A stretch of DNA of 64,000 nucleotides, taken from NCBI RefSeq assembly GCF_004362245.1, contig NZ_SNWM01000001.1:1054001-1118000 (forward strand), given 5' to 3'. Shown here piece after piece: positions 1 through 64,000 of this stretch. The stretch's first letter is position 1, and each line of letters opens with the position of its first letter. A program made the position numbers and the translations under genes. The notes below the pieces were generated by a model. That model was given only the letters and a program-made list of their open reading frames with translations. It did not search any database and was not told where the DNA came from. The DNA comes from Pedobacter duraquae. Lineage in GTDB: Bacteria; Bacteroidota; Bacteroidia; Sphingobacteriales; Sphingobacteriaceae.

Positions 1-93
1 GAGCAAGACAAAAGTGAACTTCATCCTCAGTAAGATTTTAGACAATAAGTAGCCCCGATGCCTGATTCTAGATTCAGCATTTTTTTTATACAT
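1..93 (-). CDS. SusC/RagA-type TonB-dependent receptor, N-terminal fragment cut by window edge
   Basis: Reading the minus strand from an ATG at 93 gives 31 codons that run off the left edge. The fragment has a basic N-terminal extension (MYKKNAESRIRHRGY), then a second methionine followed by MKFTFVLL, the start of a signal peptide. Long basic extensions before the signal sequence are common in SusC-like receptors of Sphingobacteriaceae. The gene lies 129 bp downstream of a fecR gene on the same strand, which is the normal position of a FecR-controlled SusC receptor. The function would be TonB-driven uptake of an oligosaccharide or siderophore across the outer membrane. The identity comes from this context and the start only; the receptor domains lie outside the window. 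Confidence 0.6.
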   Translation of the reverse strand, partial: MYKKNAESRIRHRGYLLSKILLRMKFTFVLL

Positions 94-222
94 TTGATTA
101 ATTAGGTTAAATTTGGTTAATATTAAGTTACACTGGATTTCCCTAACCCGACTCTCCTGGAGACGGTCATCAGGGGGTCCTGGCCGACTCCCTGATTTTT
201 TAGGCTGATGGTTTGATAACCT

Positions 223-1380
223 TTAATTGCTTACAGTTACCCTCCTTCCCTGTCTGATAAATTTGAGATTACTAATTGCCTCAAAACTTTTTAGTAAATC
301 ATTTAAATCTGCCGATTTTGAGAAAGTTCCTCCAAAGCGACTTGTTTGATCAAGTTTATAGTCGACATCAACATCATACCATCTGCCAATTAATTTCATG
401 ATCGATCTGATATCTTCATTTTCGAATATAAAATACCCGTTTTTCCAGGCCATTACCTGTTCCAATTGGACATTTTCAACTACGATAGCATTGCTGTTTT
501 TTAAGACGGTAGACTGGTTACCCGGAACCAATTTTCTGGCTGTTCCAGAAACGCGGTTTTGCACATTTACACTTCCTTCGAGTAGCGTAGTTGCAATACC
601 ATTGTCGTCGCCATAACCTTTAACATTGAAGTGGGTACCGAGCACAGTAACTTCCTGATTCATGGTTACTACCTTGAAGGGCATCTTCTTGTTGTGCGCC
701 ACCTCAAAATAAGCCTCTCCAATAAGATCCACCTTTCTTTCATTCCCTATAAAATGGGTTGGATAGCGTAACCTGGTATCTGAATTTAGCCACACTTTAG
801 TACCATCGGGCAGCTCTACCTGATATTGTCCGCCACGCGGGATAGTCAGCGTGTTATAGACTAAATTTTTCTCGTTTGTTTCCACATTCTGATTATAGGA
901 CAATTTACCATCTGCCGTCTTGTAGATTCTGGCACCTGATTGTTCGCCAACAAAGCCAGAAGACTGGCCGTTCAAATCGATCTGCGTACCATTGCTTAAA
1001 GTGAGAATAGCCCGGTTTTTCCCAGGCACACTGTTATTCTTTACGGATACTGCTGCTTGTGGGAGTTTAGCATTAAAATCAATTTTATTGACTAAAAGGC
1101 CGACCGAAAAAATCAAGATTAAGGAAGCTGCTATACCGTAATACAAATATTTTTTGCTACGATGCTTTTTAACACGCTTCTGATTAAACCGGGTCAGGAG
1201 CTCTTCTGCTAGCAGCTCTTCGCTCCCTGCTTCCGCCACCCAGTTTTCTAAATCCGGACGTGCCCCCTTTAACTGGTGAAACCAGTTGTCCAGTTCAGTC
1301 TTATCCTGATCTGTCATTTCCTGCTCACGAGAATGCCGAAGCAATTCTGTGATGCGATGAATATGCATTTGCTTTTTCAC
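223..1380 (-). CDS. FecR family anti-sigma factor (DUF4974 C-terminus)
   Basis: A 385-residue inner-membrane anti-sigma/signal-transfer protein. Residues 1-75 form a cytoplasmic sigma-binding region, 79-98 a single transmembrane helix, about 170-275 the periplasmic FecR domain (RGGQYQVELPDGTKVWLNS, then the GEAYFEVAH stretch), and about 310-385 a DUF4974 domain (MAWKNGYFIFENEDI, LNDLLKSFEAISNLKF). It should hold its ECF sigma factor inactive until a TonB receptor passes on a substrate signal. The probable sigma partner is the divergent gene starting near 1501; the receptor starts at 93 just downstream. The length is normal for the family and the ATG at 1380 is well placed. Confidence 0.93.
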   Translation of the reverse strand: MKKQMHIHRITELLRHSREQEMTDQDKTELDNWFHQLKGARPDLENWVAEAGSEELLAEELLTRFNQKRVKKHRSKKYLYYGIAASLILIFSVGLLVNKIDFNAKLPQAAVSVKNNSVPGKNRAILTLSNGTQIDLNGQSSGFVGEQSGARIYKTADGKLSYNQNVETNEKNLVYNTLTIPRGGQYQVELPDGTKVWLNSDTRLRYPTHFIGNERKVDLIGEAYFEVAHNKKMPFKVVTMNQEVTVLGTHFNVKGYGDDNGIATTLLEGSVNVQNRVSGTARKLVPGNQSTVLKNSNAIVVENVQLEQVMAWKNGYFIFENEDIRSIMKLIGRWYDVDVDYKLDQTSRFGGTFSKSADLNDLLKSFEAISNLKFIRQGRRVTVSN

Positions 1381-1500
1381 ACGATTTACACTTGGTTATA
1401 GAGGTAATACGGACAACCAGCATGCAACCGTTACTGCACATAATATTTTTTTTTATCACGGCCAATTAGCTACATTAGCCTCAACCAAATACTAAAACCC

Positions 1501-2115
1501 ATCGAACCACTAAATAGTCTGACCGATGTTCAGCTCATCCAGCTTTGGCAGGAGGGCAATACTGATGCCTTTGAAGCGATCTATCGCAGGTACAGTGTGA
1601 AGCTGCTTGCTATAGCAATGGATAAGACGCGTGATAGAAGTTTGGCCGAAGAATTAGTACAGGATACTTTTATTGCTTTTTATAACAGTAAAGTTTCTTT
1701 ACAGAAGCTAAATACAGCCATGGCCTTTTTGTATGTGATTCTTAAGAATAAAATACTAGACCTGCACCGCCGCAATATCTTGCAACAGAAATATCAAAAC
1801 CTTTTAAAGCACACCTTTAGCGAAGCTGATGATCAAACTTCTTCATTGATCGAAACGCGTGAGCTGGAAAACTTACTCTACACAGAAATACAGAAATTAC
1901 CTGAGCAGTGTCGACGGGTATTTAAGATGCGCAGAGAGGAGTCTATGACAAACAAGGAGGTAGCCGCCAGTTTATCCATATCAGAAAACACAGTCGAGCA
2001 ACACATGAGAAAAGCGCTGAGACTACTTAGAGTGGCTTTTGTAAAGCATGATGTTTTATTAGTTTCTATTGTTATTGGAGGGTCAATGTGCTTTGATATC
2101 GTGAGGCATCTATAA
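1501..2115 (+). CDS. ECF-type RNA polymerase sigma-70 factor
   Basis: The frame encodes a complete sigma region 2 (DVQLIQLWQEGNTDAFEAIY, then the AEELVQDTFIAFYN segment) and region 4 (LPEQCRRVFKMRREE, then the helix-turn-helix MTNKEVAASLSISENTVEQH). A hydrophobic C-terminal tail follows, which many Bacteroidota FecR-linked sigma factors carry. The first standard start codon in frame is GTG at 1597, but that would delete half of region 2. Sigma-like coding runs back to at least 1501, where an ATC codon opens EPLNSLTDVQL; no ATG, GTG or TTG is in frame there, so the start is uncertain. A TACATTAG element at 1471-1478 resembles a Bacteroidota -7 box. It is divergent from fecR and is presumably its partner. 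Confidence 0.88.
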   Translation: MEPLNSLTDVQLIQLWQEGNTDAFEAIYRRYSVKLLAIAMDKTRDRSLAEELVQDTFIAFYNSKVSLQKLNTAMAFLYVILKNKILDLHRRNILQQKYQNLLKHTFSEADDQTSSLIETRELENLLYTEIQKLPEQCRRVFKMRREESMTNKEVAASLSISENTVEQHMRKALRLLRVAFVKHDVLLVSIVIGGSMCFDIVRHL

Positions 2116-2435
2116 ACCTGCATGCGTAAATTGATTAGCCGTAACGCAATTATTTAAATAAAATCATATATTTGCAACATTCCTGGTTTGTTAATCTTTT
2201 AAATATCAAGGAATCATGACAGAGCAACGCTACATATCGCCCCTTTCGCTCATTGCCTAAACTGGCAGGCATACCCTGTGTTTTATTAAATAGTTAAACG
2301 GTTGCTTTTGTAACTACTTATATTATTTTGCCTGCCTATTTCCGTTGGATCTTCTGAGTACTCAAAAGGGGTATATCCTCATCGAGGATGAATTGAGACT
2401 AAAAAAATTTCTTAAAAAAATCAAATGGAAGTCCA
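2116..2435. other. Gene-poor stretch with promoter-like element
   Basis: About 320 bp between the sigma gene and the next CDS. TATATTTG at 2167-2174 matches the Bacteroidota -7 promoter consensus TAnnTTTG. A 14-codon reading frame beginning ATG at 2217 (MTEQRYISPLSLIA) follows but has no support as a gene. The frame starting after a stop near 2293 stays open through 2393 into the next gene and probably contains the true N-terminus of that protein (see the finding on the A7 run). Confidence 0.4.
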
Positions 2436-3161
2436 ATGGACACACTTGCATGGTCGTGCCGTATCAAAACGGCACGCCGAAAAAAACGACTCGTAAAAAC
2501 TGACCGGGATAAGCAACTAATAAAACTAGCTAAACGAAGTAGACAAATTGATGAGCAACTACGGAGTATGCCTATGGTGACAATTGACAAACCTTATCAA
2601 CGCGGCTGGAAACGGACTTTTGTATTGACAGGTGATATGAAGCAAAGTCGCAAAGCTAAATTCTATGAAGTTTTGCTGAGTAAAATCAACACTGTAGCGT
2701 ATCACCATGATAAATCATTCAAACGAAAAAAACGCCGTAAATGCCGCTATGTTTTTAAAGAGATGGAACAATTACTACAGGAGTTTACAGCTCACAAATG
2801 GAATGCAAACAAAGCTAATTTGACCGACGAGGAAAAGTCGTGCTTTATCCGCGTAGAAACTATTGATTCAAATTCGAGGAACATTAAGGTTAACTATGTT
2901 TTTTCGGAGCCTTGGCGATATACTTTGAAGGTTATTCCGCATATCGTTACACACGTAAAACTGATGGATGCTGACCTCAAAAGTGAATCTTTAGTCATCG
3001 CTAATCACATCAAGAATTACGATCTGTGGCCACGTATTAATTTGCTAACACGCGGCAAGAGCTATAGTTGGTACTATCGGTATTACGAGCGTCAAAAATA
3101 TATTAACAAGTTAAAAAACAAACCGAGATATTGCTCAAAGGAAGCTTATCTCGACTTATAA
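2436..3161 (+). CDS. Basic protein of unknown function upstream of rtcB, probably frameshifted near its 5' end
   Basis: A 241-residue lysine/arginine-rich protein I do not recognise. It has no signal peptide or membrane segment and ends with KYINKLKNKPRYCS. It stops 12 bp before rtcB on the same strand, so the two are probably cotranscribed, and an RNA-related role is plausible but unproven. The ATG-initiated N-terminus (MDTLAWSCRIKTARRKK) looks unnatural. A second frame upstream encodes a more protein-like segment (KKFLKKIKWKSNGHTCMVV, PYQNGTPKK) that ends in a stop just after a run of seven A at 2480-2486. Removing one A joins the two frames smoothly (GTPKKRLVKTDRDKQ). The true gene may therefore begin near a TTG at 2393. 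Confidence 0.65.
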   Translation: MDTLAWSCRIKTARRKKRLVKTDRDKQLIKLAKRSRQIDEQLRSMPMVTIDKPYQRGWKRTFVLTGDMKQSRKAKFYEVLLSKINTVAYHHDKSFKRKKRRKCRYVFKEMEQLLQEFTAHKWNANKANLTDEEKSCFIRVETIDSNSRNIKVNYVFSEPWRYTLKVIPHIVTHVKLMDADLKSESLVIANHIKNYDLWPRINLLTRGKSYSWYYRYYERQKYINKLKNKPRYCSKEAYLDL

Positions 3162-3173
3162 ACACACACCCAC

Positions 3174-4574
3174 ATGGGCAATTTAAAAACAAAAGATTTA
3201 AGTAAAATTGGGTATCACAATGATCAGCTGAGAAGCCTTGTAATTGGGATAGCCACAAAAAATTTCAAACATCATAGTAAAAGCCAGCTACTGGAGCTAC
3301 TTGCACAAATAATGCTTAATCCTGAATCATTTCTGGAGAATGAGCTAACGGCGAAAATTGCAGAAAAGATAATCGGGAAGAAAGAGCAGCCTACTTTCCA
3401 GGCGTATGAATTAAAGCAAGAACCGGTATTCTGCAAAACCTATGGCAGCAACGGTATTGAGGCATCAGCGAAGAAACAAATGGAAGTGGCCAATTTGCTA
3501 CCAGTGAGTCTCCAGGCTGCACTAATGCCCGATGCACATATGGGCTTTGGTTTACCAATCGGTGGAGTACTGGCAACAGAAAATGCAGTTATTCCCTATG
3601 CGGTAGGAATGGATATTGGATGCAGGATGGCACTGTCGATTATTGATGAAAGTAATAGCTTCTTAAGCAGATTTGACTATCAGATCAAACAGGCACTAAG
3701 AAATCATACGCATTTTGGCATGGAAGGCGGTCTGGAGATCAGACAGGAACACGAAGTATTGGATAGTCCAATCTTTAACGAAATACCATTTTTGAAACCA
3801 CTACGTGGCAAAGCCGCAAGACAATTGGGGACCTCGGGCAGCGGAAACCACTTTGTTGAATTTGGCGAGATAGAACTCTTGTCTGGAAATACGCTGGGGT
3901 TACCGGCAAAAAAGTATATAGCACTGCTAAGTCACTCGGGCAGTCGCGGACTGGGATCAGCCATAGCGAGGCACTACACGCAAATTGCTATGAATTCGTG
4001 TAAGCTTCCGCGGCATGCACAGCAATTAGCCTGGCTGGACATGGATTCTGAAGCCGGGCAAGAGTATTGGTTGACTATGACACTTGCCGGCGACTATGCG
4101 AAGGCTTGTCACGATCGCATTCATGCCAATCTCCTGAAATCACTTGGATTAAGTGCTTTACAACTTGTTGAAAATCATCACAACTTTGCATGGAAAGAAA
4201 CACTTGCAGATGGCCGACATGCTATTATTCATAGAAAAGGTGCAACCCCTGCTCACAAAGGCGAGTTGGGCATCATACCGGGAAGCATGACCACACCTGC
4301 TTACCTTGTTTCTGGTAAAGGAGATCCAAATTCCTTGAATTCTGCATCGCATGGTGCCGGACGTGCGATGAGCAGACAGAAAGCTAAAGATAATATGACG
4401 GTTTCAGCTATGAAAAAGATGTTGGCTAATGCGAATGTAAGTTTGATTGGCGGAACGGTTGAAGAAAATCCTTCGGCATATAAGGATATAGAAACCGTTA
4501 TTGCCGCTCAACACGCGTTGATTCATATCGAAGGTAAATTTCGTCCAAGAATTGTCAGAATGAATAAAGAATAA
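3174..4574 (+). CDS. rtcB: RNA-splicing ligase RtcB family protein
   Basis: A 466-residue protein matching RtcB, which joins RNA 2',3'-cyclic phosphate (or 3'-phosphate) ends to 5'-OH ends using GTP and Mn2+. Visible motifs are D120-A-H122 (PDAHMGFGLPIGG), VGMDIGCRM, the GTSGSGNHFVEFG block, H254-S-G-S-R-G, NHHNFAW, and ASHGAGR, with H393 at the position of the histidine that is guanylylated in E. coli RtcB. All metal and nucleotide motifs look intact, so it is probably active. The N-terminal 90 residues form an extension before the catalytic core. The only operon partner visible is the basic unknown protein 12 bp upstream; no rtcA or rtcR is near. The next gene downstream is convergent. Confidence 0.95.
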   Translation: MGNLKTKDLSKIGYHNDQLRSLVIGIATKNFKHHSKSQLLELLAQIMLNPESFLENELTAKIAEKIIGKKEQPTFQAYELKQEPVFCKTYGSNGIEASAKKQMEVANLLPVSLQAALMPDAHMGFGLPIGGVLATENAVIPYAVGMDIGCRMALSIIDESNSFLSRFDYQIKQALRNHTHFGMEGGLEIRQEHEVLDSPIFNEIPFLKPLRGKAARQLGTSGSGNHFVEFGEIELLSGNTLGLPAKKYIALLSHSGSRGLGSAIARHYTQIAMNSCKLPRHAQQLAWLDMDSEAGQEYWLTMTLAGDYAKACHDRIHANLLKSLGLSALQLVENHHNFAWKETLADGRHAIIHRKGATPAHKGELGIIPGSMTTPAYLVSGKGDPNSLNSASHGAGRAMSRQKAKDNMTVSAMKKMLANANVSLIGGTVEENPSAYKDIETVIAAQHALIHIEGKFRPRIVRMNKE

Positions 4575-4626
4575 TTAACAAAGTTACACGGCATATCTCT
4601 GCCGTGTAACTAAATATGCAATGGAG

Positions 4627-5949
4627 TTAAGCTACCTCCTCCGGCGTCATTCGTTTAAGTATACGGGATAAAATCGTTTCAAAAACCACATAACCCACAA
4701 ACACAAAATATCCAAATTGCAGTGTACTGTAATTGGCCGTTTCGGTCGTTAGTACATTGGTGTGGATATTTAAATTCGACAATTGACTTTTCAAAATTCC
4801 ATTTAAACCAATATAGGTCATTAAAATCCCGACAACCATTACATCAGCCATATCCCATTTGGCAGATTCAAAAGTTAAATATTTAATCACTTTATTATCT
4901 GCAAATGTTCTTTTTCCAAGAACATGAATTCCTTTGGCTATAAGCCTGATCATAGGCAGAATAATAATAAAGAGCAAAATCAAAGCCCCTACAACAATTG
5001 AGTCCGGTTTTGGCTGCTTAATCAAGACCTCTACAATTCCTAATATACTTTTGCTCTGAAAAAATAACACCTGATTATCAAATGTGATCTTTTCACCAAG
5101 AAGGGAAAAATTTAAAGTTTGAATTCGCGCATCAACTTCTATAATAGATGCAGTAACCCCTACGGTCAGTAGAACGAGCGCGAATAATAGCGACATCACA
5201 AAAAGTGTAGTCTGCAACTGAACTTGTTTCCGCATAAGCCACCACAAACAGAGTGCAAATACAACACAGCCTAACATCACATATAAATAATTGTAACTAA
5301 TCTTATGTATGTAATCCAACTTGGCATTGATCTGTTTATTAAATGCTGCTGTGTTGGCAACATGGTACTTGTTAAACAGGCTCTTTGTAACGGCTGTACT
5401 AGCCTCACTTGTACTATCGTAAGTTTCTTTTTCAAGCTGGTCAACCTTACTGGAGGCAATATTCTTAAGCCTGGCCTGGCTTTTCGGACTATTCACCTTA
5501 TCAATAATAGTCTTCGAAAATGAAGGCACCTGTGCGTGGATCTGATCGGCATTTACAATGGTATTTACCGCCAGCTTCTTCAGCTTTCCGCCCAAAGATT
5601 TTTGCGGCTTGTTGATATCAGCCATTGTAGTAGTGATTAAACCGTGAAGTTGCTTCTCCACCTGTTTCTGCAGGGCCTTTTTCTGAGCCTTGGTCATACT
5701 AAAATCCTGTACTTCCCCATCAACCACAGCTACAATTCTATCGCGCCACTGGTCGACTGAGAAAAGACCAAACGTAATATTATTAGCCATGCTATAATCT
5801 TCCTTAATCTGTTCGCGTTCAGTAGAAAGCGCATACAGATGATAACCTGAATAAGCTAGCCCAAAAAGCAAAATGCTTAATCCAAGGATAAGAATGCCGT
5901 TAGCCAGGCCGCTATTTTTAAACTTCTTTGTTGTGTCTTGAGTTGTCAA
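4627..5949 (-). CDS. PqiA-like membrane protein (paralogue 1)
   Basis: A 440-residue integral membrane protein. It has a transmembrane helix at about 16-37, a long soluble and mostly helical region (about 45-215) rich in Lys/Gln, then several hydrophobic helices. The C-terminal half carries a paraquat-inducible protein A signature (ESAKWDMADVMVVGILMTYI). PqiA-type proteins in Proteobacteria work with MCE proteins in lipid transport and envelope stress; no mce gene is visible here, so that role cannot be assumed. It lies 45 bp downstream of a closely similar gene on the same strand. The shared NNITFGLFSVDQW segment and the shared helix order show a tandem duplication. Confidence 0.82.
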   Translation of the reverse strand: MTTQDTTKKFKNSGLANGILILGLSILLFGLAYSGYHLYALSTEREQIKEDYSMANNITFGLFSVDQWRDRIVAVVDGEVQDFSMTKAQKKALQKQVEKQLHGLITTTMADINKPQKSLGGKLKKLAVNTIVNADQIHAQVPSFSKTIIDKVNSPKSQARLKNIASSKVDQLEKETYDSTSEASTAVTKSLFNKYHVANTAAFNKQINAKLDYIHKISYNYLYVMLGCVVFALCLWWLMRKQVQLQTTLFVMSLLFALVLLTVGVTASIIEVDARIQTLNFSLLGEKITFDNQVLFFQSKSILGIVEVLIKQPKPDSIVVGALILLFIIILPMIRLIAKGIHVLGKRTFADNKVIKYLTFESAKWDMADVMVVGILMTYIGLNGILKSQLSNLNIHTNVLTTETANYSTLQFGYFVFVGYVVFETILSRILKRMTPEEVA

Positions 5950-5994
5950 TGTCTACGAATTAGATTACAATTTTGAACCTTTTATTGCTGGCAA

Positions 5995-7320
5995 TTAATG
6001 CGAATCATGTGGTGTTATAAATTTCAATATGGTAGATAAAGTCAGCCCATAGAGAACAAAACTGATAAATATGATGTACCCCGGTTGGAGCGCAGTATTA
6101 TTAGTCGTGATAATGGTTAAGGCATCACTTTTAATATTGAGACTTGAAAGCTGACTTTCCAATAGTCCATTAAGACCTATGTAAACCATTAATATCGCGA
6201 TCACAATTACATCGGCCATGCTCCATTTACCAGATTGAAATGCAAAGTATTTGATGATCTTATTCTCGGCAAGTTTCTTTTTACTCAGCAGGTGAATACC
6301 AGTGGAACTTAATTTCATGATTGGAAATAATATACTGAACACAAGAATTAAAACGCCCACTAATATAGAATCAACAGCAGGTTGCGTAATCAATACGTGC
6401 ACTACATCGAGGATACTTTTACTCTGAAAAAATAACACCTGGTTTTTAAATACAACATGTTCACCTAATAACACAAAGTCCAGGGATTTGATCCTTGCGT
6501 CAACTTCTATCATTGATGCCATTAAGCCCACTGCCAATAGGATAAAGGCAAACATAAGCGACATCACAAAAAGTGTTGCATGCAAATCAACACGCTTCCT
6601 GAAAATCCACCATAGCGATAATACAATCACAATACAGCCAAGCATACCAAATGAATAATTGTAAGTGGTTTTTCGAATGCTATCAAGAGAAGCAGTGAGC
6701 TTTTCATTTAAGCTGTCGTCTGTAGACACATGATATTTCCGGTACATTTTCTTGATTTCTACATTCTTCGCAGAGATCGCGCTATCTATAGCACTACTTT
6801 TTTCGACAGCACTAAATTTGCCCATAGCCAATGTACTGAGCTGCTTCTTGTTTTTTGGATTATCAATAGTTGCGATAATGTTCCTGGCAAAACCCGGCAC
6901 CTGCGCTTTGATCTTGTCGGTGTCTACGAAAGTTTTTACAGCGAATTTTTTTAGCTTTCCTCCTACTGACTTTGTTGGTTTATCAAGCAAGGCCTGCGCT
7001 TTATTAATCAATGCCAGAATGATTTCTTCAACTTCTGTCTGGAGCTGCTTTTTTTGCTGCTTAGTCATCGTAAAATTCCGTACCTGGTGATTGATAATAC
7101 CAGCAACTTCATCATGCCATTGATCAACAGAAAACAGTCCGAAAGTGATGTTATTGATATTAGAATAATCTTCCTTGATCTGCTCCTGCTGATCTGAAAG
7201 CGTATTTAAACGATAGCCAAAATAACCCTCGCAGGCTAAAAGTGCAGTAAGGCCAAGTATTAATAATAATCTTGTAACGTTAAATCCTTTAACGCTATGA
7301 GTTTGTTTGTAGGAGGCCAA
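5995..7320 (-). CDS. PqiA-like membrane protein (paralogue 2)
   Basis: A 441-residue paralogue of the downstream neighbour with the same layout: N-terminal membrane helix (about 17-37), the shared EQIKEDYS and NNITFGLFSVDQW segments, a helical soluble domain, and a C-terminal PqiA domain (FQSGKWSMADVIVIAILMVY). Both copies retain VLFFQSKSIL, and the spacing of the membrane helices is conserved end to end. It is the first gene of the probable two-gene operon. About 150 bp separate it from the divergent methyltransferase gene, leaving room for both promoters. The cellular role is not shown by the sequence beyond an envelope location. Confidence 0.82.
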   Translation of the reverse strand: MASYKQTHSVKGFNVTRLLLILGLTALLACEGYFGYRLNTLSDQQEQIKEDYSNINNITFGLFSVDQWHDEVAGIINHQVRNFTMTKQQKKQLQTEVEEIILALINKAQALLDKPTKSVGGKLKKFAVKTFVDTDKIKAQVPGFARNIIATIDNPKNKKQLSTLAMGKFSAVEKSSAIDSAISAKNVEIKKMYRKYHVSTDDSLNEKLTASLDSIRKTTYNYSFGMLGCIVIVLSLWWIFRKRVDLHATLFVMSLMFAFILLAVGLMASMIEVDARIKSLDFVLLGEHVVFKNQVLFFQSKSILDVVHVLITQPAVDSILVGVLILVFSILFPIMKLSSTGIHLLSKKKLAENKIIKYFAFQSGKWSMADVIVIAILMVYIGLNGLLESQLSSLNIKSDALTIITTNNTALQPGYIIFISFVLYGLTLSTILKFITPHDSH

Positions 7321-7468
7321 ATCAGTTCAGAATTAATAGTGGAATTGTCCTATAACTCTAAACCGGAGAAAATGTTTTAATATGGATCCTGTTAGTCCTT
7401 TTAAGGATATACCTTGAGGTTAAGTTTCTACGAGCTGAGTATACCCAAAAATTGTATATTTAACCACT

Positions 7469-8086
7469 ATGCGAAAAAACAATCTGCAGCAGCTGTATGG
7501 CAATATCGACATATATTTGTTCGATCAACTTCTTAAAGGAAGATTTGACACCTGTCAGCGTGTACTTGATATCGGCGTTGGCGGCGGCCGTAACCTCCCC
7601 TATTTTTTGCAAAATGATTATGAGGTATTTGGGGTCGATACAAATCCTACCGCGATAGATCATGTTAAAGAGCTATCCATGGAACTAGCACCCGCCAATG
7701 ACACGGATAACTTTGTCGTTGCTACTGCTGAGGACTTACCTTTTGATACGCATTTTTTTGATCTTGTAATCTGCAGTGCTGTATTACATTTTGCAAAAAG
7801 TCACATGCAGTTTGATGCCATGATGCAATCTGCCTGGCGTGTGCTCAAACCCGGGGGTTATTTCTTCGCAAGACTTGCCTCTGACATCGGAATTGAGGAT
7901 CAGGTAAAACCACTTAGTGAAGGCGAATACCTACTTCCCGACGGCTCAGTACGCTATCTCGTAAATTATGAAATACTACAGTATTACATCACAAAACTAG
8001 GCGCAGAACTTTTTGAGCCCATTAAAACAACGAATGTGCAAGACATCCGTTGCATGACAACATGGTGCTTAGTTAAGCCTAAGTAA
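7469..8086 (+). CDS. Class I SAM-dependent methyltransferase
   Basis: A 205-residue Rossmann-fold methyltransferase of the Methyltransf_11/25 type. Motif I (VLDIGVGGGRNLPYF) starts near residue 30, the acidic residue at the end of strand beta-2 is in FGVDTNP, and the region FDLVICSAVLHF fits motif IV. The glycine-rich VLKPGGYFFARL element is typical of this family. The substrate is not evident. It is monocistronic, with its own 150-bp upstream region, and it ends 6 bp before the convergent serine hydrolase gene. Confidence 0.9.
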   Translation: MRKNNLQQLYGNIDIYLFDQLLKGRFDTCQRVLDIGVGGGRNLPYFLQNDYEVFGVDTNPTAIDHVKELSMELAPANDTDNFVVATAEDLPFDTHFFDLVICSAVLHFAKSHMQFDAMMQSAWRVLKPGGYFFARLASDIGIEDQVKPLSEGEYLLPDGSVRYLVNYEILQYYITKLGAELFEPIKTTNVQDIRCMTTWCLVKPK

Positions 8087-8092
8087 ATCAGG

Positions 8093-9226
8093 TTATTTGG
8101 TAGGAAAGCTTGTCCGAATGTCCTGAATATAAAAACCTGCCAACGCATCAATAAACTGATCTGGATTTGACCCCATCAGGTTTGTGAGCACAACAATTGA
8201 CAAATCATCTTTCAGGTAAACGAACACCGCAGAGCGGCCACCTCCAACAGGAGCCACCGCAGGATGTTTTTCCCTGGTTACCGTAGGCCAACCGAGTGCG
8301 TAGCCATTAGTAAGCCTGTTAAAGCCACCAACTTTACCATTGTTCAATATCGCAGGTGTCCATAAGGCTTCAATGCTGCTTTTTTCCTTCAGTAACTTAC
8401 CTGTTTTCAATGCAATAATCCAGTTTGCCATATCTGTCGATGTAGAAAGAATACCCGCAGCGGTTCTAAAGAATTCCGGAAATTGCATGTAACCGATCCC
8501 AGGTGTTTTAGTTCTTATGTAATCATCGCCCAGCTGCTTTGTCATCCGGTAGGCACCTGCATAATTTGGTATCACATCAAAGGAATCGCCAAAGCGTGTC
8601 AGCTTCATGCCTGCAACTTTAAACTGCCGCTCCTCAATAAACTTGGTGAAATGCATACCACTGAGTTTTGTGATGATCTGACCCAGTAAAACGTAACCCG
8701 TTTGGTTATAGCTAAACTTATCTCCCACAGCGAATTCCAACGGCAGCTTTTTCACTTCAGCCATCGCCATTGATTCCAGTCCTTTTCCCATCACCTGCTC
8801 ATCAGGCGTCATAATATCCGGAAGTCCTGAGGTATGCGTTAGTACCTGTTGAAGTGTAATCTTCTTCCAGGTGTCTGGCAAACTATCTATATACTTGGAA
8901 ACAGGATCTGTAATTTTCAGTTTGCCAGCCTCGACAAGTTGCATTACCGCAATTCCAACAAAAGCCTTGGTAATAGAATTGACAGAAAACATGCTCTCAT
9001 CACTTGCCTTGATGTTATATTCTAGATTAGCAACGCCATAGGTAGTGTTTTTTAATACTTTTCCACCGCGAATAATTGATACTTGCAAAGCCGGAATATG
9101 TCGCTGCTCCATCTTATTCTTAAGAAAGACATCAACACTATCAGAGACATTATTTTGCTGGGCTACTGCGGAGGTAGATAACATTCCAATAAATGGGACT
9201 AACAGGGAGAGTTGCTTAAGATTCAT
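8093..9226 (-). CDS. Secreted serine hydrolase of the beta-lactamase / penicillin-binding family
   Basis: A 377-residue protein with a signal peptide (about 1-22, ending SAVAQQ). The nucleophile motif S-I-T-K (SVNSITKAFVGIAV) lies near residue 85 and a YNQTGYVLLG stretch near 178. In the latter the usual Y-x-N reads Y-N-Q. A GGGRSA segment near 340 stands where class C enzymes have K/H-T-G. This is the broad family that includes AmpC, D-aminopeptidases and esterases, so the sequence does not prove beta-lactam hydrolysis. It is convergent with the methyltransferase gene and has its own upstream region, with a terminator at 9321-9363 separating it from the next gene. Confidence 0.9.
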   Translation of the reverse strand: MNLKQLSLLVPFIGMLSTSAVAQQNNVSDSVDVFLKNKMEQRHIPALQVSIIRGGKVLKNTTYGVANLEYNIKASDESMFSVNSITKAFVGIAVMQLVEAGKLKITDPVSKYIDSLPDTWKKITLQQVLTHTSGLPDIMTPDEQVMGKGLESMAMAEVKKLPLEFAVGDKFSYNQTGYVLLGQIITKLSGMHFTKFIEERQFKVAGMKLTRFGDSFDVIPNYAGAYRMTKQLGDDYIRTKTPGIGYMQFPEFFRTAAGILSTSTDMANWIIALKTGKLLKEKSSIEALWTPAILNNGKVGGFNRLTNGYALGWPTVTREKHPAVAPVGGGRSAVFVYLKDDLSIVVLTNLMGSNPDQFIDALAGFYIQDIRTSFPTK

Positions 9227-9320
9227 AATATAAAGGATATATCTTATAGACGAAAATAAAAAACATTGGTTACGGGAAAATTTTAAAAATCACTCAATAG
9301 CGTTTGAATCAGCGGAATAA

Positions 9321-9363
9321 AAAAAGAGGGGAATTGCCTTTCCAAGCTAATTCCCCTCTTTTT
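9321..9363 (-). terminator. Rho-independent terminator downstream of the PRC-barrel gene
   Basis: The arms AGAGGGGAATT (9325-9335) and AATTCCCCTCT (9349-9359) pair perfectly around a 13-nt loop and are flanked by A and T runs on both sides. The U-tract on the minus strand comes from the A run at 9319-9325. It ends the OmpA/PRC-barrel transcript before the serine hydrolase promoter. Confidence 0.85.
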
Positions 9364-9385
9364 AAAAAAATGTATACTTATCGAA

Positions 9386-9868
9386 TTAATCCAACGGCTT
9401 GCGCGTGTAACCCCTGTCGATAAAATGGCGGTGGTTGTAGAAATCGTCCTGATTCTGTAAATCATTCATTACTGCAACTACGTGTTCTGCTGTTCCCACC
9501 AGGATTTCGCGAATCTGTAACTCCTGACCGGGTGTGATTTCGCCTTTAACATATTCAGGCAGCGATGGCAAATGTGCCGCGATTGCTTCCGTTAACAATA
9601 CCTCGTCTTCTGTTTCATGTAAAGTAACGAGGCCTATAGGGATTAGCACATATTTTTCCTCGTCCAGCTCGTAGCCATCAAGGTCTGTGATGATATACCT
9701 CACTTTACGCGATTCAGTATCAAAGATCAGATCTTCCACTTCACCAATATAATCACCTGCTGAATCGAAAATCTCCCAGCCAATTATATCCGGTTGATGA
9801 TCTGCAATCTCAAAGTCGCTTCCACTTAATTCCTGCAGGCGTGCACTTCTATTTTCTTCTAGTCCCAT
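9386..9868 (-). CDS. PRC-barrel domain protein
   Basis: A 160-residue acidic cytoplasmic protein. Residues about 25-95 form a PRC-barrel (IIGWEIFDSAGDYIGEVEDL, then VRYIITDLDG and KYVLIPIGLVTLHE), a small beta-barrel fold found in RimM and photosynthetic reaction centres. In stand-alone form its binding partner is usually unknown. The C-terminal part (EYVKGEITPGQELQIREIL) is typical of stress-linked PRC proteins in Bacteroidota. It lies 26 bp downstream of the OmpA gene, so the two are probably one operon. A strong terminator follows. Confidence 0.85.
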   Translation of the reverse strand: MGLEENRSARLQELSGSDFEIADHQPDIIGWEIFDSAGDYIGEVEDLIFDTESRKVRYIITDLDGYELDEEKYVLIPIGLVTLHETEDEVLLTEAIAAHLPSLPEYVKGEITPGQELQIREILVGTAEHVVAVMNDLQNQDDFYNHRHFIDRGYTRKPLD

Positions 9869-9894
9869 GACTTCATTTTTTTTCGTTAATAATT

Positions 9895-10503
9895 CTATTT
9901 GGCAGCAAGCGCTACTATTTCAACGCTCCTATTCAATTTTTTGCCTTTCTCCGTCGCATTTGTTGCTACTGGATCTGACTCCCCTTTGGACTGTACGGTA
10001 ATTAAATCTGCAGAAAATCCATTTTGAATAAGCCAGTCTTTAACCACCTCAGCCCGGGAAGCGCCTAACTTCTTATTGTGCTCAGCGGTACCTGTCGCAT
10101 CGGTATTTCCATACACTGCCAACGATGCACCATTAAAGCGCTTTTTCAGTGAGGCAGCAATTTGTTGCAGCTGTACATCAGCGGCACGCTGGATCTCGCT
10201 TTGATCTTTTGCAAAGAGGATATTTTCTCCTATACCATAAATAGTATATTTTGAAGTGCTGCGGATTACTATTCCAGTATCCGTTACTTCCTCGTAGGTG
10301 GTATCTGGTGTGTTAAAATCTACCTGATTCCAATCCACTACCGTTTTTGCCAGCGTATCCCTGGTTGTTGTGTCTGCAAGGCCTGTTGTTTTTGATTCAT
10401 TGCATCCACGCATCAGGAAAAATAGCAGTGCCAGCGCTATCAGCACTAATATTATCCACACAATTGGATTCTTCTTTTTTGGTTGTACATCTAATTCGGC
10501 CAT
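9895..10503 (-). CDS. OmpA family peptidoglycan-associated protein
   Basis: About 202 residues from the ATG at 10503 (MAELDVQPKKKNPIVW). The frame is open 30 codons further up to 10593, but that extension looks non-coding. A single hydrophobic helix (about 16-33, WIILVLIALALLFFLM) is followed by C-N-E-S; the helix, preceded by lysines, may be a membrane anchor. The C-terminal 110 residues are an OmpA domain (NILFAKDQSEIQRAADVQLQ, then VYGNTDATGTAEHNKKLGAS with the Arg of GASRAEVVKDWL), which binds diaminopimelate of peptidoglycan. The PRC-barrel gene follows 26 bp downstream. It likely links the cell wall to the membrane. Confidence 0.9.
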   Translation of the reverse strand: MAELDVQPKKKNPIVWIILVLIALALLFFLMRGCNESKTTGLADTTTRDTLAKTVVDWNQVDFNTPDTTYEEVTDTGIVIRSTSKYTIYGIGENILFAKDQSEIQRAADVQLQQIAASLKKRFNGASLAVYGNTDATGTAEHNKKLGASRAEVVKDWLIQNGFSADLITVQSKGESDPVATNATEKGKKLNRSVEIVALAAK

Positions 10504-10755
10504 ACGTTTTATTTGTTTGATTGTAGTTGTGACTATAACTCCGTTCCGTCCCAATAGTTTCGAAAACTTGTTAAATCGAGGAAGCCTGATCACATGCCCT
10601 ACTTGCTAACTCAGAAAATGAAAAGAAATATATTATTACCAACAGAAAAATAAAAACGCATAGCTGCAATCCAATTTATCTAATAAAAAAGTTAAAATCT
10701 GTTAAAGACAATGGAATCGAGTTGATAAGAACTATATTGGAAGAAAAGTATCTCA

Positions 10756-12513
10756 ATGTCTAAATTAACTTCCTGCTCTCAATCTAATGCAGCTGACCTT
10801 CCTGCGTATTACCTGCGTTTAGTGTTAGCTACTTGCATCAGCATTATGTTTCTAAGTGCACCAGTTATGGCGCAGTTGATCACAGTTAAAGGAAGTGTCA
10901 CCGATCAGCAAACGAAGAAAATAATTTCAGGGGTATCGGTCAAGATCGGGCAATATGGAACCTCAACCGATTCTGAGGGTAAATATGTTATTCTCGTTCA
11001 AAAGGATGTTGTGCAGCAACATGGTGTTACCTTTAGCAGTGTAGGTTATAAAAAGGGAACCGTAGCTTTTGCCGATAAAGATTTAAATATTGCACTCGTT
11101 CCATCATCAACGGCTTTGAACGAAGTTGTTATTTCTGTCAAAACAGAAAGCATCATTAACAAAGCCATCCGAAAAATACCGGAGAACTATCCAATCAAAG
11201 ATTTTATCCTGACTGGTAATCTTCGGATTATAAATTCGGCCAAAGACAGTGTCACTGATACCTATTATTATAAAAGTGATGCCGTAATGAGGCTCTATTA
11301 TCCAGGATATACAAACAAAAAATCCCCGGATGTCTCGCTAATTCATAAAAAAGACACACTTGCCTTCGATCCCAATAACAAGCCGGCCCTACGCTGGGTT
11401 TCAGGCTATACAAGTATAGCCTACAAAGATTTTGTGCATTCAAAAAATGAACTGTTAACACCTAATACGACCAAATTCAAATTTGTTGTAAATGGTAAAG
11501 ACTGGATCAATAACACCCGTGTATATGTAATCAACTTCTTTTCGACGCAAAAAGTTGGAGATGCAGGAACTATCTACATAGATACCGCCAGCTATGCATT
11601 CGTCAAGATCACCGTCACCAATTACAATATTAAACAGTCTTTTGTTATTGGAATAGACAAAAGCACCAATGTAATTGATTACAAAAAGCAAGGTGACAAA
11701 TGGTATCTCGATGCTACAGAAACCAATATCATCACACATTATAACAAGTTTGATGTTTTTAAAACCTCAAAATTTAAATCAAGTGCGATTGAGCTCAATG
11801 ACGTACAGCCTTTTTCTTACGCCGATATCCTGCCAAATATGATGGAGGATGTTAAGATCCAAAATCCAAAGGGGCTTTCGGCACCTGCAAGCACCTCAAT
11901 TTCTACAACACCATTTGCAACTGTTACTATCCCCAAGATTGAGGCTAGTGAGCCTCCTAAAAATTTCATTAAAAACAAAAACCGTTTCATGGAAGCTTTT
12001 AGAAGCTTTGTTACCAACGACAATCTCCGCGGAGCTGTAGGTTTATCCAGCCTGCCATTCAGCATTGATGGTGATCAACCGGCATTAGGACGGTCTCTCA
12101 GTCCGCTGAGCAATTATGGGTTTTATTCCAGCACGCAGATACGCCTGATCCAAAAAAGCCAGCTTTTCTTGCAACTGGAGGGTATGCGCAACTATGGTAT
12201 TGGCGGACTGAAAAACTATGAATCCAGCTATAGTCTGATTTACAACATCCAGTTAAACAAGTCAGGCCATCCGATAACACTTTCAACATCCTTCGGAATA
12301 TCCGATATCAGACTGTCAAAAAAAGGCACAGAATGGTACAAACAAAAAAGTCTGGTCTATGGTCTTAACTTAAACTACGAAATCAGTCCACGTGTAATCT
12401 GGTATGTCTCGGGGAAATATTATGATCCTACGCGCACCGTAAACAACGGTCTATTAATCGAAACACATCCTGTAACCGTCGGAACAGGCCTGATATTTAA
12501 GTTGAAAATTTAA
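10756..12513 (+). CDS. DUF5686-type outer-membrane protein with carboxypeptidase-regulatory-like domain
   Basis: 585 residues. A hydrophobic signal region ends near SAPVMAQ (residue 39). A CarboxypepD_reg-like beta-sandwich follows at about 43-115 (VKGSVTDQQTKKIISGVSVK, then STDSEGKY). The remainder (IINKAIRKIPENYPIKDF onward) resembles the DUF5686 family of Bacteroidota. The sequence ends in strands resembling outer-membrane beta-barrel strands. The extra N-terminal residues before the signal core (MSKLTSCSQSNAADLP) may mean a slightly later start, but no better ATG is present. It is monocistronic and convergent with the acetyltransferase gene, 3 bp apart. Its role is unknown beyond an envelope location. 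Confidence 0.82.
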   Translation: MSKLTSCSQSNAADLPAYYLRLVLATCISIMFLSAPVMAQLITVKGSVTDQQTKKIISGVSVKIGQYGTSTDSEGKYVILVQKDVVQQHGVTFSSVGYKKGTVAFADKDLNIALVPSSTALNEVVISVKTESIINKAIRKIPENYPIKDFILTGNLRIINSAKDSVTDTYYYKSDAVMRLYYPGYTNKKSPDVSLIHKKDTLAFDPNNKPALRWVSGYTSIAYKDFVHSKNELLTPNTTKFKFVVNGKDWINNTRVYVINFFSTQKVGDAGTIYIDTASYAFVKITVTNYNIKQSFVIGIDKSTNVIDYKKQGDKWYLDATETNIITHYNKFDVFKTSKFKSSAIELNDVQPFSYADILPNMMEDVKIQNPKGLSAPASTSISTTPFATVTIPKIEASEPPKNFIKNKNRFMEAFRSFVTNDNLRGAVGLSSLPFSIDGDQPALGRSLSPLSNYGFYSSTQIRLIQKSQLFLQLEGMRNYGIGGLKNYESSYSLIYNIQLNKSGHPITLSTSFGISDIRLSKKGTEWYKQKSLVYGLNLNYEISPRVIWYVSGKYYDPTRTVNNGLLIETHPVTVGTGLIFKLKI

Positions 12514-12516
12514 CCG

Positions 12517-13107
12517 TTATAACTTAGCAAACAAATTCATTTTAACTGTTTGTTCCCATTCCGATTTCAAGATGCTTAGGATAATGCTATCCCTACGACC
12601 GCCAACATTTGTAGGCATGTGGCTCCGTAGCACCCCTTCAACTGTGCACCCAATACTTTTCATAGCTGCAATACTTTTTACGTTGTTATTATCTGCCCTG
12701 AACTCCACCCGTTCCACTTGTAAAGTTTCAAATGCATAACGTAACAGCAGGAATTTACAATGCCTATTTAGCCCCGTACCCTGAAAATCTTTGCCATACC
12801 AGGTATACCCCAGCTGTAAACTTCCTTTTTCAAGCTGGATATCATAAAACCTGGTACTTCCCGCATAACGGTTTGTACGCTTGTCGAACACCACGAAGGG
12901 ATACTCAGTGCCTGCATCCCGTTCTTTTACTGCAGTTTCAATGTAAGTACGTAATGTGTCCTCGCCCGCCACGGCCACGAGAGAAAACTTCCAGATCTCC
13001 GGTTCATGAAGTGCAAATGGCAGCAAGTGTTCAAAATCTTTTATTTCCAAAGGTTGTAAGCGCACTACGTCATCTTCGAGGATAACGTTATCAATTTTAG
13101 GTATCAT
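12517..13107 (-). CDS. GNAT family N-acetyltransferase (RimJ/RimL-like)
   Basis: A 196-residue GNAT enzyme. Residues 8-25 (DDVVRLQPLEIKDFEHLL) open the fold. The region YAGSTRFYDIQLEKGSLQLG and then the acetyl-CoA-binding segment near GTGLNRHCKFLLLRYAF (QGTGLN replaces Q/RxxGxG/A) support the assignment. The VERVEFRADNNNVKSIAAM and SIGCTVEGVLR elements match RimL-like acetyltransferases that act on small amines or protein N-termini. It lies 9 bp downstream of the PaiB-like gene and should be cotranscribed with it. A GNAT-PaiB pair next to a MocR regulator suggests a polyamine or amine detoxification role, by analogy with PaiA/PaiB of Bacillus; that is inference. Confidence 0.9.
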   Translation of the reverse strand: MIPKIDNVILEDDVVRLQPLEIKDFEHLLPFALHEPEIWKFSLVAVAGEDTLRTYIETAVKERDAGTEYPFVVFDKRTNRYAGSTRFYDIQLEKGSLQLGYTWYGKDFQGTGLNRHCKFLLLRYAFETLQVERVEFRADNNNVKSIAAMKSIGCTVEGVLRSHMPTNVGGRRDSIILSILKSEWEQTVKMNLFAKL

Positions 13108-13116
13108 ATATTATAT

Positions 13117-13719
13117 TTATTTACGCATGAAGTTGGCAAGATCACGTTCATGGCTCGACTCACGCTGTGAAAGATCACTTATAATTTTTGTTTTTTCGGT
13201 TTCCGTTCTGTTCTGACTAAGCTTTTTCTTTGCCTGTAAATCTGTAATTGTTAGCTCAAAGGCAACAATGCCCTTGATCATCTTGAGCTTGTAGGATTCG
13301 TCAAAGCGATCCCACTGGGCTTTGTAGCCTGATTCATAATTCACAATAGTAGCCTCCAGCACATCTAGCGTCTGTTTCACATCCTGCAATAACTTTACCG
13401 TACCATAGGCATGCACTGCGATATAGTTCCAGGTGGGTACATTCCGTTCATGATCATAATTTTTTGGTGAGATATAGGCGTGTGGCTCAGTAAAAATAAC
13501 CAGGACATCTCCCTCAGTGATGCGCTCCCACTGTGTGTTTGCCCTGGCAAAATGAGCGGTCAGCATGATGTCTTCCCCTCGCTCGGATATCACAAATGGC
13601 AGGTGTGTTGCAACAGGCAGCTTATCTTCTACTGATATCATTGTAGCAAAACTATACCGCTTCATAAATTCAATCACCTCGTTCTGGTCCGTTACCAGGA
13701 AATTTTTAGGTATATACAT
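13117..13719 (-). CDS. PaiB-family FMN-binding protein (negative transcriptional regulator family)
   Basis: A 200-residue protein of the PaiB/FMN-binding split-barrel family. It begins MYIPKNFLVTDQNEVIEFMK with the family's VATHLPFVI and LTAHFARANTQW motifs, and contains HAYISPKNYDHERNVPTWNY and VHAYG. In Bacillus the PaiA-PaiB pair affects sporulation and protease genes. Family members bind FMN or haem and often carry out redox chemistry, so the regulator name is historical. It is the first gene of a two-gene minus-strand unit (with the GNAT gene) and is divergent from the MocR regulator, with 81 bp between the two starts. Confidence 0.92.
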   Translation of the reverse strand: MYIPKNFLVTDQNEVIEFMKRYSFATMISVEDKLPVATHLPFVISERGEDIMLTAHFARANTQWERITEGDVLVIFTEPHAYISPKNYDHERNVPTWNYIAVHAYGTVKLLQDVKQTLDVLEATIVNYESGYKAQWDRFDESYKLKMIKGIVAFELTITDLQAKKKLSQNRTETEKTKIISDLSQRESSHERDLANFMRK

Positions 13720-13749
13720 TGCTTTTATTTTTTACAAAAATGTACCTTT

Positions 13750-13796
13750 ATTGGATCACTGTAATCATCCAATTTAAACAATTACGGTAGTCCAAT
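13750..13796. promoter_or_regulatory. Candidate MocR operator in the divergent paiB/mocR promoter
   Basis: ATTGGAT at 13750-13756 and ATCCAAT at 13767-13773 form a perfect 7-bp inverted repeat. A third half-site TCCAAT (13791-13796) lies just before the regulator's ATG at 13801. MocR-type regulators usually bind direct and inverted repeats between themselves and a divergent target. The assignment is inferred from position and repeat structure. Confidence 0.55.
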
Positions 13797-13800
13797 AATA

Positions 13801-15273
13801 ATGCAATACCTGTCCTCCAGTCTTGATATTGATAAAAACTCAGCACAGCCAGTTTACCTTCAACTGGCCAGTCAGCTGATGGCACTGATTAATTCTGGTA
13901 CCTTGCAAAGCGGACAACAATTACCGGCTAGCAGAACGCTGGCAGCTCAGCTGGGCATCCATCGGAAAACTATAATCCGTGCTTACGACGAATTGATAGT
14001 ACAAGGATGGTTAGAAAGCAAACCGGGCAGCGGGACCTTCGTAGCAACCCAACTTCCGAAAATCAATCAGCGTACGCTGGGCGATTGCTCTGCATTGGGA
14101 AAAGATGCTTTAAAACATGCGGGATTTGCATTTGTCACAATGCCACATTTACAGCGTGAACTGACTTTACCGGACAATGGATATCATTTGGATGACGGCC
14201 TTCCCGATGCCCGTATTGCGCCACTGCAGGAACTTTCAAGCGCTTACCGCAGTCAGATGGCCTTAGGAAACCCCTATAGCCGACTTGGTTACGGAGACCC
14301 TGCCGGAGCCGCGAATCTGAGAACAGCACTTTCATCTTATTTAAATGAGACACGAGGCATGCAAACCACCGCAGCCAATGTCCTGATTACCAGAGGAACC
14401 GTGATGAGCATGTATCTTGCATGTACAGTTTTGTTAAAGCAAGGCGATCTTGTGGCCGTTACAGATTTAAGTTGGTCTGGTGCAGATGTCAACTTTAAAC
14501 AGGCCGGTGCGCGCATGATCAGAATCCCCACTGACGAAGCTGGGATTGATATCAATGCCCTTGAAGCTACCTGCAAGAAAATGCCCATCCGCATGTTATA
14601 TATCACTTCCCACCATCATTATCCAACAACGGTTTCCCTGCGTGCCGACCGCCGTATTGCTTTGTTACAGCTGGCACATCAATATGGTTTCATCTTGTTT
14701 GAAGACGATTATGATTACGATTTTCATTATGAAAACAAGCCTTTGCTGCCTTTAGCAAGTGTAGATCCATCAGGTATGGTCATCTATTCGGGTTCTTTTT
14801 CTAAAATTATATCCCCTGCCTTTCGTGTAGGCTACCTTGTGGGTCCGGAAGACCTCATTGCAGAACTCTCACTGCTGCGTAGAATTATAGACCGTCAGGG
14901 CGATTCTATCCTGGAAAACGCTATTGCCGAACTACTCCAAAACGGGATTATCCAGAAACACCTTCGCAAGTCACTACGAATGTACCGGGAACGTCGAAAT
15001 GTATTTTGTGAACTATTAAACGGACTTCAAAACTATGTTGACTATAAAATACCCGAAGGCGGAATGGCCATCTGGGCGAAGTTTGATCCGGCAATAGATC
15101 TCCATGATTTATCAGCTAAAGCATTAAAGAAAGGGCTTTATTTCTCCAACGGCAACATACATGCCCCAGGTAATCCAGCATTTAATTGTACCAGACTGGG
15201 TTTCGCATCCTCCACGCCCGACGAACTGGAAAAAAGCATGATGATCATGAGCAATTTACTTAAGGCACGCTAG
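13801..15273 (+). CDS. MocR/PdxR-family transcriptional regulator (GntR HTH fused to aminotransferase-like domain)
   Basis: 490 residues. An N-terminal GntR winged-helix domain (LQSGQQLPASRTLAAQLGIH, then RKTIIRAYDELIVQGWLESK) is followed by a class I aminotransferase-like domain. That domain keeps the PLP site: DDYDYDFHYE, and the Schiff-base lysine in SGSFSKIISPAFRVGYLVGP. Regulators of this type sense PLP, GABA, beta-alanine, taurine or other amines and usually control the adjacent divergent genes. Here those are paiB and the GNAT acetyltransferase. Length and domain order are normal for the family. The shared intergenic region carries the inverted repeat described separately. Confidence 0.93.
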   Translation: MQYLSSSLDIDKNSAQPVYLQLASQLMALINSGTLQSGQQLPASRTLAAQLGIHRKTIIRAYDELIVQGWLESKPGSGTFVATQLPKINQRTLGDCSALGKDALKHAGFAFVTMPHLQRELTLPDNGYHLDDGLPDARIAPLQELSSAYRSQMALGNPYSRLGYGDPAGAANLRTALSSYLNETRGMQTTAANVLITRGTVMSMYLACTVLLKQGDLVAVTDLSWSGADVNFKQAGARMIRIPTDEAGIDINALEATCKKMPIRMLYITSHHHYPTTVSLRADRRIALLQLAHQYGFILFEDDYDYDFHYENKPLLPLASVDPSGMVIYSGSFSKIISPAFRVGYLVGPEDLIAELSLLRRIIDRQGDSILENAIAELLQNGIIQKHLRKSLRMYRERRNVFCELLNGLQNYVDYKIPEGGMAIWAKFDPAIDLHDLSAKALKKGLYFSNGNIHAPGNPAFNCTRLGFASSTPDELEKSMMIMSNLLKAR

Positions 15274-15304
15274 CTTTACAGTTTTTTTAAGATCTTTGAA
15301 CGCT

Positions 15305-15499
15305 ATGGCGAATAAGAAGAAAGTAATTCCGGTAAAAAGCAAAACACCACCGCAAACCAGCAAACGCTATGTTAAAAGCAAGATCATACTGGTTGTTATC
15401 ATCGTTGTATTAGGCTTAATACTCGTTATAGATTCAAAAACACATTTTATCAAAAACCTTGTAGGCGATAAGACTATAGAGTTCCGTATGCGCAAATAA
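15305..15499 (+). CDS. Small single-pass membrane protein of unknown function
   Basis: 64 residues from the ATG at 15305 (MANKKKVIPVKS); a TTG 9 bp earlier would add only three residues. A Lys-rich N-terminal tail is followed by one hydrophobic helix (KIILVVIIVVLGLILVID) and a short polar tail ending FRMRK, giving an N-in topology. The gene follows mocR by 31 bp on the same strand and stops 2 bp before the convergent permease gene. I recognise no family. The clear positive-inside signature and tight placement support it as real. Confidence 0.6.
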   Translation: MANKKKVIPVKSKTPPQTSKRYVKSKIILVVIIVVLGLILVIDSKTHFIKNLVGDKTIEFRMRK

Positions 15500-15501
15500 G
15501 A

Positions 15502-16839
15502 CTATTTTACAAATGGCCACTCCTTTTTCAGCTTAGCCTTAACCAGGTAAACACCAGCGCCAAGCGCGGTAGTTAACACCCCACCAAGAACCATCACATA
15601 ACCTGTGGAAAGTAAAATCCCAAGCCACATCATTATTGCAATATAAACCGGCCATGGAAAAAACGGCATCTTAAAGGGAAAATCTTGCGTTCTTAATCTT
15701 CTTAATAACAATAGCCCTATGGCCTGCGCAATAAACTGCACAAGAATCCGCATCGCAAGAATAGCATTGATCACATCACTTAACTTGAACAGGAGACTGA
15801 ATATAAATGCAATAGCACCGATAAATAAAAGGGAAACATAGGGGAAATTACCTTTAGGATGTAATTTGGCAAAAACCTTAAAAAACGATCCATCAGCTGC
15901 CGCAGCATATGGAATCCTGCTGTAACCCAATGTAGCAGAGAATACAGAAGCAAAAGCTACAACAAGTACCAGACAAGTCACTAATTTCGCCGCAGTTGGT
16001 CCGGCAAGAATTTGCATAAAGGCACTGATCACAAATTTGCTGTCCTTGGCCTGCTCCCAGGGAATTACGCTGACCACACTGATGTTCATAGCCAGGTAAA
16101 GTACCGTTATTCCCAAAATAGAAAGAAACATGCTCCTGGGAATGTTTTTAGCTGGATTTATGATCTCGCCACCGAGGTGACAAACATTATAGTAGCCAAG
16201 ATAGCTATATACACTTTTGACGCTGGCGAAGCCAATTGCAGTGATGAACGCGTAGTTGACTGTTAACCCGTCATTGATTTGCTTTATCGGGCCCAGAAAA
16301 TTACCGTGGGCAATACCGCCGCCAATAATCCAGAAGAGCGTTAAGATAACTGCCGCCCACATTACCACACTTATTTTGCCAATCGCTTCGATTTTTCGAT
16401 ACAGCAGCGCCACAATGAGGATCACTACACCTCCACTAATTGCTTTAGACATGATCGGTGATACCGGAACGAGGTAGGAAAAATAATAAGCAAAGCCGAT
16501 AGACGCTGAAGCGATCACCAAGGGTGCCTGAATCATCGTTTGCCATACAAAGAGGAAACTCATCAATTTACCAACACCATTTTTACCAAAGGTCTCTTTA
16601 AGAAAATTATAGGATCCACCTGCCATCGGGAATGCTGCACCAAGCTCACTCCATACCATGGCATCAATGACCGATAAAAATGCGCCCGCCAGCCATGCAT
16701 ATAAAAAATAAGGACCGTTCATCATGCTGATTACCATGGGTAACGTAATGAACGGACCAATACCGACCATGTCGGTCATATTAATTGCCGTTGCCTGAAT
16801 CAGGCCAAGACTTCTTTTCTGAGTTGGAGCTGCTGTCAA
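15502..16839 (-). CDS. APC-superfamily amino-acid permease
   Basis: A 445-residue polytopic protein with about 12 hydrophobic helices. The first contains the helix-breaking GIGPFITLP motif (MTDMVGIGPFITLP) that forms the substrate site in APC transporters. AFPMAGGSYNFLKETFG matches TM3 of the family. It should import amino acids or polyamines by cation or exchange coupling; substrate is not evident. Its promoter lies in the 388-bp gap to its right. It is convergent with the small membrane protein. Confidence 0.9.
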   Translation of the reverse strand: MTAAPTQKRSLGLIQATAINMTDMVGIGPFITLPMVISMMNGPYFLYAWLAGAFLSVIDAMVWSELGAAFPMAGGSYNFLKETFGKNGVGKLMSFLFVWQTMIQAPLVIASASIGFAYYFSYLVPVSPIMSKAISGGVVILIVALLYRKIEAIGKISVVMWAAVILTLFWIIGGGIAHGNFLGPIKQINDGLTVNYAFITAIGFASVKSVYSYLGYYNVCHLGGEIINPAKNIPRSMFLSILGITVLYLAMNISVVSVIPWEQAKDSKFVISAFMQILAGPTAAKLVTCLVLVVAFASVFSATLGYSRIPYAAAADGSFFKVFAKLHPKGNFPYVSLLFIGAIAFIFSLLFKLSDVINAILAMRILVQFIAQAIGLLLLRRLRTQDFPFKMPFFPWPVYIAIMMWLGILLSTGYVMVLGGVLTTALGAGVYLVKAKLKKEWPFVK

Positions 16840-17227
16840 TTAAAAATAGGATATAGTACTAAACTGCGCTCAAGGTAAGCATTTGCTGTATGTCGGGGAA
16901 AATTTAGCAGCCCCTATGAAAAATTATACAAACGCCTGTCATAACACCGGTAATAACAGGGCTGAAATCAAGACATCTTTCAACTCTAGGCACTATTAAC
17001 CCCTAATATTTTTAGGCTAAAAAATTAGGTATCAATTTCAAAATATTCGCTCAAAAACTATGCTTTCGTCCAGTACTTCTCCAGATATCATCCACTATCT
17101 ATCCAGTACATAACCAAAAAACACTGGATAAAACCTGTAGTATATTTGGTGAATTTCCGGACAGGTATGAATTTTACATAAAAATCCGATGGATTTCCAA
17201 TCGACAATACTACAGCATAAATCCAGG
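16840..17227. other. 388-bp intergenic region with two inverted repeats
   Basis: No coding frame is convincing. CCTAATATTTTTAG (17002-17015) and TAAAAAATTAGG (17018-17029) form an A/T-rich hairpin. TATCCAGT (17100-17107) and ACTGGATA (17123-17130) form a perfect 8-bp inverted repeat with a 15-nt spacer; a related CCAGTAC copy lies at 17070-17076. The region ends the S41 peptidase transcript and holds the permease promoter, both on the minus strand, so the repeats are candidate terminator and operator. Confidence 0.4.
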
Positions 17228-18592
17228 TTATTTTTTTGATGCACCTGCGGCGAAAGACAGTACTTCAGCGAGATCCCCAGGATCCAGCAGGTGATCTGGA
17301 ATTAACAGATTCACTCCCTTTTGGCCGGCAGGCCTGATCCATTCTTTAACACCAAAGCGTACGGCCAGCTTCGTATTTGGCAACTTAAAAGAATACAATT
17401 CTCCAAAATGTGAGGGGTGTCCGTTTTTAGGTGTGCTACCTATAAGTTCAGCAATATGGTTGTCTTTGACCGTGGTAGCAAACATCATAGCGCTCGAAAA
17501 CGTACCATTACCCACTAACACATATACTTTGCCTTTAAAACGATTGGGCAGATCCTGCGGCGGACTGATCTTATCAGAATCATAATGTAAAATCTGTCCG
17601 GGCTTAAGTGCAGTATAACGGGCGTCGCTTGCTCCATAACCAGTATAAGTATTCAGATATTCAGCACTCCTCTTCCAGTTCACCTGGTAAGACAGATAAG
17701 GTTTTTTGTAAAAATATTTAATCAATGTGGTGCCTACTGCAGAGTTGCCTCCACTATTTTTACTTACATCTATAACAAGTTGTTTTACCCCATCATTCTG
17801 AATTTGTACAAATATGCTATCGATCTGTCGATCAAGCTTTCTAACATCCTCATCGCTTGCTGTGCTGAAAGATCTGGCATTGATATAGCCGGTCTCGCCA
17901 TAACGCGTGTAAGAAATTCTGTTTTCGGCACCTGAAGAAGCACCATATATTTTCTTAAGGTAGTCGGTCCAACTATTTGCCGTTATTGCCGGAACAGTAA
18001 CCTGCCTGCCATTGGATAGCCCAATCTGATAACTACTGCTTAACGATTTTTCAGCCAATACATACAGATAGCCAAATAGTTGCATTGATTTTTCGTTCCG
18101 CTGTTCTGGAAATCCTGTTGTGTAGCTACTCAACCTGGGCAATATTGTTTGAAGTGCAACACCGTTTATAGATAAAATGGTATCCCCTTTTTTAAGCGGT
18201 AAAGCGGTTGAACCAATTATTTCATCGATACGGTAGATTTGTTTTTCTTTGTGGAGTGAAAATGGGAGAAAGACCTGCTGTGTATAATAGGAAGCAGGCA
18301 AGCTAATTTCGGCATGCTCGTCAGATAACCACGCAACTGCAGGTTTGACCAACTTATAAAAATCAATTAGTACCATAGAGTCCTGCAATTGCCTATTCAT
18401 TTCAGCAAAAAGCTTGTCGTATTGTTGCCTGTTAAATTCTGTAAATGGATTGGCATGAACTTCATAGAGCTGACGTTGCAATTCGGCTAGGTCTTGCTGT
18501 AACGCCTTACGGCTATACCTCTGTTCTGTTTGTGCTTGCACAGACGATAGCTGGAGCAATAAGACAATCAGACATAACAAGTACTTTTTCAT
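17228..18592 (-). CDS. Secreted S41 family peptidase
   Basis: 454 residues with a clear signal peptide (KKYLLCLIVLLLQLSSVQAQ). A PDZ-like segment spans about 130-165 (PLKKGDTILSINGVALQTIL). The tail-specific-protease core has GYINARSFSTASDED, LVIDVSKNSGGNSAVGTTLI and the likely nucleophile in GNGTFSSAMMFAT (Ser of FSSA). S41 proteases normally use Ser-Lys or Ser-His-Glu groups; I cannot place all partners from sequence alone. It is an envelope-located peptidase of unknown target. It is monocistronic, with about 170 bp upstream before a divergent gene. Confidence 0.88.
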   Translation of the reverse strand: MKKYLLCLIVLLLQLSSVQAQTEQRYSRKALQQDLAELQRQLYEVHANPFTEFNRQQYDKLFAEMNRQLQDSMVLIDFYKLVKPAVAWLSDEHAEISLPASYYTQQVFLPFSLHKEKQIYRIDEIIGSTALPLKKGDTILSINGVALQTILPRLSSYTTGFPEQRNEKSMQLFGYLYVLAEKSLSSSYQIGLSNGRQVTVPAITANSWTDYLKKIYGASSGAENRISYTRYGETGYINARSFSTASDEDVRKLDRQIDSIFVQIQNDGVKQLVIDVSKNSGGNSAVGTTLIKYFYKKPYLSYQVNWKRSAEYLNTYTGYGASDARYTALKPGQILHYDSDKISPPQDLPNRFKGKVYVLVGNGTFSSAMMFATTVKDNHIAELIGSTPKNGHPSHFGELYSFKLPNTKLAVRFGVKEWIRPAGQKGVNLLIPDHLLDPGDLAEVLSFAAGASKK

Positions 18593-18760
18593 AGTGATTA
18601 AAATTTTTGCAAGATCATGAATTCCTGATATTTCTCTAAAAATAATTTGAGAAAAAAACCTGATTATCAGCTACTGTGGTTCGTGTAACCGGCGTTCAGC
18701 CTTGCCAAATCAAAAACCTAACTGCCGGTCTCAAAAAAATCCCTATTTTTAAGGCTGAGT

Positions 18761-19408
18761 ATGGCAAGGAGACATGATGTTTTTAATTATGAATTGTGCA
18801 TTGGGGGCTTAGTTGCAGCAGTTATTAACCTCCATTCGCACCATTACGAGTTCTGTTATTTCCTGAGCTTCAAAAAGTCGATGAAACTCTATGCCAATGA
18901 TTTTACACATCCCTGGGACTTTCCGGTACCAGACACCGACTTCTTTGATGATGTGGATGATCCTATTGTGCAGCACAGCAGCAGGGCAACATTGATCCTT
19001 ATTGAGTTTAATAACACGATGATGCTGAGACATGGCCTGCATGATGAAGAAGTTATGCAAAGCGAAGCATTGGAGAAAGAAGTTACCAGATACCTGCCGT
19101 CTTTCTACTACAGCATGCAGAACAAAGGGTACAGCAGATTGTTATTTATGTACGAACGCTTTTTTGAAGAAAGCATCAATACCTTATATTATTATGCCTG
19201 CGCATTAAGTATGCGGACGTACGATTTTCCGATGAAGATGCGTTTGGAAGTAGATTATACCCATCCGGAAACCTTGAGATATCTGAATACCGACGATTCC
19301 GATGTTGCCTTATTAACTGATTTAATTGCAGCGCTCCAAAAAGAATGCAAAGAATTGTATCCGTTAACCAAAGGAAAAAAGACTTGTAGCGCTGGCGATG
19401 GTGTTTAA
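18761..19408 (+). CDS. Hypothetical protein, unknown family
   Basis: 215 residues as drawn from the ATG at 18761. The methionine at 18881 (MKLYANDFTHPWDF) is an alternative start and would give 175 residues. The mature part is acidic, rich in Tyr, Phe and Asp, and has no signal peptide. I recognise no domain. The gene has its own upstream region and is convergent with the helicase gene, 2 bp apart. No function is proposed. Confidence 0.7.
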   Translation: MARRHDVFNYELCIGGLVAAVINLHSHHYEFCYFLSFKKSMKLYANDFTHPWDFPVPDTDFFDDVDDPIVQHSSRATLILIEFNNTMMLRHGLHDEEVMQSEALEKEVTRYLPSFYYSMQNKGYSRLLFMYERFFEESINTLYYYACALSMRTYDFPMKMRLEVDYTHPETLRYLNTDDSDVALLTDLIAALQKECKELYPLTKGKKTCSAGDGV

Positions 19409-19410
19409 CA

Positions 19411-20856
19411 TCAGTACTCCTCTTCGGTCTGGGTTTTGAACATTATGGGAGAAAAATTAACCAGAAACAGTTCTTTTTTTGCGCGCGTTACTGCCGTGTA
19501 CAACCAACGCAGGAAATCAAGATCGATCATTTCTTCCGTCAGGTAACCCTGATCAACAAATACAGCATCCCACTGTCCACCCTGAGCCTTATGGCAGGTT
19601 ACAGCATACGAAAATTTGATTTGCAAGGCATTATAATAGGGATCTTCCTTAATCGCCAGCATCCGTTGCCTTTTGTTAGTAATGTGTTCATAGTCCAGGC
19701 TGACGCCTTCGAAGAGCTTTTTGCTTTCCTGATAAGAGAGGTTAGGCGTTTCGGCTGTAAGCGTATCCAGCATCACTTTACAGGTGATCGAACCAGCCTC
19801 GGGATAATCCAGAAATTCGAGCTGCACTTCGGAGAAACGGAAACCGTAGCGCTCCTCCTCATTGCGTACCCTGGTAATCTTAGCCATGTCACCATTGGCG
19901 ATAAAGGAGGTAGATTCATTTTCGGGCAGCCAGAAATAGTTATTGCGGACCACCATAATCTGATCACCTCCGGTAAGCTCTTCTTCGCGATAGAGCAACC
20001 TGGCCCTGATTTGCTGGTTGTATACATTCGCCGATTTATTGGACCTGCATACGACCAACGAATTCTCGATATCGAACTTGCCATAAGCGTATTCCAGCCC
20101 TTCTACAAGTTTTAGACCCGTCATCCGGAAAATATCCTTAAAATTTTTAGTCTTAAACTTAGGCACGGCTACGGTATCATCGTTATCCTCATGCTCGTAA
20201 ATACCGATCAGATCTCTCAGCATGGTAGCGTTAGCCAGAATTCCCGATCGCTTTTCCTGGCGTACCACCTCGCGCAGCTCCACTTCTGTGACCTTTTTCA
20301 TGAAGTTGGAGGCAATGTAGGTGGCATTCAAAGCCGGACTGTCCAGGCTTCCTACCGGCGGCAGCTGCGCGGTATCACCAACAAAAATTACAGCGCAGTT
20401 TTTATAGTTGTAGGCGTATTCCATCAAGTCCTTCAGAAACGAAGAGCCATTTTGGCTATTCCATTCGTCAGCCACCATGGAGGCCTCATCAATAATAAAT
20501 ACTGTGTTTTCGGCCATGTTCGGTGCAAGCTGGAAAGACAGGTCTGTAGACACTGCAGAACGCTTACGGTAAATCTTTTTATGGATGGTGAGTGCTTTAA
20601 GCCCAGTATAGTTGCTCATCACCTTTGCCGCACGCCCCGTTGGCGCGAGCAATACGGCTTTTATTTTAAACTGAGGGAGTGCTTTAACCAATGCCGCAAC
20701 AGAAGTGGTCTTACCCGTACCGGCATACCCCCGCAGCACGAAACAGCTTTGGTTCAAGTCCTGGGTAAGAAAGTTGGCCATTTCCTGACAAAACAGGCGT
20801 TGCTCTGTTGTAGGCGTAAACTGATAGGACTGTGCAATGATGCCGGCTTTATCCAT
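19411..20856 (-). CDS. RecD-like ATP-dependent DNA helicase (UvrD/RecD AAA family)
   Basis: About 481 residues from the ATG at 20856 (MDKAGIIAQSYQFTPTTEQR). The frame is open 24 codons further up, but that part overlaps the divergent promoter and looks non-coding. Walker A is GYAGTGKT (43-50) and Walker B lies in FIIDEASM. The segments LLAPTGRAAKVM, FVGDTAQLPPVGS and, near the C-terminus, FSYAVTCHKAQGGQWDAVFVD and LYTAVTRAKKEL are superfamily 1 helicase motifs. It is a stand-alone RecD2-type ATPase likely acting in DNA repair or recombination. It is divergent from the DUF3822 gene. Confidence 0.92.
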   Translation of the reverse strand: MDKAGIIAQSYQFTPTTEQRLFCQEMANFLTQDLNQSCFVLRGYAGTGKTTSVAALVKALPQFKIKAVLLAPTGRAAKVMSNYTGLKALTIHKKIYRKRSAVSTDLSFQLAPNMAENTVFIIDEASMVADEWNSQNGSSFLKDLMEYAYNYKNCAVIFVGDTAQLPPVGSLDSPALNATYIASNFMKKVTEVELREVVRQEKRSGILANATMLRDLIGIYEHEDNDDTVAVPKFKTKNFKDIFRMTGLKLVEGLEYAYGKFDIENSLVVCRSNKSANVYNQQIRARLLYREEELTGGDQIMVVRNNYFWLPENESTSFIANGDMAKITRVRNEEERYGFRFSEVQLEFLDYPEAGSITCKVMLDTLTAETPNLSYQESKKLFEGVSLDYEHITNKRQRMLAIKEDPYYNALQIKFSYAVTCHKAQGGQWDAVFVDQGYLTEEMIDLDFLRWLYTAVTRAKKELFLVNFSPIMFKTQTEEEY

Positions 20857-20908
20857 TTTACAAATATGCGATGCTGTGGTTATAGAAAAAAGAATTAATT
20901 TTGCTAAG

Positions 20909-21745
20909 ATGAACAATAACAACAGCATCTTACTGGTAGATCAGGAATTTGATCCGAATGCAATTACAAATCGCAATTTGTTGTTTAAAATTACTGCCGA
21001 CAGTTTTTCTTATGCGATGCTGAATATGGATGCCGGCCGACTGGAAGTACTGTATGACCAGCAGGACTGTGATCCGGCGGTTGCGATGGCTAAGCGGATT
21101 AAAACGGATCCTTATCTGAGCATTGATTTTGCACAGGTAAAAATTGCCGTTTGCAGTGCGAATACTTTAACCGTTCCTGAAGCGTTTTATCAGGCAGATC
21201 AGCCAGAAATTTATGCAAATTATTTTACTGAGCTGGCTGATTTTTCTGGCACACTACAGGCAAATTCGCATGTTAACTACGACTTCAAAACACTTTTTCT
21301 TTTGCCCGGGGAGGTAGAGAAAGTACTAACGGATAACAACCTGGGATCTGCAATAAAATACGGGCAAACCGCTCCCTTGCTGGCTATGCTGCGACCAGCT
21401 GAGCGCGATCAGCTGATCCTTGATTTTACGGGGAGTAGCTTTTATGCGATGTTGTTTAAGCAGGGTAAATTGATTTTCCAGAATTATTACACTGCTGAAA
21501 ATGATGAAGAGTTTAACTATTATCTGCTGCTGATTGTACAACAACTCAAACTTGACCCAGCGCAAACAGATCTTCTGGCAACAGGAATTATCAATGCCGG
21601 TGATGCACATTATGATATTATGGAACGTTACTTCCTTTCTGTAGAAATTTTAGAGCCTATATTGGAAGATACCGACCTCACTATACTTGAAGATATGCCT
21701 AAACATTATTACACCAGCCTTTTAGCCATCAACTTATGCGCATAA
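20909..21745 (+). CDS. DUF3822 family protein
   Basis: About 278 residues from the ATG at 20909 (MNNNNSILLVDQEFDPN). It fits the Bacteroidota-specific DUF3822 family, which has an actin-like ATPase-type fold but unknown function. FSYAMLNMDAGRLEVLYD, the DQLILDFTGSSFYAMLFKQG segment and EEFNYYLLLIVQQL are typical. It overlaps rsmD by 10 bp and is divergent from the helicase, a gene order that recurs in this phylum. An earlier in-frame ATG at 20837 lies inside the helicase gene and is unlikely. Confidence 0.9.
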   Translation: MNNNNSILLVDQEFDPNAITNRNLLFKITADSFSYAMLNMDAGRLEVLYDQQDCDPAVAMAKRIKTDPYLSIDFAQVKIAVCSANTLTVPEAFYQADQPEIYANYFTELADFSGTLQANSHVNYDFKTLFLLPGEVEKVLTDNNLGSAIKYGQTAPLLAMLRPAERDQLILDFTGSSFYAMLFKQGKLIFQNYYTAENDEEFNYYLLLIVQQLKLDPAQTDLLATGIINAGDAHYDIMERYFLSVEILEPILEDTDLTILEDMPKHYYTSLLAINLCA

Positions 21746-22275
21746 TTGGGGGTACACTCAAAGGCATCCGCTTTAATGCGCCTGCAAGTTTGCCGGTAAG
21801 GCCAACTACGGATATGGCTAAAGAAGCTTTATTCAATATTTTATATAATACCTATGATTTCGATAACTGTGAAGTATTAGACCTCTTTTGTGGTACAGGA
21901 AATATAAGTTTCGAATTTGCTTCCCGCGGCATCAAGTCCGTTACTGCTGTGGATAAACATTCAGGATGTATCTTCTGGGTTGAATCGGTTATAAAAAAAT
22001 ATGGTCTGGATGATATTCATGTGCAAAAGGCTGATGTATTTAAATTTCTGGAGGGGCATAAAAAACAATATCAGATAATTTTTGCCGATCCTCCATACGA
22101 CCTTCCAACCATTCCCCGGATTCCACAACTGGTTATGGAGCATAATCTGTTAACCGACAATGGACTATTGGTGGTAGAACATCCTTCATTGTTAAAATTA
22201 AAAGACTTACCTGGTTATCAGGAAACCCGCCGCTATGGCAACTCTTCTTTCAGTTTCTTCAACAAGCCTGAATAA
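21736..22275 (+). CDS. rsmD: 16S rRNA (guanine(966)-N(2))-methyltransferase RsmD
   Basis: 179 residues. The fold opens MRIIGGTLKGIRFNAP with RPTTDMAKEALFNIL, typical of RsmD. SAM motif I is VLDLFCGTGNISFEF, and the catalytic D-P-P-Y (IIFADPPYDLP) is the N-methyltransferase motif. It methylates G966 of 16S rRNA on the assembled small subunit. Translation is probably coupled to DUF3822 through a 10-bp overlap, and coaD follows after 2 bp. Confidence 0.95.
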   Translation: MRIIGGTLKGIRFNAPASLPVRPTTDMAKEALFNILYNTYDFDNCEVLDLFCGTGNISFEFASRGIKSVTAVDKHSGCIFWVESVIKKYGLDDIHVQKADVFKFLEGHKKQYQIIFADPPYDLPTIPRIPQLVMEHNLLTDNGLLVVEHPSLLKLKDLPGYQETRRYGNSSFSFFNKPE

Positions 22276-22277
22276 TT

Positions 22278-22745
22278 ATGAAAACTGCACTCTTTCCAGG
22301 TTCTTTTGATCCAATTACTATTGCTCATGTCGACATTCTTAAACGGGCATTACCGCTTTTTGACCGCATTGTAGTGGGTATAGGCCTGAACAGTTCCAAA
22401 CAAAATTACCTGTCGGCCGAGCAGCGTGAGGAAATCGTGCGTAATGTTTTTAAGGACGAGCCTAAAGTAGATATCCAGGTTTATGAGGGGTTAACGGTCG
22501 ACTTTTGCAAGCATATTGATGCAGCTTATATGGTGCGTGGTATCCGTTCTGTTGGAGATTTCGAATATGAACGTGCCATCGCACAGATTAATCAGACGAT
22601 GATGCCGAATGTGGAAACAATATTTATACTCAGTAAACCAGCTTACTCGGCTATCAGCTCGACCATAGTGCGGGATATTCTCCGCAACCATGGTGATGCC
22701 AGTCCTTTTTTGCCGGCAGCGGCAATCCCCTTTCTTTCTGCTTAG
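22278..22745 (+). CDS. coaD: Phosphopantetheine adenylyltransferase
   Basis: 155 residues, normal length for CoaD. The nucleotidyltransferase signature FPGSFDPITIAHVDIL at the N-terminus, VRGIRSVGDFEYE and ISSTIVRDILRNHGDA near the C-terminus are diagnostic. It transfers AMP to 4'-phosphopantetheine, the penultimate step of coenzyme A synthesis. It is the last gene of the DUF3822-rsmD-coaD unit, 2 bp after rsmD, and is convergent with the NUDIX gene. Confidence 0.96.
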   Translation: MKTALFPGSFDPITIAHVDILKRALPLFDRIVVGIGLNSSKQNYLSAEQREEIVRNVFKDEPKVDIQVYEGLTVDFCKHIDAAYMVRGIRSVGDFEYERAIAQINQTMMPNVETIFILSKPAYSAISSTIVRDILRNHGDASPFLPAAAIPFLSA

Positions 22746-22761
22746 AACATCAAAGGGGTAA

Positions 22762-23373
22762 TTAAGTAATGAGTGCTCCCGCTACCAGCACATCCATAAT
22801 TAAAGGATAGGTATTCTTCAATACTGGCTTTAATCCGTCTTTACCCAGCCATTCGGCCTTAGTGATACCTTCTTCCTTTTGCGGAATTAATTTTGGCGAA
22901 CCTTTAACAGTCATGCTGTACCAATTGGTTTTCTTAAGTACAATCTTATTGTTAAGCTCGTAGATATGAAAGGTGCGGCAAAGTTTCTCTTTATTTTTAA
23001 GGATTTTAACTCCGCACTCCTCTTCCACTTCACGCACTGCAGCTTCGCGCATTTTTTCACCCTTTTCTACTTTACCTTTTGGAAGATCCCAGCGTTTATT
23101 CCTGAAAATAAAAAGGAAATCACCAGATGCATTTTGCACCAGTCCACCTGCAGCCTTGATCAGCTGGCAACTGTTCCGCACTGTTTTAAATAGCACTTTA
23201 GGGTCTGCAGAAACTAATGCATAATGTCCGGCAGGGCCTTTTTCAAGATTCTTATAAAATCCCAGAAAGTCAAAGGTAGAAACATCCAGCTTCTGAATGT
23301 CGGGCATATGTTTCGGCAAGTTCTCTGTAATGAGCAAGCTACTGTCGTTGATATAAATTCTGTAGTTTTTCAT
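22762..23373 (-). CDS. NUDIX hydrolase with N-terminal extension
   Basis: 203 residues. The Nudix box G-x5-E-x7-REVEEECGV is complete at residues 100-122, so it should hydrolyse a nucleoside diphosphate linked to another moiety. A 65-residue N-terminal part (KNYRIYINDSSLLITENLPK) precedes it and is seen in a Bacteroidota NUDIX subgroup of unknown substrate. It is monocistronic and convergent with coaD, 16 bp apart. Confidence 0.92.
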   Translation of the reverse strand: MKNYRIYINDSSLLITENLPKHMPDIQKLDVSTFDFLGFYKNLEKGPAGHYALVSADPKVLFKTVRNSCQLIKAAGGLVQNASGDFLFIFRNKRWDLPKGKVEKGEKMREAAVREVEEECGVKILKNKEKLCRTFHIYELNNKIVLKKTNWYSMTVKGSPKLIPQKEEGITKAEWLGKDGLKPVLKNTYPLIMDVLVAGALIT

Positions 23374-23429
23374 AATATATTTTAAAATATATTTAACAGT
23401 GGTTTTAAGGGTTTTCCTGGAAAAAACAC

Positions 23430-23456
23430 ACCCCTTCTAATTTTGTTAAAAGGGGT
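23430..23456 (-). terminator. Possible hairpin terminator near 23440
   Basis: ACCCCTT (23430-23436) and AAGGGGT (23450-23456) can pair around a 13-nt loop. The position fits the end of the small minus-strand gene at 23523-23819. The stem is short and no long U-tract follows, so this is tentative. Confidence 0.35.
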
Positions 23457-23522
23457 CTTCATTCCATTTTCTACAGCTTTTCGTTTAAAATCACTAGCAG
23501 AATTCATTGGCTAAAGTAAATA

Positions 23523-23819
23523 TTATTCTGTAAACTTCTTTATATTTTGCTGCTGATAATATTCAAAGATCCGTTTTTCCAATATTTCCCTGCGTTCCGA
23601 AACATCTTTCAAAATCTTACTCGCGGCAGCGAGGCCATCCATAGGATTTCTTACTTCAACATTCTCCCAGTCCCTTCTTCCATCATAGCTTATGCCGTCA
23701 TAGGAAGCCATATATTCCTCGGGTGTGTACCATCGCTTGGTGATCTTGTGGAAAACCCATTTATTTTCAGTAGTAGCTCGCTCTACCACTTCTTTAACAA
23801 ATACATGATGCATCTTCAT
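23523..23819 (-). CDS. Small hypothetical protein (98 aa)
   Basis: 98 residues (MKMHHVFVKEVVERATTENK, then FHKITKRWYTPEEYMASYDG). It has no signal or membrane helix and is rich in charged and aromatic residues, with a helical C-terminus (SKILKDVSERREILEKRIFE). I recognise no family. Residue composition resembles a genuine cytosolic protein. It is preceded by an A/T-rich promoter-like region and stands alone. Confidence 0.55.
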   Translation of the reverse strand: MKMHHVFVKEVVERATTENKWVFHKITKRWYTPEEYMASYDGISYDGRRDWENVEVRNPMDGLAAASKILKDVSERREILEKRIFEYYQQQNIKKFTE

Positions 23820-23941
23820 TTGAGTAAGTATTGTAGCACAAATTTACTAATATTATTAGTAAAAAATAATTGTGTTAAAATTTATTTATCTTGCTGACAT
23901 ATTAGTCTTCCATACAATGGAAGTAAATTTAAAAGATAATT

Positions 23942-24145
23942 ATGGGGCTGGAATTAACTGCGGAATATAAACGACTGAATTCTATTGTGGAAAAATGCCA
24001 GGAGAATCTGGCTGACCTGATTGAAAAGCATGATGATGGCGTGTTAAGTTTAGCTGCCTTTGAACGTCAGTTTGCACTGGAAGAGCAAAAGTGTGATGCT
24101 GCACAAGCAGCACTTGACGCCTACGCCGGCGAACATGAATCCTGA
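23942..24145 (+). CDS. Small predicted coiled-coil protein (67 aa)
   Basis: 67 residues, almost wholly helical, with regular hydrophobic spacing (LTAEYKRLNSIVEKCQENLA, AAFERQFALEEQKCDAAQAA). It is acidic and cytosolic. No family is recognised. It is placed alone between a small minus-strand gene and pyrE, with 219 bp downstream before pyrE. The start at 23942 follows an A/T-rich leader. Confidence 0.5.
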   Translation: MGLELTAEYKRLNSIVEKCQENLADLIEKHDDGVLSLAAFERQFALEEQKCDAAQAALDAYAGEHES

Positions 24146-24364
24146 TTCTGTTACAATCCGGCCTTAGAACTGACTTCTTAAATTTGAAACAGTTGATTCT
24201 CAACAAGTGAAGAAAATTGTCTTTTATCAGCTATTAATATTACTGATATTTACATCGAAATAAGTTTAATATAAATGTGAATGCTACATTTTCTTCACCT
24301 ATTTTAAAACACAAGTTGAGAAATAGTGTTAGCACAAACGTAGTTTATTCTGTAATTTTGGAAC

Positions 24365-25021
24365 ATGTATAATAAAAGTGATATTGAATTAAAGGTAGCT
24401 GAGTTTCTATTACAAATTAAAGCAATAAAATTACAACCGAACAACCCTTTCACCTGGGCTTCTGGCTGGAAATCTCCGATTTATTGTGATAATAGGGTTA
24501 CGCTGTCCCACCCCTCAGTAAGAACATACATCAGACAAAAGTTAACGCAACTGATTCAGGAAGAGTTTGGCTCTGTTGATATTATTGCAGGTGTAGCTAC
24601 GGCCGGAATTCCACAAGGTGTTTTGGTGGCGCAGGAACTTGGTCTTCCTTTTGCCTATGTAAGAGCAAAAGCAAAAGAACATGGTACGGGAAGCCTGATT
24701 GAGGGAGAAATTGTAGAAGGCCAACGGGTAGTTGTTGTGGAAGACCTTATTTCTACAGGAAAAAGCAGTTTACAAGCTGTACAGGCGTTGAGAGACGCGG
24801 GGCTTTCTGTAGCTGGATTGGTATCAATATTCACTTACGGCTTTGAGGTTGCAGACCAGAACTTTAAAGAAGCAAAGTGTCGCTATGCTACCCTTTCAAA
24901 TTACGACACCCTGATTGATTACGCATCGGAGCACAGTTTTATTGCTAAAAACGATATTGACCTGCTTAAAAAATGGCGCCTGGAGCCCTCTACCTGGGGC
25001 AAAGAAGCAATTAACAACTAA
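24365..25021 (+). CDS. pyrE: Orotate phosphoribosyltransferase
   Basis: 218 residues, normal for PyrE, which makes orotidine 5'-phosphate from orotate and PRPP in pyrimidine synthesis. The PRPP-binding motif is VVVVEDLISTGKSSLQAVQA. PFTWASGWKSPIYCDNR near the N-terminus and the loop with YVRAKAKEHGTGSLIEG, which carries the catalytic lysines, are present. The SRPBCC gene follows 11 bp downstream and is probably cotranscribed. The upstream 219 bp hold no gene. Confidence 0.96.
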   Translation: MYNKSDIELKVAEFLLQIKAIKLQPNNPFTWASGWKSPIYCDNRVTLSHPSVRTYIRQKLTQLIQEEFGSVDIIAGVATAGIPQGVLVAQELGLPFAYVRAKAKEHGTGSLIEGEIVEGQRVVVVEDLISTGKSSLQAVQALRDAGLSVAGLVSIFTYGFEVADQNFKEAKCRYATLSNYDTLIDYASEHSFIAKNDIDLLKKWRLEPSTWGKEAINN

Positions 25022-25032
25022 TCTCGACATAC

Positions 25033-25431
25033 ATGACCGTCATTGAAAGCACTACAGAAGTAAATCTACCTGTAGAAACAGTATACAATTTCCTTGCAGA
25101 TCTAAATAATCACCAGCAATTGATGCCCGAAAACATCTACAACTGGTCGTCTACAACTGATCAGGCAAGTTTTACCATCCAGAATATGGCCAAGCTGGCG
25201 ATCCATATTTCCAGTCGCGTTCCAAACAAGGAACTTATCGCTATACCTTCTGAAAAAGCTCCCTTTGATATTGAATTGAAGTGGACTGTGGAAGACAATG
25301 GCAAGGGCGGTACAATTGCAAAACATATCATTTCTGCTGATTTGAATATGATGATGAAAATGCTCGCTGCAGGTCCACTGCAGAAACTTGCTGATCATCA
25401 GACGCAGAAACTTCAGGAAACTTTAAAATAG
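25033..25431 (+). CDS. SRPBCC family (START-like) protein
   Basis: 132 residues with a START-like ligand-binding fold: TEVNLPVETVYNFLADLNNH at the N-terminus, then alternating strands and a C-terminal helix (MMMKMLAAGPLQKLADHQTQ). Proteins of this shape bind hydrophobic ligands or act as orphan cyclases. In Bacteroidota one often follows pyrE, 11 bp away as here. Ligand unknown. Confidence 0.87.
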   Translation: MTVIESTTEVNLPVETVYNFLADLNNHQQLMPENIYNWSSTTDQASFTIQNMAKLAIHISSRVPNKELIAIPSEKAPFDIELKWTVEDNGKGGTIAKHIISADLNMMMKMLAAGPLQKLADHQTQKLQETLK

Positions 25432-25436
25432 CCTAA

Positions 25437-25480
25437 TTCAGGGAGCATAGATCCGCAAAACGGCGTTGCTCCCTGAAGTT
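25437..25480 (+). terminator. Hairpin downstream of the pyrE-SRPBCC unit
   Basis: TTCAGGGAGCA (25437-25447) pairs perfectly with TGCTCCCTGAA (25467-25477) around a 19-nt loop. The 3' U-tract is weak (GTTCTTTC). It separates the pyrE unit from the clpB promoter region. Confidence 0.65.
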
Positions 25481-25658
25481 CTTTCATGAAATAGCAATTC
25501 ACTGTTATTTCCGCATGTCTAGCATGCAAATTGCGCCATTTTTTCCGCTCAAACTACTACTCACCAGACATTTATTCAGGCGTATCCATTGAATAGAGAC
25601 AGAATTTCCGATCGGCTTGATTACCGGAGTATGGCATCTGTTTTGATCCTCATCGGAT

Positions 25659-28268
25659 ATGAACTTCAACAATTTTACAATAAAAGCCCAGGAAGCTATT
25701 CAACAGGCTTCTGCAATCGCCGAAGGCAACCAGCAACAGGCTATTGAAACAGCACACCTGCTTAAGGGACTGCTGAATGTTGATGAAAATGTGGTTTCTT
25801 ACGTATTGAAGAAACTCAATGTAAACATTAATGTGCTGAATCAAAATTTGGACATCCAGATTGATAAATTTCCAAAAGTTACAGGAAGCAATGTATACCT
25901 GTCGTCTGGAGCCAACTCAGCTTTACAAAAAGCACAGTCTTATTTAAAGGAATTTAAAGATGAATTTGTTTCCGTAGAGCATGTCCTTTTAGGCATACTC
26001 TCCGTAAATGACAATACCTCAAAATTATTAAAAGATCAGGGCGTAAACGAAAAAGACCTTAAAAAGGCAATCGTTTCCCTGCGTGGGGACAACCGTGTTA
26101 CCGACCAGAATGCCGAAGCTACCTATAACGCCTTGAATAAATATGCACGGAATCTGAACGAATATGCAGAATCTGGTAAACTTGATCCGGTAATTGGCCG
26201 GGATGAAGAAATCCGCCGGGTAATCCAGATTCTCTCCAGAAGAACAAAGAACAATCCTATCCTGATTGGTGAACCTGGAGTTGGAAAAACAGCCATAGCC
26301 GAAGGTATTGCCTTCCGGATCATTCAAGGTGATGTTCCCGAAAATCTGAAATCAAAAACAGTTTATTCACTGGATATGGGTGCCCTGATTGCAGGTGCAA
26401 AATATAAAGGGGAATTTGAAGAGCGACTTAAAGCAGTTGTTAAAGAGGTTTCGCAAAGTGACGGAGATATCATTCTCTTTATTGATGAGATCCATACGCT
26501 GGTAGGTGCCGGAGGTGGCGACGGCGCCATGGATGCTGCCAATATCTTAAAGCCTGCATTGGCAAGAGGTGAGTTGCGTGCTATAGGTGCAACTACCCTG
26601 GATGAATATCAGAAATACCTGGAAAAAGATAAAGCCCTGGAACGCAGGTTTCAGAAAGTAATGGTGAATGAGCCAGATACGCAAGATGCAATCTCAATTT
26701 TACGGGGATTGAAGGAAAGATATGAGACACACCATAAGGTGCGGATTAAAGATGAGGCTATTATTGCCGCTGTAGAACTTTCTCAACGTTATATATCGGA
26801 TCGTTTTCTTCCTGATAAAGCCATCGATTTAATGGATGAAGCGGCTTCAAAACTACGCCTGGAGATGGACAGTGTGCCGGAAAATGTAGATGAACTGAAC
26901 CGGAGGATTATGCAACTCGAAATTGAGCGTGAAGCGATCAAACGGGAAAATGATGAAAGAAAAGTGAAGTCGCTTGGCGAAGAAATTGCCAATCTATCTG
27001 CAGAACGGGATGAGCTGAAAGCAAAATGGCAGGCTGAAAAAGACCAGGTAGACCTGGTCAATAACTTGCTTGAACAGGTAGAAAGCTACAAACTGGAAGC
27101 TGATCAGGCAGAACGCGCCGGCGATTACGGTAAGGTAGCGGAGCTCCGTTATGGCAAAATTAAGGATGCTCAGGATGAAGCTGCAAAAGTTAAACTGGAA
27201 CTAGAGGGTCTGCAAAGTGAAAGCAGGATGCTGAAGGAAGAAGTTACGGCTGATGATATTGCAGGTGTTGTTGCCCGTTGGACAGGCATCCCTGTAACGA
27301 AGTTAATTGCCAGTGAGCGCGAGAAACTGTTGAACCTGGAAGACGAACTACACAAACGCGTAGCTGGGCAGGAAGAAGCAATTGAAGCAATATCTGATGC
27401 AATACGCAGATCACGTGCAGGGTTGCAGGATAAACGTAAACCTATAGGGTCTTTCATATTTCTTGGAACAACTGGTGTTGGTAAAACGGAGCTCGCGAAG
27501 GCACTTGCAGAATTCCTGTTTAATGATGAAAATGCCTTAACAAGGATTGACATGAGCGAGTATCAGGAGCGTCATGCCGTATCGAGATTGATTGGAGCGC
27601 CTCCGGGGTATGTTGGATATGATGAAGGCGGACAGCTAACAGAAGCCGTGCGCAGGAAACCGTATTCTGTAGTACTGCTCGATGAGATCGAAAAGGCACA
27701 TCCTGATGTATTCAACATCCTATTACAGGTGTTGGACGACGGAAGGCTTACCGATAACAAGGGACGACTGGTGAACTTTAAGAATACAATAATCATCATG
27801 ACTTCCAATATTGGTTCCCACTTGATTCAGGAGAACTTTAAGGATTTGGATGATAATAACCGGGATCAGGTGGTTGCGAAAACCAAAAATGAGTTGTTCG
27901 ACTTATTGAAACAAACAATCAGACCCGAGTTTTTGAATCGTATTGATGAGTTGATCATGTTTACTCCGTTAAACCGCAGTGAAATCAGGAACATCGTTAA
28001 TCTGCAGTTCAAACATGTTCAGGATACCCTGGCGGAAATGGGTATAGAGATTGAGGCTTCTAAAGAAGCACTGGACTGGCTGGCAGAGTTGGGTTATGAC
28101 CCTCAGTTTGGTGCAAGACCATTGAAACGTGTAATTCAAAAACGAATATTGAATGAACTTTCCAAAGAAATCCTCGCCGGGAAGGTAGACAAAGACAGTA
28201 AAATTAAACTGGACATGTTTGACCATAATTTCGTATTTTTGAATACAAAGTCGACAGAGAACGTTTAA
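25659..28268 (+). CDS. clpB: ATP-dependent disaggregase ClpB
   Basis: 869 residues, normal for ClpB. N-terminal Clp repeats (about 1-145, starting [20 protein letters not shown]) are followed by AAA domain 1 with Walker A GEPGVGKT near 204. A coiled-coil middle domain (about 400-530) and AAA domain 2 with Walker A GTTGVGKT near 603 follow. The C-terminal D2-small domain has [12 protein letters not shown]. The middle domain separates it from ClpA/ClpC. It threads aggregated proteins with DnaK help. The 180-bp leader after the upstream hairpin shows no motif I can assign as a heat-shock operator. Confidence 0.96.
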
Positions 28269-28288
28269 TCGAAATATAATTTGAGTTC

Positions 28289-28320
28289 AAAAGACCTTCT
28301 TAATCAGAAGGTCTTTTTTT
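28289..28320 (+). terminator. Terminator after clpB
   Basis: AAAAGACCTTCT (28289-28300) pairs with AGAAGGTCTTTT (28306-28317) around TAATC and runs into a T tract. A strong rho-independent terminator. Confidence 0.92.
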
Positions 28321-28355
28321 TAAAAGGAATTTTAGTCTATTTAGTGAAGAATCGT

Positions 28356-28386
28356 ACGCCGGAATCCGAACTTTCCGGCGTTTTTG
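28356..28386 (+). terminator. Second tandem terminator before the glycosyltransferase gene
   Basis: ACGCCGGAA (28356-28364) pairs with TTCCGGCGT (28373-28381) and is followed by TTTTTG. It lies 36 bp after the first terminator and only 30 bp before the glycosyltransferase ATG. Confidence 0.8.
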
Positions 28387-28415
28387 TTGTTATACACCTA
28401 AGATCAGTTATTTCT

Positions 28416-30695
28416 ATGAAAATCGCCTATATTTCGACCTACCCGCCACGCGAATGTGGCATTGCTACATTTAATAATAACCTGCTTAAAGCCATAGGCC
28501 ATGATACAGAAAATGTGTCGGCCGACAGCTTTGTTGTGGCTATGACCGATTCAGAAAATCTAAACGAATACGAATACCCTAAAGAAGTAAAATACATTAT
28601 CAGACAGGAAAACCAAAAGGATTACATCCGTGGCGCAGACTATATCAACACCAGTCTCGCCGACGTTTGCATAATGGAACATGAGTTCGGTATTTTTGGT
28701 GGAGAAAGTGGTGTATATATCTTACCACTGATTGCAAGAGTTCAACAGCCACTGATCACTATCCTGCATACGATCCTGAAAGATCCAAGCTTTATGCAGC
28801 TGACCATTATTAGAGAGATCGCCAAATATTCGGCAAAGATCATCGTAATGAGTCATAGAGCTGTAGGTTTTCTGACCAGCATTTATGGCATCCCATTGGA
28901 TAAGATTCAGCTGATTGAGCATGGTGTACCAGATCTTGAAAAGCGCAGTGATAATCCCGTAAAAAACTCCCTTCCTTTTAAAAACAAAAAAGTACTGTTC
29001 ACCTTTGGATTAATTAGCCGGAATAAAGGTTTGGAGACTGTAGTAGAAGCATTACCGGAGATTGTAGCGAAACATCCCGATGTGATGTATGTCATACTGG
29101 GAACAACCCACCCTGGTGTAATCAAGAACTCTGGCGAGGAGTATCGCGATAGCTTAAAGCGCCTGGCGAGAAAATTGAATGTAGAGGACAACCTGACGTT
29201 TATCAATAAATTTGTTTCTGAAGAAGAGCTGTTCGACTATCTAACAGCTGCTGACATGTATATTACCCCTTACCTCAATGAAGCTCAGATTACCAGTGGT
29301 ACCCTATCTTATGCCATTGGCTCTGGTGCAGCAGTAGTGTCTACACCTTACTGGCACGCCCAGGAGTTACTTGCCGATAACCGTGGTAAGCTCTTTGATT
29401 TCCGGGATTCGTCGGGTCTTTCACAGATTGTTAATGAGCTCTTCGATGATCCATCACGACTGGCACAGCTGAAAAACAATGCTTACGAATATGGTAAACA
29501 CCTGCGCTGGCCAAATACCGGAAAGGTCTTTATCGCAACCCTCCATGAGGCTATTTCAGTAGCGAAAACAAAACAAGACGAAACAAAACCTATTATAGAT
29601 CCCGATATGATGCCTGCATTTAGCATGGCACATATTCAGCGCCTGACAGATGACACAGGTATCGTTCAACATGCCAAATATGGCATTCCGAACCTGAAAG
29701 AAGGTTATTGTCTGGATGACAACTCCAGGGCACTTATCATGGCTATTCTTGCTTATCAGCAGAACAAAAGTAAGGTGGCGCTGGAACTATTGCCTGTTTA
29801 TCTCAGCTATATTCAATACATGCAGCTGGATGATGGTAACTTCAGAAACTTTCTGAGTTTTAAAAGAGAATATCTGGATGAGGTTGGTACAGAAGATTCC
29901 TTTGGAAGGACGATTTGGTCGTTAGGCTATTTGATTAACAATGCGCCTAATAATTCTTACCGGGAATTTGCAAAAGACTTGTTTTTAAAGTCAATTCCGC
30001 ATTTCAGTCAGCTGCATCATTTACGTGGCTTAGGAAATACAATTATTGGTGTGTCCAGTTACCTGAAGGCACACCCATATGATGAGGGAATGATCAATGA
30101 GATGAATAAGCTGGCAGAGCCATTAAAGGCAGCTTACAGAAGGACTAAAGCCGACGATTGGCATTGGTTTGAAGATAAGATGACTTATGACAACGCGATA
30201 TTGCCTCTAGCCTTATTGAGTCACTACGAAACCACGCGTGATCAGGAATCCTTGGATATCGCTATGGAAAGCATGCAGTTCCTGGATGCGAAAACGCTTG
30301 ACAAAGGCTATTTAAATCCTGTTGGAAATGACGGCTGGCTTTACAAGGGCAAAGAAATGGCCATTTACGACCAGCAGGCTATTGAAACTATGGCCATGGT
30401 ACTGATGTACTTCAAAGCTTACCAGGTTACACATGACCGTCAGTACATCAAGAAAATGTACCTGAGCTACCAGTGGTTCCTTGGCGAAAACAGTCTCAGG
30501 TTGCCTTTATACGATTACGAAACCAAAGGATGTGGTGATGGGCTTCAAATGTATGGCGTAAACAGAAACCAAGGGGCAGAAAGCACACTTGCTTACTGGA
30601 TTTCTCATTTGATCGTATTGAAAGCACTTGAGTTTGAATATGAATTTATTCAAAGTGCAGAGATATTTGACACTCAGAAACAGGCTATTAATTAA
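28416..30695 (+). CDS. GT4-type glycosyltransferase fused to an (alpha/alpha) barrel glycosidase-like domain
   Basis: 759 residues from the ATG at 28416 (MKIAYISTYPPRECGIATFN); the frame is open upstream, but that part covers two terminators and looks non-coding. Residues about 1-390 form a GT-B glycosyltransferase of family 4 type: the opening with GIATFN, the KKVLFTFGLISRNKGLETVV segment, and EAQITSGTLSYAIGSGAAVV, with donor-binding motifs. Residues about 430-750 are helical repeats (GYCLDDNSRALIMAILAY, SYREFAKDLFLKSIPHF, GLQMYGVNRNQGAESTLAYW) like a six-hairpin glycosidase or lyase barrel. The fusion implies a glycan made and trimmed, or recognised, by one enzyme. The next gene overlaps its stop codon by 1 nt (TAATG). 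Confidence 0.85.
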   Translation: MKIAYISTYPPRECGIATFNNNLLKAIGHDTENVSADSFVVAMTDSENLNEYEYPKEVKYIIRQENQKDYIRGADYINTSLADVCIMEHEFGIFGGESGVYILPLIARVQQPLITILHTILKDPSFMQLTIIREIAKYSAKIIVMSHRAVGFLTSIYGIPLDKIQLIEHGVPDLEKRSDNPVKNSLPFKNKKVLFTFGLISRNKGLETVVEALPEIVAKHPDVMYVILGTTHPGVIKNSGEEYRDSLKRLARKLNVEDNLTFINKFVSEEELFDYLTAADMYITPYLNEAQITSGTLSYAIGSGAAVVSTPYWHAQELLADNRGKLFDFRDSSGLSQIVNELFDDPSRLAQLKNNAYEYGKHLRWPNTGKVFIATLHEAISVAKTKQDETKPIIDPDMMPAFSMAHIQRLTDDTGIVQHAKYGIPNLKEGYCLDDNSRALIMAILAYQQNKSKVALELLPVYLSYIQYMQLDDGNFRNFLSFKREYLDEVGTEDSFGRTIWSLGYLINNAPNNSYREFAKDLFLKSIPHFSQLHHLRGLGNTIIGVSSYLKAHPYDEGMINEMNKLAEPLKAAYRRTKADDWHWFEDKMTYDNAILPLALLSHYETTRDQESLDIAMESMQFLDAKTLDKGYLNPVGNDGWLYKGKEMAIYDQQAIETMAMVLMYFKAYQVTHDRQYIKKMYLSYQWFLGENSLRLPLYDYETKGCGDGLQMYGVNRNQGAESTLAYWISHLIVLKALEFEYEFIQSAEIFDTQKQAIN

Positions 30696-31696
30696 TGAAA
30701 GTAGCAGTATTGGCGCCAGTGGCCTGGAGAACTCCTCCACGTCACTATGGACCCTGGGAGCAGGTAGCTTCAAATATTACTGAAGGGCTTGTAGCCTCGG
30801 GCATAGACGTTACACTGTTTGCCACCGGCGATTCCATTACCAGCGGTAAGCTGGATGCTGTGGTAGCTCAGGGGTATGAAGAGGATCGAAGTCAGGATGC
30901 CAAAGTTGTAGAGTGTTTGCACATCAGTAATTTGATGGAGCATGCAGATTCGTTTGACATCATCCATAATAATTTTGATTTTCTGCCACTAAGTTTCAGC
31001 AAACTGATTAAAACGCCGGTAATCACTACCATCCATGGTTTTTCGTCTGAAAGGATCGTGCCCGTGTACAAGAAATATAATGATAGCGGTTATTACGTGT
31101 CTATTAGTGATGCTAACAGACATCCTGCATTAAACTATTTGGGGACTGTATATAATGGCCTTGATATCGCCAATTTTACGTTTAACGACAGCCCAGAGGA
31201 GTACCTGCTATTTTTTGGCCGCATTCATCCCGATAAAGGCACTGCCGAAGCTATAGAGATAGCAGAATTAAGTGGGCGTAAATTATTAATTGCAGGTATC
31301 ATTCAGGATGAGAATTATTTCAAAAATCATGTTGAACCTAGGTTAACAGCAGATATACAATTTATAGGGTCTGCAGGGCCTGAGAAACGGGATGAGCTGC
31401 TCCGAAATGCTTCGGCATTGCTTCATCCCATTAATTTTGCAGAACCTTTCGGTATGAGCGTTGCTGAAGCCATGCTTTGTGGAACGCCTGTGATCGCTTT
31501 TAACAGAGGATCGATGCCTGAGTTGATCAATGATAACGAGACTGGTTTTCTTGTAAAGAACGTACAGGAAGCTGCTGTTGCTGTGAAAAAACTATCTGGA
31601 GTGAGCAGACAGGCTTGTCGCAATTGGGCTGCACAAAAGTTCTCTAAAGAAAAAATGGTAGCAGACTATATTAGTCTCTACCATCAAATCTTATAA
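30695..31696 (+). CDS. GT4-type glycosyltransferase
   Basis: 333 residues with a GT-B fold: MKVAVLAPVAWRTPPRHYGP at the N-terminus, donor motifs in YLLFFGRIHPDKGTAEAI, and PFGMSVAEAMLCGTPVIAF with the E-x7-E type catalytic segment. It overlaps the upstream fused glycosyltransferase by 1 nt (TAATG), so translation is probably coupled and the two act in one pathway. It is convergent with the GH130 gene 9 bp away. Donor and acceptor are not evident. Confidence 0.9.
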   Translation: MKVAVLAPVAWRTPPRHYGPWEQVASNITEGLVASGIDVTLFATGDSITSGKLDAVVAQGYEEDRSQDAKVVECLHISNLMEHADSFDIIHNNFDFLPLSFSKLIKTPVITTIHGFSSERIVPVYKKYNDSGYYVSISDANRHPALNYLGTVYNGLDIANFTFNDSPEEYLLFFGRIHPDKGTAEAIEIAELSGRKLLIAGIIQDENYFKNHVEPRLTADIQFIGSAGPEKRDELLRNASALLHPINFAEPFGMSVAEAMLCGTPVIAFNRGSMPELINDNETGFLVKNVQEAAVAVKKLSGVSRQACRNWAAQKFSKEKMVADYISLYHQIL

Positions 31697-31705
31697 TATT
31701 TTATT

Positions 31706-33184
31706 TTACGATTCTTTTGTCGGGCCTGCTTCTTTCAATTTTGCCAGAAGCAGGTCTATTTTTACTGTTGCAAATGACGAACAGTAGTCAGACAACCCGT
31801 AGGGAATAATCAACTCTCCGTTATGGATAATTGACCCGCAAGAATACAGGACATTTGGCACATAACCTTCGCGCTCGTCATTATTAGGTACCACCAAAGG
31901 GTCTTCTAATCTACCTATTTCTATTGAAGGATCATTAAGGTCGAGCAGACTTGCACCTAAACAGTATTTACGCATTGGACCCACGCCATGGGTGATAATC
32001 AACCAACCATCTGGCGTCTCTATTGGAGATCCACAGTTACCAATTTGAATAAATTCCCAAGGGAACTGAGGCTGCTGAAGTTTGATTGGGTTATCCCAAA
32101 CTGTAATACGATCCGAGTACATCAGGTAGTTGTTCCATCCGTCTATCCTGGACATCATCGCATATCTCCCGTTAATTTTTCTTGGGAATAGTGCCAGGTT
32201 TTTATTGGCCGCACCAATACCATGCAGTGGGCTTACCTTAAAATCATAAAAGTCTGTTGTTTGAAGCAATTTAGGCATAATCAATGCCCCGTCGAAGGCC
32301 GTATAGGTTGCGTAGTAAATAACTTTGCCATCGTCCTTTATAAATTTAACAAATCGTGCGTCCTCTATTCCTTTACGTTCGAATTCTGAAATGGGAAATA
32401 TAACGCGGTCTGAAATATCTGTATCACGGGAGAAGCTGATTTCATGATAGGTGTCAGAAAGCCACAATACCTTATCAAGTTCCAATTTCTTAAGGTCATC
32501 CTGTTCCAGGTTTTTAGAATCTGTAATAATCCGTCTCAGCACAGCGTAGTCAAATTTATCTTCTAACTGTACCCCTACCTCATCAAGGATAGAAGTATCA
32601 ATCTGCGAGTCCATAGCTTTTTTAAGGAAGAGCTTTTTGTTGTACACAGCATTCCTTATCACTTCCGCTTCGTCTATATAATTTCCTGCCGGAATTACAG
32701 TTATATTGTTGTCCTTATCTATAAGCGCTCTTCTGAACACAACCGAGGAAATATGTCCCTCTCCTACTGCCCGGAAACTAATGATGACCCTTTTTTCTCC
32801 TTCGACAAGATCTGACTGATCCGGATCTTCAACAATGGAAGGGTTAAAAAATGCTGCAGATTCAATGGAATATTCGTGTGTAAAATAAGATCCTAACAAC
32901 AAACGCTGGTATTTATCCAGCGTCTCATAGTCTAGTCCAAGCTCTTCTATATAAGGTTTAACTTTCTTGCAATTACGTGCTAGTATCTTGGTGATATTAC
33001 GGTGTCTTTTAGAATATTCCTGAAGTAAAGGAGAAATAAGATTGAAAACGTCTTTTTCCTTCAGTTCCAGAACGCGCTTAATAACTTCTTTTGCGCGCTC
33101 TTCTCCATTAAAAAAAAATCTAGCTATAACTCTTTTCGGATCTGGATAAACTTTGACAGGCTTGCGTTCTATTGATAGTCTCAT
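31706..33184 (-). CDS. GH130-type glycoside phosphorylase
   Basis: 492 residues. The catalytic part is a five-bladed beta-propeller of GH130, which phosphorolyses beta-mannosides. Landmarks are FFNPSIVEDPDQS, DRVIFPISEFERKGIEDARF, and PIETPDGWLIITHGVGPMRK, where the Asp and phosphate-binding His/Lys residues of the family lie. An N-terminal helical extension of about 110 residues (VYPDPKRVIARFFFNGEERA) precedes the propeller. It is convergent with the two glycosyltransferase genes. GH130 next to GT4s suggests a mannose-containing glycan that can be built and recycled by phosphorolysis; substrate inferred only. Confidence 0.87.
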   Translation of the reverse strand: MRLSIERKPVKVYPDPKRVIARFFFNGEERAKEVIKRVLELKEKDVFNLISPLLQEYSKRHRNITKILARNCKKVKPYIEELGLDYETLDKYQRLLLGSYFTHEYSIESAAFFNPSIVEDPDQSDLVEGEKRVIISFRAVGEGHISSVVFRRALIDKDNNITVIPAGNYIDEAEVIRNAVYNKKLFLKKAMDSQIDTSILDEVGVQLEDKFDYAVLRRIITDSKNLEQDDLKKLELDKVLWLSDTYHEISFSRDTDISDRVIFPISEFERKGIEDARFVKFIKDDGKVIYYATYTAFDGALIMPKLLQTTDFYDFKVSPLHGIGAANKNLALFPRKINGRYAMMSRIDGWNNYLMYSDRITVWDNPIKLQQPQFPWEFIQIGNCGSPIETPDGWLIITHGVGPMRKYCLGASLLDLNDPSIEIGRLEDPLVVPNNDEREGYVPNVLYSCGSIIHNGELIIPYGLSDYCSSFATVKIDLLLAKLKEAGPTKES

Positions 33185-33567
33185 GTTTATATAACGTTTT
33201 AAGGGGGGGTAAAGGTTTTAGTTATGTCGTTTTTTTTGAAAATATCCCTAACGTAATAAATGCATGTGGCATTCGACGAGCAACTGACATAATATCCTAC
33301 TTTCTCAAGCTGACAATAACCTATAAAAAGTCAAACTGTCTTATTATGTCAGTATTAATTTAATGTAAATTAAATGTGAATGTCAGCCGAAAATAATATT
33401 GAATTGTCATCAAAAATTCACTGCACTATCAGTTAGGATTTTACAAAAAAACCGTCAAATAGATCATGCTGACGCAGTATTCATTTGGCACACGAGTTGA
33501 CTATATGACAGCAATGGTCAAACAATTAAACAAACAAGAGCAGACCAGAATTATCTTAAAAATCAAA
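33185..33567. promoter_or_regulatory. 383-bp regulatory region with CTGACA / TGTCAG repeats
   Basis: No gene. The divergent starts of GH130 (33184, minus) and the outer-membrane protein gene (33568, plus) share this region. CTGACATAATA (33284-33294) and TATTATGTCAG (33342-33352) form a perfect 11-bp inverted repeat. Related copies CTGACAATAA (33310-33319) and TGTCAG (33381-33386) lie between and after. These are candidate operator sites for one or both genes; no regulator is identified. Confidence 0.5.
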
Positions 33568-34179
33568 ATGATGAAAAAATTACTATTATCAATGATCGCT
33601 GTTGCAGCAATCGCGTTCAGTACTCAGGCACAAACAGAAAAAGGTAAAATCATGTTAGGTGGCAATCTTGCTTTTGACACCCAGAAGAGTGATGCAGCGG
33701 GCTCAAAAGCAAACACTAGTTTTGAAGTGGTTCCTAGCGTTGGTTATTTCGTAGGCAACAACATTGCTGTGGGTACCGGAGTTGGTTACAGCTATGATAA
33801 AAATGTAGGTACATTCAGAAACCAGGCTTTTGTGGTAAGCCCGTTTGGCCGCTACTATGCTAATATTTCTGAGTCTTTTAAATTCTTCGGACAACTTTCT
33901 GTTCCTATGGAATTCGGTTCATCTAAAGTTGTTGATGCTGCGGGTAACGTAGGTGCAAAAATTGGTAGCAGCACACAAATCGGTGTTGCGGTATCTCCTG
34001 GATTCGCTTTCTTCCCTACCAAGAAAATCGGAATCGAATTTGCTTTGAATGGATTAAGTTACACCAACTATAAAGTTGATGACAACAATGGAAACAAAAT
34101 CAATGGTGCTGGTTATAACAATGTAAGCTTTGGCACTAACTTCTTTTCACCAAAATTAGGTGTTCAGTTTTATTTCTAA
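33568..34179 (+). CDS. Outer-membrane beta-barrel protein
   Basis: About 203 residues from the ATG at 33568 (MMKKLLLSMIAVAAIAFSTQ); 34 further upstream codons in frame look non-coding. A signal peptide ends at TQAQ. The mature chain is built from alternating strands with glycine turns (GYFVGNNIAVGTGVGYSYDK, FFPTKKIGIEFALNG) and ends in a C-terminal aromatic residue pattern (KLGVQFYF) typical of OmpW/Omp-beta-brl proteins. It forms a small pore or structural barrel. It is monocistronic, followed by a bidirectional terminator. Confidence 0.9.
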   Translation: MMKKLLLSMIAVAAIAFSTQAQTEKGKIMLGGNLAFDTQKSDAAGSKANTSFEVVPSVGYFVGNNIAVGTGVGYSYDKNVGTFRNQAFVVSPFGRYYANISESFKFFGQLSVPMEFGSSKVVDAAGNVGAKIGSSTQIGVAVSPGFAFFPTKKIGIEFALNGLSYTNYKVDDNNGNKINGAGYNNVSFGTNFFSPKLGVQFYF

Positions 34180-34198
34180 ACAAGTTTTCAAATACAGT

Positions 34199-34237
34199 AA
34201 ACAAGGAAAGCCAGGCATTGCCTGGCTTTCCTTGTTT
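34199..34237. terminator. Bidirectional terminator
   Basis: AAACAAGGAAAGCCAGGCA (34199-34217) is perfectly complementary to TGCCTGGCTTTCCTTGTTT (34219-34237), with almost no loop. A and T runs allow it to end the plus-strand OMP gene and the minus-strand thioredoxin-fold gene. Confidence 0.88.
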
Positions 34238-35633
34238 ATAATTTTCCCTGGCGCATTAATGCGGCTTCGTTCTTCATTTTATTTACCTCAATGAGTCCCT
34301 GCTTCTCACTTATCGCTAAAACAACGGCCTTATCCTGATTAAGTACCGCTTCATCTTTAAGCTTAAGCCTATACATGATGTGTGCCATAGTATCGTAAAA
34401 CCCGGCACCAGGACTAAGTTCAATTGCACGACGGCTCCAAAGCATGGCCTTGATGAGCATATTTGTATTTTTGATACCAAGCGTGTAAACATCCCATGCT
34501 GCATTATTTAGCGTGGTGGCGACAAGACTTGCAGAAGTATTCCCTCCAGAAGACGATTTTATAGAAATGGAATCTTTTATAGTTCCGGGAAGATATTTCC
34601 GAAGCTCTACCATGCTTTGCTTTGTGTTTTCAGTCATGATTTTTGTACGCTGCTCAACAAGTTTTTTTTCCATCCGTTTGATAGAGTCAGCACTTAACCC
34701 CATATAGTAATTATCATAAAAGTACGGCGCAACCGAGATGTATTGCGCAGTATCCTTTATCGCTTTTGAATAATAAATTTGAGAATACGAAGCCTGCTTA
34801 TATCCCTCGGCACGGTTATTTGTATAAATATTGGAAAGAAAAGTAAACACATTCCTCGCCATAGAATTATTTCTAGTTCGAATTGCTTCATTCATGGTAT
34901 TTTCACGCATCACAGCATTCATAGCTGAGCGATCTGCAGCGGGTTCTGTTTTATAAATGCTGTCGGCTAATTTCTTGTTACTATATGCCAATGTATATGC
35001 TTTTCCGTAGATATATGGGCCTGATTTAAAGATGAAAAGAACGTCGTTATAGGAACTCAAGTCACTTATTTTCAGAAAATCGACGTACTGATCAATGAGC
35101 TTACTATTATCCATCAGTCCCAAACTCATCTTATGGGTAATAAATTCTTTAAGAAACGACGCACTCCGCTCTCCACTACTATACCTAGCTTCATAATCAC
35201 CAAGTGTCTTTCCACTCTTCAATATTGCAAGTGCTTCTTTTCCAAAGTCGATATAGGGTTGACTAAATGACATACCATTGAAATTTTTCAGCAAGAGATA
35301 TCCTTTACTGTCGGTAAATAACAAAGCTGGAAATCTATTTAGCTGATATTGCTGTACAATAGATGCAGCAGCAGTATCGCCAGCCGCGGTTTTGAAGACA
35401 ACAAAGTTCTTATTATAGAAATCAACCACTTCGGGTTTGTCCATACCGTTAACGTAAGGCTTTCCCGTTGGAGACACTGGTGGCCAGTGTGGAGGTAAAA
35501 CGTAAATCAGAATAGGTCGCTTCTGGGCCGCTGCAGATTGCAGCGCCTCTTGATAGGTTTTTTCAAATTTAATTTGTGCAAAAGCAATACCGACATACAA
35601 GGTCAGAGTGATTACAACCAGAATTTTTTTCAT
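34236..35633 (-). CDS. Secreted thioredoxin-fold protein without CXXC, with helical C-terminal part
   Basis: 465 residues with a signal peptide (KKILVVITLTLYVGIAFAQI). Residues about 25-130 match a thioredoxin-like fold (YQEALQSAAAQKRPILIYVL, FPALLFTDSKGYLLLKNF), but the active-site stretch reads LPPHWPPVSP and has no cysteines. The rest is helical repeats resembling TPRs (SRRAIELSPGAGFYDTMAHI near the end). It is probably a periplasmic chaperone or binding protein rather than a disulfide oxidoreductase. It is monocistronic. Confidence 0.8.
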   Translation of the reverse strand: MKKILVVITLTLYVGIAFAQIKFEKTYQEALQSAAAQKRPILIYVLPPHWPPVSPTGKPYVNGMDKPEVVDFYNKNFVVFKTAAGDTAAASIVQQYQLNRFPALLFTDSKGYLLLKNFNGMSFSQPYIDFGKEALAILKSGKTLGDYEARYSSGERSASFLKEFITHKMSLGLMDNSKLIDQYVDFLKISDLSSYNDVLFIFKSGPYIYGKAYTLAYSNKKLADSIYKTEPAADRSAMNAVMRENTMNEAIRTRNNSMARNVFTFLSNIYTNNRAEGYKQASYSQIYYSKAIKDTAQYISVAPYFYDNYYMGLSADSIKRMEKKLVEQRTKIMTENTKQSMVELRKYLPGTIKDSISIKSSSGGNTSASLVATTLNNAAWDVYTLGIKNTNMLIKAMLWSRRAIELSPGAGFYDTMAHIMYRLKLKDEAVLNQDKAVVLAISEKQGLIEVNKMKNEAALMRQGKL

Positions 35634-35717
35634 AGGAGTGCGTAATTTTTAATCTGGCATTAAATTAGAGATAAAAATAAAAATCCCGGCATGTTTTCCG
35701 GGATTTTTATTTTAGTG

Positions 35718-37076
35718 TTAGCTTATTGAGGGAAATGATATTCCTTTGATCTTTCTGTACAGCTCCACCGCGTAGATATCTGTCATACCCGAGACGAAGT
35801 CTACTATAGACTGGATCTTAGCATAGGCTCCAGTTTCTGTTGTCAAGAATTGTTTCGGTATCAGCTCAACTAGTTTTTTATGATATTTCGAAGAATTCTG
35901 TAAATAGGCTGGAATAAATTCATCAAGCAATCCCCCCATCACTTTAAATCCGGCAACTTCAATTTGCACTACTGAAGTATAATTATAAATCTTCTTGATC
36001 GATATCCGCTCAATCTTTTGCATTGTGCTTAGAAATGGCTCTGCGATATAATCAATTAAACTTTTGTTAAGTTCTCCGTTGAGAATAGTTCCCTGATGAT
36101 TATAGAACACTTCCGAAACCTGACCGATCAGTGTGCTGATAGACTTAGCACGCATCAGCGTGATTTTTGCATCGTCATCATCCATATCCGCTAACCTAGC
36201 GTGCATTTTAGCATCATTGCATAAAGGCAGCAATAAAGTTTCTACTTCCTGATAGCTCAGAATTTTTAGACGGTGTGCATCCTCAAGATCAATAATATTG
36301 TAGCAGATATCATCTGCAGCTTCAACGAGATAGACCAAGGGGTGGCGTTTATAGACCAATGGTTCGTCCTGAACCTTGACCAGGCCCAACTCGATGGCTA
36401 TCTTTTTAAAATCGGCTTCTTCCGACTGGAAGAAACCGTATTTTTTTGTGTAGATCTTTGATTTATTACTCCCGGCGGCAGCTGCGCATGGATACTTGAC
36501 TATGGACGCCAGAGTCGCGTAAGTGAGGGCGAAGCCACCACTACCTTTTCCAGCAAACTGATGTGTCAAGATCCTGAGGGCATTGGCATTTCCCTCGAAA
36601 TTAATAAGATCTGCCCACTCTGCCGGCGATACCTGATCCTGAAACACACGGCCATCACCGTTGGTAAAATAATAAGATATTGCCGCTTCGCCCGAATGTC
36701 CAAAGGCAGGATTTCCCATGTCATGTGCAAGGCAAGCCGAAGCTATAATATTGCCTACTTCGATAATAAGTGGATTTTCCTGGTCTAAGTCAGGGTTCGC
36801 AGCCTTCAGCTTATTATAAAAAATTGTCCCTAATGATCTGCCCACACTAGCAACTTCCAGACTATGTGTTAACCGATTATGAACAAATACACTTCCTGGC
36901 AAAGGGAACACCTGCGTTTTATTTTGTAGTCTCCTGAAAGGAGAAGAAAAAATAATTCTGTCATAGTCCCGTTGAAATTCTGATCTTGCATCAATAGAAT
37001 TCCCATTGTACTTCTCTTCACTTCCCCATCTCTTTCCAGACAATAGTGTATTCCAGTTCATCATAGTTGCTTGCAT
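35718..37076 (-). CDS. dgt: HD-domain deoxynucleoside triphosphate triphosphohydrolase (dGTPase family)
   Basis: 452 residues; the ATG at 37076 overlaps the upstream S9 peptidase stop (TAATG), so the two are coupled. ATGs at 37064 and 37061 are alternatives. The HD signature is ACLAHDMGNPAFGHSGE, preceded by FRRLQNKTQVFPLPGS and NRLTHSLEVASVGRSL, all typical of dGTPases. It hydrolyses dGTP or other dNTPs to the nucleoside plus tripolyphosphate. I cannot tell substrate preference. Confidence 0.92.
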   Translation of the reverse strand: MQATMMNWNTLLSGKRWGSEEKYNGNSIDARSEFQRDYDRIIFSSPFRRLQNKTQVFPLPGSVFVHNRLTHSLEVASVGRSLGTIFYNKLKAANPDLDQENPLIIEVGNIIASACLAHDMGNPAFGHSGEAAISYYFTNGDGRVFQDQVSPAEWADLINFEGNANALRILTHQFAGKGSGGFALTYATLASIVKYPCAAAAGSNKSKIYTKKYGFFQSEEADFKKIAIELGLVKVQDEPLVYKRHPLVYLVEAADDICYNIIDLEDAHRLKILSYQEVETLLLPLCNDAKMHARLADMDDDDAKITLMRAKSISTLIGQVSEVFYNHQGTILNGELNKSLIDYIAEPFLSTMQKIERISIKKIYNYTSVVQIEVAGFKVMGGLLDEFIPAYLQNSSKYHKKLVELIPKQFLTTETGAYAKIQSIVDFVSGMTDIYAVELYRKIKGISFPSIS

Positions 37077-39604
37077 TAGTTAGCTCCGCCGCCCCCACTT
37101 TTACCATTCAATTCCTTGTCTCTGTCCATCTCCAACATATCAATATTGTCAGGCTGACTGAAGTCGCCCAACAGATATTTATTGAAATGATCAGCTAATT
37201 TGTAGAAAGCATATTCCGTAAAATCACCGAAGCCGTGACGCTGTCCTGGCAACAATACAAATTCGAAGCGCTTCCCAGCTTTCATTAATTGATTGGCAAG
37301 TCTGATCGTGTTTGCAGGATTCACGTTATTGTCCATATCACCTGTCATGATCATCAGATGCCCCTTCAGGTTATTTGCAAGATCAGGATTTTTATCAATA
37401 CTATATTTAAATGTCGTATCACCTTTCGCACTAACAATTTCCTTAACCCCATGATGTTTTTCACTCCACCAGCGGTTATAGATACTGTTATCGTGATTAC
37501 CGGCTTTAGAAACCGCAACTTTAAAGAAATCCGGATAGACTAACATTGCTGCTGTTGACATAAATCCACCACCTGAGTGGCCAGTGATTCCTGTTTTATT
37601 TCCGTCTATAAAAGAATATTTGTCGGCAAGCTGTTCTATTGCTGCCTTCTTATCTGCAAGACCATAATCGCGTAAGTTTCCATATCCATAAGTATGGTAC
37701 CATTTAGACCTGGCAGGATTACCGCCACGGTTACCAACAGATATTACAATATAACCGAATTGAGCAAGACGGTCTGTGTTATCCAGGCTTTTGGTAAAAG
37801 ATTTGTTGACAGCTTCTGTTTGCGGGCCAGGGTAAACATATTCGATAATCGGATATTTTTTACTTGGGTCAAAATCGAAAGGCTTGTACATCACACCGTA
37901 TAGATCTGTAACACCGTCATCAGCCTTAACTTTGAATGGCTCTGGAAATTTATAACCGGCAGCCATCAGCAAAGATAAGTCTGCAGTTTCAAGATCCATA
38001 ACTTTAATGCCAGAATTATCGTACAACACAGATTTTGGGACGGTATTAACTCTTGAAAAGTTATCTACAAAGTAGCGGCCTTCATCATTCATATTAACTG
38101 CATGATCGAAGTCTCCGTTATTTAGCAATTTCATTCCGGAACCATCAAAATTGATGCGGTACAAGTGCAGATAATACGGATCTTCTTTGCCTTCTACTCC
38201 ATTTGCTGTAAAATAAAGCACCCTGTTTTTTTCGTCAATTTTGACAATGTCCGTTGCATGGAAGGAGCCTTTATCAATTTGATTTTTGAGTTTCCCTTTG
38301 CCGTCGAACAAGTAGAAATGTCCCCATCCATCACGTTCCGACCAGTGAATAATTTCCTGACCATCGTTAACCAGTCCCGGACGGTTAATTTCAACATAAG
38401 TATTGAAACGCTCGTCAATTAGAGGAGCAACGGTATTGGTATTGATATCAATTGTACAGATATCAACTCTTTTTAAGTCTCTGCTTGTGCGCGAGAAATA
38501 AATTTTGCTGTTGTTTCCTAACCATATCGATGGGCGGAACTCGTTATCCCGATCCTTATTTAGGGCTGGTGCAAGCCATAATGAGACCGTCTGATCCTTG
38601 AAAGCAGAGATATTTAATTTCTTAAATGTTTTAGCAGCAAAATTGAACAACAAAATCTCATCTATTGGTGATTCCTTTTCACCAGGCATCTGATATTTAT
38701 AAGTTTCCAAAGTAGGTCTTCCTGCACCAGTGCTGTTTATAACCCAAAGATCTTTAACTTTTCTAGAGTCTTCTCTGTTTAACACAAAATATTTGGCATC
38801 AGGTGACCACATCACACCGGCACGGCGACGTTTCTTGTCATTTTTAATAACCTCTTCATTATTTTCGCCGTCGCCATCGCTACCGTATGAGTAGAATTTA
38901 ACACCATCTTTTGTTAACTGGTGCTCTACAATTGTACTATCCTCTTCATTTTTAACAGCCTTTAGGTAATTCGCTTTGTCCATCCAGTACAAATTATACT
39001 TTCTAGAAAAAATTACGGCTGATGAATCAGGAGCAACAGAGCCCCAAGAGGGTTTAGCTTTAGGCTTTGTATAGTTGGGCACTTCAGTCAATTTAGAAGT
39101 AGCTAGATCGTAATTAAAGTAAAAGATCTTTTTCTGCAGTGAATCAGCCGCCTTTTTATCTTTACGGTCAGGTTTTGTCTCATCTACAGTACTCTTCACT
39201 TCGAAGCTCAGGCTCTTTTCATCTTTCGAGAATTTAATGTTGTCAATCGGCAAATGCTGAGCATCAAAGGGGTCCCTAACAATATTCGTAATCTCAGCAG
39301 CGAGATCTGAGGTGTTAAAAATTTTCTTTTTCGTTCTAAGTGTAGCATCTACCATATACCATTCTTTACCACCCGGAGTTTCGTACATATACCAAAACCT
39401 GTTACTCAATTTTAGCCAATGCGGATCTACTGCGGTAGAAAACACCATTTTACGCATTTTTCCAGGTGAAAACCTGGAAGCCAACTGGTAATTGGCCTTA
39501 GGGGCCTCAGCTATTTTCTCTGTAATTGTGTATGTTTTTGTCTGTGCATATGTTGCACTCGAAAAAACAGTAATAAGAATTAATAAAAAGTATAATTTCT
39601 TCAT
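37076..39604 (-). CDS. S9 family (DPP IV-like) prolyl peptidase
   Basis: 842 residues with a signal peptide (KKLYFLLILITVFSSATYAQ). A beta-propeller region (about 60-590) is followed by the alpha/beta hydrolase domain, with nucleophile motif GHSGGGFMST, the Asp in TGDMDNNVNP and the His in PGQRHGFGDF. It should cleave dipeptides from peptides after proline or alanine in the periplasm. The gene overlaps dgt by 1 nt. Upstream, about 170 bp of A/T-rich DNA separate it from the divergent deacetylase gene. Confidence 0.93.
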   Translation of the reverse strand: MKKLYFLLILITVFSSATYAQTKTYTITEKIAEAPKANYQLASRFSPGKMRKMVFSTAVDPHWLKLSNRFWYMYETPGGKEWYMVDATLRTKKKIFNTSDLAAEITNIVRDPFDAQHLPIDNIKFSKDEKSLSFEVKSTVDETKPDRKDKKAADSLQKKIFYFNYDLATSKLTEVPNYTKPKAKPSWGSVAPDSSAVIFSRKYNLYWMDKANYLKAVKNEEDSTIVEHQLTKDGVKFYSYGSDGDGENNEEVIKNDKKRRRAGVMWSPDAKYFVLNREDSRKVKDLWVINSTGAGRPTLETYKYQMPGEKESPIDEILLFNFAAKTFKKLNISAFKDQTVSLWLAPALNKDRDNEFRPSIWLGNNSKIYFSRTSRDLKRVDICTIDINTNTVAPLIDERFNTYVEINRPGLVNDGQEIIHWSERDGWGHFYLFDGKGKLKNQIDKGSFHATDIVKIDEKNRVLYFTANGVEGKEDPYYLHLYRINFDGSGMKLLNNGDFDHAVNMNDEGRYFVDNFSRVNTVPKSVLYDNSGIKVMDLETADLSLLMAAGYKFPEPFKVKADDGVTDLYGVMYKPFDFDPSKKYPIIEYVYPGPQTEAVNKSFTKSLDNTDRLAQFGYIVISVGNRGGNPARSKWYHTYGYGNLRDYGLADKKAAIEQLADKYSFIDGNKTGITGHSGGGFMSTAAMLVYPDFFKVAVSKAGNHDNSIYNRWWSEKHHGVKEIVSAKGDTTFKYSIDKNPDLANNLKGHLMIMTGDMDNNVNPANTIRLANQLMKAGKRFEFVLLPGQRHGFGDFTEYAFYKLADHFNKYLLGDFSQPDNIDMLEMDRDKELNGKSGGGGAN

Positions 39605-39795
39605 ATTTGTGTTTTAGATTAACCGCGTCTAAATTATTGAATTAGCAATTGTAATCCACTTAATCTTTGTAATAAATTAGCTATTTGCAGAAATCTTTGG
39701 ATTTTTTTTCAACAGTTGTATTTTAACCCGATTTATCACTCTGTTTTTATAATTTTGCAAGCATCATAAACATGGTATCTAACATTTACTCACTA

Positions 39796-40671
39796 ATGAA
39801 TAAACATTTCTTAACAATTACTGCTGCGGCACTGCTATTTACTGCGGGTTGCCAGTCAAAAACACAAAAAGCAGCGGGTGATAATTCTGCTGACAGCACA
39901 ACAATGACTGTCGCCACAGAGACAGCTGCTCCTGCTGGAACACCGGTAAACATCGACAAAATCAAGGTTGCAGATGCAAAAACTATTCTTGCACGCAAGC
40001 AAGTACCTGTATTATGTTATCATCAAATCCGCGACTGGAAAGCTACAGACTCCAAATCGTCAAAAGACTATATTATTCCCATTGCTACCTTTAAAGAGCA
40101 CATGAAGATGCTTGCTGATAGCGGTTATCATACAATTCTTCCCGATGAGTACTATGCTTATCTGAACAATGGAACTCCACTACCGAGCAAACCAATCATG
40201 TTGTCATTTGATGACACAGAATATAATCAATATGCTATAGCGGCACCAACATTAAAGAAATATGGTTATAAAGCGGTATACTTTATTATGACCGTATCCT
40301 TGGGCAGGCCAAACTACATGACCAAGGCACAGGTAAAAGAATTATCAGATGCAGGAAACGTAATTGGATCCCATACCTGGGATCACCACAACGTGAAAAA
40401 ATATCAGGGTAAAGATTGGGAAACGCAGATTGACAAGCCGACAAAAACGCTGGAAGAGATTACAGGAAAGAAGATCGAACACTTTGCTTATCCATTCGGT
40501 TTATGGAATCCTGAGGCTTTTCCTGAGTTGAAAAAAAGAGGTTTTAAATCGGCATATATCCTTGCAGAGAAACGCGATCAGAATGATCCGCTATTTACAA
40601 TCAGAAGGATCATTGCAAGTGGATATTGGTCTGCGCGCACTTTGAGCAACAGTATTAAAAACAGCTTCTAA
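39796..40671 (+). CDS. Polysaccharide deacetylase lipoprotein (NodB homology)
   Basis: About 291 residues from the ATG at 39796; 8 further upstream codons are in frame. A lipoprotein signal (NKHFLTITAAALLFTAGC) places the lipidated Cys near residue 19. The NodB domain has VLCYHQI, PIMLSFDDTEYNQYAIAA with the catalytic aspartates, and GSHTWDHHNV with the metal-binding histidines. It probably removes N-acetyl groups from a cell-wall or surface polysaccharide. It is monocistronic, with a terminator at 40687. Confidence 0.9.
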   Translation: MNKHFLTITAAALLFTAGCQSKTQKAAGDNSADSTTMTVATETAAPAGTPVNIDKIKVADAKTILARKQVPVLCYHQIRDWKATDSKSSKDYIIPIATFKEHMKMLADSGYHTILPDEYYAYLNNGTPLPSKPIMLSFDDTEYNQYAIAAPTLKKYGYKAVYFIMTVSLGRPNYMTKAQVKELSDAGNVIGSHTWDHHNVKKYQGKDWETQIDKPTKTLEEITGKKIEHFAYPFGLWNPEAFPELKKRGFKSAYILAEKRDQNDPLFTIRRIIASGYWSARTLSNSIKNSF

Positions 40672-40686
40672 CAGCTTTTAGTTAAT

Positions 40687-40724
40687 AAAAAAAGGCGGAC
40701 ATTTTAACGATGTCCGCCTTTTTT
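40687..40724. terminator. Bidirectional terminator between deacetylase and gre genes
   Basis: AAAAAAGGCGGACA pairs with TGTCCGCCTTTTTT around TTTTAACGA. It serves both convergent genes. Confidence 0.9.
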
Positions 40725-40738
40725 GTACTCTTTAATTT

Positions 40739-41197
40739 TCAAAATATCGCTGTGATCTGATATTCCTTCTGGTTAAAAGTAAAACTTTCACCTACCTTTT
40801 TTCCAACCATCATTTTGCCTACCGGAGACAATGCAGAGATAGCAAATGCCTGACTCTTGCCCGAACTGAGTGAGCCGGCACTAATGCTGATATAGAAAAT
40901 CCCCTGATTGGTATAGACTAGATTACCGTTTCGTACACGCTCTCCAATACTCACATCTATGATAGACTCTAAAACTTTAAGATTTTGTTGCGCATCTGCA
41001 AGCAGTCCTTTTGTACGGCCTATATCCTGAGCCATCATTTCCCGGGTAGTTTCAAATTTATCTCCCGCGCTGCTCTTTGTATCATCATTACTGGCTTCGC
41101 GCGATTGTTCGAGTGCGGTTTCCGCAGTTTCTATTCTACCGAGGATAAATTCTCTACAAAGTTCGTAAAGTTCCTTTTTTAGATTTATTTCGTCCAT
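40739..41197 (-). CDS. GreA/GreB-family transcription elongation factor
   Basis: About 152 residues from the ATG at 41197, which overlaps the stop of the nitroreductase (TAATG). A helical coiled coil (about 1-75) with the SSAGDKFETTREMMAQ segment carries the acidic tip that stimulates transcript cleavage. The C-terminal Gre domain reads ISALSPVGKMMVGKKVGESF. It rescues backtracked RNA polymerase. An ATG at 41212 would add five residues and overlap the upstream gene more. Confidence 0.88.
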   Translation of the reverse strand: MDEINLKKELYELCREFILGRIETAETALEQSREASNDDTKSSAGDKFETTREMMAQDIGRTKGLLADAQQNLKVLESIIDVSIGERVRNGNLVYTNQGIFYISISAGSLSSGKSQAFAISALSPVGKMMVGKKVGESFTFNQKEYQITAIF

Positions 41198-41775
41198 TAT
41201 GCTTCTACCCACCTTACCTTGTCAGCTATTGGCGTTCTTTTCGCAGGTCGTGACTCCTCCTGATGATAACCCATATAAAATAGTCCGAAGCACTTTTCTT
41301 CAGCGCCGAGCTCCATGAATGCCCCAAGCTCTGAGATAGTACCCGGTGAACTCCAGTAAGCACCCACTCCCATTGCTTCAGCAGTTAGGGCCATATTTTG
41401 CACCGCACATCCTACAGCCGCAATTTCTTCCCATTCTGGTAACTTATCAGGGTGTAGCTGAGCATTGATCGCAATCACACAACTGCTTTGACCTATTTTC
41501 TCGGTAATGCTATCGTATTTCTTTTGCAGGAACTTTTCTGCGGGCGTATTTTCTTTATATAAACGCGCCAATTCTTGTGCTAAATGTTTTTTTCCCGCAT
41601 TTCTGTAGACAATAAATCTCCAAGGCTGCGTAAGCTTGTGCGTTGGTGCATAATTGGCATTAGCCAGAATGGTCTCAATTATGGTAACAGGTATTTCGTC
41701 GGTGGTATAGCTAACCGGAAATATACTTCGGCGCTCCTGAATGATTTGATTGAGTATCGTGATTTTTTCTTTCAT
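41197..41775 (-). CDS. Nitroreductase family protein
   Basis: 192 residues, a flavin (FMN) reductase fold. The N-terminal ERRSIFPVSYT and TETILANANYAPTHKLTQPW region (RRS motif and the FMN contacts), then MGVGAYWSSPGTISELGAF, are typical. It reduces nitroaromatics or quinones with NAD(P)H, and the natural substrate is not known. It is probably the first gene of a two-gene unit with the Gre factor. Confidence 0.9.
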   Translation of the reverse strand: MKEKITILNQIIQERRSIFPVSYTTDEIPVTIIETILANANYAPTHKLTQPWRFIVYRNAGKKHLAQELARLYKENTPAEKFLQKKYDSITEKIGQSSCVIAINAQLHPDKLPEWEEIAAVGCAVQNMALTAEAMGVGAYWSSPGTISELGAFMELGAEEKCFGLFYMGYHQEESRPAKRTPIADKVRWVEA

Positions 41776-41777
41776 AA

Positions 41778-43502
<1,725 letters not shown>

Positions 43503-43528
43503 ATATATCTAGAAACAGCATTTTATAA

Positions 43529-43556
43529 CGAAGGCAGGATAATTTCCTGCCTTTCG
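43529..43556 (+). terminator. Hairpin after the ABC-F gene
   Basis: GAAGGCAGG and CCTGCCTTTC pair closely (43529-43538, 43546-43556). Weak U-tract. Confidence 0.6.
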
Positions 43557-43582
43557 TGTTTATTATTAACGTGATTAACTAA

Positions 43583-43614
43583 AAAAGGATTATTGCATCC
43601 ACAATAATCCTTTT
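43583..43614. terminator. Second hairpin after the ABC-F gene
   Basis: AAAAGGATTATTG (43583-43595) pairs perfectly with CAATAATCCTTTT (43602-43614), with A and T flanks. It can act in either direction, also ending the convergent GTPase gene. Confidence 0.75.
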
Positions 43615-43734
43615 GAACTAAAATGAAAATAAGTTTTGACTGATGAGGTTCAAAACGAACTTCCTACTTAACTAAATAATGAATTACAAATATAGACGTA
43701 TTATTATTAGTTGCAACAATATTGCATTAATTAA

Positions 43735-44937
43735 TTATAACACTCTCTCAAAGGGATTCTGAAAAATGTAGCGTTCCCTATATAGCTCCAGTTCCCTATT
43801 GGTAAGCAGGCAACTTTCTAATTCCTTTTTCAATTGCACGTTATCGAGATCCTGGGCTATTAATACAAGTTCATTCATGCGATCACCAAATTGGGTATCC
43901 CAGCGGCTTTCTATAGCCTTCCGATTTTCAACATAATCACTAAAACCGAGTCTTTCCTCTAGCGTCATACTATCCCACCATACCCCGGCGTTTTCGATGC
44001 GTAACGATCCTCCTGCCTGAGAAAAGTTCAGCGCCATTTCTGGCATTGCCGCCAACCAGAACAGTCCTTTTGTGCGAATCACATTTGGTGGGAATGACGC
44101 GTTCAGATAATCCCATAAACGTTCAGGATGAAATGGTTTAGCCGATCGAAATACCATGCTGCTGATCCCGTACACCTCGGTTTCTGGATCGTGGGCGGTA
44201 TTTAATTCACTGGTCCAGCCCGCCCCCTGCGATGAGCGTTCGAAATCAAATAGGCCTGTGTCTAGGACTTCTTTAATATCAACCTTACTAAAGGTTGATG
44301 TTATCTGTTTAGCTTCAGGATTTAACTTGCCAATTACCGCCTGAATCAATTGCAAATCTGCATTACTGATGAGGTCAGTCTTATTCAATATAATTACATT
44401 AGCAAATTCGATCTGATCCGTGAGCAAGTTGACAATTGTTCTGCGATCAGCGATATCGTCTACCCAAAGCCTGTCTTGAAGCAGTTCTGCCGTTCCAAAA
44501 TCTTTTCTGAAATTGAAACAATCTACAACCGTGACCATGGTGTCTAAGCGACTAAACTGGCTTAGATCGATTCCAGCCTGTTCATCAACATAGCTAAATG
44601 TTTGTGCAACCGGAATAGGCTCAGAAATACCGGAGCTTTCGATGATGAGATAGTCAAACCGGTTTTCAAGCGCAAGCTTTTCTACTTCCGCAATCAGATC
44701 TTCACGCAAAGTGCAACAAATACATCCGTTACTCATTTCGACAAGTTTTTCTTCAGTTCTTGAAAGCATATGTTGCTGCTCTACCGTGCGCGCATCAATA
44801 TTGATCTCGCTCATATCATTCACAATTAACGCAACTTTAAGCTGTTCTTTATTGTGTAAAATATGATTTAATAGCGTTGTTTTTCCGCTACCAAGAAATC
44901 CACTGAGCACGGTTACTGGTAATTTTTTTCTAATCAT
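43735..44937 (-). CDS. COG0523 (CobW/ZNG1-type) metallochaperone GTPase
   Basis: 400 residues. Walker A is GFLGSGKTT (13-21), the switch region has [10 protein letters not shown], and a C-x-C-C metal site stands at C72-x-C74-C75 (SNGCICCTL), the zinc-binding motif of the family. A C-terminal CobW_C domain follows ([20 protein letters not shown]). Family members deliver zinc to target enzymes when zinc is scarce and are often under Zur control. It is divergent from a MerC-like gene, and a palindrome (44940-44956) sits just upstream of its start. Confidence 0.93.
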
Positions 44938-44939
44938 AA

Positions 44940-44956
44940 AAGCAATTTAGTTGCAA
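44940..44956. promoter_or_regulatory. Candidate metal-regulator box 1 (upstream of the COG0523 gene)
   Basis: AAGCAATTTAGTTGCAA holds the core GCAA-N5-TTGC and sits directly before the GTPase start codon on the minus strand. It is the weakest of three matches to ATGCAA-N5-TTGCAT; the other two are perfect. Its centre lies 40 bp from box 2. Confidence 0.5.
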
Positions 44957-44979
44957 ATATATGAGACTAATATTACTTA

Positions 44980-44996
44980 ATGCAACTTATTTGCAT
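44980..44996. promoter_or_regulatory. Candidate metal-regulator box 2 (upstream of the MerC-like gene)
   Basis: ATGCAACTTATTTGCAT is a perfect ATGCAA-N5-TTGCAT palindrome, 14 bp before the ATG at 45010. The same palindrome recurs at 45439-45455. Confidence 0.7.
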
Positions 44997-45009
44997 TTAT
45001 ATTTGTACC

Positions 45010-45387
45010 ATGAAATCACTTACTCAATCTGGCAGTCTTGATAAACTCGGAATCACGGCGTCGATAGCATGTGCAATACATTGTGCCGCCCTACCTGTAA
45101 TCATCACTACTTTACCTTTATTTGGTCTCGAATTTCTCGCGAATATCTGGTTCGAAATAGGAATGATCAGCTTATCACTAATCATCGGCACTTATGCTTT
45201 GTTAAGCTCCTATCCTAAACATAAAAAAGCATTACCAATAGTTGTACTGGTGAGCGGATTTCTATGTATTGGTACAGGACACATTCTGATCGAAAGCCTG
45301 GAATCCATTTTAATACCTGCAGGCGGAATTGTTATTGCTGCGGCACACCTAATCAATTGGAGACACACCAAAATTTGCCGCCACTAA
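45010..45387 (+). CDS. MerC domain-containing membrane protein
   Basis: About 125 residues from the ATG at 45010 (MKSLTQSGSLDKLGITASIA); an ATG at 44980 is part of the palindrome and unlikely. Four hydrophobic helices are present, with the vicinal-site region SIACAIHCAALPVIITTLPL, which has the C-x3-C metal motif typical of MerC. The C-terminus ends with HLINWRHTKICRH. A small metal-transporting or metal-sensing role is likely, here probably zinc by context. Confidence 0.85.
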   Translation: MKSLTQSGSLDKLGITASIACAIHCAALPVIITTLPLFGLEFLANIWFEIGMISLSLIIGTYALLSSYPKHKKALPIVVLVSGFLCIGTGHILIESLESILIPAGGIVIAAAHLINWRHTKICRH

Positions 45388-45438
45388 TAGAGTACAGCCT
45401 AAGTGGCGGACAGGTAGCAATTACTTTACACTCATAAA

Positions 45439-45455
45439 ATGCAATGTCATTGCAT
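45439..45455. promoter_or_regulatory. Candidate metal-regulator box 3 (upstream of the ABC operon)
   Basis: ATGCAATGTCATTGCAT is a second perfect ATGCAA-N5-TTGCAT palindrome, 43 bp before the ABC ATPase ATG at 45499. An ATG that begins inside the box is therefore not the start codon. Confidence 0.7.
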
Positions 45456-45498
45456 AAACTTTAATTCTGAACTATCTTTAACCACCGATAAAGAATCT

Positions 45499-46128
45499 AT
45501 GATTGAACTAAAATCAGTAGCCCATACCTACTCCGGTACCCAGGCAATAAAATTCAGGGACTGGAAAATCAACAATGGTGAACAATGGTTGTTACTTGGC
45601 GGCTCAGGAAGCGGAAAAACGACTTTACTACATATTCTCACTGGAATATTAAAACCTGAAATAGGAAAAGTTTTTATTGAGGACACATCGATATATGAGC
45701 TCACATCGCGGAAACTGGATCAATTCAGGGGGCGCCATATAGGTATTATCTTCCAGCGTCCACACCTGATCAAGAGTTTGACTATTGCAGAAAATTTGAT
45801 TTTGGCGCAAACTTTTGCCGGTCTCAAAACTGATCAGGAACGGGTAACTGAGGTTTTAGCTTCGCTTGATATCGATCATAAAATGCATGCTTACCCGGCC
45901 ACCCTTAGTCAGGGACAATTGCAGCGCGTATCTATTGCCCGTGCGGTAGTAAACAGGCCGGCCCTGTTAATCGCTGATGAACCTACATCTAGTCTGGATG
46001 ACAAAAATGCATTTGCAGTATTAGATTTATTGCTGCAACAATCTGGTTTGAACCAGGCTACACTAGTGGTTGCTACGCACGACAAGAGAGTTAAAGATGC
46101 TTTTACCAATACCTACGAATTAATATGA
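45499..46128 (+). CDS. ABC transporter ATP-binding protein (LolD/MacB type)
   Basis: About 209 residues from the ATG at 45499 (MIELKSVAHTYSGTQAIKFR). Walker A GGSGSGKTT, Q-loop in FQRPHLIKSL, signature LSQGQLQRVSIARAVV, and Walker B LLIADEPTSSLDD are intact. This type powers FtsX-like permeases rather than classical uptake. The permease overlaps by 4 nt (ATGA), so both are made together. Confidence 0.92.
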   Translation: MIELKSVAHTYSGTQAIKFRDWKINNGEQWLLLGGSGSGKTTLLHILTGILKPEIGKVFIEDTSIYELTSRKLDQFRGRHIGIIFQRPHLIKSLTIAENLILAQTFAGLKTDQERVTEVLASLDIDHKMHAYPATLSQGQLQRVSIARAVVNRPALLIADEPTSSLDDKNAFAVLDLLLQQSGLNQATLVVATHDKRVKDAFTNTYELI

Positions 46129-47339
46129 GCCCGTTAAAAATAAGCTGGAAAAGCATTTGGTCAAAACCCTTATCGTCTGCATTGAACATGATGTTGGTTG
46201 CATTCGGAACAGGGATCTTAACACTCTTATTATTGGCATCAGCGCAGATTAGCGATAAACTCAATAACAACTCAAAGGATATCGACCTTGTAATAGGTGC
46301 TAAGGGAAGTCCACTACAGTTAATCCTGAGCAGCATTTATTATATTGATTTTCCAACAGGTAATATTCCACAAAAAGATGCTGATGCGCTAGCGCATAAT
46401 CCATGGGTTAAGCGTGCTGTACCACTAGCATTGGGCGACAATTATAATGGGATTCGTATTGTTGGAACAGATTCTAATTTTGCAGCGCTTTATAAACTTC
46501 AGATACAAGAAGGAAAATTATGGTCAGGCGATTTTGAGACCACCATCGGCGCTGATGTTGCCAGAACTCAACAGCTTAAGGTTGGCGACTCCTTTTATGG
46601 GGCACATGGCCTGACAGGAACCACTGATATCCATAAAGCGCACGCCTATAAGGTTGCTGGTATCCTAAGTCCGCAAGGCAATGTGACTGACAACTTAATC
46701 CTTACCAACATTTCGAGTGTCTGGAAAATGCATGATCCTGAAGAAGAACATGATCATAGTAAAGCAGAAGATCCAACAGCAGCAGCTGAGATTCAGGACA
46801 GAGAGATTACTTCTCTATTGATCCAATACCGGTCTCCAATGGCTGTCGTAATGTTTCCGAGGATGGTAAATCAATCTACAAATTTACAGGCCGCGTCTCC
46901 GGCACAGGAAAGCACACGACTTTTTTCATTGATTGGTGTGGGCGTTGATACACTACAATGGTTTGCGGTGCTTATTATGCTGATTGCCGCCATTAGTGTG
47001 TTTGTAAATTTGTATAACTCTTTAAAAGAACGGAGTTACGACCTTGCGATTATGCGAACATTAGGAGCATCCAGAACCAAGTTATTCCTTATTGTCATCA
47101 TAGAAGGGATGCTGCTTACGCTCGCTGGAACGGTAATTGGTATCGCACTCGGGCACGCGGCACTTGGTTTAATCAGTCATTTCCAGGAAAGCAGTCAGGC
47201 AAAATTAAATGGTTTACTATTCCTTAAAGATGAAATCTACCTCTTGATTGCTGGGCTGTTGATCGGTATATTTGCTTCAGTAATCCCAGCAATTCAAGCA
47301 TACAGTGCCAACATTTCTAAAATCTTATCAAAAAATTAA
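46125..47339 (+). CDS. FtsX/MacB-type ABC permease
   Basis: 404 residues. An N-terminal helix (about 17-38, LSSALNMMLVAFGTGILTLL) is followed by a large periplasmic domain. Three C-terminal helices (about 280-395) contain the FtsX motif SLKERSYDLAIMRTLGASRT. The loop KMHDPEEEHDHSKAEDP is His- and acid-rich and could bind metal. It overlaps the ATPase by 4 nt and the next gene follows after 1 bp. With the operon's Fur regulator and upstream palindrome, it looks like a metal-linked transporter similar in gene content to the Zrg-type zinc-uptake loci known in Vibrio; that comparison is from memory. Confidence 0.87.
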   Translation: MSPLKISWKSIWSKPLSSALNMMLVAFGTGILTLLLLASAQISDKLNNNSKDIDLVIGAKGSPLQLILSSIYYIDFPTGNIPQKDADALAHNPWVKRAVPLALGDNYNGIRIVGTDSNFAALYKLQIQEGKLWSGDFETTIGADVARTQQLKVGDSFYGAHGLTGTTDIHKAHAYKVAGILSPQGNVTDNLILTNISSVWKMHDPEEEHDHSKAEDPTAAAEIQDREITSLLIQYRSPMAVVMFPRMVNQSTNLQAASPAQESTRLFSLIGVGVDTLQWFAVLIMLIAAISVFVNLYNSLKERSYDLAIMRTLGASRTKLFLIVIIEGMLLTLAGTVIGIALGHAALGLISHFQESSQAKLNGLLFLKDEIYLLIAGLLIGIFASVIPAIQAYSANISKILSKN

Positions 47340-47340
47340 C

Positions 47341-47778
47341 ATGAAAAAATTACTCTTTGTCTTATTCTTATTTTCGGGCATTGTTGCCAAAGCACAGCAT
47401 GATCCTGCAGATCAGATTATATCTGCTAACTGGGACGTTGTGGGCGGTGTTGATTTTAAAATCATTAAAGACACCCAGATGTATGCTCAGTTTACACCAG
47501 AGATTAAGAAATATGCAAATAAGCCTTTTGAGCTGGAGGGTTATATTGTCCCGATCAAAGATGGGATGAAACAAACTAAGTTTATGCTATCCACATTGCC
47601 GATCAATCAATGCTTTTTTTGCGGCAAAAATGGTGTACCAATCATGGTTCTAGTAGAACTTACTGAGCCTATTAAATTCACTTACCAAACAGTTACAATT
47701 AAAGGAACCCTACGTTTGAGCACTGCAAATGCGCTCGACAATCCACCTATTGCACTCATTAACGGCAAATCTATCTAA
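47341..47778 (+). CDS. Secreted DUF3299-like protein
   Basis: 145 residues from the ATG at 47341 (MKKLLFVLFLFSGIVAKAQH), beginning 1 bp after the permease stop. A signal peptide ends at AKAQ. The core shows FELEGYIVPIKDGMKQTKFM, then NQCFFCGKNGVPIM with a C-x-x-C pair, and IKGTLRLSTANALDNPP. The layout fits DUF3299 proteins, which often sit with zinc-linked ABC systems. The cysteines may bind metal. Function unproven. Confidence 0.8.
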   Translation: MKKLLFVLFLFSGIVAKAQHDPADQIISANWDVVGGVDFKIIKDTQMYAQFTPEIKKYANKPFELEGYIVPIKDGMKQTKFMLSTLPINQCFFCGKNGVPIMVLVELTEPIKFTYQTVTIKGTLRLSTANALDNPPIALINGKSI

Positions 47779-47782
47779 CAAG

Positions 47783-48211
47783 ATGAAAATAGATCCTATC
47801 GATATTTTAAAACAAAACGACCTCAAACATACAAAACAGCGTGTCCGCGTACTGGAAGAGATTGCCATGGATAACGTAGCCATTTCGCAACCTGAGCTCG
47901 AGAAAAAGTTGGGTAAAGAGATTGACCGTGTTACGCTTTATCGTATTCTTAATGTTTACGAGGATAAAGGAATACTACACCGGGTTATGGATTTAAATGG
48001 CACTGCAAATTATGCGATCTGCTCATCTTCCTGTACTTCTGAGCATCACCACGATGAGCATGTACATTTTAACTGCACCAATTGCCACAAAATATACTGT
48101 CTAGATGTTACCATACCTCAGGTCAAAATGCCAGCAGGATTCTCTGCTGTTGCATTGAATTCAACAGCCTATGGTGTTTGCGAAAAATGCAACGCCCGGG
48201 TAAAAAATTAG
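47783..48211 (+). CDS. Fur-family transcriptional regulator (Zur-like by context)
   Basis: 142 residues from the ATG at 47783. An N-terminal winged helix (KHTKQRVRVLEEIAMDN, then ISQPELEKKLGKEIDRVTLY) is followed by a dimer domain with two structural zinc pairs, C98-x-x-C101 and C133-x-x-C136, and a His cluster (EHHHDEHVHF) at 87-96. It is the last gene of the ABC operon. The neighbouring zinc-type genes and the three palindromes make it the probable regulator of the cluster, sensing zinc; this is inference. A strong terminator follows. Confidence 0.9.
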   Translation: MKIDPIDILKQNDLKHTKQRVRVLEEIAMDNVAISQPELEKKLGKEIDRVTLYRILNVYEDKGILHRVMDLNGTANYAICSSSCTSEHHHDEHVHFNCTNCHKIYCLDVTIPQVKMPAGFSAVALNSTAYGVCEKCNARVKN

Positions 48212-48214
48212 CAT

Positions 48215-48257
48215 CATAAAAAAACGGCATGGAGAATTTCCATGCCGTTTTTTTATG
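48215..48257. terminator. Bidirectional terminator between fur and slyD genes
   Basis: CATAAAAAAACGGCATGG (48215-48232) is perfectly complementary to CCATGCCGTTTTTTTATG (48240-48257) around AGAATTT, an 18-bp stem with A and T runs serving both convergent genes. Confidence 0.93.
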
Positions 48258-48270
48258 ATTTTAGATCCTG

Positions 48271-48771
48271 TTAGTGACCTTCGTGTCCGTCAGCACCGTG
48301 TGCGTGACCGTGACTTAATTCTTCTTCGGTAGCCTCACGTACTGATAAAATTTCACCAGCAAAAATAAGGTTCTTTCCAGCCATAGGATGATTCAGATCT
48401 ACAGCGATTGTATCTTCATGAATAGCGGTAACGCCAGCTCTGAAGTGGTTACCCTGATTATCTTGTAAAGGAATTACATCACCAACATTTGGCAATTCAA
48501 CTTCTTTGAACATATCTTTTGGCAAATCTGCGTATGCTCCCGGATCAATTTCTCCATAGCCATCTTCGGCACTAAGCTCAAAGCTGTATGCATCGCCTAC
48601 ATTAAGGCCTAATAAATGCTCTTCAAATTTAGGCAACATCATGCCTGTACCATACAAGAAAACTAATGCGTTCTGCTCATCAGCTTTTTCTACAAAAACT
48701 TGTTGTCCTTCTTCATTGGTTGTATGCAGTTCATACGTCAATGATACTACAGTATTGGGTTTAATACTCAT
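48271..48771 (-). CDS. slyD: FKBP-type peptidyl-prolyl isomerase, SlyD-like
   Basis: 166 residues. The FKBP domain opens NTVVSLTYELHTTNEEGQQV; the insert-in-flap region follows GMMLPKFEEHLLGLNVGDAY, with EDGYGEIDP. A C-terminal tail is His-rich (LSHGHAHGADGHEGH), the nickel/zinc-binding tail typical of SlyD. It catalyses proline isomerisation and chaperones folding. It lies 11 bp downstream of the DUF255 gene on the same strand and is convergent with the Fur gene. Confidence 0.92.
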   Translation of the reverse strand: MSIKPNTVVSLTYELHTTNEEGQQVFVEKADEQNALVFLYGTGMMLPKFEEHLLGLNVGDAYSFELSAEDGYGEIDPGAYADLPKDMFKEVELPNVGDVIPLQDNQGNHFRAGVTAIHEDTIAVDLNHPMAGKNLIFAGEILSVREATEEELSHGHAHGADGHEGH

Positions 48772-48782
48772 TAGAATCTTAT

Positions 48783-50795
48783 TTAGTTTATTAATTTTAA
48801 TGCTTCTTCAACTGTGCCTACGGGCAGCTGACATGATTTATTGCGGCAAATATAGATTTTTGTTTCAATGCTTTGCTTATCTTTTAACAATGGAAGCAAA
48901 GTATTTGTTCCCGATAATGTAATTTTATTAGGGATATACTGCAGCTCCAGTGCGTTGAGTATTTCAGACGGATCTTCGCCAGTAACTGCGATCTCGTTTA
49001 TTCCGAAAACTTCATTAAGCAGTTGTGTCCCCCAGTTGGAATACCCCGATCCATAGCGTGCCATTTGCGGATGTACTGCAGCGAGCATATCGGCAGCCTT
49101 ATCCAGGTATTCCTGTTTATCAAAAAACAGTCCTAGGGCATGCAGGTTCTGCGCCATCATTGAGTTTGATGCAGGAATGACGTTGTCCATTACTTCATAT
49201 TTCCTGGCAATTAATGCTTCCTCTTTGGCGGCAGTATAAAAAAACATCGGGCTCAGCTGATCTGAAAAGTTAGACAGCACATAACCTGCTAATTCCTCTG
49301 CAGCATCAAGCCATTGCTGATCAAAATCTGCTGCGTAAAGAGCCAACAAACTATCGATCATGCAGGCGTAGTCATCCAGAAAGCCTACAATACTTACTTT
49401 GCCATCTTTATAATTACGGTACAGCATCCCTTCATCAGTTTTCATTTCTTTCAGGATAAAAAGGGCTGCCTTTTTTGCCATGAAATAATAGCGTTCGTCT
49501 TTAAAAACTCTGTAACTATCTGCAAGTCCGCGGATAGCCAGGCCATTCCATGCAGTCAGACATTTATCATCCAGTCCCGGACGTACGCGCTTGCTTCTTG
49601 CTTCAAGCAATGCCTTTTTTGCACGTCTGATTTTTTGCTCCAGATCGATAACTGTTAAGCCTTTAACCGCTGCATAATCTTCTTCTGAGAATTTACGTAA
49701 TAAAATATTTGTATGTTCTTCTTCCCAGTTGCCTTTTTCGTTTACATGAAAATAATCGTTTAGCAACGCAGCATCTTCTCCCAAAACAGCATCAAATTCC
49801 GATTTATCCCATACGTAAAATTTCCCTTCTATTCCTTCGCTATCAGCATCTAATGCCGCATAGAAAAGTCCTGTTTCAGAGGTCATCTCCCTGTCCAGCC
49901 AGCCAATACTCTCAGCAACTATCTCTTTAAAAAGCGGAATTTTACTATACTGATAGGCCTCCGCATAAAGGCTGATTAACTGACCGTTGTCATATAGCAT
50001 TTTCTCAAAATGCGGCACATGCCATTGTCCGTCCACAGAATACCTGGCAAAGCCTCCCCCAACATGGTCATAGATCCCACCATACGCCATCTTCTCTAAG
50101 GTAAGCATAGTTGAAACAAACGTGGCATCGTCCTCCATCAAGTGACTATACCGCAGCATAAACTGCCAGTTATTGGGCAGGGGAAACTTTGGCGATCGGT
50201 TGTATCCACCTTCAGACATATCAAAATTCCTTTTCCAAGGATCGATAATCCCTTTTAAGTCTGCCTCGCTATATGATGCTCCTTTTATTCCTGGAACGAT
50301 CTGTTCTGCATTCCTTACACCTTCCGTTAAGCGTTCAGCATATTCTACTGCTTTTCCTGGCTCATTAGCATACAAATCTGCAACATTTAGTAAAATATTG
50401 ATCCAATCATCCTTCTTAAAATAGGTACCTCCATAAACAGGCCGCTGATCCGGCAGGCAAATACAATTTAATGGCCAGCCCCCGCTACCCGTCATCAGTT
50501 GCACTGCCAGCATATAGATCTGGTCGATATCAGGCCTCTCCTCGCGATCAACCTTGATACAAACAAAATGTCTGTTCATTACCTCAGCTACTTCCTGTTT
50601 TTCAAAGCTTTCGCGTTCCATAACATGACACCAGTGACAGGCTGAATAGCCGATGCTCACAAGTATCAGTTTGTTTTCAGTCTTGGCCTTTGTTAAGGCT
50701 TCCTCCCCCCATTCAAACCAATTAACGGGGTTATAGGCGTGTTGCAATAAATAGGGAGATGATGCTTTGATGAGGTTGTTGGCTTCAAAATTCAT
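48783..50795 (-). CDS. DUF255 thioredoxin-domain protein (YyaL/SPATA20 family)
   Basis: 670 residues. An N-terminal thioredoxin-like domain has the family signature [14 protein letters not shown] and [15 protein letters not shown] (C-H-W-C). A long helical barrel of glycosidase-like shape follows ([46 protein letters not shown]). The length is normal. The function in bacteria is unknown. It is upstream of slyD, 11 bp apart, and both are transcribed leftwards. Confidence 0.93.
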
Positions 50796-50845
50796 AGGCT
50801 AAAGGTAAAAAGATAAAATCGTACTTTTACGGAAAGCTATTCCTT

Positions 50846-51943
50846 ATGAAGATTACCCACACAGAAATATACCGCTTTAGTATCCCTATGGAGCCTTTCG
50901 TAATCGCTACGGGAACCATGGATTTTGCACAAAATGTATTTTTAAAAATATTTACTGATGCCGGAATATATGGTGTGGGTGAGTGCTCGGCTTTTCCTAT
51001 GATCGTTGGCGAGACACAGGATACCTGCCTGTCTATGGCCAGGGAGTTTGCACAGATCCTTATCGGTAAAGATCCCCTACAAATCCCCGACCGGATGAAT
51101 GATTTGTTGGGCTTTGCTGCTCACAACAGTACTATAAAAAGTGCTTTTGACATGGCACTGTTTGATATCGCGGCAAAAGACGCGGGGCTGCCTCTGTACA
51201 AATTTCTTGGTGGCCATAAGCGTATGATCGAGACCGACATGACTATAGGCATTGACACTCCCGAGAATATGGCACTATCTGCTCTAAAGTACCAACGCCA
51301 GGGCTGTCGCATCCTCAAGATTAAGCTCGGGAAGAAGGTTCTGGAGGATGTCGAACGCGTAGCACTGATCCGTGAGGCTGTGGGTTCGGAAATGACTTTA
51401 CGGTTGGATGCCAATCAAGGCTGGAGTTTTGACGATGCGTTGCTAGCCTTGGGCAAACTTGAGCCGTTCAACATAGAATTTTGTGAACAACCTATGCGTA
51501 CATGGTTTGACGACCGACTTCCTGAATTGAATCTCAATAGTCCTATTAAATTAATGGCTGATGAAAGCTGCTACAACCACCATGATGCAAGGAAACTGAT
51601 CAACAACAGCTCCTGCAGCTTTCTGAATATTAAGTTCTCAAAGTCTGGCGGAATACTAGAAGCTCAAAAGATTCATGAAATAGCATTACAGCATGGCATG
51701 AAATGCATGATCGGGAGTATGCTGGAAAGCAGGATTGCCTTGTCTGCAAATTTACATTTCGCCCTGTCAAGCCCCAATGTCATTTATTTCGATCTGGATA
51801 CCTGCCTGTTAGGGCACCTTGTTGACCCTGTAGTAGATGGACTTACTTATGATGGCTATTTTCTTGACGTCCCCGATCTTCCAGGCATTGGTGCCGATGC
51901 AGATCCTGTGTTCCTGGAAAACTGCGAAAAATGGGTGATCTAA
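50846..51943 (+). CDS. Enolase-superfamily dipeptide epimerase / muconate cycloisomerase type
   Basis: 365 residues. The N-terminal capping domain (about 1-125) precedes a TIM barrel with the K-x-K pair (CRILKIKLGKK), metal ligands in LDANQGW (Asp), CEQPM (Glu) and MADESC (Asp), and the second lysine in NIKFSKSGGIL. This pattern fits Ala-Glu epimerases and relatives. The likely reaction is epimerisation of a peptide or sugar-acid carbon; the exact substrate is not evident. It is convergent with the lysozyme gene, 1 bp apart. Confidence 0.9.
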   Translation: MKITHTEIYRFSIPMEPFVIATGTMDFAQNVFLKIFTDAGIYGVGECSAFPMIVGETQDTCLSMAREFAQILIGKDPLQIPDRMNDLLGFAAHNSTIKSAFDMALFDIAAKDAGLPLYKFLGGHKRMIETDMTIGIDTPENMALSALKYQRQGCRILKIKLGKKVLEDVERVALIREAVGSEMTLRLDANQGWSFDDALLALGKLEPFNIEFCEQPMRTWFDDRLPELNLNSPIKLMADESCYNHHDARKLINNSSCSFLNIKFSKSGGILEAQKIHEIALQHGMKCMIGSMLESRIALSANLHFALSSPNVIYFDLDTCLLGHLVDPVVDGLTYDGYFLDVPDLPGIGADADPVFLENCEKWVI

Positions 51944-51944
51944 T

Positions 51945-52841
51945 CTATTGGATCAACAACTGATAAAAGCTCAAACTGTCCCCTTTAAAAGCATTAAAAT
52001 CTACAACATGATTAATACCGCTAATTTTTGCCCGGTCAGAGTGTTGCCAGAAGTACCATTTTGTACTGGCATCAAGATTTAATTTTGGCTGATGATAGTG
52101 TGCAATCCATAGCGGATATTCATCAAAATAGCCACGTAGATAATCTTTGTAAAAAGTAATGCCGGAATAGATGATCGGCTTGACCTTTATACGTTTTTCT
52201 ACAACACGAATGAAGGCGGTAAGCTCTTTGCGCATTTGCGCGGGAGCAACACCATTGAGCTGCTCAATATCAACCACCGGAGGCAAGTCGCCGGGCTCAA
52301 ACTTTACAGTCTGCAGAAAAAATCTCGCTTGCCATTCTCCCGACTTTTGCGGTCTGAAGAAATGATAGGCACCACATACAATCCCTGCCTTGGCAGCTTC
52401 GCGCCAATTTCTCTGGAAATAAGGATCAACGCTCAGAACACCCTCCGAAGCCTTGATGATAGCAAAAGTGATGCGCACATCATCTTCTTTCATTTCCCTT
52501 ACTCTCTTCCAATCTATTTTACCCTGATAATAAGAAACATCAATCCCATGAATGTTGTACTTTTTAGGTATTTTGATTGCATAGCTCGTATAGCTTCGAT
52601 AATTTGGATCGGCATGCCAATCTATTATCCATCGCCAGGTAGATGTGAATCCTTTAATTACATAGCCATAATATAATGGCGAAAGTAAAATCAAAATGGC
52701 TATAATGCCGAGAAACCGAACAACAAGTTTTGACGTCGCATTTTTGTTCATTTTTTTCGCCCTTACACCAGTTTTGGGACGAGGTATTGGTTTCCTGACA
52801 GGAGATTTTTTGTTAATCGGAGGCACGGGGTAAAAATACAA
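51945..52841 (-). CDS. GH25 family lysozyme-like protein
   Basis: 298 residues. An N-terminal basic segment (PVRKPIPRPKTGVRAKK) and one membrane helix (VVRFLGIIAILILLSPLYYG) anchor it. The GH25 domain has IHGIDVSYYQGKIDWKRV with the catalytic Asp, FAIIKASEGVLSVDPYF, CGAYHFFRP, and PPVVDIEQLNG with the catalytic Glu. It probably cleaves peptidoglycan in the periplasm. An alternative start is a methionine near residue 31. It is convergent with the epimerase. Confidence 0.88.
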   Translation of the reverse strand: MYFYPVPPINKKSPVRKPIPRPKTGVRAKKMNKNATSKLVVRFLGIIAILILLSPLYYGYVIKGFTSTWRWIIDWHADPNYRSYTSYAIKIPKKYNIHGIDVSYYQGKIDWKRVREMKEDDVRITFAIIKASEGVLSVDPYFQRNWREAAKAGIVCGAYHFFRPQKSGEWQARFFLQTVKFEPGDLPPVVDIEQLNGVAPAQMRKELTAFIRVVEKRIKVKPIIYSGITFYKDYLRGYFDEYPLWIAHYHQPKLNLDASTKWYFWQHSDRAKISGINHVVDFNAFKGDSLSFYQLLIQ

Positions 52842-52930
52842 AAAGGAGTCAACATTTCTTTTTTTCTTAACCTAGCTCAAATACTTTTTACTGTGTATGA
52901 CCGACTTTTGTGACATCAAAAACATCTGTT

Positions 52931-53588
52931 ATGCAGCTACAGCAATTACATAAAAAAACGCAAAACTACCCAGTGCGTGTAAAAAAGATGCCTGTGCTTT
53001 TTGTAGGTCATGGACACCCGCTCAACGCCGTATCTGACAATCCGTATACCCAGGCATTAGCATTACAAGGGCAAAGCTTAGAAACGCCTGCCGCTATCCT
53101 TGTGATTTCTGCCCATTGGGAAACTATTGGCACCGCTGTGAGCATAAATCCTTTGCCGCGTACAATACACGACTTCGGGCCATTCGACAAAAGGTTATTC
53201 CAGATAAACTACCCTGCTCCCGGTCATCCCGATTTAGCTAGGGAACTCAAAGAGCTGGTAAACCATACCAATATTATTGAAGATCATACTATTGGGCTGG
53301 ATCATGGTGCCTGGACTGTTCTTCTGGAATGATATTAACGCAGTTCCCTTCGACTGGAATCTGGAGTTCGACACTATAGTAAAACGCCAGATCGATGCCC
53401 GGAATTTCGAGGATCTTATTAATTATTCTGCCTTGGGCAGCGCGGCACTACTTTCTATTCCCACCAGTGATCATTACCTTCCGATGTTATATGCACTGGG
53501 ATTGTTGGATAAGGATGAAGCGATCACACATTTTTACGAAGTCTATCAGCATGGCGGAATAAGTATGCGCTGCTTTCAGGGCGGATAA
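52931..53588 (+). pseudogene. ygiD: 4,5-DOPA-type extradiol dioxygenase (ygiD-like), internally deleted
   Basis: Two overlapping reading frames together make one broken gene of the class III extradiol (LigB/YgiD) family. The first (52931-53332) has VLFVGHGHPLNAVSD and ISAHWETIGTAVS, with two of the metal-binding histidines, then IGLDHGAWTVLLE and a stop. The second frame resumes at about 53326 with WNDINAVPFDWNLEFD and contains TSDHYLPMLYALGL with the last ligand histidine, ending SMRCFQGG. A normal homologue has roughly 55-60 residues between these blocks, including a further His. That stretch is missing and the frame changes across the junction, so the gene is probably inactive, unless the assembly is wrong. 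Confidence 0.85.
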
Positions 53589-53602
53589 CTATTTATTATA
53601 TT

Positions 53603-54295
53603 ATGGAAAAAAAATACGAACCATCAATTATGGAGCATCTTAAAGGGGATCAACTAATTCTGCATTATCTGGTGCGACAATCAAGGGTAGCAACCAAAGC
53701 GCCTGTATTAATTCTACTTCATGGCGTAGGGAGCAACGAGCATGACCTTTTTAGGCGTGCCAAACAAATTCCAGAGGAATTTCTTGTCGTCGCAGCACGT
53801 GCGCCTTACCAACTCGGCCCAGACCGCTTTGGCTGGTACGAAGTAGATTTTTCTTCTGGAAAGCCTAAAATTAATCTGGAGCAAGCGGAGAAAAGCAGAG
53901 ATGTAATTAGACAATTTATTAACCAGGTCGTCGAGAAATACGAGGCAGATGCCAAACAGGTATTCCTGGCTGGATTTAGTCAGGGAGCCATCATGTGTTA
54001 CAGTGCTTTCCTTACGTATCCTAAAAAACTTGCCGGCATAGCCGCCTGGAGCGGTAGGCTACTTGAAGAAGTCAAGGAATTTGCCAAACCGGCAGCATCT
54101 TTAGCCTCGCCAGGCCTTTTTATTGCCCACGGAACTAAAGATGAGGTATTGCCTATCCATTACGCCAGGGATGCTTACAATTACTTTTCGAGCCTAGGAA
54201 TTACAGCGAGCTATCACGAGTATGATATGCCCCATGCCTTAACTAACCAAGTGTTTGATGATTTTCTCGCCTGGCTAAATCAGCAGCGCTTATAG
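53603..54295 (+). CDS. Alpha/beta hydrolase (phospholipase/carboxylesterase family)
   Basis: 230 residues. The oxyanion-loop HGVGSNEHDL, nucleophile elbow GFSQGAIMCYS, Asp in HGTKDEVLP and His in MPHALTNQ make the triad. It is a cytosolic esterase of the LysoPLA/EstB group. It lies 14 bp downstream of the broken dioxygenase and may have been cotranscribed with it. Confidence 0.93.
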   Translation: MEKKYEPSIMEHLKGDQLILHYLVRQSRVATKAPVLILLHGVGSNEHDLFRRAKQIPEEFLVVAARAPYQLGPDRFGWYEVDFSSGKPKINLEQAEKSRDVIRQFINQVVEKYEADAKQVFLAGFSQGAIMCYSAFLTYPKKLAGIAAWSGRLLEEVKEFAKPAASLASPGLFIAHGTKDEVLPIHYARDAYNYFSSLGITASYHEYDMPHALTNQVFDDFLAWLNQQRL

Positions 54296-54404
54296 CAATA
54301 GCAAATCTGATTACACCGAAAAAATAATGTCACTGATTTTTATTCTAAGCCCCCAAAGCTTAACTTAGCCGCCTTTAGCGCGCTCTTTATTTTATCATAA
54401 CTGA

Positions 54405-56516
<2,112 letters not shown>

Positions 56517-56536
56517 TACAGATTTTTTTTTTAAGG

Positions 56537-56567
56537 AACCTGACGGCATCAGCTGTCAGGTTTTTTT
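56537..56567 (+). terminator. Terminator after GH97
   Basis: AACCTGAC (56537-56544) pairs with GTCAGGTT (56555-56562), and a T run follows to 56567. It overlaps the end of the convergent NUDIX gene. Confidence 0.8.
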
Positions 56568-57023
56568 ATGACTTGAAAGTACCTCCTTCAATTCATCAAG
56601 GAAGGGGGTTTGTTGTTCGTTAATTAGTTTTTTTGCTGTTTCGAAATCTGACCAACATGCTTGATCTATTTCCGGAAAACTCCTTTTCTGCCCAGATCTG
56701 GGTGGCCATTCTATTTCGAAAACATTACTAGTGATTTCTGGATCCAGATCTCCGGGTGCCGCCCAGCAGTAAACCACCTTGCCGCCTTTTTGTTTAATCG
56801 GACGCAGTGGCAGAAGTTCACCAATAACGACATAACCAGTCTCTTCTTCGAATTCCCTCAGTGCAGTTTGCTCTAACGACTCCCCTGCTTTGGGCTCACC
56901 TTTCGGAACTGTCCACCAGCCATCCTGCTTATTGCGGAAATACGGCCCTCCAGGATGAACCAGGAAAACCTCTGTTAATGAACTGCTTTGACGGTAAAGT
57001 AAAATCCCTGCGCTTTGTTTCAT
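56556..57023 (-). CDS. NUDIX hydrolase (short)
   Basis: 155 residues. The Nudix box (about 41-63) is GEPKAGESLEQTALREFEEE followed by TGY, complete in all catalytic positions. The N-terminal SAGILLYRQSSSLTEVFLVH and GGPYFRNKQDGWWTVPKG resemble the Bacteroidota NUDIX group that uses small phosphorylated substrates. Substrate unknown. Monocistronic. Confidence 0.92.
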   Translation of the reverse strand: MKQSAGILLYRQSSSLTEVFLVHPGGPYFRNKQDGWWTVPKGEPKAGESLEQTALREFEEETGYVVIGELLPLRPIKQKGGKVVYCWAAPGDLDPEITSNVFEIEWPPRSGQKRSFPEIDQACWSDFETAKKLINEQQTPFLDELKEVLSSHKKT

Positions 57024-57123
57024 GACTTATGGAATCAAGAGATTAAAGTAGGTAAAATCAGTCATTTTCAACAAAAATTAAATAAGTATTTCAACGTACG
57101 TTTTTAATGCATACCTTTGATTT

Positions 57124-57528
57124 ATGACATTGTTTAAAAAGCACAAGCCTGAAGAAATTGTACCTACCAAAACAGAACTCGATGTACTTCGCACATTGTG
57201 GCAATATGGTCCTTCCACAGTTCGGTTTGTACATGATAAATTAAACGAGCAGAAAGAAGCTGTTATCTATACCTCAACCTTAAAACTAATGCAGGTTATG
57301 AAGGAAAAAGGCATGTTAAATCGTGATGAAAGCCAGATGAAGCATGTCTACACACCTGCAATGGAAGAAGGTAAAGTGAAAGGGAATATGCTTGGTCGCT
57401 TTGTTGATACGATTTATGACGGTTCGCCAAGTAACCTGATGATGGCTTTACTGGGTAATGAAAAAACCTCAGCTGCTGAATTAAAAAAGATAAAAGAATT
57501 GTTAAAAAATCTGGATAATCAAATTTAA
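57124..57528 (+). CDS. BlaI/MecI/CopY family transcriptional repressor
   Basis: 134 residues with a winged-helix DNA-binding domain (PTKTELDVLRTLWQYGPSTV, then STLKLMQVMKEKGMLNRDE) and a C-terminal dimer helix. In staphylococci this type of repressor is cleaved after a BlaR1-type M56 peptidase is triggered. Here the M56 gene follows 13 bp downstream, so the two should form a sensing pair. The next gene is also in the same unit. Confidence 0.92.
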   Translation: MTLFKKHKPEEIVPTKTELDVLRTLWQYGPSTVRFVHDKLNEQKEAVIYTSTLKLMQVMKEKGMLNRDESQMKHVYTPAMEEGKVKGNMLGRFVDTIYDGSPSNLMMALLGNEKTSAAELKKIKELLKNLDNQI

Positions 57529-57541
57529 AACAGAACTATCA

Positions 57542-59131
57542 ATGGAGATTCATACCCTCACCGACCGCATCCTCCAATCTTTTAGTTGGATGCTTTTACA
57601 TTCGCTCTGGCAAGGATTATTATTAGCTCTGCTTGCGGGCATTTTGGTGATGGTTACCGCGAGAATGAAGGCCGATGTCAGATACAGGGTCATTCATTTT
57701 CATTTCGCCGCCTTTTTGATCACTGTAGTTTCGACGTTTATTTACGAATGGAACATAAGTGCTGGTAATGTGGTTAAAAATCGCCATTTTTTAGCAGGCA
57801 ATTATGCGCTTGAGACAACTTCTTCTAACACGTACAACCTAAAATACTTCCTGGATTTAGTTGTCCAATATTCTACACAAAACGCAGCATCAATTGTAAT
57901 GATTTGGGCTTTGCTATTTATTTGGCAGCTATTTAAATTAACGGGAAACATAGCAGCACTCCAACAGGTACGCAGTCGTAATCTCATTCAGCCTGATTTA
58001 TACTGGATTGAAAAAACAAAAACACTTTGTCGAAACTTAGGCATTAGAAAATCTGTGGCTCTGATGGAATCGGGATATGTCAATTTCCCTGTTGTAATCG
58101 GTCACCTTAAGCCACTGGTACTTATTCCCGCCGGACTTTTATCAGGTCTTCCACCTGCTCAGATCGAAGCTGTGCTGCTCCATGAACTTGCACACATCAA
58201 ACGAAACGATTATCTCACAAATTTACTGCAGACTATTACAGAGGCCATATTCTTTTTCAACCCGGGGTTACTTTGGATTTCCTCACTGCTACGCGACGAA
58301 AGGGAGCATTGTTGTGACGATATCGCATTGGCGCAAACAGGAAATAAAAGAGACTTTATACATGCCTTGATTAATTTCAGAGAATACGCTTCCGATAGTT
58401 CTGCAGGTTACGCAATGACCTTTCCCGGCAAGAAAAACCAATTGCTAAATCGGGTCAAAAGAATTGTTAATAATCAGTACAAACCGCTTGTGCCAATGGA
58501 AAAATTTGCACTCTTCAGCATTGTAATCTTTCTTTCGGCGTTGGTGACTTTTTCTTCGGCAATAGGCTTGGTTAAACCTACAGCTGAAAACAATAAAAAT
58601 ACGCTGCAACAGGCAAAATATGCGGTTAGGAAAAGAATTGAAAAGGTAATTACGTCAGCAACAAAAGAATTACTGACCACTCATATCACGATTAGAGAAG
58701 ACGTTGCACCAAATGAGATTTTAGCGCATAATCAAGTTATCGACGATCAACGTCATACATTGGAAGAGCGGGCTCTAGCAGCGGAATATAAAGCACAGGC
58801 AGTAAGAGATCGGGCCGAAATTGCCAAAGTGAATGCAGAGGCAAATAGGGTTCTTGCTCAGGCCGCAAAAGACCGGGCCCAAGCTTCCCGTGATCGCGCA
58901 AAGGCTATGAAAGATCAGGCGTTGGCTTTGGAAGCGAAAATTCAAATGTCAATTGATCGTAACCAGGCTGCTGCCGACAGAGAACGCGCATCGAAAGATA
59001 GGGATCAGGCTGTAGCAGACATGCAACAAGCTATTGCAGACCGAAATCGCGCAGCAGAGGATAAAAAAAGAGCCTATTTTGATCGCCAGAAGGCCGAATT
59101 TGAAAGAATGCAGGTTAAAACAAATCACTAA
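57542..59131 (+). CDS. M56 family metallopeptidase (BlaR1-like) with heptad-repeat ectodomain
   Basis: 529 residues. About four hydrophobic helices surround a peptidase with HELAH at 214-218 (LLHELAHIKRND) and a likely third ligand in RDEREHCCDD. The last helix spans about 320-342. After it, instead of a penicillin-binding sensor domain, residues 416-527 are a gapless 7-residue repeat of the form D-R-x-x-A (DRAQASR, DRAKAMK, DRERASK, DRDQAVA), predicted to be a long coiled coil. The topology puts the repeat outside the cytoplasm. The next gene encodes a secreted protein with the same repeat. Confidence 0.88.
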   Translation: MEIHTLTDRILQSFSWMLLHSLWQGLLLALLAGILVMVTARMKADVRYRVIHFHFAAFLITVVSTFIYEWNISAGNVVKNRHFLAGNYALETTSSNTYNLKYFLDLVVQYSTQNAASIVMIWALLFIWQLFKLTGNIAALQQVRSRNLIQPDLYWIEKTKTLCRNLGIRKSVALMESGYVNFPVVIGHLKPLVLIPAGLLSGLPPAQIEAVLLHELAHIKRNDYLTNLLQTITEAIFFFNPGLLWISSLLRDEREHCCDDIALAQTGNKRDFIHALINFREYASDSSAGYAMTFPGKKNQLLNRVKRIVNNQYKPLVPMEKFALFSIVIFLSALVTFSSAIGLVKPTAENNKNTLQQAKYAVRKRIEKVITSATKELLTTHITIREDVAPNEILAHNQVIDDQRHTLEERALAAEYKAQAVRDRAEIAKVNAEANRVLAQAAKDRAQASRDRAKAMKDQALALEAKIQMSIDRNQAAADRERASKDRDQAVADMQQAIADRNRAAEDKKRAYFDRQKAEFERMQVKTNH

Positions 59132-59236
59132 AGAGTAACCAACTAAAAACTAAGCAAAACATGAATTTAAGATTTCCTGAGGGTTATCTGGAATGCTATT
59201 GCCAAAAATTTATAAAACAATTTAAACCCAAAAAAG

Positions 59237-59920
59237 ATGAAAACAGTTTTTAAAAGGAATTTGCTGATCGCAACTACCCTACTATTAAGCACCACTGCTT
59301 TTGCACAACGTAATTCCAACGCCACAATCAGTACCAACAACAATGGTAAAACAGTGGAGATGTCACTCCAAAATGACCAACTTACCGCGTTGACCATCGA
59401 TGGAAAAAAAATCCCTGAAAATGATTGGAAAAATTATAGTGAGCTGATCAGTACAACGATGGCGAAAGTTAAAACAGACAATGCGAGTGCCAAAAGGGAT
59501 CGTGAAAGAGCGTCCCAAGATAGAATTCAGGCAACCAGAGATCGTGAAAATGCACTGGCCGACAAAAAAAGTGCCGCTGGAGATTTACAAAGAGCCAAAG
59601 ACGACCGGGCGAGAGCAGCGACAGATCAGGCAAGAGCGACAAGAGATAGAGAACGGGCAACACTGGACAGGGTAAGAGCAACTAAAGACAGGGAACGCGC
59701 CACAAAAGAGCGCAAGATGATCAGCTCTTTAACAGCAGATCTTGTTGCAGATCACGTGATCAAAAATAGTGAAAGCCTTTATGATCTGGAGATTACGGAG
59801 ACCGGTATTACCGTAAACAATGTAAAACAACCAGATGCGTTGTTTAAAAAATACAGCAACAAGTATGGTAGCTTCACAGGGCGTAAATTCAATTACACCT
59901 TTCACCAGGAACATAACTAG
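59237..59920 (+). CDS. Secreted protein with D-R-x-x-A heptad repeat
   Basis: 227 residues with a signal peptide (KTVFKRNLLIATTLLLSTTA, ending AFAQ). Residues 88-157 are ten consecutive, gapless 7-residue units of the form D-x-x-x-A-x-x (DRERASQ, DRIQATR, DQARATR, DRVRATK). A short folded C-terminal region follows (YDLEITETGITVNNVKQPDA). The same repeat occurs in the M56 peptidase encoded 105 bp upstream, so the two may pair as coiled coils. No domain or enzyme motif is seen. A terminator follows at 59929. Confidence 0.8.
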   Translation: MKTVFKRNLLIATTLLLSTTAFAQRNSNATISTNNNGKTVEMSLQNDQLTALTIDGKKIPENDWKNYSELISTTMAKVKTDNASAKRDRERASQDRIQATRDRENALADKKSAAGDLQRAKDDRARAATDQARATRDRERATLDRVRATKDRERATKERKMISSLTADLVADHVIKNSESLYDLEITETGITVNNVKQPDALFKKYSNKYGSFTGRKFNYTFHQEHN

Positions 59921-59928
59921 ATGGGAAA

Positions 59929-59950
59929 CGGCTGCTCAATCGAGCAGCCG
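59929..59950 (+). terminator. Hairpin after the heptad-repeat gene
   Basis: CGGCTGCTC (59929-59937) pairs perfectly with GAGCAGCCG (59942-59950) around AATC. The U-tract is weak. Confidence 0.65.
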
Positions 59951-59962
59951 CTAACTTTATGC

Positions 59963-62900
59963 CTATTCTACAATTACCGCAGGTGGCAACAGTTTATACA
60001 TTACGGGGGTTACTAACCGGGATAATAAGGTTGAACTGATCAACCCACCAATTAACACGAGTGCCAGGGGAGAATAAAGTTGGCTATATTCAATAACCAA
60101 AGGTAGTAAACCCCCGATTGCAGTTAATGAGGTGAGCAATATCGGTACAAAACGTACCTCACCGGCTTCAATAATCGCCGTTTCAATATCACGCCCCTGA
60201 GCACGTAATTGATTTGTGAAATCAACCACAAGCAGGGAATTTTTCACCTCTATACCAATCAATGCAATAAAACCTATCGTGGCCGTGAAAGAAAGAGTCT
60301 CCCCAGCAAGATAGAGCATGGTTAGTCCGCCAACAATGCCAAGTGGGATAACAGACAGCACAATCAGGATACTTTTAAAAGTCTTAAATTCTAAAATCAG
60401 TACACTTAGGAACCCAAAAACAGTTACAATCAGAATGATTCCAAGGTTTCCAAAGCTCTCGTCTTTACTTTCCTTTTCTCCCGCTACTTTAAATGAAAAT
60501 CCTTTTGGAAATTTATATTCATTAAGTTTTGATGTGATCTGCGCATCGAGCTGCTGCACATTATATCCAGGCTTTACAAATGACGAGATCGTCACATACC
60601 GATCCTTGTCGTAATGTCTGATCTGATTTGGCACACTTTCAAAACCTATGCTTGCAATACTCTTCAGTGGAACACTAATGCCTGTAGCAGATGGCACATA
60701 CAGTCGATCAAACATACTGACATCCTGAATTGTAGATTTTCTCGGTATTGACACATTGATTGCATAAGGGTCTACTTTGCCCTTATCTTCGAGATAACTG
60801 GCCACATTTAAACCCGCAGATCCGAGTCGAACGGTTTTATCTATATCTGACGATGAAACTCCCAATATCCCCGCTTTTTCCTTATTGATGATAACTTTTA
60901 AATCAATGGGCATAACCAAGAGTGGATTATTCACATAAATTGTACCTTCCTGCTTCGCGATTAGGGCTGCTATAGCAAAAGCTGTTTTACGCAATTCGAC
61001 TAAATCATCAGAATAAATTCTATACGCGAGCGGTGCTTCCACAGGTGGTCCCTGCTCAAAGTCTTTGACCTTAATAACAGCACCCGGATATCCCTCTAAC
61101 TGTTTTCTTAACTTTTCGATCACTGCAACTTTATCGCGCGTCTCCAAACCTGCAACTTGTACAAAAATCTCAGCGAAATTCTCACTTTCATTATGTGGTA
61201 TTACATTATAATAGATGCGCGGGTTCCCTTTACCTACATTGCTGGAGAAAGAACTTATCTCCGGAATCTTTTTCAACTTCGATTCTACAAACCGCGTCAC
61301 CTGATCGGTTGTCTGTAAATTTGTACCCTCAGGCGTTTCAATCTGAATCAGAAACATCGGTTTTTCAGATTTCGGGAATAAGCTGCTACCAATTAAAGGA
61401 ACTAGGCCCAACGACAGCAAGAAAATAGTACCAATGATCAATAAAGTACGCACAGGGTTATGCAAAGCGAGCGTTAGTATTTTTCCATAGGTGGTATGAA
61501 TACCCTTTTTCAAGGCACGCAAGAGGAAGTTTCCCTCTTCATTTGCATGTGGTTTCAGGATCACGCTGGCAAGGAATGGAACGACAGTAAGCGAAACCAG
61601 CATCGATGCAAAGATGGTGGTGATGACTGATAATGGAAGACTGCGTATAAACTCCCCCGCCCCCTCAGGCAAGAATACTATAGGGAGAAATGCAAAAATT
61701 AACAATACAGTACATCCAATTACAGCAATACCAATTTGTGAGGTCGCTTTAATAGAAGCTTCGACACGCCCATAGCCCATACGTAAGTACCGCTCAATAT
61801 TTTCAACAACAACAATGCTGTCATCCACTAAAATACCAAGAGCCACAATCATGCCCACGATACTCAATTGGTTGATGTTGTATCCCAAAAGGTTCATCAA
61901 TGTTAACCCGATCGCAAGCGATAAAGGAATACTTATCATGACCACCACTGAAGCCCGGGTGCCCAGTGGTAACAGTGTAACAAGAACTAACAGGATAGCG
62001 ATTCCGAAGTCCCTGGCGAAGTGAGAGAGTCTCACATCTACACTACTGGCCTGATCAAAAACTTTTACGAGCTGTATATTTGATGGCAAGTCCTTTTGAA
62101 AATCGGCAATTATCGGATCCACCTTATCCTGCACACTGATAATGTTCTCCTTGTCTTTTAGACTGGCATTAATGAAACTGGATCGGTACCCATTAAATCT
62201 GGCTATGTGCGTCTGCTCTTCGTATCCGAGACTCACATCAGCTACATCCTGCAAATAAACTACCTTAGGACCTGATGAAAATACTACAGTTTTTTTTACT
62301 TCATCAAGATTCGTGTAATTCCCACTAGTCTTAATATTCACTTTTCTGTTTGCAATGCTGATACTTCCACCAGGAATATTCACACTTTCGCTTTGCAGTG
62401 CGGCAATCACCTGATTCTGTGTCAACTTCTCCTGAGCAATTTTCTGGATATTAAGCCTCACATTTACTTGATGTTCGGGTACTCCGGCATAGGCGATTTT
62501 CTTGAGTGCAGGTACTTTTTCCAGCTTTTCCTTAAGTGCCTTTGCATATTTTTTCAGCATTCCGTTCGATGCATTTTCACTAACCAAAGCAAATTGATAG
62601 ATGCTTACGTCAGAAGGGATTTGTTTATCGATCCTAATACTAGCAATGTCCGCTGGTAATTGTGGTCTGAGGCTATTAATTTCCCGCACCACCTCCTGAT
62701 ATTTATCATCTGGATTTGAACTGTATTTATAAATAATTTGCATTACGACAAGCCCATTACTTACATCTGTGATCACGTGCTTAATCCCATCCAGCTCATT
62801 AATTTTCTTCTCCATTGGATCAACAACAAGTTGCTCCATGTCTTTAGGATTTGTACCTGGGTAAACTACTACCACCGTGAAAGCGGGTGGATGTGTTTCA

Positions 62901-63013
62901 GGATCCTCGCTGCGCGGCATGCTGAATAGAGAGTACAGACCAAGCGCAAAAACAGCTATAAATATGACCAGCGTAAACTGGTAATTTTTGACGGCAAATT
63001 CAGGTAATTTCAT
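59963..63013 (-). CDS. RND efflux transporter permease (AcrB/HAE1 type)
   Basis: 1016 residues, normal for the family. The first helix (YQFTLVIFIAVFALGLYSLF), two large periplasmic loops and 12 helices in all are predicted. TM4 carries the proton-relay Asp pair in GILVDDSIVVVENIERYL, as in AcrB. SMPRSEDPETHPPAFTVVVV near the N-terminus is typical of the HAE1-like proteins. It exports hydrophobic toxins or metals using the proton gradient. The adaptor gene lies 6 bp upstream in the operon; an outer-membrane channel gene is not in the window. Confidence 0.94.
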   Translation of the reverse strand: MKLPEFAVKNYQFTLVIFIAVFALGLYSLFSMPRSEDPETHPPAFTVVVVYPGTNPKDMEQLVVDPMEKKINELDGIKHVITDVSNGLVVMQIIYKYSSNPDDKYQEVVREINSLRPQLPADIASIRIDKQIPSDVSIYQFALVSENASNGMLKKYAKALKEKLEKVPALKKIAYAGVPEHQVNVRLNIQKIAQEKLTQNQVIAALQSESVNIPGGSISIANRKVNIKTSGNYTNLDEVKKTVVFSSGPKVVYLQDVADVSLGYEEQTHIARFNGYRSSFINASLKDKENIISVQDKVDPIIADFQKDLPSNIQLVKVFDQASSVDVRLSHFARDFGIAILLVLVTLLPLGTRASVVVMISIPLSLAIGLTLMNLLGYNINQLSIVGMIVALGILVDDSIVVVENIERYLRMGYGRVEASIKATSQIGIAVIGCTVLLIFAFLPIVFLPEGAGEFIRSLPLSVITTIFASMLVSLTVVPFLASVILKPHANEEGNFLLRALKKGIHTTYGKILTLALHNPVRTLLIIGTIFLLSLGLVPLIGSSLFPKSEKPMFLIQIETPEGTNLQTTDQVTRFVESKLKKIPEISSFSSNVGKGNPRIYYNVIPHNESENFAEIFVQVAGLETRDKVAVIEKLRKQLEGYPGAVIKVKDFEQGPPVEAPLAYRIYSDDLVELRKTAFAIAALIAKQEGTIYVNNPLLVMPIDLKVIINKEKAGILGVSSSDIDKTVRLGSAGLNVASYLEDKGKVDPYAINVSIPRKSTIQDVSMFDRLYVPSATGISVPLKSIASIGFESVPNQIRHYDKDRYVTISSFVKPGYNVQQLDAQITSKLNEYKFPKGFSFKVAGEKESKDESFGNLGIILIVTVFGFLSVLILEFKTFKSILIVLSVIPLGIVGGLTMLYLAGETLSFTATIGFIALIGIEVKNSLLVVDFTNQLRAQGRDIETAIIEAGEVRFVPILLTSLTAIGGLLPLVIEYSQLYSPLALVLIGGLISSTLLSRLVTPVMYKLLPPAVIVE

Positions 63014-63019
63014 AGCTGT

Positions 63020-64000
63020 TTATTTAACGATTTTAATTTCGGAGCCATTGTTGAGATAAGCAGATCCCTGTCTGATCACTTGATCAGTAACTTGGATTCC
63101 TGACAACAGAAACACCCGGTCGCCACTTAGATAGGCTACCTTGACCGCTTTTTTTTGAGCATATTTTCCTGAAGCAACAAAAACGTAGGCATTGTCATTT
63201 TCTCCTTCTATTAAGGCATCCATAGGCACCGACAATAAATTTGTCTTCGTTTTAGGTATAATTTTCACTTTTGCAAAGAGTCCTGAAACAAGCTTCTTCC
63301 CGCCGGCATCAACACGTACTTCAACCTGATATAACCCAGAAGCCACATCGCTTCCCTGAGATAAACTTTTGATTTTTCCGGTAAAAGTTTCCGGCCAGGT
63401 ATCAAATGAAATCTCCGCAGTTTCGCTTCCCGTTAATCTGGATCGGTCCTTATCAGTAATCCCACAGGTTATGATCCAGTCTGAAGTCGCAGTCCCGCCA
63501 ACAAAAAATACTGGAACTCCACCTTCAACACGCTCACCGACATTGGCAGATTTTTTCAATACTACTCCATCACTAGGTGCAATAATACTCGATTGAGTTG
63601 CATTATAACGTGCTATCTCGAGCTGTCTTTTAGCAATTGTCAATGCCGTCTGGGTGTTTTCATATTGCTCTCGGGTACTCACACTGTCCTTAAAAAGATT
63701 AGCCGTACGCTGAGCATCCCGTTGTAATTTATTGAAATTCTCTTCTGCCTGATTCAGTTGTGCGTTCACTTCGGTCAGATTTAATACCGCCAGCAACTGC
63801 CCAGCACTAACATGATCACCACCATCCACAAGTATTCTGCTGATGATGCCGCCGCCTTTAAAAGAAAGGTTACTCTGTTTATCTGACGACAACAAGCCCG
63901 ACGTTTCTATGGGTTCGCTTTGCTGAAGTGCCGTAGCAGAGATAAGTCTGACCGGGATTTTATCATCCGTTTTCTCAACGGGCTTGGGTGCATGGCAGCT
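63020..64000 (-). CDS. RND efflux periplasmic adaptor (HlyD-like), cut by window edge
   Basis: 327 codons remain; the 5' end lies beyond 64000. The first visible codons give S-C-H-A-P-K-P, a Cys close to the start that suggests a lipidated N-terminus. The chain shows a lipoyl/HlyD domain (GGIISRILVDGGDHVSAGQL, NVGERVEGGVPVFFVGGTAT), a coiled-coil hairpin (NKLQRDAQRTANLFKDS, VSTREQYENTQTALTI) and a beta-barrel domain (GLYQVEVRVDAGGKKLVSGL). It bridges the inner-membrane pump and the outer-membrane channel. The permease follows 6 bp downstream. Confidence 0.92.
   Translation of the reverse strand, partial: SCHAPKPVEKTDDKIPVRLISATALQQSEPIETSGLLSSDKQSNLSFKGGGIISRILVDGGDHVSAGQLLAVLNLTEVNAQLNQAEENFNKLQRDAQRTANLFKDSVSTREQYENTQTALTIAKRQLEIARYNATQSSIIAPSDGVVLKKSANVGERVEGGVPVFFVGGTATSDWIITCGITDKDRSRLTGSETAEISFDTWPETFTGKIKSLSQGSDVASGLYQVEVRVDAGGKKLVSGLFAKVKIIPKTKTNLLSVPMDALIEGENDNAYVFVASGKYAQKKAVKVAYLSGDRVFLLSGIQVTDQVIRQGSAYLNNGSEIKIVK

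Follow-up and report, generated by a model that had tools for sequence, protein, structure and literature searches.

Why does a single palindrome recur in front of several metal-type genes of the soil bacterium Pedobacter duraquae, and which repressor and signal does it serve? The initial annotation had proposed a zinc regulon in which ATGCAA-N5-TTGCAT marks three transcription starts. In the window, meaning here the whole stretch of 64,000 nucleotides that was analysed, its two perfect copies (44980–44996 and 45439–45455) are seen again, and its weaker GCAA-N5-TTGC copy is found at 44942–44954. All three sites are real, but the local count is four, a perfect TGCAA-N5-TTGCA at 43712–43726 having been missed. 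This additional box falls barely beyond the interval 43735–48211 to which the initial annotation was confined. Promoters of the Bacteroidota type carry a −7 element with the consensus TAnnTTTG, and such elements accompany several of the boxes in the following features.

43583–43614, no strand: perfect 13-bp inverted repeat with A/T-rich arms (repeat search), the probable terminator of the ABC-F gene and perhaps also a second one for the small RNA
43622–43684, ends approximate, minus strand: candidate small RNA (covariance-model hit 43624–43688, 54.8 bits)
43687–43694, minus strand: TATATTTG, Bacteroidota-type −7 element of the small RNA (from the sequence)
43712–43726, no strand: fourth box, TGCAACAATATTGCA, presumed operator of the small RNA
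43735–44937, minus strand: COG0523 GTPase, ZigA-like zinc chaperone (PF02492/PF07683; the closest model is the zinc chaperone ZigA, NF038288, yet its 529.5 bits are under the cut-off of 600)
44942–44954, no strand: weaker box, GCAATTTAGTTGC, immediately 5′ of the COG0523 start codon and abutting the end of the COG0523 −7 element
44954–44961, minus strand: TATATTTG, −7 element of the COG0523 gene (from the sequence)
44981–44995, no strand: box TGCAACTTATTTGCA, 5′ of the merC-like gene
44998–45005, plus strand: TATATTTG, −7 element of the merC-like gene (from the sequence)
45010–45387, plus strand: MerC-family membrane protein, a candidate zinc transporter by inferred role (PF03203, 91.3 bits, above cut-off)
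45440–45454, no strand: box TGCAATGTCATTGCA, 5′ of the ABC operon
45499–46128, plus strand: ABC ATPase (PF00005), resembling in kind and in gene neighbours the ZrgC protein of the Vibrio Zrg operon (PMC9817125, in part)
46125–47339, plus strand: FtsX/MacB-type permease (PF02687 and PF12704, above cut-off), ZrgB-like in kind and gene neighbours
47341–47778, plus strand: secreted DUF3299-like protein (PF11736, 16.3 bits, cut-off 22), ZrgE-like in kind and gene neighbours
47783–48211, plus strand: Zur (ZurA), presumed zinc-sensing Fur-family repressor (PF01475; ligands and alignment to 4mtd; AlphaFold model)

According to the accessible part of PMC9817125, the Vibrio Zrg operon is induced under zinc limitation and zrgA is Zur-repressed. 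The DUF3299 label of the earlier reading holds as the best Pfam match of the secreted protein, at a score below the threshold; PF11736 is again the best sub-threshold match in both (2/2) relatives tested.

The box and its presumed regulator

The form TGCAAN5TTGCA occurs three times in the window, a number reached by none of 100 dinucleotide shuffles (mean 0.27). The looser GCAAN5TTGC with one mismatch was rejected as a criterion, with 48 occurrences against 43.5 expected and no enrichment, and the specificity therefore resides in the longer form. Comparison across Bacteroidota refines the operator to TGCAAY-N3-RTTGCA, the base adjoining TGCAA, which was unconstrained in the search, being Y in 133/140, 51/52 and 27/32 half-sites. 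The exact 15-mer is found at 10 places in the 5.29 Mb genome, three of them within 1.75 kb in the window. Three of the other seven are intergenic, and the four inside long ORFs (SusC-like, DnaK, UvrA and HD-domain, named from sequence reading) are regarded as chance. The pattern could have been common at unrelated genes, but with at most one mismatch to the refined 17-mer six of nine places are intergenic, and five of these six adjoin genes (or the RNA) that recur beside the box elsewhere.

The association with zinc genes extends to relatives. Of 80 related loci, 53 encode at least one recognised cluster member, be it MerC, COG0523 or the permease, and 27 encode none; an exact site is present in 51 of the former vs 3 of the latter. 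Upstream of COG0523 genes in relatives, 21 of 38 sites have an exact box at the register of the weaker box. Across 61 family genomes a Zur/Fur paralog is found no more than 8 kb away from half of the exact 17-mers (20/40, including two from the window), against a chance of about 0.5% each. Beyond the family, an exact box is present at 24 of 38 loci around such paralogs, compared with 1.6% in shuffles; here and for the related loci the shuffles permute two-base blocks and are a crude control, and four of the 24 positive loci (L301–L304) have one common box sequence. Two loci outside the family (L313 and L331) carry the box 5′ of operons with PF01297 ZnuA. Forty loci, 20 type-A and 20 type-B, were selected from a longer list of paralog matches, and nine of the 20 type-A loci contain the exact box. 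In the Sphingobacterium loci the ZurA orthologue is surrounded by housekeeping genes, and no box is found close by. The boxes and their conservation are read directly from the DNA, and the identification of the palindromes as putative Zur-type operators in Bacteroidota is supported.

The gene closing the ABC operon is of the Fur family, as annotated (PF01475, 33.4 bits, cut-off 23.1), and the initial annotation had ascribed Zur-like cysteines and a His cluster to its product. In E. coli Zur the structural zinc is bound by Cys103/106/143/146, and the sensor site consists of His77, Cys88, His96 and Glu111, with Cys88 the most conserved among Zur proteins (PMC4219657, in part). The two CxxC motifs of the structural site in ZurA (C98, C101, C133 and C136) are invariant in 18/18 sequences, as are H66 and C80, which align with His77 and Cys88, respectively. 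Candidates for His96 are H89, H93 and H95; Glu111 has no clear equivalent, there being no Glu at this point and C106 near the position. The first VIA matches of the ZurA AlphaFold model (pLDDT 85) are 4mtd, at Z 13.6 with 136 positions aligned and rmsd 2.8, and 7dh8, at Z 13.2 with 133 aligned and rmsd 2.8. The Fur chain 9a4a_B (Z 12.8) trails them by less than 1, so the fold alone cannot split Zur from Fur. Most Zur ligands are nevertheless present, and the boxes stand at zinc-type genes (ZigA-like COG0523, ZnuA operons and the Zrg-like ABC genes), so that zinc, already suggested by the initial annotation, remains the probable signal. We infer that zinc-loaded ZurA is the binder of the box.

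Zinc export and the nickel-type box

An identical box lies between the gene of a second Fur paralog (FurB) and a zinc/cadmium-export P-type ATPase gene, and because this is a zinc-efflux cluster with its own Fur paralog, the box is no pure uptake operator. The export cluster is a puzzle, as genes of this kind should escape repression by a Zur that simply uses zinc as its corepressor. One solution would be that the box is mainly FurB's and governs zinc export, FurB perhaps repressing without metal or activating with zinc, while ZurA shares the box and the paralogs compete or cross-regulate. An exact box is present in 17 of the 20 FurB-type loci fetched, in most cases in the interval separating FurB from the export ATPase, and 13 of 18 such sites have a −7 element, in 12 of the 13 at exactly 13 nt. 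Streptomyces Zur, moreover, represses uptake genes and also induces the exporter gene zitB (PMC5472717, in part). Against this, the genome of P. metabolipauper (G120) has a single ZurA/FurB match yet carries the boxes as well as the RNA described below, and many loci outside the family join zur and the box to merC, TrxR or znu genes with no FurB in the stretch, so that primary ownership by FurB appears unlikely.

A nickel regulon has to be weighed as well, in which the box would be a Nur-like operator and the Fur paralogs would sense nickel. The Nur box of Streptomyces coelicolor, tTGCaa-N5-ttGCAA, equals ours in half-site and spacing (PMC3919588, in part), and Nur likewise acts via an sRNA (s-SodF). 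The box is Nur-like in these two respects, which does not make the regulator a Nur. Whereas S. coelicolor Nur controls nickel genes, the genes beside the present box are of zinc type (ZigA-like COG0523, ZnuA operons, Zrg-like ABC and Zn/Cd-type P-type ATPase), the regulator has a Zur cysteine aligned to Cys88 together with two CxxC pairs, and the best two matches of its model are Zurs. No nickel transport or Ni-SOD gene is among the recognised box neighbours in the fetched loci, a survey confined to those neighbours. A nickel function appears very improbable.

The preferred reading, a zinc-responsive ZurA, agrees with the known Zur regulons (E. coli, 4MTD; Xanthomonas, 7DH8; Vibrio zrgABCDE) in having a Fur-family repressor with a CxxC/CxxC structural site and a putative Cys-containing sensor site, and in that the genes placed under it include COG0523, a Zrg-like operon and ZnuA operons. 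It differs from E. coli Zur at the Glu111 position, and its proposed operator TGCAAY-N3-RTTGCA contrasts with the AT-rich proteobacterial Zur box (e.g., TGAGTGTTATATTATAACACCCG at Vibrio zrg; PMC9817125, in part). Unlike known Zur regulons, this one is centred on merC-like genes, TrxR-like genes and small His/Cys-rich secreted proteins.

A candidate small RNA and its predicted target

The fourth box precedes a conserved, covarying element of about 65 nt, which comprises an invariant unpaired 5′ segment (TTCATTATTTAGTTAA), a hairpin with the loop TCATCA and a U-rich tail, and contains no ATG. Of 145 genomes of the genus, 16 carry it, always as a single copy, and it is confined to part of Pedobacter. 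The sole hit outside the genus (G004) has no box and is regarded as chance; since 16 candidates were scored per genome, weak homologues outside the genus may have been overlooked. An exact box lies upstream in 14 of the 16, including 5/7 genomes left out of the promoter-free model (L191 and L127 are a single RNA hit, its box exact), and two weak homologues have no box. A −7 element follows the box by 17–18 nt in 14/14 homologues checked, as TATATTTG in 13 and TATTTTTG in one. The 5′ segment and loop are invariant and the stem varies; in an alignment fitted to the structure, 9 of 16 pairs show compensatory change, a number matched in 0/500 shuffles. Rfam gives no match in the whole window, and the weak matches in 43500–43760 are all far under gathering scores. 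The features of a trans-acting sRNA (putative own promoter and terminator, no ORF, conserved structure) are all present.

The element could instead lack any trans-acting role and be just a conserved terminator, or the 3′ UTR of the COG0523 transcript. It lies on the same strand downstream of COG0523 in 8/9 of the genomes first aligned, and a terminator-like hairpin forms its end. Yet it also occurs where the COG0523 gene is not adjacent (L058/L112), it has its own box and −7 element ahead, and its sequence is held constant in the unpaired segment and loop and not in the stem, all of which, together with the fit of the 5′ segment to M28 starts being best in genomes with the RNA, makes a mere mRNA end distinctly unlikely.

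The predicted target is an M28 zinc peptidase, whose start codon pairs with the RNA 5′ end in 11 of the 12 genomes that combine the gene with a strong RNA copy (seven of the 11 form one close clade). The mean is −13.9 kcal/mol in the 11 genomes with a strong copy vs −7.9 in 17 without the RNA, and 0/1000 shuffled RNA segments pair as well across seven representative start regions. Tree neighbours with and without the RNA give −16.0 vs −4.5, −16.5 vs −7.8 and −10.3, and −9.6 vs −6.1. Exact 16-mers of complementarity are seen at the identical M28 start codon in two lineages, and their register is common to nine further genomes with strong RNA. The 12-mer CTAAATAATGAA has six hits at long-ORF starts in six genomes, four of them the M28 gene. 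The remaining two lie at a GH3-like hydrolase in G194 and a TonB receptor in G250. Because the target was found through G120 and G250, these two are no independent test of it.

The complementarity may also be a coincidence, the RNA having other targets or titrating a protein. Among the A/T-rich start regions here moderate pairing is frequent (mean −6.3, sd 2.4); in the window's own genome the M28 pairing is just moderate, at −9.6 kcal/mol, a value reached by 27/231 other start regions. One genome with the RNA (G215) has an unpaired M28 start (−6.3), and both weak-RNA genomes with the gene lack pairing (−4.5 and −5.5). An FKBP/SlyD-like gene beside zur was rejected as a target, as it pairs as well in many genomes without the RNA; this similarity regardless of RNA presence speaks for coincidence. 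A search of the own genome with three mismatches gave 158 hits vs 220 in the reversed control, and the 30 own-genome loci read yielded no convincing start. Coincidence is nonetheless somewhat doubtful, given the shared start codon and register across lineages, the weak pairing of tree neighbours without the RNA and the failure of shuffled segments.

Proposed regulon and its significance

When zinc is plentiful, zinc-loaded ZurA would occupy all four boxes, each of them overlapping or adjoining the −33/−7 promoter region. It would thereby silence the genes for the COG0523 chaperone and the MerC-like protein, the operon of Zrg-like ABC, DUF3299-like and zur genes, and the small RNA. Zinc shortage would release the repressor and allow expression of the transport genes and of the small RNA (minus strand, from about 43684 to about 43622). 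The invariant unpaired 5′ end of the RNA would then pair with the start-codon region of the M28 peptidase mRNA and block its translation, a block that would spare zinc. As judged from sequence comparison, TGCAAY-N3-RTTGCA is very probably the operator of a Bacteroidota Zur whose regulon includes a small RNA predicted to mask the M28 start.

RyhB shuts off a metal-using enzyme by start-codon pairing. The candidate RNA resembles RyhB-type sRNAs in its predicted start-codon pairing and in being freed, as proposed, by a Fur-family repressor upon metal shortage; those are Fur-controlled and serve iron, whereas this one would serve zinc and is unrelated in sequence. S. coelicolor Nur is likewise a Fur-family metalloregulator acting via a small RNA, s-SodF, with antisense pairing at a gene start or ahead of it, but s-SodF is processed from an mRNA 3′ end and the Pedobacter RNA comes with a box and a promoter element of its own. 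Haloferax s479 is also a small RNA in zinc homeostasis; it is archaeal and CRISPR-linked and acts on the transporter mRNA znuC1, and Zur control is not seen in the part of the source available.

Bacteroidetes are not mentioned in the accessible parts of the Zur-regulon literature searched. Neither a Bacteroidota Zur box nor a Zur-controlled sRNA was found in that literature, which comprised open-access papers, nor do they appear in the available portions of PMC3087516, PMC2770081, PMC6103462, PMC9817125, PMC3919588, PMC4219657, PMC9294342, PMC8155600 and PMC8000910. Table 1 of a 2022 review of metal-responsive RNAs, a source available in part, lists no sRNA for Zur ("none reported"; PMC9294342).

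It is evenly balanced, in our judgement, whether this is the first known Zur-repressed zinc-starvation sRNA, a RyhB-like, zinc-sparing RNA that masks the start of a zinc peptidase within a phylum-wide regulon reaching export via a second paralog. The analysis offers a concrete, testable Zur box for the whole phylum and, for the gap left for Zur by the 2022 review (PMC9294342, in part), a zinc-sparing sRNA candidate together with its predicted target. It also exposes a puzzle, a single operator at zinc import and zinc export in organisms with two Fur paralogs.

Probable operator, regulator and zinc cluster in the window

The palindromes that the initial annotation had placed before three genes are all present where claimed, and a further exact copy of the 15-mer TGCAA-N5-TTGCA (the box), absent from that annotation, was found at 43712–43726.

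~43684–43622, minus strand: candidate small RNA of ~65 nt
43712–43726: exact box, presumed operator of the small RNA
44940–44956: weaker palindrome
44980–44996: palindrome, exact 17-mer ATGCAA-N5-TTGCAT
45439–45455: palindrome, exact 17-mer
47783–48211, plus strand: ZurA, Fur-family protein, presumed Zur
48213–48259: perfect 21-bp inverted repeat with a 5-nt loop separating zur from a SlyD/FKBP-like gene, probably a bidirectional terminator

Three box copies occur in the window against 0.27 expected, and at least three were seen in 0 of 100 shuffles. The window spans positions 1,054,001–1,118,000 of contig C1 in a 5.29 Mb Pedobacter genome, which contains the exact 15-mer at ten places: these three, four within long ORFs and three intergenic. 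One intergenic copy has a Fur paralog on one side and a P-type ATPase gene on the other, the next lies upstream of a thioredoxin-reductase-like gene, and the last separates a permease from a tricorn-like S41 protease gene. The protease gene lies downstream of its box (contig C1, 240987), with a second COG0523 gene just past it. Elsewhere on C1 (887306–887469), two one-mismatch boxes separate divergent genes that encode small secreted proteins rich in His and Cys. Behind one of these genes lies a TonB-receptor-like gene; behind the other come genes for an ABC ATPase and a permease. Small proteins of a similar kind adjoin boxes in four compared loci (L061, L252, L250 and L251), that of L251 matching DUF6660.

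The window's COG0523 protein matches the ZigA model best (529.5 bits, below the cut-off of 600). Its gene is followed, in order, by genes for MerC (PF03203), an ABC ATPase, an FtsX/MacB permease, a secreted DUF3299-like protein and the Fur-family protein. DUF3299 is indeed the best Pfam match of the secreted protein, but falls below the cut-off (16.3 vs 22). The ATPase, permease and DUF3299-like protein resemble ZrgC, ZrgB and ZrgE of Vibrio parahaemolyticus, which are reported to be induced 76- to 148-fold under zinc limitation; Zur repression has been demonstrated for zrgA of the same operon (PMC9817125).

Three Fur-family genes are found in the genome, encoding the canonical Fur, ZurA and a second paralog, FurB. 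In ZurA, the cysteines of Zur site A (C98, C101, C133 and C136) are invariant in 18/18 relatives, as are H66 and C80 of site B, which align with E. coli His77 and Cys88; the latter is described as the most conserved site B residue across Zur proteins (PMC4219657). A clear equivalent of E. coli Zur Glu111 was not found in the ZurA alignment. In sequence searches, the profile of the 18 relatives aligns with E. coli Zur 4mtd (E 6e-9), while Fur chains score slightly higher. In structural comparison by VIA-align, the predicted ZurA model (pLDDT 85) comes closest to 4mtd (Z 13.6, rmsd 2.8, 136 aligned); second is the Zur of Xanthomonas, 7dh8 (Z 13.2), with Fur chains little lower. On comparative grounds, the box is very probably a Zur-type operator, and zinc is with high likelihood the signal.

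The box across relatives, promoters and efflux genes

A set of 80 loci surrounding ZurA homologues was compared, from Pedobacter, Sphingobacterium and their relatives. Boxes group at the zinc-cluster loci among them, the pattern for which the initial annotation had proposed a scan of genome and relatives: the exact 15-mer is present in 51 of the 53 loci that carry at least one of the genes for MerC, COG0523 and permease vs 3 of the 27 that carry none, and in 2.9% of block shuffles. The exact 17-mer occurs at 40 places in 61 family genomes, vs 16 for a reversed control; for 20 of the 40, the window's own two included, a ZurA/FurB-like gene is no more than 8 kb away. Such a protein is encoded by 33 of 118 genomes sampled across the phylum (E 1e-15). 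Outside the family, an exact box is found in 24 of 38 loci (all matches listed there) vs 1.6% of block shuffles, four of the 24 having an identical box sequence. It lies upstream of ZnuA-ABC-permease-Zur genes in L313 and of Fur-ZnuA-ABC-permease genes in L331 (ZnuA by PF01297, remaining partners named from reading the sequence). Neighbourhoods of zur, box and a MerC-like gene repeat in L308, L317, L318, L321 and L324–L328, the MerC-like call resting on Pfam for L317 and on BLAST against the window protein or reading elsewhere. The base flanking TGCAA, unconstrained in the searches, is a pyrimidine in 133/140, 51/52 and 27/32 half-sites, which refines the box to TGCAAY-N3-RTTGCA.

A thioredoxin-reductase-like flavoprotein gene repeatedly adjoins the box, in P. 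duraquae (contig C2, 186715) and in other genomes: L317, L318, L320 and L323 have it next to zur and an exact box, L255 next to an exact box, and L322 next to one-mismatch boxes. In some Pedobacter (L116, 4621–7418, and L113), exact boxes lie upstream of genes for a His-rich lipoprotein and for a TonB receptor that weakly matches ZnuD, a pair that may take up zinc at the outer membrane.

The consensus of the Bacteroidota -7 element is TAnnTTTG, which was not found within range at many of the box sites scanned. Upstream of COG0523 genes, the box starts within this element at 21/38 sites, while its end lies 2–7 nt upstream of the element at 17/29 ABC and 8/39 MerC sites. At small-RNA promoters the box is 17–18 nt upstream in 14/14 checked. 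The natural reading of these positions would be occlusion of RNA polymerase.

FurB, which has the same cysteines and histidine as ZurA at aligned positions, is encoded beside CzcA- and CzcB-like genes and one for a P-type ATPase of the Zn/Cd type (TIGR01512, TIGR01525; PF16576, PF00873). The exact box is present in 17 of 20 FurB-type loci sampled; 13 of 18 zntA-like sites have a -7 element, spaced exactly 13 nt away in 12 of these 13. In P. duraquae (contig C3, 412296) and in L021 (5291–7728), the genes for FurB and a His-rich Zn/Cd P-type ATPase share an operon and flank an exact box, a layout also seen in other families of the phylum. Control of an exporter by a zinc-loaded repressor alone makes no sense. 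The exporter box would make sense if metal-free FurB were the repressor, or if FurB acted as an activator, by analogy with Streptomyces Zur, which is reported to activate zitB (PMC5472717).

A candidate small RNA headed by the box and its predicted target

On the minus strand, the box at 43712–43726 is followed by 17–18 nt, TATATTTG, an invariant 5′ segment TTCATTATTTAG, a hairpin with a variable stem and the invariant loop TCATCA, and a U-rich tail. A covariance model trained on nine transcripts, promoter excluded, finds the RNA in 16/145 genus genomes, in single copy in each. Among seven genomes outside model building, five have an exact box upstream; none was found upstream of the weak copies in P. 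hartonius and Pedobacter sp. L105. In P. namyangjuensis the box is present and the 5′ segment has diverged. Compensatory changes occur in 9/16 pairs, as many being reached in 0/500 shuffles, with an alignment fitted to the structure. No Rfam family matches the RNA, which also occurs without an adjoining COG0523 gene (L058/L112). Among 301 family genomes, it was not found outside Pedobacter except for one boxless match, which was put down to chance. The RNA is likely to be transcribed and box-controlled.

Targets were sought in 13 RNA-bearing genomes as complements of the 5′ segment including an ATG, wobble tolerated. Exact 16-mer complements lie at the start codons of orthologous genes for an M28 zinc peptidase (PF04389) in P. 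metabolipauper (G120) and G250; the gene is present in 34/36 genus genomes searched, and was not found in G233.

Duplex energy between RNA 5′ end and M28 start (kcal/mol)
11 genomes with strong RNA: mean -13.9, range -9.6 to -16.5
17 genomes without RNA: mean -7.9, best -10.3
Three further genomes without RNA: -5.5 to -8.4
Two genomes with a weak RNA copy: mean -5.0

G215 has a strong RNA copy, yet its M28 start pairs at just -6.3. Neighbours in the protein tree differ in the expected direction: -16.0 in RNA-bearing G250 vs -4.5 in G181, -16.5 in G120 vs -7.8 in G159 and -10.3 in G151, and -9.6 in G000 vs -6.1 in G050. None of 231 other start regions in RNA-bearing genomes matches the pairing strength seen in 7/11 genomes; that of P. 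duraquae itself is equalled by 27 of the 231. Because seven of the 11 strong-RNA genomes belong to a single clade, about four or five lineages are independent, and G215 is the one that fails. The FKBP-like gene beside zur, tested likewise, was rejected, pairing being as good in many genomes without the RNA. On balance, base pairing somewhat favours the M28 peptidase as target.

The zinc regulon proposed by the initial annotation is well supported by comparison across relatives, and is of an ordinary kind. What is new is the predicted operator sequence, its spread across the phylum and its link to efflux and, above all, an RNA headed by the box whose predicted target is a zinc enzyme.
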